Part shown: positions 1-64,000 of the stretch, one piece after another | Layout: each line of letters begins with the position of its first letter | Numbering within the stretch: the stretch's first letter is position 1 | NCBI GenBank assembly: GCA_029266735.1 | Contig: JAQSWG010000010.1 | Coordinates: 1-64,000, forward strand | Length of the DNA stretch: 64,000 nucleotides | Origin: Ornithinibacter sp. | GTDB taxonomy: Bacteria > Actinomycetota > Actinomycetes > Actinomycetales > Dermatophilaceae | Reading direction: 5' to 3' | Made by a program: the position numbers and the translations under genes | The notes under the pieces: model-generated | Told to the model about the DNA's origin: nothing | Databases searched by the model: none | What the model saw: the letters and a program-made list of their open reading frames with translations, nothing else

Positions 1-588
1 CGGGCCCTGGGTCGTCCGGGAAGGCCCATCGCACGGGGTGCGACGTCGAGAAGACCAACCTGCCACCGGGGCGCAGCACGCGCGCCGCCTCACGGAAGGC
101 AGCTGCGCTGTCCGCAACGAACGGCACCACGCCGTATGCCGTGAACACGCGGTCGAGCGTCGCGTCCGCGAAGGGCAGTGCGAGCCCGTCGCACTGGAGC
201 AGCGGCAGCGCGCGGCGGCCAGGTGCGGCTGCGCTGGCGCCGGCATCCGACGTCTTCGACTCGATCCGGCGGGCCATGCGCAGCATGCCCATCGACAGGT
301 CGCTGGCGACGACCTGCACGTCGGCGTGCGCCCGGGACAACCAGCGCGAACACTGGCCGGCGCCGGCCCCGATCTCGAGGACGGTCATCCCGTCGCGCAC
401 CTCGAGCAGGTCGAGCTCCGCCTCGGTCCAGCCCTCCGGCCCCCAGACGAACGCGGCGTCGCCGAGGAACGCGCCGTGTTCGGCGTAGTAGTCCTCGGCC
501 TCGCCGTCCCACCACGCCCGGTTCGCCGCGCGCGTCTCGTCGCCGTCGACCGGCCGGCGGGCCACCTCGTGGGTCACCGGGATGTCCA
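1..588 (-). CDS. Class I SAM-dependent methyltransferase, truncated by window edge (start ambiguous: GTG at 588 or 640)
   Basis: Minus-strand reading gives ...ANRAWWDGEAEDYYAEHGAFLGDAAFVWGPEGW..VLEIGAGAGQCSRWL.., a typical methyltransferase motif I; open at the window edge. Confidence 0.8.
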
Positions 589-737
589 CGGGGAGGGATT
601 CGTCGGTGCCCCTGAGGTTTTGCCCCTCGCGCGGCCGCACGAGTAGGGTGTGCGTGCACCCGTCTGGCCGCATCCGGTCAGACGTGCGCTCGTACCTCCC
701 CATCGAATCCACCTGTCCACATCGGAGTTCCTACTAC

Positions 738-2243
738 ATGACTGCCAGCACGGTCGACACGACCGCCCCTCAGGTTGCCATCAACGACATCGGCTCTGAG
801 GAAGACCTCCTCGCCGCGATCGACGCGACGATCAAGCACTTCAACGACGGCGACATCGTCGAGGGTCGCATCGTCAAGGTCGACCGGGACGAGGTCCTGC
901 TCGACATCGGCTACAAGACCGAGGGCGTCATCCCCTCGCGCGAGCTGTCCATCAAGCACGACGTGGACCCGAACGAGGTCGTCTCGGTCGGCGACGAGGT
1001 CGAGGCCCTGGTTCTCCAGAAGGAGGACAAGGAGGGCCGGCTGATCCTGTCCAAGAAGCGTGCGCAGTACGAGCGCGCCTGGGGCACGATCGAGAAGATC
1101 AAGGAGGAGGACGGCGTCGTCACCGGCTCCGTCATCGAGGTGGTCAAGGGTGGCCTCATCCTCGACATCGGCCTGCGGGGCTTCCTCCCGGCGTCCCTCG
1201 TGGAGATGCGGCGCGTCCGCGACCTCCAGCCGTACGTCGGCAAGGAGATCGAGGCCAAGATCATCGAGCTGGACAAGAACCGCAACAACGTGGTCCTCTC
1301 CCGCCGGGCGTGGCTGGAGCAGACCCAGTCCGAGGTCCGTACGACGTTCCTCAAGGAGCTCGGCAAGGGCCAGGTCCGCTCCGGTGTCGTGTCCTCTATC
1401 GTCAACTTCGGTGCGTTCGTGGACCTCGGCGGCGTCGACGGCCTCGTCCACGTCTCCGAGCTGTCCTGGAAGCACATCGACCACCCGTCGGAGGTCGTCG
1501 AGGTCGGTGACGAGGTCACCGTCGAGGTGCTCGACGTCGACATGGACCGCGAGCGTGTCTCCCTGTCGCTCAAGGCGACGCAGGAGGACCCGTGGCAGCA
1601 CTTCGCGCGGACCCACGCAATCGGGCAGGTCGTCCCCGGCAAGGTCACCAAGCTCGTCCCCTTCGGTGCGTTCGTCCGGGTCGACGACGGCATCGAGGGC
1701 CTGGTCCACATCTCCGAGCTGGCCGAGCGCCACGTGGAGCTGCCCGAGCAGGTCGTCACCGTCGGCGCCGACATCTTCGTCAAGGTCATCGACATCGACC
1801 TCGAGCGTCGCCGCATCTCGCTCTCGCTCAAGCAGGCGAACGAGGACGGCGCCAACCAGGTGGAGTTCGACCCGACCCTCTACGGGATGGCCGCCGAGTA
1901 CGACGAGAAGGGCGACTACAAGTACCCCGAGGGCTTCGACTCCGAGACCAACGAGTGGCTCGAGGGCTACGAGAAGCAGCGGGAGACCTGGGAGAAGCAG
2001 TACGCCGAGGCCCACACCCGCTGGGAGGCCCACCGCGCCCAGGTCGAGGCCTTCGCCAAGGCCGACGCCGAGGCTGCCGGTGGCAGCGACGCCACCTCGT
2101 ACTCCTCGGAGACCGGGAACGAGCCTGCGACCCCGGCAGCCGCTGACGACAGCGCTCCTCGTCCGCCGGCTCCGACCACCGAGGGCACCCTCGCCAGCGA
2201 CGAGGCCCTTGCGGCCCTGCGCGAGAAGCTCACCGGCAACTGA
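738..2243 (+). CDS. rpsA: 30S ribosomal protein S1
   Basis: MTASTVDTTAPQVAINDIGSEEDLLAAID..; four S1 domains; ATG at 738. Confidence 0.97.
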   Translation: MTASTVDTTAPQVAINDIGSEEDLLAAIDATIKHFNDGDIVEGRIVKVDRDEVLLDIGYKTEGVIPSRELSIKHDVDPNEVVSVGDEVEALVLQKEDKEGRLILSKKRAQYERAWGTIEKIKEEDGVVTGSVIEVVKGGLILDIGLRGFLPASLVEMRRVRDLQPYVGKEIEAKIIELDKNRNNVVLSRRAWLEQTQSEVRTTFLKELGKGQVRSGVVSSIVNFGAFVDLGGVDGLVHVSELSWKHIDHPSEVVEVGDEVTVEVLDVDMDRERVSLSLKATQEDPWQHFARTHAIGQVVPGKVTKLVPFGAFVRVDDGIEGLVHISELAERHVELPEQVVTVGADIFVKVIDIDLERRRISLSLKQANEDGANQVEFDPTLYGMAAEYDEKGDYKYPEGFDSETNEWLEGYEKQRETWEKQYAEAHTRWEAHRAQVEAFAKADAEAAGGSDATSYSSETGNEPATPAAADDSAPRPPAPTTEGTLASDEALAALREKLTGN

Positions 2244-2284
2244 GCGGACCGGCATACCCCACGGGTATGCCGCAACCACGCGAT

Positions 2285-2320
2285 CGAGGCCCGGTCACCC
2301 GCGAGGGTGGCCGGGCCTCG
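2285..2320 (+). terminator. Rho-independent-like hairpin downstream of rpsA
   Basis: cgaggcccggtcaccc-gcga-gggtggccgggcctcg, 16-bp stem with one mismatch; preceded by a second perfect 10-bp stem cggcataccc-cac-gggtatgccg (2250-2272). Confidence 0.7.
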
Positions 2321-2370
2321 GTGCGGGTGGAGCCCGCCGTGAGCAGCCGCTGGCGTGGCAGGGTGGCGGC

Positions 2371-3495
2371 ATGGCACCCGGCCGCCCGACCCTGAGCCCC
2401 GCCGCGCTCGACGGCCTGGTGGCGGACGGGACCGTGCCGGGCTGTTCGGTCGCACTCCGGCACGGGAACGACATCACGGTCGTGGCGGCGGGGCTGGCCG
2501 ACCTCGGCACCGGCCGGCCCTTCTCATCGGACACCGTCCACCGGGTCTCCTCGCTGTCCAAGCCCGTGGCGGCGCTCGTCACGATGCAGCAGGTGGAGGC
2601 AGGGGCCCTCGCGCTCGACGAGCGGATCAGCACCTGGCTGCCGGAGCTGGCCGACGTGCGGGTGCTCACGGAACCGCACGGCCGGCTCGACGAGACGCAG
2701 CCGCTACGCCGCCCGGTCCTCGTCCGTCACCTGCTCACCATGACGAGCGGCTTCGGCGTCCTGCGCGAGGAGACCCCGTTGTCCGAGGCCCTTGACGAGG
2801 CGGCTGTCGCGCCCGGGCCGGCGCCGCCCGCGTTGCCGCCGGACGAGGTTCTGGCGCGGCTCGCCGCGCTGCCGCTGGCGTTCCAGCCGGGGGAGGGGTG
2901 GGCGTACCACACCTCGACCGACGTGCTCAGCATCCTCCTGGCACGCGCCGCCGGGCAGGGCCTGGACGACCTCGTCGAGCTCGGTGTGCGGGCGCCGCTC
3001 GGCGTCGAGGTGCTCGCCTTCTCCCCGCCTCACGGCGCCGACGTGGCCACGGTGTACGACCCACGGCCCGGTGGGCTGACACCGGTCGACCACGGTGCAC
3101 TCGACGGGCCACCCCCGTTCCTCTCGTTGTCCGCCGGCCTCTTCACGACCGCGCCGGACTACCTCCGCGTCCTCGACGAGCTCGTCCGTCCGACCACGGT
3201 GGAGCCGGCGTCCGCCGAGCTGATCCACACGCCGCAGCTGACCGACGACCAGGTCCGAGCGGCCGGTGACTTCCTGCCACCCGGCTACTCCTACGGATTC
3301 CAGGTGTCGGTCGCGGTGCGCGACGACCCCCAGGGACCGCGCCGGGGCAGCTTCGGCTGGAGCGGCGGCAGCGGTTGCCTCGCCGTCGCCGACCCCGCCG
3401 CGGACCGCGCCGGGGTGCTGCTCACCAACCGTCAGCTCGGAGGGCCGGACGGCTCACCGGCGTTCCGGCCGTTCCTCGCGGCCATGTACCGGTGA
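2371..3495 (+). CDS. Serine hydrolase / beta-lactamase family (class C-like)
   Basis: VHRVSSLSKPVAALVTMQQVEAGALALDERISTWLPEL (SxxK motif), HLLTMTSGFG, WAYHTSTDVL. Confidence 0.9.
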   Translation: MAPGRPTLSPAALDGLVADGTVPGCSVALRHGNDITVVAAGLADLGTGRPFSSDTVHRVSSLSKPVAALVTMQQVEAGALALDERISTWLPELADVRVLTEPHGRLDETQPLRRPVLVRHLLTMTSGFGVLREETPLSEALDEAAVAPGPAPPALPPDEVLARLAALPLAFQPGEGWAYHTSTDVLSILLARAAGQGLDDLVELGVRAPLGVEVLAFSPPHGADVATVYDPRPGGLTPVDHGALDGPPPFLSLSAGLFTTAPDYLRVLDELVRPTTVEPASAELIHTPQLTDDQVRAAGDFLPPGYSYGFQVSVAVRDDPQGPRRGSFGWSGGSGCLAVADPAADRAGVLLTNRQLGGPDGSPAFRPFLAAMYR

Positions 3496-3525
3496 CCTTC
3501 TCCGGCGACCACTAGAGTCGCCGCC

Positions 3526-4740
3526 ATGCTGCGGGTGGGCCTGACCGGCGGGATCGGCTCCGGCAAGTCGACGGTGTCCGCCCAGCTGGCGTCACTCGGC
3601 GCCGTCGTCGTGGACGCCGACACGGTGGCGCGTGAGGTGGTGGAGCCCGGGATGCCGGCCTACGCCGCGGTCGTCGAGCGGTTCGGCCCAGAGGTGGTCA
3701 GGCCCGACGGCGCCCTCGACAGACCGGCCCTGGGGCGGCTGGTCTTCGCGGACCCGGCCGCGCTGCGCGACCTCGAGGCCATCACCCACCCGCAGATCTG
3801 GGCGCGCACCGAGGAGATCGTCGCCGGCGCCCCTCCGGATGCCGTGGTCGTGCACGACATGCCCCTCCTCGTGGAGAAGGGAATGGGCGCTGACTACCAC
3901 CTCGTGCTCGTCGTGGGCGCGGCTGAGCAGGTGCGCCTGCGGCGACTCGTGGACCAGCGCGGGATGAGCGAGGCGGACGCCAAGGCCCGGATCGCCGCCC
4001 AGGCGGACGACGACGCGCGCCGCGCCGCCGCCGACGTGTGGCTCGACAACGAGGGGACGACGGAGGCGCTGAGGGTCTCGGTGCTCCGGCTCTGGCACGA
4101 GCGGCTGGAGCCGTTCGAGGCGAACGTGCGGCACGGCATCCGGTCCCGGCTCTCGCACCCCACGTTGTCACCGCCCGACCCCACCTGGCCGGCACAGGCC
4201 GACCGGCTGCTGGCCCGGATCCGCCGCGCCGTCCACCCAACAGCGGTGACCCTGGACCACATCGGGTCGACCGCGGTCCCCGGGCTGGTCGCGAAGGACG
4301 TCGTCGACCTCCAGGTGGGAGTCCCGTCGCTGGCGCAGGCGGACGACCCGTCGTTCGTCACCGCGATGGCCGCTGCCGGCTTCGTGCGCCCCGACGGAGT
4401 GTGGGACGACAACGGGAAGGACGGCACGCGGTGGCCCAAGCGGTTCCATGCCTCGTGCGACCCGGGGCGCGTGGCGCACGTGCACGTCCGCGAGGTCGGG
4501 TCGCCCGGGTGGGCGTGGGCGCTGATGTTCCGGGACTGGTTGCGCTCCGACCCGGCGGAGCGCGTCGGCTACGCCACGATGAAGACCGAGCTCGCGGCGA
4601 CCGTGGCGTCGGTGACCGACTACGCCGAGGCCAAGGAGCCGTGGTTCGAGGACGCCGACGTCCGAGCCCGGGCCTGGGCCCAGCGAACCGCGTGGCGCCC
4701 CTCGGTCGACGGCTCGGGGGACCGGCTCAGGACGCGCTGA
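3526..4740 (+). CDS. coaE: Dephospho-CoA kinase with C-terminal GrpB/UPF0157 domain
   Basis: MLRVGLTGGIGSGKSTVSAQLASLG Walker A; C-terminal DHIGSTAVPGLVAKDVVDLQVGV GrpB signature. Confidence 0.95.
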   Translation: MLRVGLTGGIGSGKSTVSAQLASLGAVVVDADTVAREVVEPGMPAYAAVVERFGPEVVRPDGALDRPALGRLVFADPAALRDLEAITHPQIWARTEEIVAGAPPDAVVVHDMPLLVEKGMGADYHLVLVVGAAEQVRLRRLVDQRGMSEADAKARIAAQADDDARRAAADVWLDNEGTTEALRVSVLRLWHERLEPFEANVRHGIRSRLSHPTLSPPDPTWPAQADRLLARIRRAVHPTAVTLDHIGSTAVPGLVAKDVVDLQVGVPSLAQADDPSFVTAMAAAGFVRPDGVWDDNGKDGTRWPKRFHASCDPGRVAHVHVREVGSPGWAWALMFRDWLRSDPAERVGYATMKTELAATVASVTDYAEAKEPWFEDADVRARAWAQRTAWRPSVDGSGDRLRTR

Positions 4741-6235
4741 CGAGGTCGGCGACGACCTGTTCGCCGAGCCGGGTCAGGGTCGTGAGGAACAGGTCGAGGT
4801 CCTCGTCCCGCGTCCGGTGGTTCGAGATCGCGACCCGTATCGCGAGGTGGCCGTCGAGGACCGCCTCGGACACGATGGCCACACCGCTCTCGTGCACCCG
4901 CAGCACCAGCTCGTGGTTGACCTCGTCGAGCCGCTCCGCAGGCACGGCGGCCGGCGCGTAGCGGAGGCACACGATGTCGCAGCCGACGGGCGCCAGCCGT
5001 TCGACGTCCGGGTGAGCATCGATGCGTGCCGCCAACCCCTGTGCCTGGGCGACGTTCCGGTCGATGAGCTGCCCGAAGGCGTTCGCGCCGTAGGCCTTGA
5101 GCGCCATCCACACGCGCAGCGCCCGGAACCCTCGGGAGAGCGCGATCCCGTACTCGTTGAACCAGACGTCACCGCCGGACAGCCCGCGTGCCGAGTGCGC
5201 CAGGAAGTGCGGCACCACGGAGAACGTCGCGCGGTGGGCGGCCTCGTCCCGCACCAGCGCCAGCCCCACGTCGAAGGGCGCCTGCATCCACTTGTGGAGG
5301 TCGAGGGCCAGCGAGTCGGCCCGTTCGATGCCGCGTACCGCCGCAGCGTGCTCGCTGAGAGCCAGGAACCCGCCGATCGCTCCGTCGACGTGGAACCACA
5401 GTCCCTCGCGCTCCGCGAGGTCGGCGATGGCCTCGAGGTCGTCGAGCGAGCCGGTGCTGATGGTGCCTGCCGAGGCGATGACGGCCAAGGGCTCCACGCC
5501 GGCCGCCCGGTCGGCCGCCACGGCCGCCGCGAGGGCGTCCACGTCCATGGTCCAGTCCGCGCGCACCGGCACAGCACGCAGGGCCGAGCTCCCGAAACCC
5601 AGGAGCTCGAGCGACTTGCGGTGGCAGGTGTGGACCTCGGTCGAGGCGTACACGGCGAACCGACGTCCTGACGGCAGCCCGTCGCTCCGGACGTCGGGGC
5701 CGAGTCGAGCCGTGCGGGCCACGGCGAGGCCGACGAGGTTCGCCTCGGAGGCGCCGGTGACGAGCAGTCCGCTCGCGGTGGTGGGGTATCCGGCCGCCTC
5801 GGCGCACCAGGCGATGACCTGCTGCTCGACGAGGACGGGGGAGTGGTCGCCCCCACCGAGGTTGGGGTTGAGGACGCTCGCGAGGAGGTCGGCGAGGTTG
5901 CCCACGGGGTTGCCGGCCCCCATGTACCACCCCCAGAACCGCGGGTGGTCGTTGCCCATGGAGTACGGCACCACCTGCTCGAGGAAGTCCTGGTATGCCG
6001 TCTCGGCACCTTCGGGCTCGCGCGGCAGCGGCCGCTCGAAGAAGGTGCGGACCGCCTCGGGCATCGGCTGCCATACCGGTTCCTCGCGCCGGGTGGCCAG
6101 GTGCTCGAACGAGTCGTCGACCATCCGGTGCGCGAGTGATCGGAGGGCGTCCCAGTCGGCCGGGTCGAGACCGGTGCTGCCGTCCGGTGCCGGGGCGGAT
6201 GGCGCACGGCGGGATGTGGTGGAGGGCGTCGACAT
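4727..6235 (-). CDS. Pyridoxal-dependent (aromatic/glutamate-type) decarboxylase
   Basis: PLP motif DSLALDLHKWMQAPFDVG; HPRFWGWYMGAGNPVGNLAD. Confidence 0.9.
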   Translation of the reverse strand: MSTPSTTSRRAPSAPAPDGSTGLDPADWDALRSLAHRMVDDSFEHLATRREEPVWQPMPEAVRTFFERPLPREPEGAETAYQDFLEQVVPYSMGNDHPRFWGWYMGAGNPVGNLADLLASVLNPNLGGGDHSPVLVEQQVIAWCAEAAGYPTTASGLLVTGASEANLVGLAVARTARLGPDVRSDGLPSGRRFAVYASTEVHTCHRKSLELLGFGSSALRAVPVRADWTMDVDALAAAVAADRAAGVEPLAVIASAGTISTGSLDDLEAIADLAEREGLWFHVDGAIGGFLALSEHAAAVRGIERADSLALDLHKWMQAPFDVGLALVRDEAAHRATFSVVPHFLAHSARGLSGGDVWFNEYGIALSRGFRALRVWMALKAYGANAFGQLIDRNVAQAQGLAARIDAHPDVERLAPVGCDIVCLRYAPAAVPAERLDEVNHELVLRVHESGVAIVSEAVLDGHLAIRVAISNHRTRDEDLDLFLTTLTRLGEQVVADLVSAS

Positions 6236-6378
6236 GCGGCGATGCTGCCACTCCACGGGGAGTCTGACCAGCCCGAGGACGCCGTCCGCCCGGTGCCAGG
6301 ACCGGTGCGGGCGCCGGACCTGCAGGCTCACCTCGGGGGGCCGGACCGGCTGTCGGTGGGGCGGCATACCGTAGGACC

Positions 6379-8456
<2,078 letters not shown>

Positions 8457-8472
8457 TCGTGGGGCCGACGGC

Positions 8473-8829
8473 ATGACACGACGGTCACGGCTCGGCGATA
8501 CCATCGCGGCCCACGCGCTGGCCAAGCCGGGTGCGTGGCCGGACGAGCCGTGGGAGGGGGACCGCGTCGCCAGGGTCGGGGACAAGATCTTCGCGTTCCT
8601 CGGCGAAGGGACCGTCGGGGTCAAGTGCGGTTCCTCGCGAGCCGAGGCCGACGAGTGGCTCCAGGAGTACCCCGACGACGCGTCCGTCATGGCCTACATC
8701 GGCCGGAGCGGCTGGAACACCCTCGCCCTCGGCGGGGGAATCCCGGACGACGTGATCCGTGAGGCGGTCGACACCTCGTACGACCTCGTGGTCGCGAAGC
8801 TGCCACGCTCACGTCGTCCGACCACCTGA
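8473..8829 (+). CDS. MmcQ/YjbR family protein
   Basis: HALAKPGAWPDEPWEGDRVARVGDKIFAFLG..; family-level recognition. Confidence 0.8.
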   Translation: MTRRSRLGDTIAAHALAKPGAWPDEPWEGDRVARVGDKIFAFLGEGTVGVKCGSSRAEADEWLQEYPDDASVMAYIGRSGWNTLALGGGIPDDVIREAVDTSYDLVVAKLPRSRRPTT

Positions 8830-8965
8830 CGCACGTGTACCGCCGCCCGGCGCAGGCCCCGGTCCAACATCGGGAGAGGTGCGGCTCCACGGGCACGATG
8901 GCATGCGAGGCCCAGGGGGCGAGCGTGCGTTCGGCAGGCCGTTTCCCCTCGGTAGTCTTGCCCGG

Positions 8966-9988
8966 GTGACCCTCGCGATCCTCCCGACCGCCACGCCGGC
9001 CCTCGACCTCGACCCCTGGGTGTGGTGGGTCACCATCGGGGCCGCCGTCGCCGTCCTCACCTTCGACGTCATCTGGATCGCCCGCAACCCGCACCGCCCC
9101 TCCAACAGGGAAACGGGCATCGCGCTCAGCATCTACGTCGGCGCGGCGATCCTCTTCGGCCTGGGCATGTGGTACTACGCCGGAGCGCAGCTCGCCGGGG
9201 AGTTCTACGCCGGCTGGCTGACCGAGTACTCCCTGTCCGTCGACAACCTCTTCATCTTCCTGCTCATCATGGCGAAGTTCGCGGTGCCCGAGAAGCTCCA
9301 GCAGTTCGCCCTGATGATCGGCATCATCATCGCGATCGTGCTCCGCGGCATCTTCATCTGGCTCGGCGCGGCCGCCATCGAGAACTTCAGCTGGGTCTTC
9401 TACATCTTCGGCGCCTTCCTCATCTACACGGCGGTCAAGCTGGTCCGCGAGGGCACGACCGACGACGACGAGTACGAGGAGAACCGCTTCATGAGGTGGG
9501 TGGAGTCGCGCTTCCCCGCGACCCAGGCGTACCACGGCACCAAGCTCTTCCTCGTGGAGAACGGCAAGCGCCTGGCCACTCCGCTGCTCTTCGTCATCGT
9601 CGCTCTCGGCACCACCGACCTGCTGTTCGCCCTCGACTCCATCCCCGCGATCTACGGCCTCACCCGGGAGCCGTACATCGTGCTCGTGGCCAACCTCTTC
9701 GCCCTCATGGGACTCCGGCAGCTGTACTTCCTCCTCGGCGGGCTGCTCCGGAGGCTGGTCTACCTCAGCATCGGCCTCGCCGTGCTGCTTGCCTTCATCG
9801 GTGTCAAGCTGCTTCTCCACGCCCTGCACGAGAACGAGCTGCCCTTCATCAACGGCGGCGAGAACGTGCCGGTGCCCGAGATCCCGATCTGGATGTCGCT
9901 CAGCGCCATCGTCGTCATCCTCGGCACCACGACCGTGGCCAGCCTCCTGAAGACCCGCAGCGACGCGCGGAAGACGCTCGACGTCTGA
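8966..9988 (+). CDS. TerC family integral membrane protein
   Basis: VFDVIWIARNPHRPSNRE..LTEYSLSVDNLFIFLLIMAKF..; multiple TM segments. Confidence 0.93.
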   Translation: MTLAILPTATPALDLDPWVWWVTIGAAVAVLTFDVIWIARNPHRPSNRETGIALSIYVGAAILFGLGMWYYAGAQLAGEFYAGWLTEYSLSVDNLFIFLLIMAKFAVPEKLQQFALMIGIIIAIVLRGIFIWLGAAAIENFSWVFYIFGAFLIYTAVKLVREGTTDDDEYEENRFMRWVESRFPATQAYHGTKLFLVENGKRLATPLLFVIVALGTTDLLFALDSIPAIYGLTREPYIVLVANLFALMGLRQLYFLLGGLLRRLVYLSIGLAVLLAFIGVKLLLHALHENELPFINGGENVPVPEIPIWMSLSAIVVILGTTTVASLLKTRSDARKTLDV

Positions 9989-10015
9989 GCCGGCCGCGAG
10001 CGGCATCCGTGCGCG

Positions 10016-10891
10016 TCACGTGGCGGCCGACTCGGCCGGGTCCTTGCGAGAACCCAGCCCGAGAACGAGCGCGGATGCCGCCACGACGAGGGCCATGCCG
10101 GCGAGCTGGGTGGGCGACAGGACCTGACCGAGGACGATGAGCCCGGCCAGGGCCGCGAACGCCGGCTCCAGACTGAGCAGGATGCCGAACACCTTCGCGG
10201 AGAGCCGTCGAAGTGCGAGGAGCTCGAGCGAGTAGGGCAGCACCGAGGACAGCACCGCGATCCCGAGGCCCTTCACCAGGGTCTCGCCCGTCCACTCGGG
10301 GATGCTCCCGACGCCGAGCGGCAGCGTGACCGCGGTGGCGACCACCATGGCGATCGCCAGCCCTTCGAGCCGCGGGAACTCCGCACCGGTCCGCCCCGAG
10401 AGGACGATGTACCCGGCCCAGAAGCCGCCGGCGGCCAGCGCCAGCGCGATGCCGGTCAGCTCGAGGTCCGCCAGAGGCGTGCTGAGGGCCTCCGAGATGA
10501 GGACCACCCCGGCTGCCGCCGCGAGCACCGCCACCGCGTCCACCAACCGCCGCGACAGCGCCGCCGCCAGCGCGAGCGGCCCGATGAACTCGATCGTCAC
10601 GGCGACCCCGATCGGGAGGTAGGCCAACGAGCTGTAGAACGTGAAGTTCATCAGTCCGAGGGCCACGCCGAACGCCGTGACCGTCGCCCAGGCTCCCCGC
10701 GAGTGCCCTCGCCATCGCGGCCGGACGAACGCCAGGAGCAGCACCGTGGCGAAGAGGAGCCGCATGACCACGGAGCCCCCCGCGCCGATCACCGGGATGA
10801 GCGTCTGGGCGAGGGCACCCCCGAACTGCACCGAGACGATCCCCGCGAGCACGAGCACCGGTGCTGGAACCCGATCCGCCGCGCTCGTCAC
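10016..10891 (-). CDS. EamA-family (DMT superfamily) transporter
   Basis: Two EamA-like repeats, e.g. LAYLPIGVAVTIEFIGPLALA and SVLPYSLELLALRRLSAKVFGILLSLEPAFAALAG. Confidence 0.9.
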   Translation of the reverse strand: MTSAADRVPAPVLVLAGIVSVQFGGALAQTLIPVIGAGGSVVMRLLFATVLLLAFVRPRWRGHSRGAWATVTAFGVALGLMNFTFYSSLAYLPIGVAVTIEFIGPLALAAALSRRLVDAVAVLAAAAGVVLISEALSTPLADLELTGIALALAAGGFWAGYIVLSGRTGAEFPRLEGLAIAMVVATAVTLPLGVGSIPEWTGETLVKGLGIAVLSSVLPYSLELLALRRLSAKVFGILLSLEPAFAALAGLIVLGQVLSPTQLAGMALVVAASALVLGLGSRKDPAESAAT

Positions 10892-11056
10892 CGGGTCAGG
10901 CTAGCCATCCGCCCAACCATCGCCCCCGACGCTCGGCGGTGCGCGAGCGGGTTCGGTTGTGTGGTGGTGGTGCCGAACGGGCTGCATGTCTGCGCCCTTG
11001 GCATCACCGGGCGCCCGGGCTGATGCCCGCGAGTGGCACCGTCGGCGTCTCCCGGA

Positions 11057-11150
11057 CCTCTGCGCCATCGAGGTGGTGACGCAGAAGACGGGTCAGGACG
11101 CAGAAGCTTCTGCGTCACCGCCCGACTTCTGCGCCATCAGTGGTGACGCG
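11057..11150. repeat. Intergenic palindromic repeat cluster built on CTTCTGCG
   Basis: Perfect 20-bp palindrome gacgcagaagcttctgcgtc (11097-11116), flanked by cctctgcgccatcgaggtggtgacgcagaag and cttctgcgccatcagtggtgacgcg. Confidence 0.75.
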
Positions 11151-11176
11151 CGCCCGGTCCGCCAAGGGCACCGGCC

Positions 11177-11367
11177 TCACCAGCCGCGCCGGCGCCACTC
11201 GTCGAGGTGTGGACGCTCGGCTCCGATCGTCGAGTCGTCGCCGTGACCGGGGTAGAACCAGGTGTCGTCGTCGTGGGTCGCGAAGACGCGCTCGACGACG
11301 TCCCGGTAGAGGGAGTCGAAGCTCTGGCCGGGGTTCTTCGTGTTGCCCACGCACCGGGGAAGAGCGA
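11177..11367 (-). pseudogene. Displaced C-terminal fragment of the MBL-fold hydrolase gene
   Basis: Minus strand reads ..SLFPG / VGNTKNPGQSFDSLYRDVVERVFATHDDDTWFYPGHGDDSTIGAERPHLDEWRRRGW*, paralogous to the C-terminus of the gene at 11923-12582; one-base frame break just after SLFPG. Confidence 0.85.
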
Positions 11368-12111
11368 GGGATCGTTCTTGAGCGTGGTCGTTAAAACGTG
11401 TGGAAGGCTCGTCTCGTGTCGGCTACCGCGCAAGTTCTAGGTCTGCTGGGTGTCGTGCTTGGGGCGGCGTTGTCCTGGGGAGCGGGTGCGCTGAACGAAC
11501 GGGCTCGGTTCCGGCGTGAGCAGATCACGCGTGCCCAGGACCGACGGCTCGATGCCTACGCTGAGTTCTCCTCCTCGACGAAGCGGACGATGTCCGTCCT
11601 ATTTCGAGCGGCGGCTGCTCGAGGCGTTGACCAACAGACCGAGCCCTTGTCGCTCGACGACGCGAAACCTTTGCTCGCAGCCGCGTATCACGACCGGGAA
11701 GTCGCGTTCGAAAAGGTTCGGCTGGTGGGCAGGGAGGAAGTGGCCGAAGCTGCACGCTTGTGGGTGCGGGCGATCTACAAAATGCGTGAAGCAGTGACGG
11801 AGGAGATTTTGACAGAGGAACGATGGAGCGACCTAGTAAGTACGGCCAATGCACATCGAGCGGCGTTCCATGAAGCGGCACGCGGCGATCTTGGACTTTC
11901 TTGAACAACAGGGACTTCCGAATCACCAGCCGCGTGCGCGCCATTCTGCCAGGCTCGGGCGCTCCACCCCCAGGGTCGAGTCGTCGCCGTGTCCCGGGTA
12001 GAACCAGGTGTCATCTTCGTGCTTGGCGAACACTCGCTCTTCTAGGTCGCCCATGAGGGAGTGATGGTCCTCTGGAGTTGTTGTCCGGCCATGACCCCCG
12101 GGGAAGAGCGA
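11354..12111. mobile_element. Putative small integrase-less insert with att-like 14-bp direct repeats at its borders
   Basis: ccggggaagagcga at 11354-11367 and again at 12098-12111; enclosed ~744 bp looks less GC-rich, carries one ORF and a replacement 3' end of the MBL gene. Confidence 0.55.
11398..11904 (+). CDS. Hypothetical protein with N-terminal transmembrane segment and charged coil (cargo of insert)
   Basis: GTG start; VSATAQVLGLLGVVLGAALSWGAGALNERARFRREQITRAQDRRLDAYAEF; ORF fills the insert. Confidence 0.65.
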   Translation: MWKARLVSATAQVLGLLGVVLGAALSWGAGALNERARFRREQITRAQDRRLDAYAEFSSSTKRTMSVLFRAAAARGVDQQTEPLSLDDAKPLLAAAYHDREVAFEKVRLVGREEVAEAARLWVRAIYKMREAVTEEILTEERWSDLVSTANAHRAAFHEAARGDLGLS

Positions 12112-12582
12112 GTCGCCGGTGAACAGGTGCGTCCCGTCGTCCGGGTCCGCCCACGAGAGGGCAACCGACCCGGGCGTGTGCCCGCGGAGGTGGATGACAT
12201 CGAGCTCGAGGACGCCCACGGTGACCACGTCGCCGTGTCGCAGCCGGACGTCCGGCGCCACCGGAAGGGCGTCGGCGTCCTCCGCTCCGGCGTACGTCGT
12301 GGCGCCCGTCGCCCGGGCGACGTCCTCCAGCGCCCGCACGTGGTCTGAGTGCCGGTGGGTCGTCACGAGGTGGTCGAGCCGCCCCGTGCCCTCCTGCACG
12401 AGCGCCAGGCACCTCGGGGCGTCGTCGGCGGCGTCGATGAGCAGCTGCTCGCCGGTCTCCGTGCACGTCACCAGGTAGACGTTGTTGTTCATCGCCGACA
12501 CGGCCATCTTGCGGATGGTCGCCCGACGCAGCGTCCGGACGTCCGCGGGGCCGCCCGGGACGACGTGGCCGGTGTACGTCAC
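11923..12582 (-). CDS. MBL-fold metallo-hydrolase (C-terminus probably replaced by the insert)
   Basis: HLVTTHRHSDHVRALEDV (HxHxDH-type motif), HLRGHTPGSVALSW, FTGDSLFPGGHG, YPGHGDDS. Confidence 0.9.
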   Translation of the reverse strand: MTYTGHVVPGGPADVRTLRRATIRKMAVSAMNNNVYLVTCTETGEQLLIDAADDAPRCLALVQEGTGRLDHLVTTHRHSDHVRALEDVARATGATTYAGAEDADALPVAPDVRLRHGDVVTVGVLELDVIHLRGHTPGSVALSWADPDDGTHLFTGDSLFPGGHGRTTTPEDHHSLMGDLEERVFAKHEDDTWFYPGHGDDSTLGVERPSLAEWRARGW

Positions 12583-12586
12583 GGCG

Positions 12587-13282
12587 TCATCTCCCCGGCG
12601 GTAGCAGGGGGAGCGGGTCACCCGACACCCCGTCGTGAAGTCCGCGCGCCAGCCAGCCGAGCAGGGACGCCCGGGTCCCCGTGACGGATGCCGTCCCGAC
12701 GCCGACCGTCCACTCCCCGCCGTCGGTCGCCCGGAGCGTGAGGTCGGGCACCACCTCGGAGGACCGCAGCCGTCGCACCTCCTCGTCGAGGAACCGGCCC
12801 TGGAGCTCGGGCTCGATGTCGTCGAAGGTGAACGCCGCGTCGAGGTCGACGTGGTGGTAGGCCACCTCCCGCAGCCTCACGAACGGAATCCGACCGGCCC
12901 TGACGAGGAAGACCCCTGGCGTTCGCTCGAGGCGCAGCTCGGCGTGGTCCGGGCGGAGACGTGGAAGGTGCTCGGCCAGCACGGCCGCGCTCTGGTCGAC
13001 GTCCTCGACAAGCTCCGCGGAGGACCGGCCGGCCCCGGCCTCGATGTCGGCGTCGCGCGCCTCCTCACTCGCGTACATCGTCTCGCCGGTCCCCTCGACC
13101 GCGGAGCGGATGAGGGCGGCGAGGCCGTCGGCGTTGCGGGCGACGTGGGTGAGGACGTGGCCCCGAGTCCACCCTTCACACAGTGAGGGCGAGCGGGGGT
13201 CGTCGAGGCCGCGCGCCGTGTGGAGCAGCAGCCGCGTGTGGCGGTCGACGGCCTTCAGGACGTCTGGCGAGGTCGGGTCCAT
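12587..13282 (-). CDS. Maleylpyruvate isomerase family mycothiol-dependent enzyme
   Basis: SLCEGWTRGHVLTHVARNADGLAALIRSAVEG; DinB/MDMPI-type. Confidence 0.88.
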   Translation of the reverse strand: MDPTSPDVLKAVDRHTRLLLHTARGLDDPRSPSLCEGWTRGHVLTHVARNADGLAALIRSAVEGTGETMYASEEARDADIEAGAGRSSAELVEDVDQSAAVLAEHLPRLRPDHAELRLERTPGVFLVRAGRIPFVRLREVAYHHVDLDAAFTFDDIEPELQGRFLDEEVRRLRSSEVVPDLTLRATDGGEWTVGVGTASVTGTRASLLGWLARGLHDGVSGDPLPLLPPGR

Positions 13283-13385
13283 GAACCGACGCTACCCCCG
13301 CCCTCGGGCATCCTGAGGAGCACGTCGTGCAGGCCGCGGGATGACCTGCCCAACGATGAGGGTGTTGTCGGTGCCGCGACCTAGC

Positions 13386-16454
<3,069 letters not shown>

Positions 16455-16459
16455 CCGAC

Positions 16460-16527
16460 GGGCGTCGGCGCCGAGAGGAGCGGGCGTACGCACCTCGTCC
16501 AACCGTCCTCCGACGGCGCCGGCGCCC
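16460..16527. terminator. Possible bidirectional terminator between convergent uvrA and livF
   Basis: gggcgtcggcgccg (16460-16473) pairs with cggcgccggcgccc (16514-16527), one mismatch, long loop. Confidence 0.35.
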
Positions 16528-16545
16528 TTCTGTTCCCCCCTCCGG

Positions 16546-17259
16546 TCAGTCCTCGCCGAGGTAGGCCTTGCGCACGTCGTCGCTGGAGAGCAGCTCCGCC
16601 CCGGTGCCGGACAGGACGATCGAGCCCACCTCGAGCACGTAGCCCTTCGTCGCCCGCTTGAGCGCTGCCTGGGCGTTCTGCTCGACGAGGAGGATCGTCG
16701 TTCCCTGTTGCTGAAGCGTCGTGACCGTCGTCATGATCCGCTTCATCATGATCGGCGACAGGCCCATCGAAGGCTCGTCGAGCATGAGCAGCTGGGGGCG
16801 GCTCATCATCGCCCGCCCCATGGCAAGCATCTGCTGCTCGCCGCCAGAGAACGTGCCGGCTGGCTGCGCACGCCGCTCACGAAGGATGGGGAAGAGCTCG
16901 TACGCCGCCTCGAGGTCCGCGTCGATCCCCTTGTCCTTTCTGGCGAACGCACCGAGGTAGAGGTTCTCCTCGACCGTGAGGCGGGGAAAGATCCGCCGCC
17001 CCTCGGGGGAGTGCGCGAGTCCGAGCTGGACGATGTCGTGGGCCTCGACCGTCGTGATGTCCTTGCCCTTGAACCGGATCGAACCGGAGGTCGGACGCAG
17101 GAGTCCCGAGATCGTCCGTAGGGTCGTCGTCTTGCCGGCGCCGTTGGTGCCGATGAGGCTGACGACCTCGCCCTCGTTGACGTCGAAGCTGATCCCCTTG
17201 ACGGCCTTGATCTTGCCGTAGGCGACCTCGAGGTCCTTCACCTCCAACATGGCGCTCAC
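16546..17259 (-). CDS. livF: Branched-chain amino acid ABC transporter ATP-binding protein
   Basis: MLEVKDLEVAYGKIKAVKGISFDVNEGEVVSLIGTNGAGKTTTLRTISGL; GTGA overlap with livG. Confidence 0.95.
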   Translation of the reverse strand: MSAMLEVKDLEVAYGKIKAVKGISFDVNEGEVVSLIGTNGAGKTTTLRTISGLLRPTSGSIRFKGKDITTVEAHDIVQLGLAHSPEGRRIFPRLTVEENLYLGAFARKDKGIDADLEAAYELFPILRERRAQPAGTFSGGEQQMLAMGRAMMSRPQLLMLDEPSMGLSPIMMKRIMTTVTTLQQQGTTILLVEQNAQAALKRATKGYVLEVGSIVLSGTGAELLSSDDVRKAYLGED

Positions 17260-18074
17260 ACGCTCTCCTCCTCGTCGTCCCCACCGATGTAGGCCTCGAT
17301 GACCCGGTGGTCGGACTGCACCTGGTCGGGAGTCCCCTCCACCAGAAGTGAGCCACGCACCAGACACAGGACCCGGTCGCAGAGGTTGAAGATGAAGCGC
17401 ATGTCGTGCTCGATGACGACGACGGCGAGACCGCCCTCCCTGATCTTGAAGATCAGGCCCATGGTCTCCTCGGTCTCCCTCGGGTTCATGCCGGCCGTTG
17501 GCTCGTCGAGCAGAAGGATCTGCGGGTCCGTCGCCAGGGCCCGCGCGATCTCGAGCCGCCGCTGGTCGCCGTACGGCATGTTGCGAGCGAGCAGCTCCGT
17601 GGACCTGCCCAGGCCGACGTAGTCGAGGAGCTCCTGCGCCCGCTCCCGGGTCGCCGCCTCCTCGCGCTTGAATTTGGGGCCCCGCAGGATCGAGGTGAGT
17701 GCCATCGACGACGTGCGACAGTAGCGCCCCACCATGACGTTCTCGAGCGCGGTCATGTTTCCGAAGAGCCGGATGTTCTGGAACGTGCGGGCCATGCCAG
17801 CCCGCACGACCTTCAGCGGCTTCGGCGGCAGGATGGCGCCCTTGAGGGTCACGGTGCCTTCCGTGGGGACGTACATGCCCGTGAGGCAGTTGAAGAACGT
17901 CGTCTTGCCGGCACCATTGGGCCCGATGAGGCCGACGATCTCGCCCTCGTGGACCCGCATGCTGACGTCGTCGACAGCAGTGAGCCCGCCGAAGCGCATC
18001 GTGACGCTGCTGGCCTCCAGCACGGTGACGCGCCCCGCCTCGTGGCCGGTCGTCGCGGTGTCGGTGACGGTCAT
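17256..18074 (-). CDS. livG: Branched-chain amino acid ABC transporter ATP-binding protein
   Basis: VGLIGPNGAGKTTFFNCLTGMYVPTEGTV; MARTFQNIRLFGNMTALENVMVG. Confidence 0.95.
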   Translation of the reverse strand: MTVTDTATTGHEAGRVTVLEASSVTMRFGGLTAVDDVSMRVHEGEIVGLIGPNGAGKTTFFNCLTGMYVPTEGTVTLKGAILPPKPLKVVRAGMARTFQNIRLFGNMTALENVMVGRYCRTSSMALTSILRGPKFKREEAATRERAQELLDYVGLGRSTELLARNMPYGDQRRLEIARALATDPQILLLDEPTAGMNPRETEETMGLIFKIREGGLAVVVIEHDMRFIFNLCDRVLCLVRGSLLVEGTPDQVQSDHRVIEAYIGGDDEEESV

Positions 18075-19791
18075 TTTGCCCCCTGGAGGTGTTCTGGCTC
18101 GAGCTGTTCTGGGTCGAGGTGCTCTGCCTGGAGGTGCTCTGCCTGGAGGAGCTCGCTGAGCTCCTGGTCCTCCTCGTGGAACTCCAGCTGGCGCCGCTTG
18201 CTCGGCACCAGGCCCTCCGGCCGGAACCTCATCATGACGACAAGGAGGAGACCGAAGACGAGCAGCCGGTAGTCGTTCACCTCGCGCAGCTTCTCGGGGA
18301 GCAGCTTGAGGATCGTCGCGCCGACGAGCACCCCGACGACGGTGCCCATGCCACCGAGGACCACCGCCGAGAGGAGGAACGCCGACTCGAGGAAGACGTA
18401 CTGGTCGGGGCTGACCGAGGTGTCCTGGTGCGCCTTGATGGTGCCCGCGAGGCCGGCAAGGAAGGCGCCCACTGAGAAGGCGAGCAGCTTGAGGCCGAAC
18501 GTGTTGACGCCCATGGCCTCGGCGGCCCGCTCATCCTCGCGGATCGCGACCCAGCCGCGGCCGATTCGACTGTTGTTGAGCCGGGTGAAGACGAGCATGA
18601 CGAACATGAGGAGGAGCAGGAGGACGAAGTAGTAGTTGCTGAACCGACCGAGCGGGATGCCGGCGACCGTGTGCACCTCGCCGAAGTCGAACCCGAGGAG
18701 CTCGAGGTCGGGGATGGCCGGGATGCCGTTGGGCCCGTTCGTGAGGTCGGGACCGTTGTTGCCGTCGAGGTTGAACATGGCGAGCCGGAAGATCTCACCG
18801 AAGCCCAGGGTCACGATCGCGAGGTAGTCGCCGGAGACGCGCAGGGTCGGGGAGCCGATGATGAGGCCGAAGGTCGCCGCGGTCGCCGCACCGATGAGCA
18901 TGACGACGACGAAGGGCGGCTTCCAGCCGATCGTCGCGAACCCCGAGCTCGACAGCATGGCCGCGACGTAGGCGCCGGTTCCGAGGAAGGCGATGTAGCC
19001 GAGGTCGAGCAGCCCCGCGAGGCCGACGACGATGTTGAGGCCGAGAGCCGTCGTCGCGAAGATCAGCACCTGGGTCGCGATCGACATGTTGGCGTCGGAG
19101 CCGTCCTGGGTGAACGGGAAGAGGAACGCGACGAGGAAGGCGGCAAGCAGCAGTGGACGTCGGTTGTTCGCGCCGATGAAGCCGAGATAGCCGCCGAAGC
19201 CCGTGCCGAGGAGGCCGCCGGCGAGCCCGATGAGGGCGATGAGGAAGGACGCGAAGATCACGCCGTCCTGGATGTCGAGCGTGTAGGCCACGGTGAACAG
19301 GAGGATCGCCATGAGCACGACGATGATGACGATCTCGAGCGTGCTGGACAGCCGTGGCCAGCGCCGGACGTCGATGTCGACCTCGGGCGACAGGTGTCCC
19401 GCGAGGGTGAGGAGCACCGCGCCGACCAGCGCGACCCAGCCGCCCTCGTTGGCGTTGATGAGCCCACCGGACTGGTAGGCGACCGATGCGATGATCCAGA
19501 CGACGAACACGATGCCGGTGGTGCCCAGGATGCGCAGGCCGCGCGCCGGGCTCAGCCACGGGGGCCGCCGCAGGAGCAGGACGGCGAGGATGACTCCGAT
19601 GACGCCGAACAGCATCGCGTACAGCTGGATGCCGGCCGGGTAGAACCGGATCGACAGGTCCCCGAGGATGCGGTCGTCGTAGGACCACGACAGCAGGCCG
19701 CTGAGGAGGAAGAGGATGCCGCCCGCGAGGGCCAGCCAAGGAGCCTTCGGCCCGTGCGTCGCCCGGACGCTGTCCGGAAGGATGCGCCTGC

Positions 19792-19795
<4 letters not shown>
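18071..19795 (-). CDS. livM: Branched-chain amino acid ABC transporter permease with long N-terminal TM extension
   Basis: MSRRILPDSVRATHG..; GLNIVVGLAGLLDLGYIAFLGTGAYVAAM; ATGA overlap with livH. Confidence 0.93.
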
Positions 19796-20739
<944 letters not shown>

Positions 20740-20872
20740 TCCGACCTCCTGTGTAGACGGGGAACGGGCTGGGGGGAGCGTAGCGGGTGCGTGCGGCGCT
20801 GTCTTGCATCCAGCAGGGGCGGGCGGTCCCGGAACCATCGGGGTGCGTCGGACCGGTGCCGGAACAGGCGAA

Positions 20873-20901
20873 GCGGGGGTGGTCCGGTGGACCACCCCCG
20901 C
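20873..20901 (-). terminator. Perfect hairpin between livK and livHMGF (partial terminator/attenuator)
   Basis: gcgggggtggtcc-ggt-ggaccacccccgc, 13-bp perfect stem, 3-nt loop. Confidence 0.75.
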
Positions 20902-20942
20902 TGTCAGGGCGTCGTCACAGCTGTGACGTCACGACCCTGGGC

Positions 20943-22172
20943 TTACTTGAACTCCTCGGTCGAAACCGGCTTCCACGCGTCACCCTCGACGCCGTAGACG
21001 GTGAGGACCCGGGAGGTGGTGTCGCCGTACTCGTCGAAGGCCACCTTGCCGGTGACGCCGTCGAACGAGACCTTGCTCATCGCCTCGACCGTCGCCTGGC
21101 GGGCCGCTTCGGCGCTGTCCGCGTCGGCGAGCGAGACCTTGAGCGCGTTGATGATGGCGTTCGCGGCGTCGTAGGAGTATGCACCGTAGGCCTCGTAGGG
21201 GTCGGCGTAGCCGCCCGCTTCGTAGGCCTCGACGAAGGCCTTCGCCGAGGCGAGCTCCTCGGTCGGGGCGCCGATCGCCGTGGCGAGGTCACCGTTGGAG
21301 GTGGCGCCGGCGAGCTTGATGAACTCACCCGAGTAGATGCCGTCACCACCCATCAGCGGGACGTTGAGGCCCGCGGCCTTCATCTGCTGGGAGAACGGAC
21401 CGGCCTGAGGGTACTCGCCGCCGTAGTACACGGCCTTGGGGTTCGAGGGCTTGATCTTGCTGATGACGGCGTCGTACTTGTCGTCATCCGGGTTGATGGT
21501 CTCGGCCGCGACGATCTTGCCCCCCAGCTTGGTGTACTCCTGGGTGAACGCGTCGACCAGGCCCTGACCGTAGGTCTTCTTGTCGTGGACCGTCGCGATC
21601 TCCTTGATGCCCGCCTTCTCGAAGAGGTAGCGCGCTGCGAAGGGGCCCTGGATGGAGTCGGTGGTGCAGGTGCGGAAGTACGTCGGGTAGGTCCGCTCGG
21701 GCGCTGTCGCGAAGTTCGCACCCTGGGTGAGGGCAGGGTTCGTGTTGGCCGGCGAGACCTGGGTGATGTTGGCCGCCGCGAGGACCGGCTGGACGCTCTG
21801 CGCCACGCTCGAGTTCAGCGTGCCGACGACAGCAACGACGTCCTTGTCGGACGCGAGCTTCGTCGCGGCGTTCTTGCCGACGTCGGGGGTGGCCTGGTCG
21901 TCCTCGGCCGCGAGCTCCAGGGTCCAGCCCGGGATCGCCTGGGACTCGTTGGCCTGCTTGAGGGCCAGGTCGACCGAGTTCGAGATGCCCTTGCCGAGAG
22001 CGGCGAGGTCGCCGGACAGTGGCGCGATGACGCCGATCTTGGCGACCTTGTTCTCGGAACCGGCACCGCCGGTGTCGCCCTCGTCCTCGCCACCACGCGT
22101 GCCACAACCGGCGAGCGCGAGCGAGGCCACGAGCAGCGAGGCGCCAACGGCAACCACGGAACGCTGAGGCAC
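20943..22172 (-). CDS. livK: Branched-chain amino acid ABC transporter substrate-binding lipoprotein
   Basis: VPQRSVVAVGASLLVASLALAGCGTRGG lipobox; KIGVIAPLSGDLAALGKGISNSVDLAL. Confidence 0.93.
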   Translation of the reverse strand: MPQRSVVAVGASLLVASLALAGCGTRGGEDEGDTGGAGSENKVAKIGVIAPLSGDLAALGKGISNSVDLALKQANESQAIPGWTLELAAEDDQATPDVGKNAATKLASDKDVVAVVGTLNSSVAQSVQPVLAAANITQVSPANTNPALTQGANFATAPERTYPTYFRTCTTDSIQGPFAARYLFEKAGIKEIATVHDKKTYGQGLVDAFTQEYTKLGGKIVAAETINPDDDKYDAVISKIKPSNPKAVYYGGEYPQAGPFSQQMKAAGLNVPLMGGDGIYSGEFIKLAGATSNGDLATAIGAPTEELASAKAFVEAYEAGGYADPYEAYGAYSYDAANAIINALKVSLADADSAEAARQATVEAMSKVSFDGVTGKVAFDEYGDTTSRVLTVYGVEGDAWKPVSTEEFK

Positions 22173-22472
22173 GTTTCCTCCTGAGTAGTTCGTCTGAGTG
22201 AGCAGGTGTGCTCGTGCCCGCGTGTGGCGAGCATGCGAACTGTAACCACTGCCTCGCCGCCCGCACAGCATTGCCCCCAGAGTGGTGCCGAGTTGTTACC
22301 TGCTGCCTGTTGACCCTGACCGGGTCGTGGTCAACGGTCAGGGATGCCGTCGCGCAGGAGCGGTTCTCGGTGATACTTCGGGGGAGCACCCCGCAGTCCA
22401 TCGCCGCCACGACGTCCGAGACGCCCGCGGGCGGCACACATCGGCGCACCCACCACGAGGGAGAGGACCACG

Positions 22473-22988
22473 ATGACGACAGAGAGCACCCCACCCGTTC
22501 GGGCCATGTCTTCTGCGGAGGGCGAGCACCTCACGGCATGCACCTGCGTGTCCCGGCGCGAGAGCCTGCTCGCGGCGGGCGTCGCGGCGGCGGCCACCGC
22601 CGGGCTCACCGCCTGTGGAGCCGCCGAGGGCGCCGGGGACGCCGCCGCGAGCGCGGTGGGGTCCGCCGCCTCGTCGGCGGCCTCAGCCGCCGCCTCGGCC
22701 GCCGCGGGAGCGATCGCCGCATCGGAGATCCCGGTGGGCGGCGGCAGGGTCTTCGAGGCGCTCAAGGTGGTGGTGACCCAGCCGACCGCCGGCGACTTCA
22801 AGGCGTTCTCGGCGGTGTGCACCCACCAGGCGTGCACGGTCGGCGATGTCGCGGACGGCGTCATCACGTGCCCCTGCCACGGGAGCCAGTTCGACATCAC
22901 CACCGGGGAGCCGCGAAAAGGACCGGCGACGAAGCCCCTCCCCGCCAAGAGCGTCACGGTGGGGGCCGACGGGCTGTCGGTGACCTGA
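22473..22988 (+). CDS. Rieske (2Fe-2S) protein with twin-Arg-like leader and Ala/Ser-rich linker
   Basis: SRRESLLAAGVAAAATAGLTACG; CTHQACTVG..CPCHGSQFD. Confidence 0.92.
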   Translation: MTTESTPPVRAMSSAEGEHLTACTCVSRRESLLAAGVAAAATAGLTACGAAEGAGDAAASAVGSAASSAASAAASAAAGAIAASEIPVGGGRVFEALKVVVTQPTAGDFKAFSAVCTHQACTVGDVADGVITCPCHGSQFDITTGEPRKGPATKPLPAKSVTVGADGLSVT

Positions 22989-23064
22989 GCCGGCATCCGA
23001 GCGGCAATCTGAGCCCCGCCTGCCGGACCATGGAGGTGTCGGCCTGCAGTCGTAGGGTTGGTGC

Positions 23065-25089
23065 GTGGCAGACCCGTCGACGTACCGTCCTCGGCCGGGT
23101 GAGGTCCCGACCGCCCCGGGGGTCTACCGGTTCCGCGACAGGGAAGGGCGGGTCATCTACGTCGGCAAGGCGAAGAACCTGCGCGCACGGCTCTCCTCGT
23201 ACTTCCAGGACGTCGCTGCCCTCCACCACCGGACGGCGACGATGGTGCGTACGGGCGCGAGCGTCGAGTGGACCGTCGTCACGACGGAGGTCGAGGCACT
23301 CCAGCTGGAGTATGCGTGGATCAAGGAGTTCGACCCCCGGTTCAACGTGCGCTACCGGGACGACAAGTCCTACCCCTACCTCGCGGTCACGCTGGGTGAG
23401 GAGTTCCCGCGGGCCCAGGTGATGCGTGGGGCGAAGCGCAAGGGCACGCGGTACTTCGGGCCGTACGCCCACGCCTGGGCGATCCGCGAGACCCTCGACC
23501 TCGCCCTGCGGGTGTTTCCGGTCCGCACCTGCTCGGCCGGGGTGTTCACCCGCGCCGGTCAGGTGGGCCGCCCCTGCCTGCTGGGGTACATCGACAAGTG
23601 CAGCGCGCCGTGCGTCGGGCGGGTCGACGCGCAGCGGCACCGCGAGATCGCCGAGGACTTCTGCGACTTCATGGCGGGGGAGACGGGCCGCTTCCTGACC
23701 CGTCTCACGGGAGAGATGCGGGAGGCCGCGGCCGAGCTCGACTTCGAACGGGCGGCGCGGCTGCGGGACGACATCGGCGCCCTCGAGCGAGTGCTCGAGA
23801 AGTCCGCCGTGGTCCTCCCCGACGCCACGGACGCGGACGTCTTCGCCCTCGCGGAGGACGAGCTCGAGGTCGCGGTGCAGCTGTTCCACGTGCGGGGTGG
23901 GCGGGTTCGCGGCCAGCGAGGCTGGGTCGCCGAGCGGGACGCGGAGTCCACCCCGGAGATCGTCGAGCACCTCCTGCAGCAGGTCTACGGCTCGGAGGAG
24001 GGTGAGGCGGTGCCCCGGGAGGTGCTCGTCCCGGTCCTGCCCGACGACGCCGAGGCGCTCTCCGAGTGGCTCTCCCGTCTCCGGGGCAGCCGCGTCGACC
24101 TGCGGGTGCCGCGCCGCGGTGACAAGCGGAGCCTCATGGAGACGGTGGCCCGCAACGCGAGCCAGAGCCTGGCGCGGCACAAGGTGACCCGCGCCGGTGA
24201 CCTCACGACGCGCAGCCAGGCGCTCCAGCAGATCCAGGAGGCTCTCGGGCTGGAGGAGGCGCCCCTGCGGATCGAGTGCTTCGACATCAGCCACGTCATG
24301 GGCACCGAGGTCGTCGGCTCGATGGTCGTCTTCGAGGACGGCCTCCCCCGCAAGTCGGAGTACCGGCGCTTTCTCGTGCGAGGCGACGAGACCGGCGCCA
24401 CCGACGACACCGCGGCCATGTACGAGGTCCTCACCCGCCGCTTCCGTCGGGGGAGGACCGAGGAGGGTGAGGAGCGCCAGCGGGATGCCGTCGCGGCCGG
24501 TGCGCCGGATGGCTTCCCCGCCGTGAACGGTGCCGAGGGATCTCCCGAGATGGGGTCCCGGCCGGCCCGCTTCGCCTACCGGCCCAATCTCGTCGTCGTC
24601 GACGGCGGCCTGCCGCAGGTCAACGCCGCGGCCCGCGCCCTGCTGGACATCGGGGTCGTGGACGTGACCGTCGTGGGCCTCGCCAAGCGCCTGGAGGAGG
24701 TCTGGCTCCCGGGGGAGGAGTTCCCCGTCGTCCTTCCGCGCACGAGCGAGGGGCTGTACCTCCTCCAGCGGTTGCGTGACGAGGCCCACCGTTTCGCGGT
24801 CACGTTCCACCGCCAGCGACGCAGCAAGGCGATGACGTCGAGCCGGCTCGACGGCATCCCCGGTCTGGGGGAGAAGCGACGCAAGGCGCTCCTCAAGCGG
24901 TTCGGGTCGGTCAAGCGGATCACCGGCGCGTCGGTCGACGAGCTCGCCGAGGTCCCGGGAATCGGTCCTGCGCTGGCAGCCGTCGTTGCGGCACAGTTGG
25001 GCAACACCGGGGACACCACGCCCGCGGTCAACCTGGCGACCGGTGAGGTCGTCGACGACGAGGGAGCAGGACGTGACGACGGAGCCTGA
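23065..25089 (+). CDS. uvrC: Excinuclease ABC subunit C
   Basis: [55 protein letters not shown]-terminal Hh[17 protein letters not shown]. Confidence 0.97.
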
Positions 25090-26017
25090 GGTGCCGGTGG
25101 ACCCGGCCCGTGCCGAGGCGCCGCGAAACGCCGCCGAGCCGGTACCGCGGGCCAGTGACTTCCTCATCGTCACGGGAATGAGCGGGGCGGGCCGGTCGAC
25201 CGCGGCGAACGTCATCGAGGACCGTGGCTGGTACATCGTCGACAACCTGCCCCCGCAGCTGCTCTCACCGATGGCGGACCTCGCTGGCAAGGTGCGCGGG
25301 AGCGGCGTGACCGACCTGCGGATCGCAGCGGTCGTCGACGTGCGTGCCCGGGCGTTCCACTCCCACGTCCAGGCCGGGCTGGCGGCCCTGCGCGAGGCCG
25401 GCTGGCAGCCGCACCTCATCTTCCTCGACGCCACCGACGAGGCCCTCGTCCGCCGCTTCGAGAGCGTCCGCCGCCCGCACCCGCTCCAGGGGGAGGGCCG
25501 ACTGCTCGACGGCATCCAGGCGGAACGCGAGATGCTCCGAGACCTCCGTGCCGAGGCCCAGGTCGTCATCGACACCTCCGGGCTCAACGTCCACCAGCTC
25601 GGGCGCAAGCTCGCCCCGCTCCTGGGAGCCGAGGGCGGTCCGAGCCTCCGCCTGGCCCTGATGTCGTTCGGCTTCAAGTACGGCGTCCCCCTGGACGCCG
25701 ACTTCGTCTTCGACCTGCGCTTCCTCCCGAACCCGTTCTGGGTCCCCGAGCTGAAGCCCCTGACCGGGGCCGATGCCGCGGTCTCCGACTGGGTCCTGGG
25801 GCAGGACGGTGCCGGTGAGTTCGTCGACCGGGTCACCGACCTCATGGTCCCGGTGACGGACGGCTACCTGCGTGAGGGCCGGCGTTACGCGACCATCGCC
25901 ATCGGATGCACTGGCGGCAAGCACCGGTCGGTGGCGATCAGCCAGTCGCTCGCTGCTCGGCTCTCGACGGAGCGGGTCGCGACGTTCGTCGTGCACCGCG
26001 ACCTGGGGCGCGAGTGA
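25073..26017 (+). CDS. rapZ: RNase adapter / nucleotide-binding protein RapZ
   Basis: [50 protein letters not shown]. Confidence 0.96.
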
Positions 26018-26970
26018 CCGGCCCCGTCGTCGCCGCCCTCGGCGGCGGCCACGGCCTCGCCGCCACGTTGACCGCCTTGCGCTACGTCACCGACGAGATC
26101 ACGGCCATCGTCACCGTCGCCGACGACGGAGGGTCCAGCGGTCGGCTCCGGAACGAGTTCGGGGTGCTGCCGCCCGGGGATCTACGGATGGCCCTGGCGG
26201 CCCTGTGCAGCGAGAGCGAGTGGGGCCAGACCTGGCGTGACGTGCTCCAGCACCGCTTCGCCGGCGACGGGCCGCTGGGCGGGCACGCCTTGGGCAACCT
26301 CCTCATCATCGCCCTGTGGGAGCTGCACGAGGACCCCGTGGCGGGACTCGACCTCGTCGCCCGCCTCCTCCAGGCGCAGGGGCGGGTGCTGCCCATGGCG
26401 GCGGTGCCGCTGACCATCGAGGCCGAGGTCAGTGCCCTCGACGGCGCCGAGCCCGGAGCCGTGCGGGTCGTGCGGGGCCAGGCCGAGGTGGCGGTGACTC
26501 CCGGAACGGTGGAGTCGGTCCGGCTCCTGCCGGGGAACCCGCCGGCCTACCCCGAGTCGGTCGCCGCCATCCGGGGCGCGGACTGGGCCGTCCTCGGCCC
26601 GGGGTCGTGGTTCACCTCGGTGATGACCCACCTCCTCGTGCCGGAGGTGCGTGAGGCCCTCGAGGTCACCCGCGCCCGCCGCCTCCTCGTCCTCAACCTC
26701 GACCCGGGCACCGGTGAGACGGCCGGCTTCAGCGCCGAGAGGCACCTCGAGACCTTTGCGACCCTCGCGCCGCGGCTGCGGCTCGACGGCGTGCTCGTCG
26801 ACCCCGCGGTCGTCGAGGACGAGAGCCGCCTGGCGGAGCACTCGCGACGCCTCGGCGCCACCCTCCACGTGGCTCCCGTGGCCCGGCGCGACCGGCCGGG
26901 AGAGCACGACCCGCTGCGCTTCGCGGCTGCCCTCCGGGACATCATGAGCATCGGCCGTGGGGTCCGATGA
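26014..26970 (+). CDS. yvcK: YvcK/CofD-like gluconeogenesis factor
   Basis: [46 protein letters not shown] overlap with rapZ. Confidence 0.95.
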
Positions 26971-26990
26971 CGCGTGGCAGGATGACCGCC

Positions 26991-27971
26991 ATGGCGATGA
27001 CGGCGAAGGTGAAGGACGAACTGAGCCGGCACCAGGTCACCAAGCCGTGCTGCCGCAAGGCCGAGGTCGCCGCCACCCTGAGGTTCGCCGGCGGCCTGCA
27101 CATCATCGGTGGCCGCATCGTCGTCGAGGCCGAGCTCGACACGGCGAACGCCGCGCGTCGGCTGCGCCGTGAGCTCACGGAGGTCTACGGACACACCCCG
27201 GAGGTCCTCGTGCTCGCCGCCGGTGGCCTGCGCAAGGGCAGCCGTTACGTCGTCCGCGTCGTCCAGGACGGGGAGTCCCTGGCGCGGCAGACCGGCCTCA
27301 TCGACAGCCGTGGTCGCCCCGTGCGAGGACTGCCGCCGAAGGTCGTCAGCGGATCCGTCTGCGACGCGGAGGGCGCATGGCGCGGGGCCTTCCTCGCCCA
27401 CGGGTCGCTCACCGAGCCGGGCCGCTCGTCGGCGCTCGAGGTGACCTGCCCCGGCCCCGAGGCCGCGCTCGCCCTCGTCGGCGCAGCGCGCCGTCTGAAC
27501 ATCTCGGCCAAGGCTCGCGAGGTCCGCGGCGTCGACCGCGTCGTCATCCGTGACGGCGACGCCATCGGTGCGATGCTCACCCGGCTCGGGGCCCACGACG
27601 CCGTCCTCGCGTGGGAGGAGCGCCGCATCCGCCGTGAGGTCCGGGCGACGGCGAACCGTCTCGCGAACTTCGACGACGCCAACCTCCGCCGGTCTGCGCG
27701 GGCCGCCGTGGCTGCCGGCGCCCGCGTCGAGCGGGCCCTCGAGATCCTCGGGGACGACATTCCCGACCACCTCCGCGACGCGGGACAGCTGCGCCTCGAG
27801 CACAAGCAGGCCTCCCTCGAGGAGCTGGGTCAGCTCGCCTCCCCGCCGATGACCAAGGATGCCGTCGCCGGACGCATCCGCCGGCTCCTCGCCATGGCCG
27901 ACAAGCGAGCCGCGGACGACGGCATCCCGAACACCGAGGCCGTGCTCACGGCCGACATGCTGGACGGCTGA
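26991..27971 (+). CDS. whiA: DNA-binding protein WhiA
   Basis: [37 protein letters not shown]. Confidence 0.97.
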
Positions 27972-27981
27972 TCGCGGCGTA

Positions 27982-28006
27982 CCGGGGTCACCTGCCCACA
28001 CCCCGG
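27982..28006 (+). terminator. Weak terminator-like hairpin after whiA
   Basis: ccggggt (27982-27988) ... accccgg (28000-28006). Confidence 0.35.
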
Positions 28007-28087
28007 ACGGCGCTCGACCGCCATCGGCCCGGGTCTAGGGTTGGGAACGAATCCAAGGTGTCGCGGTCCCGCGGCACCCCCCGCTGA

Positions 28088-29110
<1,023 letters not shown>

Positions 29111-29128
29111 GCGCGGGCCGAGCCCACC

Positions 29129-30334
29129 ATGGCTGACCTCGCCTCGCTGGGCGACCTGCGCGGCAAGCGCGTCCTCGTCCGCTCCGACCTCAACGTCCCC
29201 CTCGACGGCACGACGATCACGGACGACGGCCGCATCCGGGCGTCGGTCCCGACGATCTCCGAGCTCGCCGCGGCGGGCGCGCGCGTCATCGTGTGTGCCC
29301 ACCTCGGCCGGCCGAAGGGAGCGCCGGAGGAGAGGTTCTCGCTGCGACCCGTCGCGGGCCGGCTCGGGGAGCTGCTGGGCCGCCCGGTGTCCTTCGCGAC
29401 CGACACGGTGGGCGAGAGTGCCCGGTCGGCCGTGGACGCGATGTCCGACGGTGACGTGGTGCTCCTCGAGAACCTGCGGTTCAACCCGGGCGAGACGGCC
29501 AAGACCGACGAGGAGCGGGCCGAGTTCGCCGACGCCCTGGCCGGGCTCGCCGACGCGTACGTCTCGGACGGGTTCGGGGTCGTCCACCGGAAGCAGGCGT
29601 CGGTCTACGACGTCGCGACGAGGCTCCCCGCAGCCATGGGCGGGCTCGTGCGCGCCGAGGTCGAGGTCCTCCAGCGGCTCACCGAGAAGCCCGAGAGTCC
29701 GTATGCCGTCGTCCTGGGCGGCGCGAAGGTCGCCGACAAGCTGGCGGTCATCGACAACCTCATGGGCACGGCGGACCGCCTCCTCATCGGCGGCGGGATG
29801 CTCTTCACCTTCCTCGCGGCCAAGGGTCACGAGATCGGGCGGAGCCTCTTCGACGCCGAGAGCGTCGAGGCGTGCCGGGGCTACCTCGAACGCGCCGACG
29901 AGAGCGGCGTCGAGATCATCCTGCCCGTCGACGTCGTCTGCGGCCGGGACTTCTCCGCGGACACCGAGGTGGTCACCGTCGACGCGGACGCCATCCCCGC
30001 CGACATGATCGGTCTGGACATCGGGCCCCGGTCGGCCGAGCTCTACGCGAGCGCGCTCGCCGACGCCCGGACCGTCTTCTGGAACGGCCCGATGGGGGCC
30101 TTCGAGATGGAGCCGTTCGCCGCAGGCACGCGGCGGATCGCGCAGGCACTCGTCGACGTCACCGCCGCGGGCGCGCTCACCGTCGTCGGCGGGGGTGACT
30201 CCGCCGCCGCGGTGAGGCAGCTGGGCTTCTCCGACGACCAGTTCGGCCACATCTCGACCGGTGGCGGTGCGTCACTGGAGTACCTCGAGGGCAAGGAGCT
30301 GCCCGGCATCGCCATCCTCACGAAGGAGCACTGA
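29129..30334 (+). CDS. pgk: Phosphoglycerate kinase
   Basis: [44 protein letters not shown]. Confidence 0.98.
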
Positions 30335-30337
30335 CGC

Positions 30338-31135
30338 ATGGCCTCCGGCCGCACCCCCCTCCTGGCGGGCAACTGGAAGATGAACCTCGATCACCTCCAG
30401 GCCACCCATCTCGTGCAGAAGCTGGACTGGACCCTCAGGGACGGCAGGCACGACTTCGGCGCGGTCGAGGTGGCGGTGTTGCCGCCGTTCACCGACATCC
30501 GCAGCGTGCAGACCCTCATCGACGGTGACCGCCTCGAGCTCAGGCACGGCGCCCAGGACCTCTCCGTCCACGACTCCGGCGCCTACACCGGCGAGGTGAG
30601 CGGAGCCTTCCTCGCCAAGCTCGGCTGCAGCTACGTCGTGGTCGGCCACAGTGAGCGACGCGAGTACCACGCCGAGGACGACGACGTCGTCAACGCCAAG
30701 GTGAAGGCGGCCTACCGCCACGGGCTCACCCCGATCTTCTGCTGCGGTGAGGGCCTCGAGATCCGCCAGGCTGGCACCCATGTCGACCACGTGCTCGCCC
30801 AGGTGGAGGCGGGCCTCGACGGGGTGCCCGTCGACCAGGCCCGGACTCTCGTCGTCGCCTACGAACCCATCTGGGCCATCGGCACCGGCGAGGTGGCGAC
30901 CCCCGAGGACGCGCAGGAGGTGTGCGCGGCCATCCGGACCAAGCTCGCCGAGCTCTACACCGGAGACGTTGCCGACGGCATCCGCGTCCTGTACGGCGGC
31001 TCGGTGAAGTCCGGCAACGTCGCGGCCATCATGGCGAAGGAGGACGTCGACGGCGCTCTCGTCGGGGGGGCGTCGATCGACCCCGTCGAGTTCGCCGCGA
31101 TCTGCCGCTTCCGGGACCACCGCGGCACCACCTGA
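30338..31135 (+). CDS. tpiA: Triose-phosphate isomerase
   Basis: [49 protein letters not shown]. Confidence 0.98.
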
Positions 31136-31216
31136 CCCGACCCTGACCGGTGCTGCTCGCCCGAGCGGTTATCCTGTACCGGTTGTGCCCCCCAGACCCC
31201 GCACGAAGGATTGCCC

Positions 31217-31462
31217 GTGGACGCGGTTCGCATCGGCCTCCAGGTCCTCCTGGTCCTCGGTGGCCTGTTCCTGACCCTGCTCATCCTCCTCCACAAGGGC
31301 AAGGGCGGCGGGCTGTCGGACATGTTCGGTGGAGGCATGTCGAGCTCGCTCGGCGGGTCGTCCGTCGCCGAGCGCAACCTCGACCGCATCACCGTCGCCG
31401 TGGCGCTGGTCTGGTTCACCTGCGTCGTCGGTCTCGGCGTCCTCGAGCGGTTCGCGGCATAG
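31217..31462 (+). CDS. secG: Preprotein translocase subunit SecG
   Basis: VLLVLGGLFLTLLILLHKGKGGGLSDMFGGG. Confidence 0.95.
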   Translation: MDAVRIGLQVLLVLGGLFLTLLILLHKGKGGGLSDMFGGGMSSSLGGSSVAERNLDRITVAVALVWFTCVVGLGVLERFAA

Positions 31463-31474
31463 GGAGAACTGACA

Positions 31475-31825
31475 ATGGCTGGAGGAAACGCCATCCGTGG
31501 CTCGCGCGTCGGTGCAGGCCCCATGGGCGAGGCCGAGCGGGGGGAGGTCGCCCCACGCGTCCACGTCTCGTTCTGGTGCTCCAACGGGCACGAGACGAGG
31601 CCGAGCTTCTCGGAGGAGCCCGGCCTGACCATTCCCGACCAGTGGGACTGCCCGCGGTGTGGCTTCCCGGCCGGTCGTGACGAGGACAACCCGCCGGCGC
31701 CACCGAAGGTCGAGCCGTACAAGACCCACCTCGCGTACGTCAAGGAGCGCCGCTCCGACGAGGACGGTGAGGCCATCCTCGACGAGGCCCTGCAGACCCT
31801 CAGGGACCGCGGCCTCATCCAGTAG
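31475..31825 (+). CDS. rbpA: RNA polymerase-binding protein RbpA
   Basis: MAGGNAIRGSRVGAGPMGEAERGE..CSNGHETRPSF..IPDQWDCPRCGFPAG. Confidence 0.96.
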   Translation: MAGGNAIRGSRVGAGPMGEAERGEVAPRVHVSFWCSNGHETRPSFSEEPGLTIPDQWDCPRCGFPAGRDEDNPPAPPKVEPYKTHLAYVKERRSDEDGEAILDEALQTLRDRGLIQ

Positions 31826-31844
31826 GTCGGGCTGGTGGCGACGC

Positions 31845-32363
31845 TCAGCTGCGGCCGATTCGCGCGAGGTGTTCGGTCACCCCGGGAAGCCAGTCCCGCT
31901 CCCGGGCCATCCAGCGCACCGCGACGAGCATGCGGGTGACGACCGGCACGCCACGGCGCGGCGGCTCCACCGCGAGGTCAGTGCCGAACGGGTCGATGCA
32001 CACCACCCACCGGTAGCCGGCCACCGTGACGAGGTGGTCGCCCATCGCGGTTCCCAGCACGTCGATCACTGCCGACGCGTCCTCGCCCTCGTGCCGGTCC
32101 AGGGCCCGGTCGTATGCCGCTGCCACCGTCGCGAGGTCGCCGGGATCGATGCCATGGTCGGCATAGGCCTCGCGGACCGCGTCGAGCCGCGCCTGCTCAT
32201 CGACGGAGAGCGGGCGTACCCCGATCTCCTCCACGGGCTCGACGCCGCCATCGGGGGAGGCGCCGAGGGCGCCGTCAGGAGCGAGCGGCGAGTCGTCGGC
32301 GGCGGTGTTCGGGCCTCGCGCGTCGTCGTCGCCACGTCCACGGATCCGGTCGAGGAAGCCCAT
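31845..32363 (-). CDS. DUF3806-like protein
   Basis: MGFLDRIRGRGDDD..VDEQARLDAVREAYADHGIDPGDLATVAAAYDRALD..GYRWVVCIDPFGTDLAV. Confidence 0.65.
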   Translation of the reverse strand: MGFLDRIRGRGDDDARGPNTAADDSPLAPDGALGASPDGGVEPVEEIGVRPLSVDEQARLDAVREAYADHGIDPGDLATVAAAYDRALDRHEGEDASAVIDVLGTAMGDHLVTVAGYRWVVCIDPFGTDLAVEPPRRGVPVVTRMLVAVRWMARERDWLPGVTEHLARIGRS

Positions 32364-32370
32364 CTGCGCG

Positions 32371-33108
32371 TCAGCGCTCCAGGTGGGCCGCGGCGTCGGC
32401 GTCGACGAGCCAGAGGGTGCGTTCCTGCCCGTGGACGTGGGCGGCCGGCGTCGTCTCGAACGGCGCACCCGTGACGCCACGGCGAACCGCGTCGGCCTTG
32501 TCGGCGCCACTGACGAGGAACCAGACCTCGCGCGAGTGCTCGAGGCACTCCCTGGTGAGTGAGACGCGGTCCGGTGGGGGCTTCGGAGAGTCGTGGACGG
32601 CGACCGCGATGGCGTCCGCTGTGGCCGCTGCGGGGTGGTGCGGGAAGAGGGACGCCACGTGGCCGTCGGGGCCGACCCCGAGGACCATGACGTCGAAGAG
32701 GCTGCCTTGCCCGTGCTCCCGAAGGGCAGCTGCATACGCCTCGGCACTCGCCTCGGCCGAGGTGCTCGCGTCGGGGCCGGGCACGCGGTGCACGTGGGAG
32801 GGCTCGAGGCCGAGAGTGTCGAGACCGGCGTCGCCGTTCTGGGTGTCGTTGCGGTCGGGGTCGCCGGCCGGGAGATAGCGCTCGTCCCCCCACCACACGT
32901 GCACTCGTGACCAGTCGACCGCTCCCCGTGCGGGAACCCGCGTGATCGACGTGACGATGTGGGACCCCATGGAGCCACCGGTCAGCGATACGTGGGCCAC
33001 GCCGCGCGCCGACTGCGCGTCGACGAGCGCGACGACGAGCCGGGCCGCAACCGCGTCGGCGAGCGACTCCTGGTCCCGGTGCACGACGACCGTGGTGGGC
33101 GCGGTCAT
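32371..33108 (-). CDS. pgl: 6-phosphogluconolactonase
   Basis: VHVWWGDERYLPAGDPDRNDTQ; MVLGVGPDGHVASLFP. Confidence 0.95.
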   Translation of the reverse strand: MTAPTTVVVHRDQESLADAVAARLVVALVDAQSARGVAHVSLTGGSMGSHIVTSITRVPARGAVDWSRVHVWWGDERYLPAGDPDRNDTQNGDAGLDTLGLEPSHVHRVPGPDASTSAEASAEAYAAALREHGQGSLFDVMVLGVGPDGHVASLFPHHPAAATADAIAVAVHDSPKPPPDRVSLTRECLEHSREVWFLVSGADKADAVRRGVTGAPFETTPAAHVHGQERTLWLVDADAAAHLER

Positions 33109-34253
33109 CCTTGACGCTCCTTGGCCTCGCTGAGCCTCCGTGCGGACGCCTCCTTGACCTGTGCGGCGTCGTCCGCCTTCGGGGGCATGGGCATGGCCTC
33201 CACCATGGCACTGCTGCCACTGGCTCGGGCCGCCCTGCGCAGCCGCCGGGCCGTCCGTTCGGACTCGGCCACCGACGGTGCTCGGCCGGCGCGGATGGCC
33301 TGGCTCGCCGACAGCTTCGAGATGCTGACCTTCTTGAGGCCGACGGTGAGCGCCTCCTCGTAGACCTCGTCGGGGTCGAGCCGACGCAGCTCGTCCGCGA
33401 GGCACTCGGCGTCGCTGCGGTGGGCGAGCGCGATGGTGCGCACCGGGTGGCCGGGCTGGGTGAGCGTCGCAGTGTTGCCGTCGTGGGGCCGGACGAGGTC
33501 GACCGTGCCACTGGACCGCTCCAGCCGGACCGAGATGATGCCGCTGCGGTTGCGAGATCGGGCGAGGGACACCGGGCAGCGCAGCCGGGCGGCCAGCCAC
33601 CCGGCGAGCAGCTCGCCCGACGGGGAGTCCTGCGCGGCGACGACGGTCGCCGCCGTGACCGGCTCGTACGGGGGCTGGTCGAGTGCCGCGGCGAGCAACC
33701 CGCGCCACAGCGTCACCCGGGACCAGGCGAGGTCGGTGTCGCCGTTGGCATACCCCTCCGCGAGCCGGCGGAGCACGGTGCGGTGCGCCGTGGGCGACCG
33801 CGCCGCGTCGGTGACCCTGCGCTGCGCCATGACGCCGATGGGGTCCTCCGACGGCGTCCTCGGTCCCTCGACGGGCCACCACGCGACGATGGGGGAGTCG
33901 GCGAGCAGGAGGGGGGTGACGACGGCACGGCCGTGCGAGGCCAAGGCACCGCAGAGCCGCAGGACGACCACCTCCGACGCACCTGCGTCACCGCCGACCC
34001 GGATCTGGCCGTCCAGCCGTGCCGCCCCCCTCTTGCTGCCGAGGACGACGACGAGGATGCGGCTCGGGTGCTGGCGCGTCGCGGTGTTCGCGACGTCGAT
34101 CGCGGCCTCGGCGTCCTCGTCGTCGACGACGACGATGAGGGTGAGCACGCGGGAGAGCGCCATCGAGCCCGTCTCGGAGCGGAGGCGCACGAGGCGGGCC
34201 GAGACGGCGGCGGTGGTCGTGCTCGGCAGGTCGACGATCACGGCAGCCTCCAC
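33105..34253 (-). CDS. opcA: Glucose-6-phosphate dehydrogenase assembly protein OpcA
   Basis: VIVDLPSTTTAAVSARLVRLRSETGSMALSRVLTLIVV; PLLLADSPIVAWWPVEGP. Confidence 0.93.
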   Translation of the reverse strand: MEAAVIVDLPSTTTAAVSARLVRLRSETGSMALSRVLTLIVVVDDEDAEAAIDVANTATRQHPSRILVVVLGSKRGAARLDGQIRVGGDAGASEVVVLRLCGALASHGRAVVTPLLLADSPIVAWWPVEGPRTPSEDPIGVMAQRRVTDAARSPTAHRTVLRRLAEGYANGDTDLAWSRVTLWRGLLAAALDQPPYEPVTAATVVAAQDSPSGELLAGWLAARLRCPVSLARSRNRSGIISVRLERSSGTVDLVRPHDGNTATLTQPGHPVRTIALAHRSDAECLADELRRLDPDEVYEEALTVGLKKVSISKLSASQAIRAGRAPSVAESERTARRLRRAARASGSSAMVEAMPMPPKADDAAQVKEASARRLSEAKERQG

Positions 34254-35782
34254 TCACGCCCGTCGCGGCGCATGAGGTCGTCGGCTCCCGAGGGCCCCCA
34301 TCCACCGGAGGGGTACTGCTCCGGAGCTGCACCCTTCCTCTCCCAGAACCGCTCGATCGGGTCGAGGATCTCCCAGGACAGCTCGACCTCCTCATGGCGG
34401 GGGAAGAGCGGCGGCTCCCCGAGGAGCACGTCGAGGATGAGGCGCTCGTAGGCCTCGGGCGAGGACTCCGTGAACGAGCGGCCGTAGCCGAAGTCCATCG
34501 TCACGTCACGGACCTCCATCTGCGCCCCGGGCACCTTGGCACCGAAACGCAGCGTGACCCCCTCGTCGGGCTGGACGCGGATGACGACGGCGTTCTGCCC
34601 CAGCTCCTCGGTGGCGGTGTGCGCGAAGGGCAGGTGCGGTGCGCGCTTGAAGACGACGGCGATCTCGGTGACCCGCTTCCCGAGCCGCTTCCCAGTGCGC
34701 AGGTAGAAGGGGACCCCGGCCCAGCGGCGGGTGTCGAGGTCGAGGCGCACGGCGGCATACGTCTCGGTCCTCGAGTCCTCGGCGACGCCCTGCTCCTGCA
34801 GGTAGCCGAGGACCTCCTCACCGCCCTGCCACCCCGCGGCGTACTGTCCGCGGGCCGTGCACCGCGCGAGGTCGTCGGGCACGCGGACCGCCGAGAGGAC
34901 CTTCTCCTTCTCCAGGCGCAGCCCCTCGGCCCCGAACGACACGGGCTCTTCCATCGCGGTGAGGGCGAGCAGCTGGAGGAGGTGGTTCTGGATGACGTCC
35001 CGGGCCGCGCCTATGCCGTCGTAGTAGCCGGCGCGACCGCCGATGCCGATGTCCTCGGCCATCGTGATCTGCACGTGGTCGACGAAGTTGGCGTTCCACA
35101 CCGGCTCGAACATCTGGTTGGCGAAGCGCAGGGCGAGGAGGTTCTGGACCGTCTCCTTGCCGAGGTAGTGGTCGATCCGGAACACCGCGTCCGCGGGGAA
35201 GACCTTCTCGACGATCGCGTTGAGCTCCCGGGCGGAGGCGAGGTCGTGGCCGAACGGCTTCTCGATGACGACCCGGCGCCAGGAGCCGTCCGCGGGCGTC
35301 GAGAGCCCCGACCGTTCGAGCTGCTCGCAGACCGTCGCGAAGAACGACGGGGGGATGGAGAGGTAGAACGCGTGGTTGCCACCGGTGCCGCGCTGCTCGT
35401 CGAGCTCGCGGACCGTCGCGGCGAGGAGGTCGAACGCCGGCTCGTCGTCGAAGCTCCCCGGAACGAAGCGGATGCCCTCCGCCAGGGAGCGCCACACCTC
35501 CTCGCGGAACGCCGTCCGGGCGCGCTCCCGCACCGACTGGTAGACGATCTTGCCGAAGTCCTGGTCGGCCCAGTCCCGCCGGGCGAAGCCGATGAGCGAG
35601 AACCCCGGCGGGAGGAGCCCGCGGTTGGCGAGGTCGTAGATGGCCGGCAAGAGCTTCTTGCGAGCCAGGTCGCCCGTGACACCGAAGAGCACCAGGGAGC
35701 ACGGGCCCGCGATCCGCGGGAGCCGCTTGTCCCGGTGGTCCCGCAGCGGGTTGGACCCCGCGGCCACCTTGGCCGGGCTCAC
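34238..35782 (-). CDS. zwf: Glucose-6-phosphate 1-dehydrogenase
   Basis: SLVLFGVTGDLARKKLLPAIYDLANRGLLPPGFSLIGFARRDW; RIDHYLGKETVQNLLALRFAN. Confidence 0.97.
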   Translation of the reverse strand: MSPAKVAAGSNPLRDHRDKRLPRIAGPCSLVLFGVTGDLARKKLLPAIYDLANRGLLPPGFSLIGFARRDWADQDFGKIVYQSVRERARTAFREEVWRSLAEGIRFVPGSFDDEPAFDLLAATVRELDEQRGTGGNHAFYLSIPPSFFATVCEQLERSGLSTPADGSWRRVVIEKPFGHDLASARELNAIVEKVFPADAVFRIDHYLGKETVQNLLALRFANQMFEPVWNANFVDHVQITMAEDIGIGGRAGYYDGIGAARDVIQNHLLQLLALTAMEEPVSFGAEGLRLEKEKVLSAVRVPDDLARCTARGQYAAGWQGGEEVLGYLQEQGVAEDSRTETYAAVRLDLDTRRWAGVPFYLRTGKRLGKRVTEIAVVFKRAPHLPFAHTATEELGQNAVVIRVQPDEGVTLRFGAKVPGAQMEVRDVTMDFGYGRSFTESSPEAYERLILDVLLGEPPLFPRHEEVELSWEILDPIERFWERKGAAPEQYPSGGWGPSGADDLMRRDGREWRLP

Positions 35783-37416
35783 GCTCGACCCCGGCCGAGG
35801 GCGGCGCGCACCCGGCGAATGCCCTCCTCGTGGTCGGTGAGGTGCAACCGCAGCACCGGACGGCCGTGCTCCGCCAGGACCGTCGCGTCCCCACCGGCCT
35901 GCGCCGCGATGAACTCCCCGAAGGTGAAGCTCCGTCCCGGGACGTCGAGGTCCTGCGTCGGCGTCGCCGTGATCTGCACGTACACACCCGTCGGTGGCCC
36001 GCCCTTGTGGTACTGCCCGGTGGAGTGGAGGAAGCGGGGACCCCAGCCGAAGGTGGCGGGGCGACCGGTGCGGTCGAAGAGGTCACGGGCGACGTGCTCG
36101 AGGTCGGCCTCGGCCTCCCGGTCCAGGTACGCCATGACCGCGATGTACCCGCGACCGCGGTCGAGCTGCCCGAGGAGGGCGTCCACCGCTGCGTCGACGG
36201 TGCCCGCGCGACCGAGCCAGTCACCACCGAGGGCACGGACCTCGACCGGACCGTCGGTGAAGGCCGGGTCCTCACCCGCGCCGATTCCCGCGTCGAGCAG
36301 CTCGCGGGCCGCCGCCTTGGCGCTCTCGACGTCGGGCTGGTCGAACGGGTTGATGCCGAGCAGGCGCCCGGCCACCGCGGTGGCGGCCTCCCAGAGCATG
36401 AACTGCGCCCCGAGCGGACCGGCGACGGTGACCACGGAGGCCGCGGTGTCCGCCGGGATGTCGTCGAGGTCGGCGTCGTCAGCGTCGCCGGAGGCGAGGA
36501 GCCGCACCACGGTGCCGTCGTCGTAGAGGTGGGCCGGTGCGTTGCCGACGGCGACGACGGGCAGGATGCCGGTGCCGTCCTTGCCGGTGGACTCGGCGAT
36601 GAGCTGCTCGGCCCAGGCGCCGAACCCGACGTTCTCGGTGCCCGAGTCCACGAGGACGAGCTTGTCGCGCAGCGGCTCCGTCCCGGCCATCGCCGCGCCG
36701 AGGCGGAGGGCGGGGTTGGCCTCGTCGTCCTCCGCGAGGAGGTCGACGACGGCTTCGGCGTCGTCGAGCAGGGCCTCGATGTCGGCACCGGCCAGGCAGC
36801 TGGGTACGAGGCCGAACGCCGTGAGCGCCGAGTACCGGCCGCCGACGTCGGGGTCGGCGTTGACGACGCGGAAACCCGACGACCTCGCCTCCCGGTCCAG
36901 CGGGCTGCCCGGGTCCGTGACGACGACGATGCGGGTCGTGGGGTCGATCCCCGCATCGCGGAAGGCCTGCTCGAAGGCCCGCCGCTGGCTGTCCGTCTCG
37001 ACGGTCGAGCCGGACTTGCTCGACACCACGACGACGGTGCGGTCGAGGTGCGTCAGGGCTCCACGCACGACGTCCGGGTCGGAGGAGTCGAGGACGACGA
37101 TGGGCACGCCGGCCGTCGCACAGATCACCTCAGGTGCGAGCGACGACCCACCCATGCCGCACAGGACGACGCGGTCGTACCCCGTCTGCGCGAGCTCACC
37201 GCGCAGCGCCGCGACCTCGCCCACGAGGGGGCGGGATCCCTGAGGCAGGCCGGTCCACGCGAGGCGCTTGGCGGCCTCCTCCTCGGCGGCCTCGCCCCAC
37301 AGGGTCGGGTCGCGGGCGAACAGCCGGCTCGCGACGCGGTCGGTGACCAGCGTCGGCACGTGCGCGGACACGGCATCCGCGGCCCCACCCGTGGCGACGA
37401 CGTCGAGCGAGGTCAC
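35779..37416 (-). CDS. pgi: Glucose-6-phosphate isomerase
   Basis: [40 protein letters not shown] overlap with tal stop. Confidence 0.93.
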
Positions 37417-38525
37417 GCGGTCGCCTTCTCGAGCTCCCGACTGACCCCGTCCAGCAGCTCCCCCCACGACTTCGCGAACTTGTCGACACCCTCGCGTTCG
37501 AGCTGCGCGGTGACCTCGGAGTAGGAGATCCCGAGGCGCTCCAGGCTGTCCAGGACCTCGGCGGCCTCGGCGTAGTACGGCGTGACCCTGTCGCCGGTGA
37601 TCTCGGCGTGGTCCGCCGCGGCGTCGAGCGTCTTCTCGGGCATGGTGTTGACGGTGCCGGGCGCCACGAGCTCGGTGACGTACATCGTGTCGGGGTAGGC
37701 GGGGTCCTTGACACCGGTCGAGGCCCACAGCGGACGCTGCGGGTTGGCGCCGGCGTCCGCGAGCGACTGCCACCGCGGCGTGCCGAAGACCTCCTCGTAC
37801 GCCTGGTAGGCCAGCCGGGCATTCGCGATCCCGGCTTTGCCGCGCAACGCCTTGGCCTCGTCGGTGCCGATCTCGTCGAGCCGCTTGTCGACCTCGGTGT
37901 CGACCCGCGAGACGAAGAACGAGGCGACCGAGTGGAGACCGCTGAGGTCGGCGTCGCCCTCACGGGCCTGCTCGAGCCCGGACAGGAACGCGTTCATCAC
38001 CGCCCGGTAGCGGTCGAGCGCGAAGATGAGCGTCACGTTGACGGAGATGCCCGAGCCCATGACCTGGGTGATGGCCGGCAGGCCCTCCACCGTCGCGGGG
38101 ATCTTGATGAGCACGTTCGGCCGGTCGACGGCGGCCGCCAGGGACCGTGCCTCTTCGACCGTGCCGGCGGTGTCGTGCGCGAGCCGCGGGTCCACCTCGA
38201 TCGACACCCTCCCGTCGCGGCCTGCCGTCGCCTGGTACACCGGGAGGAAGACGTCGCAGGCGTCCCTGACGTCCTGCGTCGTGAGGGCGAAGACGGCCTC
38301 GTCGACGCTTCGGCCGGAGTCCGCGAGCTCGCGCACCTGGGTGTCGTACGCGTGACCCTCCGACAGCGCCGCCTGGAAGATCGACGGGTTCGTCGTGACA
38401 CCGACGACGCCCTTGTCGTCGATGAGCTTCTGCAGGCCGCCCGAGGTGAGGCGCTCCCGGGAGAGGTCGTCGAGCCAGATGGAGACGCCGTTCGCGGCGA
38501 GGTCCTGGAGTGCGGTGCTGGTCAT
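37413..38525 (-). CDS. tal: Transaldolase
   Basis: [42 protein letters not shown]. Confidence 0.97.
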
Positions 38526-38532
38526 GGTGCTC

Positions 38533-40821
38533 TCACTTCCCTGCCGAGGCCGCGCTCTTGCGGCTCGGCGTCTTCTGGACGCCGACATCGGTGCCGGTGT
38601 CCTTGCGGGACCTCGGCGCGGTGTCGGTCACGGACGGGACCCGACCACCGTTGCGGGCGGCGGACAGGGAGTCCTTGGCGGCCCGGACCACGGCCTCGGG
38701 CGTGAACCCGAACTCACGGAACAGGGTCTTGGCGTCGGCGGAGGCGCCGAAGTGCTCGATGCTGATGCACCGCCCCGCGTCTCCGACGAGGTCGTGCCAA
38801 CCCATGGCCACCCCGGCCTCCACGCTGACGCGGGCCCGGACCCGCGGGGGGAGGACCTTGTCCTGGTACGAGCGGGGCTGCTCCTCGAACCACTCCCGGC
38901 ATGGCATGGAGACGACCCGGGTGGCCACCCCGGACTCCTCGAGCGTCAGCCGCGCCTCCAGGGCCAGCGACACCTCGGAGCCCGTGGCCACGAGCACGAC
39001 GTCCGGCTGACCCGAAGCGGCGTCGATGAGGACGTAGGCGCCCTTCGCGACGCCGGCGGCCTTGGCATGGACCGAGCGGTCGACGATCGGCAGGTTCTGG
39101 CGCGACAGGGCGATCCCCGCCGTCCGGCCGCGCCGGAGGATCTCCCCCCAGGCCGCAGCCGTCTCGTTGGCGTCCGCCGGTCGCACCACGTCGAGCCCCG
39201 GCATCGCGCGCAGGGCTGCGAGGTGCTCGATCGGCTGGTGCGTCGGCCCGTCCTCACCCAGGCCGATGGAGTCGTGCGTCCACACGAAGGTCACCGGAAG
39301 CTGCTGGATGGCCGCGAGCCGCACCGCGGGTCGCATGTAGTCGGAGAAGACGAGGAAGGTGCCACCGTAGGGCCGGGTGAGCCCTTCGAGCGCGATGCCG
39401 TTGAGGATCATCCCCATGGCGTTCTCGCGGATGCCGAAGTGCAGCGTCCGGCCGTAGGGGCCGCCCTTCCACTCCTTCGTCTGCTTCCCCTTGGGGATGA
39501 ACGACGGCTCGTCTGCCATCGTCGTGTTGTTCGACTCGGCGAGGTCGGCCGACCCACCCCACAGCTCGGGGAGCACCGGCGCCAGCGCGCCGAGCACCTT
39601 GCCGGATGCCGCGCGCGTCGCCAGTCCCTTCTCCGTGTCCGGCTCGAAGGTCGGGAGTGCCTTGTCGAAGTCCTGGGGCAGTCGTGCCTCCACGAGCCGG
39701 TCCAGGAGCGACGCGCGCTCGGGCTGGGCCTTGCGCCACGCGGCATACCGCTTGTTCCACGCCTGGTGGGCCGACTTGCCGCGCTTGCGCACCTCACGCG
39801 CCCGAGCGAGCACGTCCCGCTCCACCGCGAACGTCTTCTTCGGGTCGAACCCGAGGAGCTCCTTGGTGGCAGCCACCTCGTCCGGTCCCAGGGCCGAGCC
39901 GTGCGCCTTGCCGGTGCCGCGGGCCTTGGGTGCCGGCCAGGCGATGACCGTCGACAACCGCACGAGCGTCGGTCGGTTCCTCGAGCGCCTGCTCTTCTCG
40001 AGAGCGGCGAGGAGGGCGTCGACGTCCTCGACGTACTCCGACGTGCCGGCCGGCTGGTCGGAACGCCGCCAGTCGACGTCGAACACCTCCCAGCCGTAGG
40101 CGGCGTAGCGCGCGGCGACGTCCTCGCTGAAGGAGATGTCGGTGTCGTCCTCGATGGAGATCTGGTTGGCGTCGTAGACGACGGTGAGGTTTCCCAGCTC
40201 CTGGTGGCCGGCGAGCGAGGACGCCTCGGAGGCCACGCCCTCCATGAGGTCGCCGTCGGAGGCGATGCACCACACGTGGTGGTCGAACACGCTCTCGCCG
40301 GGCTTGGCGCCCGGGTCGAGGAGCCCGCGCTGGCGACGCTGCGCCATCGCCATGCCCACGGCGGCGGCGAGGCCCGAGCCGAGCGGCCCGGTGGTGACCT
40401 CGACACCCCGGGTGTGGTGGACCTCGGGGTGCCCCGGGGTGAGCGAGCCCCAGGTGCGCAGGGACTGGAGGTCCTTGAGCTCGAGGCCGTACCCGCTGAG
40501 GTAGAGCTGGATGTACTGGGTGAGCGAGGAGTGCCCGCAGGAGAGGACGAAGCGGTCGCGACCGAGCCAGGTCGGGTCGGCCGGGTCGTGGGTCATGACG
40601 TTCTGGAAGAGGAGGTACGCCAGCGGGGCCAGGCTCATGGCCGTGCCGGGGTGCCCGTTGCCCACCTTCTGCACGGCGTCGGCGGCGAGGACCCGGACGG
40701 TGTCGACCGCCCGCACATCCAGGTCCGTCCACCCCGCCTTCTTCGCGAGCGGCCGGGAGATCTCCCGGCTTCGTCCGGGCGTCGCCTTCTGGCTGCGGCT
40801 GGTGGTGGTGGCGGTGGTCAC
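38533..40821 (-). CDS. tkt: Transketolase
   Basis: [60 protein letters not shown]. Confidence 0.97.
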
Positions 40822-40899
40822 GAGGGCCTCTCTCAGGGGGTGGGGCGCGCTGGGACGGTCCGTCGACCACCCTAGTGTCTGCACTACCCGCTGGTTGGG

Positions 40900-40925
40900 G
40901 TCGCGCAACGCGCGACGGCTAGAAT
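40900..40925 (+). promoter_or_regulatory. Operator-like inverted repeat next to putative ctaB -10 element
   Basis: gtcgcgc-aac-gcgcgac (40900-40916) followed by TAGAAT (40920-40925). Confidence 0.45.
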
Positions 40926-40960
40926 CGCCGGGCACCTTCCAGGCCGACCCGAAGGACGAC

Positions 40961-41905
40961 GTGGCCACCACCCCCATGACGACCGATGCCGTGTCGGTGT
41001 CGCGGCGCGACCGCCGGAGGAGGCTGGGGAGCTACGTCGCGCTGACCAAGCCCCGCATCATCGAGCTGCTGCTCGTCACGACGGTGCCCGTGATGTTCCT
41101 CGCCGAAGGCGGAGTGCCTTCTCTCTGGCTCGTTCTCGCGACACTCGTCGGAGGGTCGCTGAGCGCCGGGGCGGCGAACACGTTCAACTCCGTCTACGAC
41201 CGCGACATCGACCGGCTCATGCACCGTACGAGCAACCGACCCATGGTGACCGGTGAGGTGAGCCCCCGCAACGGCCTCCTCTTCGGGGCCGCGCTCACCG
41301 TCGCGTCGACCGTGTGGTTCCTCGCCCTCGTCAACGTGCTGTCCGCCGTCCTGTCGCTCGTCGCCATCGCGCTGTACGCCCTCGGGTACACGGTGGTCCT
41401 CAAGCGCCGGACGTCGCAGAACATCGTGTGGGGTGGCGTCGCCGGGTGCATGCCGACGCTCATCGGGTGGTCCGCCGTCACCGGTTCGGTCGGCTGGCCG
41501 GCCGTCGTCCTCTTCCTCGTCATCTTCTTCTGGACACCGCCGCACTACTGGCCGCTGTCCATGGCGTTCCGCGACGACTACTCGGCGGCCGGCGTCCCGA
41601 TGCTCCCGGTCGAGCGAGGTCCCGTCGCCGTCGGTCGCCAGATCGTCCTGTACTCGTGGCTCATGGTGGTGGCGTCGTTCTCGCTGGTCCCGGTCGCCGA
41701 CATGGGGTGGGTGTATGCCGGGACGGCGGGACTCGCGGGCGCGCTCTTCGTCGTCGAGGCCCATCGCCTCCTGCGTGCCGCCCGCTCGGGCCTGACCGGG
41801 ACGGCGCTCAGGCCGATGCGCCTGTTCCACTACTCGATCACCTACGTCACGGTGCTCTTCCTCGCCGTCGCGCTCGACCCGCTGATCCACGTCGCCATCG
41901 GCTGA
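40961..41905 (+). CDS. ctaB: Protoheme IX farnesyltransferase (heme o synthase)
   Basis: [49 protein letters not shown]. Confidence 0.97.
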
Positions 41906-41926
41906 CCGCGCGGTGGTGGGGTTCGC

Positions 41927-41942
41927 CCTGAGGTACCTCAGG
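41927..41942. promoter_or_regulatory. 16-bp perfect palindrome, candidate operator
   Basis: CCTGAGGTACCTCAGG; overlaps the tandem CCTGAGGTA|CCTCAGGTA. Confidence 0.5.
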
Positions 41943-42007
41943 TAGGTGATGCCTGCCGAAGATAGGGCAGCCGCCCCATGCGGGGGTGTACCGCAGGGGA
42001 CGAGCGT

Positions 42008-42043
42008 GGTCGGTGTCGGAGGGACAGGCCCCCGACACCGACC
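42008..42043 (+). promoter_or_regulatory. Leader stem-loop ahead of the RBS of the small ORF at 42056
   Basis: ggtcggtgtcgg (42008-42019) / ccgacaccgacc (42032-42043), perfect 12-bp stem, 12-nt loop, RBS-like aaggaag follows. Confidence 0.6.
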
Positions 42044-42055
42044 GAAGGAAGAACC

Positions 42056-42298
42056 ATGAGCCTCTACACCAACCCGATGACCGTGCAGACCGAGATCGAC
42101 CGTCGCTTCGAGCTGGCCGGTGTCGACCCGTACGACCGTCACCACCGCGACCACCACCGGCGCGACCTGCCGTCTCGTCCGCTCGCGGCGCACCCGCTGG
42201 CCGCCTTCGTCGCCCGCCTCGTGGGTGGCCGCGAGAACACCACCGCGGCCCGCCCGCGTCGCACCAGGGTCACCTCGGGCGCGCCTCGGCACCCGTGA
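42056..42298 (+). CDS. Small His/Arg-rich hypothetical protein (80 aa)
   Basis: MSLYTNPMTVQTEIDRRFELAGVDPYDRHHRDHHRRDLPSRPLAAHPLAAFVARLVGG..; good RBS-like sequence and ATG. Confidence 0.6.
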   Translation: MSLYTNPMTVQTEIDRRFELAGVDPYDRHHRDHHRRDLPSRPLAAHPLAAFVARLVGGRENTTAARPRRTRVTSGAPRHP

Positions 42299-42324
42299 GG
42301 AACCTGACGTCGGCGACCAGTGCC

Positions 42325-45088
42325 ATGATCGGGGCCGTGCCGCCCCGTACCACCACCGAGCTCGTCGGCCGCCAGGAGGAGGTCCACCGGCTCCTCGACG
42401 CCCTCGGCTGGGACGACGGGGGGGCCGGGGCGGTCCTCCTCGCCGGCGACGCCGGCATAGGGAAGACCGCCCTCGTCGGGGACGTGCTCCGCCGGGCTGC
42501 CGACCGCCGGACCCTCGTCGGCCACTGCGTCGGGGAGATGGGCACCGCCCTGCCGTACCTCCCGTTCGTCGAGATGTTCGCCGCCCTCGACGCCCGTGAG
42601 CGCGACCTCGTGGACGAGCTCGTCGCCGACCACCCGGGCCTCGTGCCCCTCGTGCCGCGGGTCGCCTCCGGGGCGCGGGGAAACGCCGTGCGCGCCGACC
42701 TCGTCGAGGCAGTGCACGGCGCACTGTCCGACCTGGGCCGCCGTGCTCCGGTCGTCGTCGTCGTGGAGGACGTCCACTGGGCCGACGAGTCGACCCGGGA
42801 GCTCCTCACCCTTCTCTTCACGCGCGGGGGCCCGGACGGGGTGAGCCTCCTCGCCACCTACCGCAGCGACGACATCCACCGCCGTCATCAGCGAGGACCT
42901 TGTCGACGACGTCGCGCACCGGGCCGAGGGCAATGCCTTCTTCGCCGAGGAGCTCGCCGTGGCCGCCGACGAGCGCGGCGGTGCGGACCCGGCCGATCTG
43001 GCACGGCTCCTGCTGACCCGTGTCGACCGCCTCGAGGAGGCGGCCCAGGGCGTCGTGAGGGTTGCCGCCGTCATCGGTCGCCGGGTTCCCCACGCCCTGC
43101 TTGCGCGCGTCGCCGGGGTCGACCCCGGGACCCTGCGCACGGCGCTGCGATCCGCGGTCGAGCACCACGTCCTCGAGCCCTGGGGCGAGGTCGGGTACGA
43201 GTTCCGCCATGCCCTCCTTGCGGAGGCCGTCACCGACGACCTCCTGCCCGCGGAGCGGCTCCAGCTGCACCGAGCCTGTGTCGAGGCCCTGCGCGAGGAT
43301 CCGTCCCTCGGTTCGGCCGCCGACCTCGCGCGGCACGCCCTGGCGAGCGGTGACCGCGTCGCCGCCCTGGAGGCGTCGGTGCGCGCGGGCGACGCCGCCC
43401 AGCGGATGGGCGGTCCGGCCGAAGCGCTCGTTCACTACGAGACCGCCCTCTCGATCGCGTCGGCCGAGTCCGACGAGGCGGAGGGTCATGCGCTCACGCT
43501 TCGCGCGGCATCCGCAGCGAACGACAGCGGGCGGACGGCCCGCGCGATGGCCCTGCTGCGAGCCCGGCTCGACACCGACCTGCCGACCCCACATGAGCGC
43601 GCCGAGCTGCTCGGTGCGCTCGCGGAGACGGCTCGGATGACCGAGGAGCGGCTCGACCGCCTGGCGATCACCCAGGAGGGCCTCGACCTCCTGGCGGACG
43701 ACGCGCCGACGAGCCTGCGGGTCGGCCTCCTGGCCCGCCGCGCCGAGGCCCTCATGGACTCCGGCGCGCACGAGGAGGCCCTCGTCGTCGCCGACGACGC
43801 CATGGCTCTCGCCGTGGAGCACGACCTGACGGAGGACCGCACCGACCTCGCCTCGATCCTGGCGCGGCTGAGCGAGACCGCCGGCGACCCGGGCGAGTCG
43901 ATCCGGCGGCTCGAGGGGGCCCTCGCTGCATGGACCCGCGAGCCCGACCTCGCGCTCCTGCGCGCGATGCACATCCTGGCGTCGGTCCACTACCGACAGG
44001 GCGACCACGCGGCCGCCCTCGCCGGCTTCGAGCGAGCCGTGGCCGAGGCGCGGCGGGCGGGGCTGGAGTGGTCGGTCTACGGGGTGGACACCCGGGCGAT
44101 GGCCGTGACGACCGCCTACGAGATGGGCGACTGGGAGCACGCCCTGCTGCTGGCCGACCACACGCACGACGCCGGGATGCCGGCCTGGGCGGTGGCCAGC
44201 ATCGACGCCGCCGCGGCGGGGGTGCTCGCCGCGCGGGGAGGTGTCACGGCGGACGAGCTGCTGGCCGGCATCCGCCCGTGGTGGCCGGAGGACGGGCGCA
44301 TCGCCGTGCAGAGCGGTGCGGCCGCCGTCGACCTGCTCGGCCGGGACGGCGAGGTGGACCGGATGCTGACGCTGCACCGTGAGCTGGTGACGTTCCTCCG
44401 GGACATCTGGGGCGAGGGCCGCGTCGCCGCCGAGGTGCGCCTGGCCGCCCTCGTCATCGGACACCTGGCGACGGCCGTGCGCACCGCGCCGCCCGGCCGC
44501 CGGGTGGAGATCCGCGGTGAGGTCGAGCGGCTGCACGCCGAGGCGTGTGCCGTGTGGGGGGACGGCTCACTCCTCCTTCCGCCGACGCTGGAGGGTCGCG
44601 CGTGGGAGGCCCGCACGACGGCCGAGCGTGAGCGCGCCCGCTGGGCCGCAGGCGACGACGTTCCCCTCGACGGTCTCGTCGCATCGTGGCGCGAGGTGGT
44701 CGAGATGTTCGAGCGCCACGGGGAGCCCTATGAGGCGGCCAGGGCGCGGAGCCGACTCGCGGAGGTGCTCCTCGCGGCCGGGGACCGCGGCGCCGACGAC
44801 GTGCTCGGCGAGGCGCGGGAGGCACTCCGCACCCTCGGCGCCGCGCCCCTCGCCGCGTCCCTCGACCGGCTGACCCCCCGACCCGGCCGCACGGCGCTCA
44901 CCAGCCGAGAGGCCGAGGTCCTCCAGCTCCTCGCGGAAGGGCGGTCCAACGGTGAGATCGGACGCGCGCTCTTCATCAGCACCAAGACCGCCAGCGTGCA
45001 CGTGTCGAACATCCTCGCCAAGCTCGGTGCCGCATCCCGTGGTGAGGCGGTCGCCCTGGCCAGGTCAGGTGGCCTGCTCGGGGGCTGA
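42325..45088 (+). pseudogene. LuxR-family AAA-ATPase (LAL-type) transcriptional regulator, internal deletion/frameshift near 42888
   Basis: Frame 1: ELVGRQEEVHRLLDAL..LLAGDAGIGKTALVGDVL..VVVVVEDVHWADESTRELLTLL..SLLATYRSDDIHRRH; frame 2 resumes at ISEDLVDDVAHRAEGNAFFAEELAVAA and ends in LuxR HTH LTSREAEVLQLLAEGRSNGEIGRALFISTKTASVHVSNILAKLGA. Confidence 0.85.
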
Positions 45089-46036
45089 GGCTGGGAGGAG
45101 ACGGTCATCGTCGGCCCGCCGGCGGAGCGCGAGGATGCCGTGGGTGAGTGCCACGACGAGGAGGCTGGCGCCGAGCATGTGGGCCACGACGAGCGCCTCG
45201 GGGAGGTCGGTGAAGTACTGGACGTAGCCGACGACTCCCTGCGCGAGGCTGACGAGGAGGACGGCCAACCAGGCGCGTCCCGGGCCTCTCACCCCTGGTG
45301 CCGCGGTGAGCCGGGCGGTGAGCCAGGTGGCCGCGACGAGGCCGAGGAAGAGCATGACGACATCCGCGTGCAGCCAGGACACCGTGCGCGCGTCGAACCC
45401 GAAGCGGGCCGGCTCGTCCGCGTCACCGGAGTGGGGGCCCGAGCCGGTCACGACGGTGCCGAGGGCGAGGACGACCGCCGCGACGGCTGAGGTTCCCCAC
45501 GCCAGGCGGGTGACGAGGGGCGGGACGAGGCGCACCGGTGCCGCGGCCGTCTCCCACCGGGCGAACCAAAGGTACGAGGCCGCCGCGACGAGCGCGGCGG
45601 ACAGGAGGAAGTGCGCCGCAACCGTTGCGGGGTGGAGACCGAGCAGGACGGTCGCGCCGCCGAGCAGCGCCTGGGCGACGACACCGCCGAGCACGGCCAC
45701 GGACGCGACCTTCATCGCGGGCCGGGGTGCCCAGCGCCAGACCGCGACCACCGCGGCCAGGGCGAGCACCGCCAGGACACCGGTCAGGGTGCGGTTGCCG
45801 AACTCGATGTACTTGTGGAAGCCCTCCGCCTGCTCCACTGTCGGGGTGATCGAGCCGTCGACGCACTCGGGCCAGGTCGGGCATCCCAGGCCGCTGCCGG
45901 TCACCCGCACGAGGCCACCGGTCACGACGATGGCCACCTGCGCGACGAGGTTGGCTCCCAGGACGGGCGCCAACCACCGCGACGCCGACGAGGGAACGGG
46001 CGGGGCGGGTGCGGTCGTCGTGCGGGTGTCCGTCAC
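45065..46036 (-). CDS. ctaA: Heme A synthase (COX15/CtaA family)
   Basis: VTGGLVRVTGSGLGCPTWPECVDGSITPTVEQAEGFHKYIEFGNRTLTGVL. Confidence 0.95.
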   Translation of the reverse strand: MTDTRTTTAPAPPVPSSASRWLAPVLGANLVAQVAIVVTGGLVRVTGSGLGCPTWPECVDGSITPTVEQAEGFHKYIEFGNRTLTGVLAVLALAAVVAVWRWAPRPAMKVASVAVLGGVVAQALLGGATVLLGLHPATVAAHFLLSAALVAAASYLWFARWETAAAPVRLVPPLVTRLAWGTSAVAAVVLALGTVVTGSGPHSGDADEPARFGFDARTVSWLHADVVMLFLGLVAATWLTARLTAAPGVRGPGRAWLAVLLVSLAQGVVGYVQYFTDLPEALVVAHMLGASLLVVALTHGILALRRRADDDRLLPASAPEQAT

Positions 46037-46077
46037 GTCGACAAGGCTACGTGGCCCGAGGGCAGCGCTGTCGAGGG

Positions 46078-46821
46078 TCAGCCGCCCCAGCGGAAGAACC
46101 GAGCCGCCAGGGCGGCGCCGGCCACGCCCCAGACGGCGAGGACGGCCAGGGAGCCCCACGGCCAGCCGCCGTCGAGGAACGCGGTGCGGGCGGCGTCACC
46201 CAAAGCACCGGAGGGCAGCAGCGCCGCGACGTCGCCGAGGGCGCCCGGGAGCTCGTCGGTGGGAACGAGCGTGCCGAGTGCCAGGAGCAGGACCCAGGCG
46301 AGGTTGGCGATGGCGAGGACCGCCTCGGCCCGGAGCGTGCCGGCGAGGAGGAGGGCGAGCGAGACGAAGGTGCCGCAGCCGAGGACCAGGGTGACCACCA
46401 GGGGAGGGAGCCCCGCCGGCTCGGGGCGCGCCCCCAGGGCCAGGCCGAGCGCCCCGAGGACGAGCACCTGCACCGCCACGACCGAGAGCACTGCGACCGC
46501 CTTGCCCGCGAGCAGCCCGCCGCGGCCGAGCGGGGTGGTGCCGAGCAGGCGGAGGACACCGGACCTGCGGTCGAAGCCCGTCGCGATCGCCTGCCCGGTG
46601 AACGCGGTCGAGACCACGCCCAGCGCCAGTGCGCCGGCCGTGGCCAGGTCGACGCGTCGGCCGGGGCCGAGCTCGGGGACCGACGTCAGGGCGATCGCGA
46701 CGAGGGCCATCGCGGGAAGGACGACCGAGACGAGCAGCTGCTCACCGTTGGACAGCAGGGCCCGGGCCTCGAAGCGCGCCTCCGCGAGCACACGGGCTCT
46801 GGCCGGTGCCGCGGCGCTCAC
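46078..46821 (-). CDS. ABC transporter permease
   Basis: VSAAAPARARVLAEARFEARALLSNGEQLLVSVVLPAMALV; TM-rich; GTGA overlap with ATPase gene. Confidence 0.88.
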   Translation of the reverse strand: MSAAAPARARVLAEARFEARALLSNGEQLLVSVVLPAMALVAIALTSVPELGPGRRVDLATAGALALGVVSTAFTGQAIATGFDRRSGVLRLLGTTPLGRGGLLAGKAVAVLSVVAVQVLVLGALGLALGARPEPAGLPPLVVTLVLGCGTFVSLALLLAGTLRAEAVLAIANLAWVLLLALGTLVPTDELPGALGDVAALLPSGALGDAARTAFLDGGWPWGSLAVLAVWGVAGAALAARFFRWGG

Positions 46822-47525
46822 CGGGCTCCCGCGGTGAGTGAGAAGTAGACGTCCTCGAGACGGCGCCCCCGGCGCACGCCGTCGAGCGTGCCGTCGGCGA
46901 CGACCCGGCCGGAGGTGAGGATGACGACCCGGTCGGCGATCCGCTCGGCCTCCTCGAAGGAGTGGGTCGTGACGACGAGGCAGGCACCACGGTCCGCCTC
47001 GGTCCGGACGAGGTCCCAGACGTCGAGGCGCCCGTGCGGGTCCAGCCCCGCGGTGGGCTCGTCGAGAAAGATGACGTCCGGGCGGGGGAGGAGGGCGGCG
47101 GCGAGGGCGACACGCTGGCGCTGGCCGCCCGACATCCGCCGCACCGTCGTCCCCGAGAAGGCGTCGATGCCGAGCAGGGTGACCAGCTCGTCGACGGGGG
47201 TGGGCGCGGAATACAGCGAGGAGAGATGGCGCAGGAGGGCCACCGGACGCGCAGTGGTCGGGAGGCCGCCGTCCTGGAGCATCACGCCGACCCGCGCCCG
47301 GTGGTCGGGTCCGGAGCCCCACGGGTCCGTGCCCAGGACCCGCACCTCACCGCCGTCGGGGCGCTGGAGGCCCTCCAGGCACTCGACTGTCGTCGTCTTG
47401 CCGGCGCCGTTGGGCCCGAGGACCGCCGTGACCGTCCCCGACTCGGCCGACCACGACGCGCCGTCGACCGCACGCTTGGCCCCGAACGACCTGCGCAGGT
47501 CACGCACGAGCACGGCACCGGCCAT
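46818..47525 (-). CDS. ABC transporter ATP-binding protein
   Basis: VTAVLGPNGAGKTTTVECLEGLQRPDGGEV; MSGGQRQRVALAAALLPRPDVIFLDEPTAGLDP. Confidence 0.95.
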   Translation of the reverse strand: MAGAVLVRDLRRSFGAKRAVDGASWSAESGTVTAVLGPNGAGKTTTVECLEGLQRPDGGEVRVLGTDPWGSGPDHRARVGVMLQDGGLPTTARPVALLRHLSSLYSAPTPVDELVTLLGIDAFSGTTVRRMSGGQRQRVALAAALLPRPDVIFLDEPTAGLDPHGRLDVWDLVRTEADRGACLVVTTHSFEEAERIADRVVILTSGRVVADGTLDGVRRGRRLEDVYFSLTAGAR

Positions 47526-47550
47526 GCCGCGACATCCTAGGCTGACGCCC

Positions 47551-48219
47551 ATGCCACGCATCGACCGGGAGGCCGCGCCTGCCACCGCCGTGGCCGCCGC
47601 ACCCGCCGCCCTCGCCGCTCTCCTGCGTCGACCCCGGACGGCTGCGGTGCTGGGCCTCCTCCCGCTCGCCGTGGCGGCCTTCTTCCGGGACCCCGACCGC
47701 ACCCCCGACCGCCGGTCGGTGCCCGTGGACGACATCCTGTCGCCCGCCGACGGAAAGGTGATGTCCGCCGGTCCGGCGGTGGGGGGCGTGGCGCCAGAGG
47801 GGGACTGGCAGCAGGTGAGCATCTTCCTGTCGGCCTTCGACGTCCACATCAACCGCGCGCCGTACGGCGGACGGGTGACCGAGGTCGTCGAGAGACCCGG
47901 TGCGTGGCACGCCGCGTACACGCACGAGAGCGCGCACCTCAACGAGCGCGCCGACATCACGGTCGAGCGGGAGGTCGCCGGACGAGTCCGTCGGGTGCAC
48001 TTCCGGCAGATCGTCGGCCTCATGGCCCGCAGGGTCGTGACGCGGGTCTCCGTCGGGGACGAGATCCAGACCGGGACGCGGATCGGGCTCATGAAGTTCG
48101 GCTCGAGGATGGACGTGTTCGTCCCCATGGAGTGCGACGTGCTCGTCCGCCGCGGCGACCGCGTCCTCGGCGGCGAGACCGTCATCGCGCGCTGGCACGC
48201 CTCCCCGGTGACCTCGTGA
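47551..48219 (+). CDS. psd: Phosphatidylserine decarboxylase
   Basis: DDILSPADGKVMSAG; VHINRAPYGGRV; GLMKFGSRMDVFVP. Confidence 0.94.
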   Translation: MPRIDREAAPATAVAAAPAALAALLRRPRTAAVLGLLPLAVAAFFRDPDRTPDRRSVPVDDILSPADGKVMSAGPAVGGVAPEGDWQQVSIFLSAFDVHINRAPYGGRVTEVVERPGAWHAAYTHESAHLNERADITVEREVAGRVRRVHFRQIVGLMARRVVTRVSVGDEIQTGTRIGLMKFGSRMDVFVPMECDVLVRRGDRVLGGETVIARWHASPVTS

Positions 48220-49172
48220 CCACGCCTGCGGCGCCGGGCCGGCGTCGGATCCTCGCCCGCTGGCGCCTGGTGTCGCCGACGGGGGCGCGCGTCGTGTCCC
48301 TACGTCAGCTGCCGAAGCGAGAGCGGGCCCGTCTCCTGGCCCCGAGCGCCTTCACGACGCTCAACATGATGAGCGGGCTGTCGTCCGTCCTCCTGGCCTT
48401 TCGGGGCAGCTTCACGCTGGCGGCGTCGCTCATCGCGGTCTCGATCGTCCTCGACATCGCCGACGGCTTCGTCGCCCGGCTCGTGGGGGCCACGTCCCCG
48501 TTCGGGCTCCAGCTCGACTCCCTCGCCGACCTCATCTCGTTCGGCCTTGCCCCGGCCGTGCTCATCCACACGTGGGCGCTCGACGAGTGGCCCGTGCTCG
48601 CCTGGCTCGCGGCGTTCTTCTGGCTCGCCTGCTCGGCCTTCCGGCTCGCTCGGTTCAACGTGACGATCGACCCCCTCGCCGACAAGCGCTACTTCGTCGG
48701 CCTGCCGTCGCCGGGAGCGGCGGCCGTCGTCATGGCGACCATCCTCGCGCTGGACTCCCCGTTCTTCGGCCCGGGGACCGGCCCGTGGCGCGCCTGGTTC
48801 CCCCTCCTCGTCAGCGTCGTCCCGGCGCTGCTCATGGTGATGACGGTCCGGTTCCGCTCGTTCCGAGCCCTGCTCTCGCCGCGGACACCGGTGGCCCGGC
48901 TCGCCACCGCCGTCATGGCGCTCGCCGTCGGGGTGGGACTCGTCCTCACCCCCGGGCTCACGGCCCTCGTCGTCTCATACGGCTACGTGCTCACAGCACC
49001 GCTGGGAGTGCTCACGGCCCCGGCGCGCCAGCGGCTGTTGGGCACCGACGCGGTCGCTCCGCCCCGGACCCGGATCCCGTCGGTCTTCCTGCCCCTGGAC
49101 GAGGACCCCGGGGTCGAGGAGGTCGACGAGGTGGTCGTGGCGGACCCCGCAGCGCAGAGCGTCGAGAGTTAG
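48216..49172 (+). CDS. pssA: CDP-diacylglycerol--serine O-phosphatidyltransferase
   Basis: IADGFVARLVGATSPFGLQLDSLADLISFGLAPAVL (CDP-OH phosphotransferase signature). Confidence 0.94.
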   Translation: MTTPAAPGRRRILARWRLVSPTGARVVSLRQLPKRERARLLAPSAFTTLNMMSGLSSVLLAFRGSFTLAASLIAVSIVLDIADGFVARLVGATSPFGLQLDSLADLISFGLAPAVLIHTWALDEWPVLAWLAAFFWLACSAFRLARFNVTIDPLADKRYFVGLPSPGAAAVVMATILALDSPFFGPGTGPWRAWFPLLVSVVPALLMVMTVRFRSFRALLSPRTPVARLATAVMALAVGVGLVLTPGLTALVVSYGYVLTAPLGVLTAPARQRLLGTDAVAPPRTRIPSVFLPLDEDPGVEEVDEVVVADPAAQSVES

Positions 49173-49219
49173 GAGACCCTTGCTTGGACGGTGGACGAAG
49201 AATTACCTAACATGGGTGT

Positions 49220-49912
49220 GTGGTTAATCAGCCCGACACCCGCATCCTCGAGTCGCGCACGCGCGACCGGGTGCTGCGCGTCGTCAGCGAGGAGGGCCCG
49301 GTCAGCATCCCGGTCCTCGTCGGACGACTGGGTCTCACCGAGACCGCGGTGCGCCGACACGTCGACGGGCTGCACGCCGACGGGCTCGTCGAGGCCCGGG
49401 ACGCGACGGGCCCGCGCCGCCGCGGTCGCCCCGCCAGGGCCTGGGTCCTCACGGAGCGGGGCCACCGCTCGCTCGTCAGCGACTACGACCACCTGGCGGG
49501 CGACGCCTTGCGGTTCCTGCGCTCCACGGGCGGCGACTCGGCCGTGCAGCAGTTCGCCGCACACCGCGTCGCCGCGCTCGAGGAGCGGTATGCCGCCCGC
49601 ATCGAGGCCGCCGGCGACGGCACACCTGCCCGGGCCGAAGCGCTCGTCGAGGCGCTGAACGCCGACGGGTTCGCCGCCTCGGCCCGCCCCGTGGGCTCCG
49701 CCACGGGGCCGCTCACCGGCATCCAGCTGTGCCAGGGGCACTGCCCCGTCCAGCACGTCGCGACGGAGTTCCCCCAGCTGTGCGAGGCGGAGACCGAGGC
49801 GTTCTCGCGACTGCTCGGCGTCCACGTCCAGCGGCTCGCGACGCTGGCCCAGGGCGACCACGTCTGCACGACCTTCGTCCCCACACCGACCACCGAGAGG
49901 CCCTCGTCATGA
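49220..49912 (+). CDS. sufR: Suf operon transcriptional regulator (SufR-like, C-terminal Fe-S cysteines)
   Basis: [56 protein letters not shown]. Confidence 0.92.
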
Positions 49913-51330
49913 CGAGCCACATCGAAGAGCTCAACCCCGGTCTGAAGGACCTCGGCACCTACGCGTTCGGCTGGGCCGACAGCGACACGGCCGGTGAGAC
50001 CGCGCGCCGTGGGCTCAACGACGAGGTCGTCAGCGACATCTCGGCGCGCAAGAACGAGCCGCAGTGGATGCTCGACCTCCGCCTGAAGTCGCTGCGCCTG
50101 TTCGGCAAGAAGCCGATGCCCACCTGGGGCTCCGACCTGTCGGGCATCGACTTCCAGAACATCAAGTACTTCGTGAAGTCCACCGAGAAGCAGGCGACGA
50201 GCTGGGAGGACCTGCCCGAGGACATCAAGAACACCTACGACCGCCTCGGGATCCCCGAGGCCGAGAAGCAGCGCCTCGTGGCCGGTGTGGCGGCGCAGTA
50301 CGAGTCGGAGGTCGTCTACCACCAGATCCGGGAGGACCTGGAGGAGAAGGGCGTCATCTTCGTCGACACCGACACCGGGCTGCGCGAGCACGAGGACCTC
50401 TTCCGCGAGTACTTCACCTCGGTGATCCCCGCCGGAGACAACAAGTTCGCCTCGCTCAACACCGCCGTGTGGTCCGGTGGCTCGTTCATCTACGTCCCAC
50501 CGGGCGTGCACGTCGACATCCCGCTGCAGGCCTACTTCCGGATCAACACCGAGAACATGGGCCAGTTCGAGCGCACGTTGATCATCGCCGACGAGGGCTC
50601 GTACGTGCACTACGTCGAGGGCTGCACGGCGCCGATCTACAAGTCGGACTCGCTGCACTCCGCGGTCGTCGAGATCGTCGTCAAGAAGAACGCCCGGGTG
50701 CGGTACACGACCATCCAGAACTGGTCGAACAACGTCTACAACCTCGTCACCAAGCGCGCGACCTGCGCGGAGGGCGCGACGATGGAGTGGATCGACGGCA
50801 ACATCGGCTCCAAGGTGACGATGAAGTACCCCGCAGTCTTCCTCCTCGGGGAGCACGCCAGGGGCGAGACGCTCTCGGTCGCCTTCGCAGGCGAGGGGCA
50901 GCACCAGGACGCCGGGTCCAAGATGGTCCACGCAGCCCCCAACACGAGCAGCCAGATCATCAGCAAGTCGGTGGCGCGAGGTGGTGGCCGCACGTCCTAC
51001 CGCGGACTGGTGCAGATCATGGAGGGCGCGCACGGCTCGAAGAGCTCGGTCGTCTGCGACGCCCTGCTCGTCGACACGATCAGCCGCTCCGACACCTACC
51101 CCTATGTCGACATCCGCGAGGACGACGTCCAGATGGGTCACGAGGCGACGGTCTCGAAGGTGTCCGAGGACCAGATGTTCTACCTCATGTCGCGGGGCAT
51201 GTCCGAGGAGGAGGCGATGGCGATGATCGTGCGGGGCTTCGTCGAGCCCATCGCCAAGGAGCTCCCGATGGAGTACGCCCTCGAGCTCAACCGACTCATC
51301 GAGCTGCAGATGGAAGGGGCCGTCGGATGA
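49909..51330 (+). CDS. sufB: Fe-S cluster assembly protein SufB
   Basis: [70 protein letters not shown]. Confidence 0.97.
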
Positions 51331-51433
51331 ACACCCCACGAAGTTCGCCCACGCGGAGCGTGGGACCCGCCCCGCTTCGCTCCTCCGATACTTCGCGGGG
51401 ACCCCGTTTCCAGACCTCTTGCGAGGACCGTGC
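51331..51433. repeat. REP-like hairpin spacer between sufB and sufD
   Basis: cccacgc-gga-gcgtggg (51348-51364), then cccgccccgcttcgctcctccgatacttcgcggggacc with ccccgc/gcgggg complementarity. Confidence 0.5.
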
Positions 51434-52658
51434 ATGAGCCTGTTGACCCCCCAGCGCCCCGCCGAGGGCGCTCACACGCACGACGCCACGACGCTCGTCC
51501 CGAGCCAGTCGCGCGCCGAGCGGACGACGTCGTATGCCGTCGCCGACTTCCCGCTCCCGACCGGCCGTGAGGAGGAGTGGCGGTTCACGCCGGTCGACCG
51601 CCTCGGCGCCATGCTCCGCGACGCGCCCACCGGCGCGTGCCTGGAGTGGGCGCAGGACCTGCCGGACGGCGTGACGCTCGGCACGGCATCCGTCGAGGAG
51701 TGGCGGGCGAGCGGTGCCCCGGCGCCGGCCGACCGGGCTGCCGCCGTCGCTGCGGCCCACAGCGGTGGGGTCGCGGTGCTCGACATCCCCGCCGAGGCCG
51801 AGCTCGACACCCCCGTGCGCATCCGCCTCACCGGCGCCGAGCGCGAGGTCGTCCACGGCCACCTGCTCGTGCGTGCCGGCCGGTTCTCCCGGGCCACCGT
51901 GGTTGTCGAGCACGCGGGGGCGTCGGAGTACAGCGAAGTGCTCTCGGTCGTCGCCGCTGATGGGTCCGAGCTCACCGTCGTGACGATCCAGGAGTGGGAC
52001 GACGAGAGCCACCACCTCGCCCAGCACGACGTCGTCATCGGCCGCGACGCCTCGGTGCGGCACATCGCCGTCAGCATCGGCGGGGGCATCGTCCGGATCA
52101 ACACGAACGCGTCCTACACCGGCCCCGGGGGCTCGTTCGAGGGCCTCGGGGTCTACTTCGCGGATGCCGGTCAGCACCTCGAGCACCGCCTCTTCGTCGA
52201 CCACGGGGCGCCGCACTGCCGCTCCAACGTCGAGTACAAGGGCGCGCTGCAGGGGGACACCGCCCATACGGTGTGGGTCGGCGACGTGCTCATCCGCGCC
52301 AGCGCGGAGGGCACCGACACCTACGAGCTGAACCGCAACCTCATCCTCACCGAGGGTGCTCGTGCCGACTCGGTCCCCAACCTCGAGATCGAGACCGGGG
52401 AGATCGTGGGCGCGGGCCACGCCTCGGCCACCGGACGATTCGACGACCAGCAGCTCTTCTACCTCATGGCGCGCGGGATCCCCGAGGACGAGGCCCGCCG
52501 CCTCGTCGTCCGCGGCTTCTTCGCGAGCGTCGTGGGTCGCATCGGCGTCCGGGAGGTGCAGGAGCGGCTCATGCAGCGTGGGTCGCATCGGCGTCCGGGA
52601 GGTGCAGGAGCGGCTCATGCAGTCCATCGAGCACGAGCTGTCCGGGGGCGAGCGGTGA
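51434..52658 (+). CDS. sufD: Fe-S cluster assembly protein SufD; frame disrupted near the C-terminus by a 46-bp tandem duplication
   Basis: FPLPTGREEEWRFTPVDRLGAML..DRQLFYLMARGIPEDEARRLVVRGFFASVVGRIGVREVQERLMQ; ancestral stop TGA at 52656-52658 is out of frame after the duplication. Confidence 0.92.
52531..52622. repeat. Perfect 46-bp tandem duplication inside the sufD 3' end
   Basis: cgtgggtcgcatcggcgtccgggaggtgcaggagcggctcatgcag at 52531-52576 and 52577-52622. Confidence 0.97.
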
Positions 52659-52996
52659 GCGAGCAGCTGACGGACAGGGGCTTCATCCGGGTGTGCCGCC
52701 TCGACGAGCTTCCCGCGGTGGGCGCTGCCGCTGCCGAGGTCGACGGCCGGCGCGTCTCCGTCGTCCGCACGGACGACGGTGATGTGCACTGCGTCGACGA
52801 CACGTGCACCCACGCCAACGTCTCGCTGTCCGAGGGCGAGCTCGACGGCTGCACCGTCGAGTGCTGGCTCCACGGGTCCCGCTTCGACCTGCGCACGGGC
52901 GAGCCCACCGGTCCGCCCGCCGTCATCCCCATCGCCGTCCACACCGTCCGCATCGAGGGCGACGACGTCTATGTCGCCCTGTCCGAGGAGAGCTGA
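52655..52996 (+). CDS. Non-heme Rieske-type ferredoxin of suf operon
   Basis: VSEQLTDRGFIRVCRLDELP..CVDDTCTHANVSLSEGELDGCTVECWLHGSRFDLRTGEP; own GTG start overlapping the ancestral sufD stop. Confidence 0.93.
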   Translation: MSEQLTDRGFIRVCRLDELPAVGAAAAEVDGRRVSVVRTDDGDVHCVDDTCTHANVSLSEGELDGCTVECWLHGSRFDLRTGEPTGPPAVIPIAVHTVRIEGDDVYVALSEES

Positions 52997-53003
52997 GCAC
53001 CGC

Positions 53004-53771
53004 ATGACCACCCTTGAGATCAAGGACCTCCACGTCTCCGTCCAGACCGAGGAGGGCTCCGCCACGGAGATCCTCCGCGGGGTGACCCTGACGATCCGAT
53101 CCGGCGAGACCCACGCGATCATGGGCCCCAACGGGTCGGGCAAGTCCACCCTCGCCTACTCCGTCGCCGGTCACCCGAAGTACACGGTGACGTCCGGCTC
53201 GGTGACCCTCGACGGTGAGGACGTCCTCGCGATGAAGGTCGACGAGCGTGCCCGGGCCGGGCTGTTCCTCGCGATGCAGTATCCCGTCGAGGTCCCCGGG
53301 GTGTCGGTGTCGAACTTCCTGCGGACCGCCAAGACCGCCATCGACGGCGAGTCGCCGAAGCTGCGCACCTGGGTCAAGGACATGAGGGGCGCCATGGGCA
53401 ACCTCCGCATGGACCCGGCGTTCGCCGAGCGCAACGTCAACGAGGGCTTCTCGGGCGGCGAGAAGAAGCGTCACGAGATCCTCCAGATGGAGCTGCTCCG
53501 CCCCCGGATCGCCATCCTCGACGAGACCGACTCCGGCCTCGACGTCGACGCCCTGCGGGTGGTGTCCGAGGGCGTCAACCGAGCCAAGGAAGCCACCGGC
53601 GCCGGCGTGGTGCTCATCACGCACTACACGCGCATCCTGCGCTACATCACGCCCGACTTCGTCCACGTCTTCGTCGACGGCCGGATCGCCGAGGAGGGTG
53701 GCCACGAGCTCGCGGACCGCCTCGAGGCGGAGGGCTACGACCGCTTCCTTCCCGAGACCGCCGAGGCCTGA
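53004..53771 (+). CDS. sufC: Fe-S cluster assembly ATPase SufC
   Basis: THAIMGPNGSGKSTLAYSVAGHPKYTVTSGSV; FSGGEKKRHEILQMELLRPRIAILDETDSGLDVDAL. Confidence 0.97.
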   Translation: MTTLEIKDLHVSVQTEEGSATEILRGVTLTIRSGETHAIMGPNGSGKSTLAYSVAGHPKYTVTSGSVTLDGEDVLAMKVDERARAGLFLAMQYPVEVPGVSVSNFLRTAKTAIDGESPKLRTWVKDMRGAMGNLRMDPAFAERNVNEGFSGGEKKRHEILQMELLRPRIAILDETDSGLDVDALRVVSEGVNRAKEATGAGVVLITHYTRILRYITPDFVHVFVDGRIAEEGGHELADRLEAEGYDRFLPETAEA

Positions 53772-55066
<1,295 letters not shown>

Positions 55067-55067
<1 letters not shown>

Positions 55068-55513
55068 TGGACCTCTACCAGGAGCTCATCCTCGAGCACT
55101 ACAAGCGGCCGGTGCGCGCCGGGCTCCGGGAGCCCTTCGAGGCGGAGGTCCGCCACGTCAACCCGACCTGCGGTGACGAGGTGACGCTGCGGGTCCACGT
55201 CGCCGGTCGTGGCGGCGACGCCGTCGTCGAGGACGTGTCCTACGACGCCATGGGCTGCTCGATCAGCGTGGCCTCGGCGTCGATCCTCGCCGAGGAGATC
55301 ACCGGAGGGTCCGTCACGCACGCCCGCGAGACGTACGAGGCCATGCACTCGATGCTCACGAGCAAGGGGGAGGACCCCGGCGACGAGGAGAAGATCGGCG
55401 ACGGCGTCGCCCTGGCCGGCGTCGCGAAGTACCCCGCCCGCATCAAGTGCGCCCTCCTGTCGTGGATGGCGTTCTCCGATGCCCTGCACCAGGCCGAAGG
55501 AGCCCAGCAGTGA
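55067..55513 (+). CDS. sufU: Fe-S assembly scaffold / sulfur-transfer protein SufU
   Basis: MDLYQELILEHYKRPVRAG; NPTCGDEVTLRV; YDAMGCSISVASASILAEEI; RIKCALLSWMA. Confidence 0.96.
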
Positions 55514-55836
55514 CCCAGACCAGCACCCCTGCGAACGTCGCCGACATCGAGGAGGCCCTGCGCGATGTCGTGGACCCCGAGCTCGGCATCAACGTCGTCG
55601 ACCTCGGCCTCGTCTACGGCATCACCGTCGACGGCCAGAACCACGCCGTCATCGACATGACGCTGACCTCCGCTGCCTGCCCCCTCACCGACGTCATCGA
55701 GGACCAGACGGCCCAGTCCCTCGAGGGGCTGGTCTCCTCGTACCGCGTCAACTGGGTCTGGATGCCGCCGTGGGGACCGGACAAGATCACCGACGACGGC
55801 CGGGAGCAGCTGCGGGCCCTCGGGTTCAACATCTGA
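55510..55836 (+). CDS. MIP18/DUF59-family Fe-S assembly protein (SufT-like)
   Basis: IEEALRDVVDPELGINVVDLGLVYGI..DMTLTSAACPLTDVIEDQ. Confidence 0.95.
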   Translation: MTQTSTPANVADIEEALRDVVDPELGINVVDLGLVYGITVDGQNHAVIDMTLTSAACPLTDVIEDQTAQSLEGLVSSYRVNWVWMPPWGPDKITDDGREQLRALGFNI

Positions 55837-55846
55837 TCCGCCGCAG

Positions 55847-56368
55847 GTGACCACCCGCGTCGTCGAGGTCTCGCCCGAGCGGCTCGACGGCTGGCTCGAG
55901 CGGTTCCACGCCAACAACCCGGAGGGTCCCCAGCGGGTCGCGGGCCTCGATCGCTTCGACCACGACCGGCTCGCCGTGCTGCTCGTCCGCCGCGGCGGCT
56001 ACGCCGTGGGCGTCGCCGAGGGGGGCCGGCTCACGGCGCACAAGGTCGGGTCCCGCTACGTGCAGTCGCGGACCGCGGCCGGTGGCTGGAGCCAGCAGCG
56101 CTTCGCGCGGCGGCGGGCCAACCAGGCCGACGAGCTCGTGCGCGCCGCTGCCGAGCACGCCGTCCGCCTGCTGACCGGCATCCGGGTGGAGGGCCTCGTG
56201 CTCGGAGGCGACCGGGCGCTCGCGGCGGTGCTGCTCGACGAGCCCGCGCTGGACGGCATCCGCGACCTGCCGCGCCGTGAGCTCTACGACCTTCCGGACC
56301 CGCGCCTGTCCGTGCTCGAGCAGGCGGTGGACCGCGGCCGCGCCGTGCGCGTCACCATCGAGGAGTAG
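55847..56368 (+). CDS. acVLRF1-type (actinobacterial Vms1/eRF1-like) release factor / peptidyl-tRNA hydrolase
   Basis: RGGYAVGVAEGGRLTAHKVGSRYVQSRTAAGGWSQQRFARRRANQADELV. Confidence 0.82.
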   Translation: MTTRVVEVSPERLDGWLERFHANNPEGPQRVAGLDRFDHDRLAVLLVRRGGYAVGVAEGGRLTAHKVGSRYVQSRTAAGGWSQQRFARRRANQADELVRAAAEHAVRLLTGIRVEGLVLGGDRALAAVLLDEPALDGIRDLPRRELYDLPDPRLSVLEQAVDRGRAVRVTIEE

Positions 56369-56392
56369 TCGTCGCGAGGTCGCGGTAGAGGG

Positions 56393-57301
56393 TCAGTTGA
56401 CGGAGTCGACCGCGAAGGTGTCGCACTGGTTGAGGTCGCCGGTCTCGTAGCCCCGGAGGAACCACCGCTGGCGCGCCTCGGCAGACCCATGGGTCCAGCT
56501 CTCGGGGCTCACCCGGCCCTGGGTCTTCTCCTGGATGCGGTCGTCACCGACCGCGGCGGCCGCCGACAGCGCGTCCTGGATGTCCTGGTCGGTCAGCGGC
56601 TTGAGGAACGCCTGCCCGGTGTCCTCGTCCTTCACGGTGGTCGCGTGGTTCACCCACGCGCCGGCCAGACAGTCGGCCATGAGCTCGATCCGTACCCCGC
56701 CGGACTCGGGACCCTGCGGGTCCTGCTGGGCTCGGTCGAGCAGGCCGAGCTGGTCCTGCAGCGCGTGGCCGTACTCATGGGCGACGACGTACTCCTGGGC
56801 GAGCGGCCCGGCACTGCTGCCGAACTGCTGCTCGAGGATCTGGAAGAACTCGGCGTCGATGTAGACCCGCTTGTCGAGCGGGCAGTAGAACGGACCCACC
56901 TGGTTGCTCGCGGTGCCGCAGGCGGACTGCGTGGAGCCGCTGTAGAGCACCGTCTCGGTGGGCTGCCATTCCTTGCCGAAGCGGGGCAGCTCCCCCTCCC
57001 AGAAGGCCTGGACGGAGTTGACGGTGCCGATGACGCGGCACTCGGTGTTCCGGTTCGCGTCGGCGCCGGTCTTGCACTCCTCGAAGGCGTTCTCGTCCTG
57101 GTTTCCCGCGGCCTGGACCTGGCCGGGGTCGAAGGCACTTCCCCCGCCCGGCAGGCTGCCGGGGTTGATGCCGAAGATGAGGGCGAGAACGAGCATGACG
57201 ATGCCGCCGAGGCCCCCGCCGACCACCATGCCGCCCGGGCCGCCGCCGCCTCCGCCCCTCACCTGAGAGGTGTCCAGGGTGACGTTGTCGTTGAAGCTCA
57301 T
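56393..57301 (-). CDS. YpfJ-type neutral zinc metallopeptidase
   Basis: AQEYVVAHEYGHALQDQLGLLD (HExxH-like); ELMADCLAGAW; CGTASNQVGPFYCPLDKRVYIDAEFF. Confidence 0.93.
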   Translation of the reverse strand: MSFNDNVTLDTSQVRGGGGGGPGGMVVGGGLGGIVMLVLALIFGINPGSLPGGGSAFDPGQVQAAGNQDENAFEECKTGADANRNTECRVIGTVNSVQAFWEGELPRFGKEWQPTETVLYSGSTQSACGTASNQVGPFYCPLDKRVYIDAEFFQILEQQFGSSAGPLAQEYVVAHEYGHALQDQLGLLDRAQQDPQGPESGGVRIELMADCLAGAWVNHATTVKDEDTGQAFLKPLTDQDIQDALSAAAAVGDDRIQEKTQGRVSPESWTHGSAEARQRWFLRGYETGDLNQCDTFAVDSVN

Positions 57302-57433
57302 GGGTGGCCTCCGGAGCCGGGGGATGACCGCGCGGTGCGCAGGGCCACCTAGACTAGACGCCGACAGCCCGTTGCCGTGCGTCCCGCGCACGCCCCGTGA
57401 CGCGCCCGTCCGCACCCCTTCGAAAGGCCCTCC

Positions 57434-59032
57434 GTGATCACCGCTGCCTCCGTCGAGCTGCGCGCAGGGTCCCGCCTGCTCCTCGACGCCGTGAGCTTCC
57501 GGGTGGCACCCGGAGACCGCGTCGGTCTCGTGGGGCGCAACGGTGCCGGCAAGACGACCCTGACGAAGGCCCTCGCCGGCCTCACCCAGCCGGCCGCCGG
57601 AACCATCACGCGCACCGGCGAGGTCGGCTACCTGCCCCAGGACCCGCGTGGGGTCGACCTCGACGTCACGGCCCGGGACCGGGTCCTGTCCGCGCGTGGC
57701 CTCGACACGATCGTGCGCGACCTGCGCGCCGCCGAGGTGGCGATGGGCACCGAGGCGGGCGAGAGGCAGGAGCGGGCCATGCGCCGCTACACCCGGCTCG
57801 ACGCCGAGTTCACGGCCGCCGGCGGGTATGCCGCCGAGTCCGAGGCCGCTGCGATCGCCGGTGCGCTCGGCCTCGACGAGCGGGTGCTCGGGCAGACCCT
57901 CGGGACCCTCTCCGGCGGCCAGCGGCGCCGCATCGAGCTGGCGCGCATCCTGTTCTCCGGAGCGGAGACCCTGTTGCTCGACGAGCCGACGAACCACCTC
58001 GACGCCGACTCGATCACCTGGCTGCGCGACCACCTGAGGGGTTACAAGGGAGGGCTCGTCGTCATCTCGCACGACGTCGACCTGCTCGAGGCGGTCGTCA
58101 ACAAGGTGTTCCACCTCGACGCCAACCGCGGTGAGCTCGACCAGTACAGCCTCGGCTGGCGCGCCTACCTCCAGCAGCGGGAGACCGACGAACGGCGCCG
58201 CAAGCGCGAGCGCGCGAACGCGGAGAAGAAGGCGTCCGTGCTCATGGCCCAGGCGGACAAGATGCGCGCCAAGGCCACGAAGACGGTGGCCGCCCAGAAC
58301 ATGGCGAGGCGGGCCGAGCGACTGCTCTCCGGCCTCGAGGCCGAGCGCGCCCACGACAAGGTGGCGAAGCTCCGCTTCCCCAAACCGGCGGCGTGCGGGA
58401 GGACTCCGCTGCGGGCCAGCGGCCTGTCGAGGTCGTACGGGTCGCAGGAGGTCTTCACCGACGTCGACCTGGCGATCGACCGGGGCTCCCGCGTCGTCGT
58501 ACTGGGCCTCAACGGTGCCGGCAAGACCACGCTCCTGAGGATGTTGGCCGGGGTCGACCCGCCCGACACCGGGGAGGTCGAGCCCGGTCACGGGCTGAAG
58601 ATCGGCTACTACGCCCAGGAGCACGAGAACCTCGACGTCGACCGGACCGTCCTGGAGAACATGAAGTCGGCCGCTCCTGACCTGGGGGAGACCGATGTGC
58701 GCAAGGTGCTCGGGTCGTTCCTCTTCAGCGGTGACGACGTCCAGAAGCCTGCCGGAGTGCTCTCAGGTGGGGAGAAGACCCGTCTGTCGCTGGCCCTCCT
58801 CGTCGTGTCGTCGGCGAACGTCCTCCTCCTCGACGAGCCGACGAACAACCTCGATCCGGCCTCGCGCGAGGAGATCCTCGGAGCACTGCGGACCTACGAG
58901 GGCGCGGTCGTCCTCGTCACCCACGACGAGGGCGCCGTCGACGCCCTGGAGCCGGAGCGGATCCTTCTCCTGCCCGACGGCGTCGAGGACCTCTTCAGCA
59001 CCGACTACCGGGACCTCGTCGCCCTCGCCTGA
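57434..59032 (+). CDS. ABC-F family ATP-binding protein
   Basis: Two ABC domains: VGLVGRNGAGKTTLTKALAG and VVLGLNGAGKTTLLRMLAG, linked by a charged PtIM-like region. Confidence 0.94.
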   Translation: MITAASVELRAGSRLLLDAVSFRVAPGDRVGLVGRNGAGKTTLTKALAGLTQPAAGTITRTGEVGYLPQDPRGVDLDVTARDRVLSARGLDTIVRDLRAAEVAMGTEAGERQERAMRRYTRLDAEFTAAGGYAAESEAAAIAGALGLDERVLGQTLGTLSGGQRRRIELARILFSGAETLLLDEPTNHLDADSITWLRDHLRGYKGGLVVISHDVDLLEAVVNKVFHLDANRGELDQYSLGWRAYLQQRETDERRRKRERANAEKKASVLMAQADKMRAKATKTVAAQNMARRAERLLSGLEAERAHDKVAKLRFPKPAACGRTPLRASGLSRSYGSQEVFTDVDLAIDRGSRVVVLGLNGAGKTTLLRMLAGVDPPDTGEVEPGHGLKIGYYAQEHENLDVDRTVLENMKSAAPDLGETDVRKVLGSFLFSGDDVQKPAGVLSGGEKTRLSLALLVVSSANVLLLDEPTNNLDPASREEILGALRTYEGAVVLVTHDEGAVDALEPERILLLPDGVEDLFSTDYRDLVALA

Positions 59033-59147
59033 GACTCGGTGGTCGTCGACCGAGGTCCGTCGTCCGTGGCGTGCTCAAGGTCGTGAGGAACACCTGTCGG
59101 TAGCGGGTGGTTGACTACGCCGCACACGAGCGACGAGGAGCACCACT

Positions 59148-60893
59148 GTGAGCATGCACGGCTGGCAGGCGATGCGGAGCCTCAGCAGGGACTCCAGCGT
59201 GGCCGACCGCCGGCTCACCCCCGGCACGACGAGGCGCGTTCTGGGGTATGCCGCCCCCTACCGCACGCAGATCGGGTTCTTCCTCGCCCTCGTCGTCGTC
59301 GAGGCGGTGCTCGTGGTCGCGACGCCGCTGCTCCTCAAGTCGCTCATCGACGACGGCATCATTCCCAAGGACTCCGCGGTCGTGGTCCGGCTGGCCCTCA
59401 TCGTGGCCGGCCTGGCGATCCTCGGCGCCGTGCTGACGCTGGTCGAGCGGTGGTTCTCCTCGAGGATCGGGGAGGGGCTCATCTACGACCTGCGCACCGA
59501 GGTCTTCGGCCACGTGCTCCGGCAGCCCGTCGCCTTCTTCACCCGAGCCCAGACCGGTGCCCTCGTCACTCGCCTCGGCAACGACGTCATCGGGGCGCAG
59601 CAGGCGTTCACCTCGGTGCTCTCCAGCGTCGTCAGCAACGCCATCTCGCTCGTCCTCATCGTCGGCGCCATGGCGTCGCTGTCCTGGCAGCTGACCCTCG
59701 GTGCCCTGGCCCTCGTCCCCTTCTTCCTCCTGCCCGCCCGGTTCATGGGCCGGCGGCTCGCGGGCCTGGCACACGAGCAGATGGTCCTCAACGCCGATCT
59801 GGGGACCCGGATGACCGAGCGGTTCAACGTCGCGGGCGCGCTCCTCGTCAAGCTCTTCGGCAGGCCTGCCACCGAGGACCACGAGTACGCGGTCCGTGCC
59901 GGGCAGGTGCGCGACATCGGCGTCCGGATCGCGCTCAACCGGTCGATCTTCTTCGTCGCCCTGACGCTGGTGGCCTCGCTGGCGACGGCCATGATCTACG
60001 GGGTCGGTGGCGTGATGGCGGTCAACGACACCCTGACCGTCGGCACCCTCCTGGCCCTCACGGCACTCCTGGCGCGGCTCTACGGACCCCTCACGGCCAT
60101 CTCCAACGTCCGCGTCGACGTCATGACGGCGCTCGTGTCGTTCGAGCGGGTCTTCGAGGTGCTCGACCTCCGCCGTGGCGGCGGCCAGGTGCTGCGCGAC
60201 GTGTCGTTCAGCGTGGAGCCGGGCACCCTCGTCGCCCTCGTGGGACCGAGCGGCGCCGGGAAGACGACCATCACGGCACTGGTGGCCCGGCTCTACGACC
60301 CGACACGAGGCTCCGTCAAGGTCAACGGCGTCGACCTGCGCGACGCGACGCTGGAGTCGCTGCACGACGCCGTCGGCGTCGTGACGCAGGAGGCGCACCT
60401 CTTCCACGACACGATCCGAGCCAACCTCGCCTATGCAGCGCCCGGAGCCACCGAGGGGGACATGGTCCGCGCCCTGCGTGCTGCGCAGGTGTGGTCGCTC
60501 GTGGAGTCGCTGCCCTCAGGTCTCGACACCGTCGTCGGTGACCGCGGACACCGGCTGTCAGGAGGGGAGAAGCAACGGCTCGCCATCGCCCGGCTGCTCC
60601 TGAAGGGCCCTGGGCTCATCGTCCTCGACGAGGCCACCGCACACCTCGACAGCGAGTCCGAGCAGGCGTTGCAGAAGGCCCTCGACGAGGCGCTGCGCGA
60701 TCGCACCGCACTCGTCATCGCGCACCGCCTCTCGACCGTGCGGCACGCCGACCTCATCCTCGTCGTCGACGACGGCCGGATCGTCGAGCGCGGCAGCCAC
60801 GCAGAGCTCGTCGCCGCCGGTGGCCTGTACGCCGAGCTCTACAAGACCCAGTTCAGCGAAGAGCTCGACCAGGTGCTCGACGTCCGCGCGTGA
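59148..60893 (+). CDS. ABC transporter ATP-binding protein/permease (exporter type)
   Basis: TM domain plus LVALVGPSGAGKTTITALVARLYDPTRGSV and LSGGEKQRLAIARLLLKGPGLIVLDEATAHLDSESE. Confidence 0.95.
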   Translation: MSMHGWQAMRSLSRDSSVADRRLTPGTTRRVLGYAAPYRTQIGFFLALVVVEAVLVVATPLLLKSLIDDGIIPKDSAVVVRLALIVAGLAILGAVLTLVERWFSSRIGEGLIYDLRTEVFGHVLRQPVAFFTRAQTGALVTRLGNDVIGAQQAFTSVLSSVVSNAISLVLIVGAMASLSWQLTLGALALVPFFLLPARFMGRRLAGLAHEQMVLNADLGTRMTERFNVAGALLVKLFGRPATEDHEYAVRAGQVRDIGVRIALNRSIFFVALTLVASLATAMIYGVGGVMAVNDTLTVGTLLALTALLARLYGPLTAISNVRVDVMTALVSFERVFEVLDLRRGGGQVLRDVSFSVEPGTLVALVGPSGAGKTTITALVARLYDPTRGSVKVNGVDLRDATLESLHDAVGVVTQEAHLFHDTIRANLAYAAPGATEGDMVRALRAAQVWSLVESLPSGLDTVVGDRGHRLSGGEKQRLAIARLLLKGPGLIVLDEATAHLDSESEQALQKALDEALRDRTALVIAHRLSTVRHADLILVVDDGRIVERGSHAELVAAGGLYAELYKTQFSEELDQVLDVRA

Positions 60894-60957
60894 ACCGCCG
60901 ACCGCGCGATCCTCGCGGGGATGACGGCGGCGGAGGTGGCCGTGCGATGATCCGCGC

Positions 60958-61785
60958 GTGGCTTCCGACGGCAGCGTGTGGACCGATGACCGAGTGAGGG
61001 TCGGGGGTGGGGAGCTGTTCTACCGCCGGGCCATCGGACTCACGGATGCCGTGCCCATCCTTCATGTGCACGGCTTCGCCATCTCGGGGGCGTACCTCAT
61101 GCCGACGGCGCGGCGGCTCGTGCGACACGGCGTCAACATCGTGCCGGACCTGCCGGGGTACGGACGAAGCCGTCGGCGGGGGCGCCCGCTGGACATCGGC
61201 GAGCTCGCCGACGCCGTGCTGGCGTTCGTCGACGCCCTCGACCTCGACAAGGTGGTTCTCGTCGGCAACTCCATGGGGTGTCCGGTGAGCCTCGAGGTCG
61301 CGCACGCCGCCCCGGACCGGGTGGACCGGATCGTCCTGGTGTCGCCCGCGGGCGGGCTCCACAACCAGCCGCTCCCCAGGGCTCTCCTGCAGCTGTTCCA
61401 GGACGGCATGCGCGAGTCACCGCGAATGGCCGGCGTGGCGGTGCCTGACTACGTGCGTTTCGGCCCGCTGAACGCCCTGCGGCTCTTCCACCAGCTGACG
61501 CTGTTCCCGTCCCTCGAGCGGCTCGTGCACACTCCCGTGCCCGCGCTGGCGGTGCTCGGCAGCCGGGACCCGCTGATGCCGGGCCCACCCCGGGTCGTCG
61601 AGGTGGCCCGGATGTCCCCCGAGCACGTGAGTGTCGTGGTCATCCACGGCGCGGCGCATGCCATCAACTTCAGCCACCCCGGCGAGCTCGCCAACGTGAT
61701 CTCGGCGTGGCTGGAGGGCCGCGAGATCATCGACGATCCGGATGAGCCGGGGGAGGCACGGGTCTTCCCGGTTCCGCGCGACTGA
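60958..61785 (+). CDS. Alpha/beta-fold hydrolase
   Basis: ILHVHGFAISGAYLMPTARRL; VVLVGNSMGCPVSLEVA; HGAAHAINFSHP. Confidence 0.93.
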   Translation: MASDGSVWTDDRVRVGGGELFYRRAIGLTDAVPILHVHGFAISGAYLMPTARRLVRHGVNIVPDLPGYGRSRRRGRPLDIGELADAVLAFVDALDLDKVVLVGNSMGCPVSLEVAHAAPDRVDRIVLVSPAGGLHNQPLPRALLQLFQDGMRESPRMAGVAVPDYVRFGPLNALRLFHQLTLFPSLERLVHTPVPALAVLGSRDPLMPGPPRVVEVARMSPEHVSVVVIHGAAHAINFSHPGELANVISAWLEGREIIDDPDEPGEARVFPVPRD

Positions 61786-61813
61786 GGAGACGAGGACCGC
61801 GAACGCCCGTGCG

Positions 61814-62629
61814 CTACTCGTCCTCCTCGTCCCAGATGCGGGTCTTCTTCGGCCTGGCGGGAAACCGCTGCGGGTCCTCGGCGTGGAGCTCGCGGCGGAT
61901 GCCGAACCACACGAGCGCGAAGCCGAGCACCATCGTGAGCCACCACTGGTAGGCGTAGGCGAGGTGCGGCCCGAGGCTCCGGTCCGGCGGGCGAAGTGGG
62001 GTCGGGCGCTCCGGGGTCGAGCCGTCGGCCGACCTCTCGCTCTGGAGCAACACGTAGCCGGGGAGCGCCGAAGGGGACCCGAGGGCGGCGGCGGCCTCCG
62101 GCACGTTGAGGTTCGCCACCTGACGGGGCGGCATCTCGCGGCCACGCGACGCCTCACCACGCCGCACCCAGCCGGTCACCTCGACCTCACCCTCCGGCGC
62201 CGGCGGAACCGAGGGCAACGTGCTGGCCCCCTGGTCAGAGGCGCCGACCCAGCCGCGGTCGACGATGACGTCCGGTCCACCGACGTCCCGTCTGAGGGCC
62301 CACACCACCTCGAGACCGGCCTGGCCGTCGAGGGTGCGGTTGCGGACGAAGACGGGCCCACCGGCATACCGGCCGGTCACCGTGACACGGGTCCACTCGT
62401 CGTCCGGGTCGAGCTCCGTCGGGGTGAGCACGGAGTCCAGGGGCACGGGCTCGGCCCGGTAGTGCTCGTCGAGGCGCTCGTTGCGCTCCACCTTGGCCAG
62501 ATGGCGGTCGTACTGCCACCAGCCGAGCCGGTAGCAGAGCACCGCGAACACCACGGCGAGGAGGAGGGCGCCCAGCCAGCGAGGTGTCACGAGCCGCCTG
62601 AGCACCCGGCCACGGTACGCGACGTACAT
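61814..62629 (-). CDS. SURF1 family cytochrome oxidase assembly protein (start may be GTG 62605)
   Basis: LVTPRWLGALLLAVVFAVLCYRLGWWQYDRH; VTGRYAGGPVFVRNRTLDGQAGLEVVWAL; HLAYAYQWWLTMVLGFALVWFGIRRE. Confidence 0.92.
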   Translation of the reverse strand: MYVAYRGRVLRRLVTPRWLGALLLAVVFAVLCYRLGWWQYDRHLAKVERNERLDEHYRAEPVPLDSVLTPTELDPDDEWTRVTVTGRYAGGPVFVRNRTLDGQAGLEVVWALRRDVGGPDVIVDRGWVGASDQGASTLPSVPPAPEGEVEVTGWVRRGEASRGREMPPRQVANLNVPEAAAALGSPSALPGYVLLQSERSADGSTPERPTPLRPPDRSLGPHLAYAYQWWLTMVLGFALVWFGIRRELHAEDPQRFPARPKKTRIWDEEDE

Positions 62630-62638
62630 TGGTGCCCT

Positions 62639-63640
62639 ATGGCCGACCTTCCCGCCCCGCGCCTCCTCGACCGCTTCGGTCGGATCGGGCGTGACCTGAG
62701 GGTGTCGGTCACCGACCGCTGCAACCTGCGCTGCTCCTACTGCATGCCCGCCGAGGGTCTGGAGTGGATGGCCAAGCCGGAGATGCTCACCGACGACGAG
62801 CTCGTGCGGGTCATCGCCATGCTCGTCGGTCTGGGGGTCACCTCGGTGCGGATGACGGGCGGCGAGCCGCTCCTGCGTCGGAGCCTCGTCGACGTCGTGG
62901 GCCGGGTCGCCGCGCTCGAGCCCCGGCCGCGCATCGCGATGACGACCAACGGCATCGGCCTCGACCGCCTCGCCGCACCCCTGGCCGCAGCGGGCCTGGA
63001 CCGGGTGAACGTCAGCCTCGACACCGTGGTGCCGGAACACTTCGCCCGCCTCACCCGCCGTGACCGATTCCAGGACGTCGTCGCCGGGCTCAAGGCGGCG
63101 GCAGACGCCGGGCTGGTCCCGGTCAAGGTGAACGCCGTCGCGATGCGGGGCGTGAACGACACCGACGTCGTCGAGCTCCTCCAGTGGTGCCTGGACCGCG
63201 GCTACGAGCTGAGGTTCATCGAGCAGATGCCGCTGGATCCCCAGCACGCGTGGGACCGGTCCGCGATGGTGCCCCAGGCCGAGATCCTCGAGCGGCTGGG
63301 CGAGCGCTTCCGCCTCACGCCCGTACCGGGGCGCGGCAGCGCACCCGCAGAGCTGTTCCACGTCGACGGCGGTCCCCAGACGGTGGGCATCATCGCCAGC
63401 GTCTCGGCGCCGTTCTGCGGCAGCTGCGACCGGGTGCGCCTCACCGCCGACGGCCAGGTGCGCAACTGCCTCTTCGCCCGCCGGGAGGTCGACCTGCGCG
63501 GGCCGCTGCGCGCCGGGGCCAGCGATGACGAGCTCTCGGACCTCGTCGTGGCGGAGATGTGGGCCAAGGCCGCCGGCCACGGCATCGACCGGCCCGGCTT
63601 CCGGCAGCCGGACCGACCGATGTCAGCGATCGGCGGCTGA
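62639..63640 (+). CDS. moaA: GTP 3',8-cyclase MoaA
   Basis: DLRVSVTDRCNLRCSYCMPAEGLEWM (radical SAM CxxxCxxC); VSAPFCGSCDRVRLTADGQVRNCLFA. Confidence 0.97.
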   Translation: MADLPAPRLLDRFGRIGRDLRVSVTDRCNLRCSYCMPAEGLEWMAKPEMLTDDELVRVIAMLVGLGVTSVRMTGGEPLLRRSLVDVVGRVAALEPRPRIAMTTNGIGLDRLAAPLAAAGLDRVNVSLDTVVPEHFARLTRRDRFQDVVAGLKAAADAGLVPVKVNAVAMRGVNDTDVVELLQWCLDRGYELRFIEQMPLDPQHAWDRSAMVPQAEILERLGERFRLTPVPGRGSAPAELFHVDGGPQTVGIIASVSAPFCGSCDRVRLTADGQVRNCLFARREVDLRGPLRAGASDDELSDLVVAEMWAKAAGHGIDRPGFRQPDRPMSAIGG

Positions 63641-63955
63641 GTCCTCCGGACTGTCCTCAGGGCCGCGGGTGATCCGGCGGGTCTCGTCGACGGCCGGGGG
63701 GACCGGCCGCACCCGACCCTGCACCCGGGGCTTCACGGCGTTCGCGGCGACGACGGCGAAGAACGGGAGGAAGACGGCGCCGGCGGCGAAGATCCACCGG
63801 TACCACTCGTCGATGACGACGAGGAGGACGAAGCAGGCGGTGCGGATGCCCATCGTCACGAGGTAGTGCTTCAGCCGGCGGGCCTGGTCCTCGGTCCGCG
63901 ACTCCGGCGCAGTGGTCACCGACTGGACGTCGGGGGCCTTGCGGCTGTGTGTCAT
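63623..63955 (-). CDS. DUF3099-like membrane protein
   Basis: KHYLVTMGIRTACFVLLVVIDEWYRWIFAAGAVFLPFFAVVAANA. Confidence 0.8.
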   Translation of the reverse strand: MTHSRKAPDVQSVTTAPESRTEDQARRLKHYLVTMGIRTACFVLLVVIDEWYRWIFAAGAVFLPFFAVVAANAVKPRVQGRVRPVPPAVDETRRITRGPEDSPEDSAADR

Positions 63956-64000
63956 GGGCACCGTTCCACTGTATGTCGCAGGGCTCCGGCTACCCAGTGG

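Follow-up and report, generated by a model that had tools for sequence, protein, structure and literature searches.

SCC and SCCmec elements use serine recombinases to insert near the 3' end of a gene, form composite arrays and include recombinase-less members (ccr-less remnants). A perfect repeat of 15 bp combined with restoration of a gene end is typical of tyrosine integrases. Among the ICEs and IMEs of streptococci, cis-mobilizable elements (CIMEs) and accretion arrays have been described (PMC7563491). Diverged large serine recombinases that share one conserved coding site are also known (PMC10083194), and the serine integrases of Mycobacterium prophages and PICIs act in protein genes of actinobacterial hosts (PMC8092301, PMC10654092). 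The locus considered here lies in a 64,000-nucleotide stretch of an Ornithinibacter sp. contig (JAQSWG010000010.1; hereafter the window), where an insert has replaced the 3' end of a gene for an MBL-fold hydrolase. The insert is very probably an integrase-less, CIME-like member of a family of actinobacterial elements that use a serine integrase at the SLFPG codons of this gene and replace its tail. Across actinobacteria, an attB in the MBL gene appears to serve phages, satellites and inserts without an integrase alike, and it is apparently undescribed: a search of openly readable main texts found no paper that names the MBL gene as an integration site.

The interrupted MBL gene and its empty counterpart

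The MBL gene lies on the minus strand. Its native 5' part (12113..12621) aligns with the genes of two genomes from the same genus, G001 and G003, and starts at a GTG at either 12619-12621 or 12580-12582, the reading frame being extendable to 12621 beyond the start (12580-12582) chosen in an earlier note on this DNA. The whole protein matches Lactamase_B (PF00753, E 4e-16). Its C-terminal tail (GHGRTTTPED...RARGW; 11923..12097, minus strand, stop codon 11923-11925) is unlike the genus-native GGVGNTKNPGQ tail, and third-position GC falls from 0.95 in the head of the gene to 0.73 in this tail and 0.64 in the cargo ORF of the insert. A second, orphaned tail (11177..11353, minus strand, stop codon 11177-11179) is 95-98% identical to the tails of uninterrupted genes in the genus and shares ~62% protein identity with the intact tail. 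The orphan lacks one base directly after the core, reading CCCCGGT-GCGTGGGC where G001 has CCCCGGTGGGGTGGGC; because this deletion shifts the frame, the orphan is a dead fragment.

The 14-mer ccggggaagagcga occurs at 11354-11367 and 12098-12111, and no third copy is found in the window even with one mismatch allowed (chance expectation at that setting, 0.06). Identity between the two cores extends to 15 bp, ccggggaagagcgag, forming a direct repeat on the minus strand with one copy on the orphan side (11354..11368) and the other in the SLFPG codons of the intact gene (12098..12112), 744 bp apart. The junction at the latter has the position seen in all occupied sites, which would place the crossover inside the TT of the F codon or adjoining it.

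G001 and G003 each contain a single uninterrupted MBL gene, with a tail reading GGVGNTKNPGQSF.SLYRDVVERVF that is the orphan tail of the window (98% and 95% identical to the query, respectively). When the head of the window gene is joined in script to the orphan tail, the product aligns throughout with both genes, the one-base deletion excepted, and the sequence past the MBL stop codon is still similar to that of G001. The window and G001/G003 are a true pair of occupied and empty sites. In the intergenic DNA beside the orphan tail (11060-11150), a CGCAGAAG/CTTCTGCG motif is repeated, with some copies inverted, and G001 has a comparable stretch.

The insert proper (11369..12097, no strand assigned; the 744-bp core-to-core unit) is missing from G001 and G003. 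It has a GC content of 61.6%, compared with 71.1% for the window, and is single-copy in the draft genome apart from one 29-bp match. Its sole ORF encodes 168 aa (11398..11904, plus strand) with a hydrophobic N-terminal stretch and a helical bundle; a model predicted from the single sequence is all-helical (pLDDT 89), and fold searches with it returned generic helical bundles only, none with E < 0.001. No match was found in Pfam, PHROG or NCBIfam, and the insert contains no recombination or transfer genes. The ORF starts 30 bp from the core, the place occupied by the integrase start in autonomous elements. It is present in 4 of 188 family genomes and in 22 of 395 class genomes, the 21 others belonging mostly to one genus, and has no relatives in the viral contigs searched. 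Among plasmids and phages, only distant homologues were found, on four Streptomyces plasmids and, weakly, as gp33 of Gordonia phage Malibo, which sits in a region with annotated tyrosine integrases. No relative combining the same ORF with an integrase, and so linking the insert to an ICE or IME, was found in the 188 family and 395 class genomes. A search of the insert for an integrase vestige gave nothing (best E above 3), nor was an integrase of the clade described below found in the draft genome of the window (~94% complete).

The earlier note, made from the letters of the window, had thus described the locus accurately. Its 14-mer stands exactly at both edges of an insert of about 744 bp, now with one more base of identity; the intact tail and the orphan C-terminus read as it claimed, the latter with a frameshift in addition; and the insert carries one small ORF and neither a recombinase nor a remnant of one. 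The comparison of GC and codon usage with the flanks that it proposed gives lower values in the insert, at third codon positions as well as overall. It had also suggested looking in relatives for an uninterrupted gene with the GGVGNTKNPGQ tail, holding that relatives with both tails, or a failure to find any occupied/empty pair, would speak against integration; G001 and G003 have the uninterrupted gene and provide the empty site.

Serine-integrase elements and their arm motifs

Across the 188 family genomes the MBL tail is single in nearly all, and besides the window a second tail lies close by only in G065 and G143. The G143 insert is 8.9 kb long (L048 1931-10758) and encodes a 489-aa serine integrase with Resolvase and Recombinase domains (phrog_95), the start of which adjoins the orphan tail. 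Further genes, for primase-like and WhiB-like proteins and a terminase small subunit (TerS), give it the appearance of a phage satellite, and it has no obvious genes for a capsid or tail. The integrase, replication and packaging-related genes that characterize PICI-like satellites are all lacking in the window insert. G065 (L040 3345-4151) has a 621-bp tandem tail duplication with near-identical tails, 25 bp of identity at the junction and no element-type motif. It was considered as a second passive member of the family and set aside, as the tail it carries is motif-less and its two tails are near-identical; the duplication probably arose by a different mechanism.

Queries of IMG/VR with the G143 integrase and MBL tails identified contigs (10.8, 59.6 and 115 kb) on which an integrase of the same type adjoins an MBL tail. 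When 85,462 species genomes were scanned with an alignment of four such integrases, 17 loci emerged. An orphan MBL C-terminus lies beside the integrase start in Lentzea, Solihabitans, Frankia, Kineosporia, Arthrobacter sp. Br18 and a Nocardiaceae MAG; in one Lentzea it is within a few kb of the integrase rather than directly adjoining its start. These serine-integrase elements break the MBL gene at the same F codon (TTC) of SLFPG as in the window. However, the G143 element and the others share only ~6 bp at the core, compared with 15 bp in the window. For this reason the 15-bp repeat was dropped as the functional core, and the 14-15 bp of identity in the window is partly fortuitous.

The tails brought by the elements start with TTYCCNGGNGGYCNYGGNMGGACAACA or something near it, coding for FPGGPGRTT. 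This stretch uses codons that are rare in GC-rich genes (CCT, ACA), so the DNA of the element tail itself seems constrained, which points to an att-site constraint inside the coding sequence of the host enzyme. The conserved start of the tail is a likely right arm of attP, and in the window the corresponding motif, TTCCCCGGGGGTCATGGCCGGACAACA (12079..12105, minus strand), overlaps the codons for FPGGHGRTT. With leave-one-out matrices, it scores 31.7 bits as a putative right arm; the integrase-bearing elements themselves score 23.9-41.2 bits, and 28 unoccupied genes of relatives have a mean of 2.95 and a maximum of 13.5 bits. On the opposite side, ~25 bp away from the core, a looser left-arm motif of the TRTTCACC type is common to the integrase-bearing elements. 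The window has a weak left arm: at -1.7 bits, it is in the top 1% of 94 background sites and below most integrase-bearing elements.

As a search pattern, the right arm has 8 matches in 8 of the 395 class genomes, all in the MBL gene, the window being an exact match; the reversed pattern has none in the 395 genomes. A second tail stands in tandem in five of the carriers (G000, G421, G491, G514, G238), lies on a different contig in G462 and is decayed in G455. In G538, no second tail is seen within 5.2 kb downstream. An element-type motif in a tail, with no second tail on the stretch read, occurs both in G538 (L111 5213-5395) and in G051 (L091 7392-7571), where either a larger element may extend further or a past insertion may have left a scar.

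Integrase-less inserts and the origin of the window insert

At the MBL site, inserts of 0.6-4.4 kb without an integrase are found repeatedly in unrelated genomes, some of them as tandem arrays. Besides the window, two tails stand in tandem in 7 of 395 class genomes, a count that leaves out second tails at contig edges in G228 and G558. The tails are separated by 30 kb in G421 and by 10.9 kb, with an integrase of the clade, in G428. The spacing is much shorter in G491 (0.70 kb) and in G512 and G514, where the 0.64 and 0.59 kb between the tails contain a 140-aa ORF and an ACT-domain ORF, respectively; in G481, the orphan of which is shortened, it is about 0.72-0.79 kb. The seventh, G238 (L085 2498-6735), has an integrase-less insert of ~4.2-4.4 kb. 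Judging by the translations, its ORFs encode an MFS transporter and proteins resembling an FAD oxidoreductase and TetR; this cargo is a resistance-like set.

Two inserts stand in a row in Dactylosporangium fulvum, one of 0.89 kb (VapB antitoxin) and one of 1.68 kb (DUF4143 ATPase), and no integrase is present at this MBL-site array. In Lentzea californiensis, a 27-kb integrase element is followed by a 0.97-kb piece with genes for a Phd-family antitoxin and a PIN-type toxin, and a piece of 2.5 kb in L. waywayandensis contains an ATPase ORF. The pieces with the Phd antitoxin and PIN toxin are near-identical in L. californiensis (L080 5715-6870) and L. waywayandensis (L066 6518-7193); both lie between or beside displaced MBL tails, and their flanks are direct repeats of left arm plus tail. 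The inner members of the Lentzea and Dactylosporangium arrays have native-type tails in which the motif is absent. Beyond the tail, the inserts have little in common and their cargo is unrelated. In the small ones the cargo is apparently intact, and the ends fall precisely on the core on the orphan side. G455 has a motif-bearing MBL tail and a broken orphan tail adjoined by only ~60 residues of an integrase N-terminus; loss of the integrase by deletion therefore does occur at the MBL site.

According to the mechanism we propose, the family comprises integrative elements of actinobacteria that may be phage-sized, satellite-like or reduced to a small cargo. A large serine integrase would recombine attP with an attB in the SLFPG codons of the conserved MBL-hydrolase gene, cutting the gene ~60 codons short of its end. 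The element would supply a new tail, the first codons of which (FPGG.GRTT) would double as the right arm of attP. Because the element brings this substitute tail, the enzyme would stay complete, while the native tail, now a dead orphan, would end up beyond the far side of the element. Going by the codon and motif that the window has in common with the integrase-bearing elements, an integrase of their clade probably made the insertion, and the window copy most likely then lost its recombinase by deletion, becoming a CIME-like relic; a passive cassette acted on in trans would be the second option.

That second option invokes the same site and recombinase and differs solely in how the integrase went missing. 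Passive cassettes, each made of a cargo gene, a substitute tail and att, would be excised and integrated in trans by serine integrases that phages or satellites in the same cell provide, and could stack in arrays. Such a history would suit the many independent small inserts with different cargo (VapB, a Phd-PIN pair, a DUF4143 ATPase, an ACT-domain protein, an MFS transporter with TetR), the unrelatedness of this cargo from insert to insert, the arrays of Lentzea, which stand in tandem beside integrase elements, and the two consecutive inserts of D. fulvum. Their precise core ends on the orphan side fit as well: random deletion would not leave small inserts with intact cargo ending on the core. 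However, a deletion made by the recombinase itself, between the orphan-side att and a pseudo-site, would give core-precise ends just as a passive circle inserted in trans would. G455, moreover, demonstrates that deletion can remove the integrase, several small inserts including that of the window have a weak or unrecognised left arm and so may not be substrates, and the inner array members of Lentzea and Dactylosporangium carry motif-less tails of native type. Mobilization of the window insert in trans is thus possible, though we consider it doubtful. We give the same low credence to the wider idea that phage-type serine integrases operate a gene-cassette system, in which one gene or toxin-antitoxin pair travels with a substitute tail and an attP arm inside the MBL coding sequence, leaving the host with its enzyme.

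Two further explanations would dispense with this integrase clade altogether. The 15 bp common to both junctions and to the gene itself could have served as SLFPG microhomology in a partial duplication of the MBL gene, or in the homologous import of the end of a foreign gene together with its neighbour, with no site-specific recombinase involved, and G065, with near-identical motif-less tails 621 bp apart, demonstrates that tail duplication exists. In the window, however, the intact tail is no copy of the orphan (~62% protein identity) and bears a motif otherwise confined to occupied or formerly occupied sites, and integrase elements use the same codon, which makes this origin improbable. Still harder to credit is insertion by a tyrosine integrase with a 15-bp core, independent of the serine-integrase clade. 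The perfect 15-bp repeat and the restored gene end do fit the habit of such enzymes, but every MBL-site insert with an identified recombinase has a serine integrase, and the window has the right-arm motif of the serine-integrase elements.

Descent from an integrase-bearing element of the serine clade is thus the reading we prefer, and it retains most of what the earlier note inferred. Site-specific integration that restores the MBL gene and displaces its old tail is supported by the empty-site relatives, the serine-integrase elements and the tail motif. The recombinase-bearing elements that the note suggested looking for at the SLFPG core of MBL genes exist, and their enzyme is a large serine integrase. 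Its class of CIME, satellite or deletion remnant was well chosen, given the satellite-like element of G143 and the integrase-stub remnant of G455 at the same site. The note had regarded an MBL codon block acting as attB for a minimal passive element as unusual; the integrase elements found there agree with the proposed attB, but passive inserts are recurrent rather than unique.

As to wider use, the element-type motif offers a one-line DNA signature for spotting occupied sites that lack an integrase, and serine integrases with a predicted attB and attP could serve genome engineering. The series from integrase-bearing element through integrase stub to integrase-less insert makes the choice between decay and cassettes mobilized in trans directly testable.

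Comparison with known systems

The MBL site resembles the streptococcal CIMEs (PMC7563491) in having integrase-less inserts between att-like sites that either stand by themselves or form a tandem with an integrase-bearing element. The differences are that the partners at the MBL site look phage- or satellite-like rather than conjugative, that the integrase is a serine integrase, that the target is the MBL gene and that inserts can be shorter than 1 kb. On the basis of its sequence, the window insert is most likely CIME-like, a description by which we do not claim full membership of the CIMEs. In Dehalococcoides, the ssrA islands have CcrB-like serine recombinases and are similar in using one conserved gene end, in forming tandem islands and in including several islands that lack an integration module; however, their target is a tmRNA with a 20-bp repeat, whereas the MBL target is a protein gene that gains a tail of ~60 codons (PMC3146451).

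The large serine recombinases that share one coding site differ in disrupting their targets (Mg chelatase/protease, prolyl isomerase), and the main text on them mentions no MBL gene (PMC10083194). The Mycobacterium prophages and PICIs likewise use other targets, with neither an MBL nor a uvrA-linked site mentioned in the main texts (PMC8092301, PMC10654092). The MBL-linked integrases match phrog_95 and target the MBL gene, whereas an SCC element is defined by rlmH and Ccr recombinases. The two systems thus differ in target gene, recombinase clade and hosts, and the tail replaced at the MBL site is far longer than in SCC.
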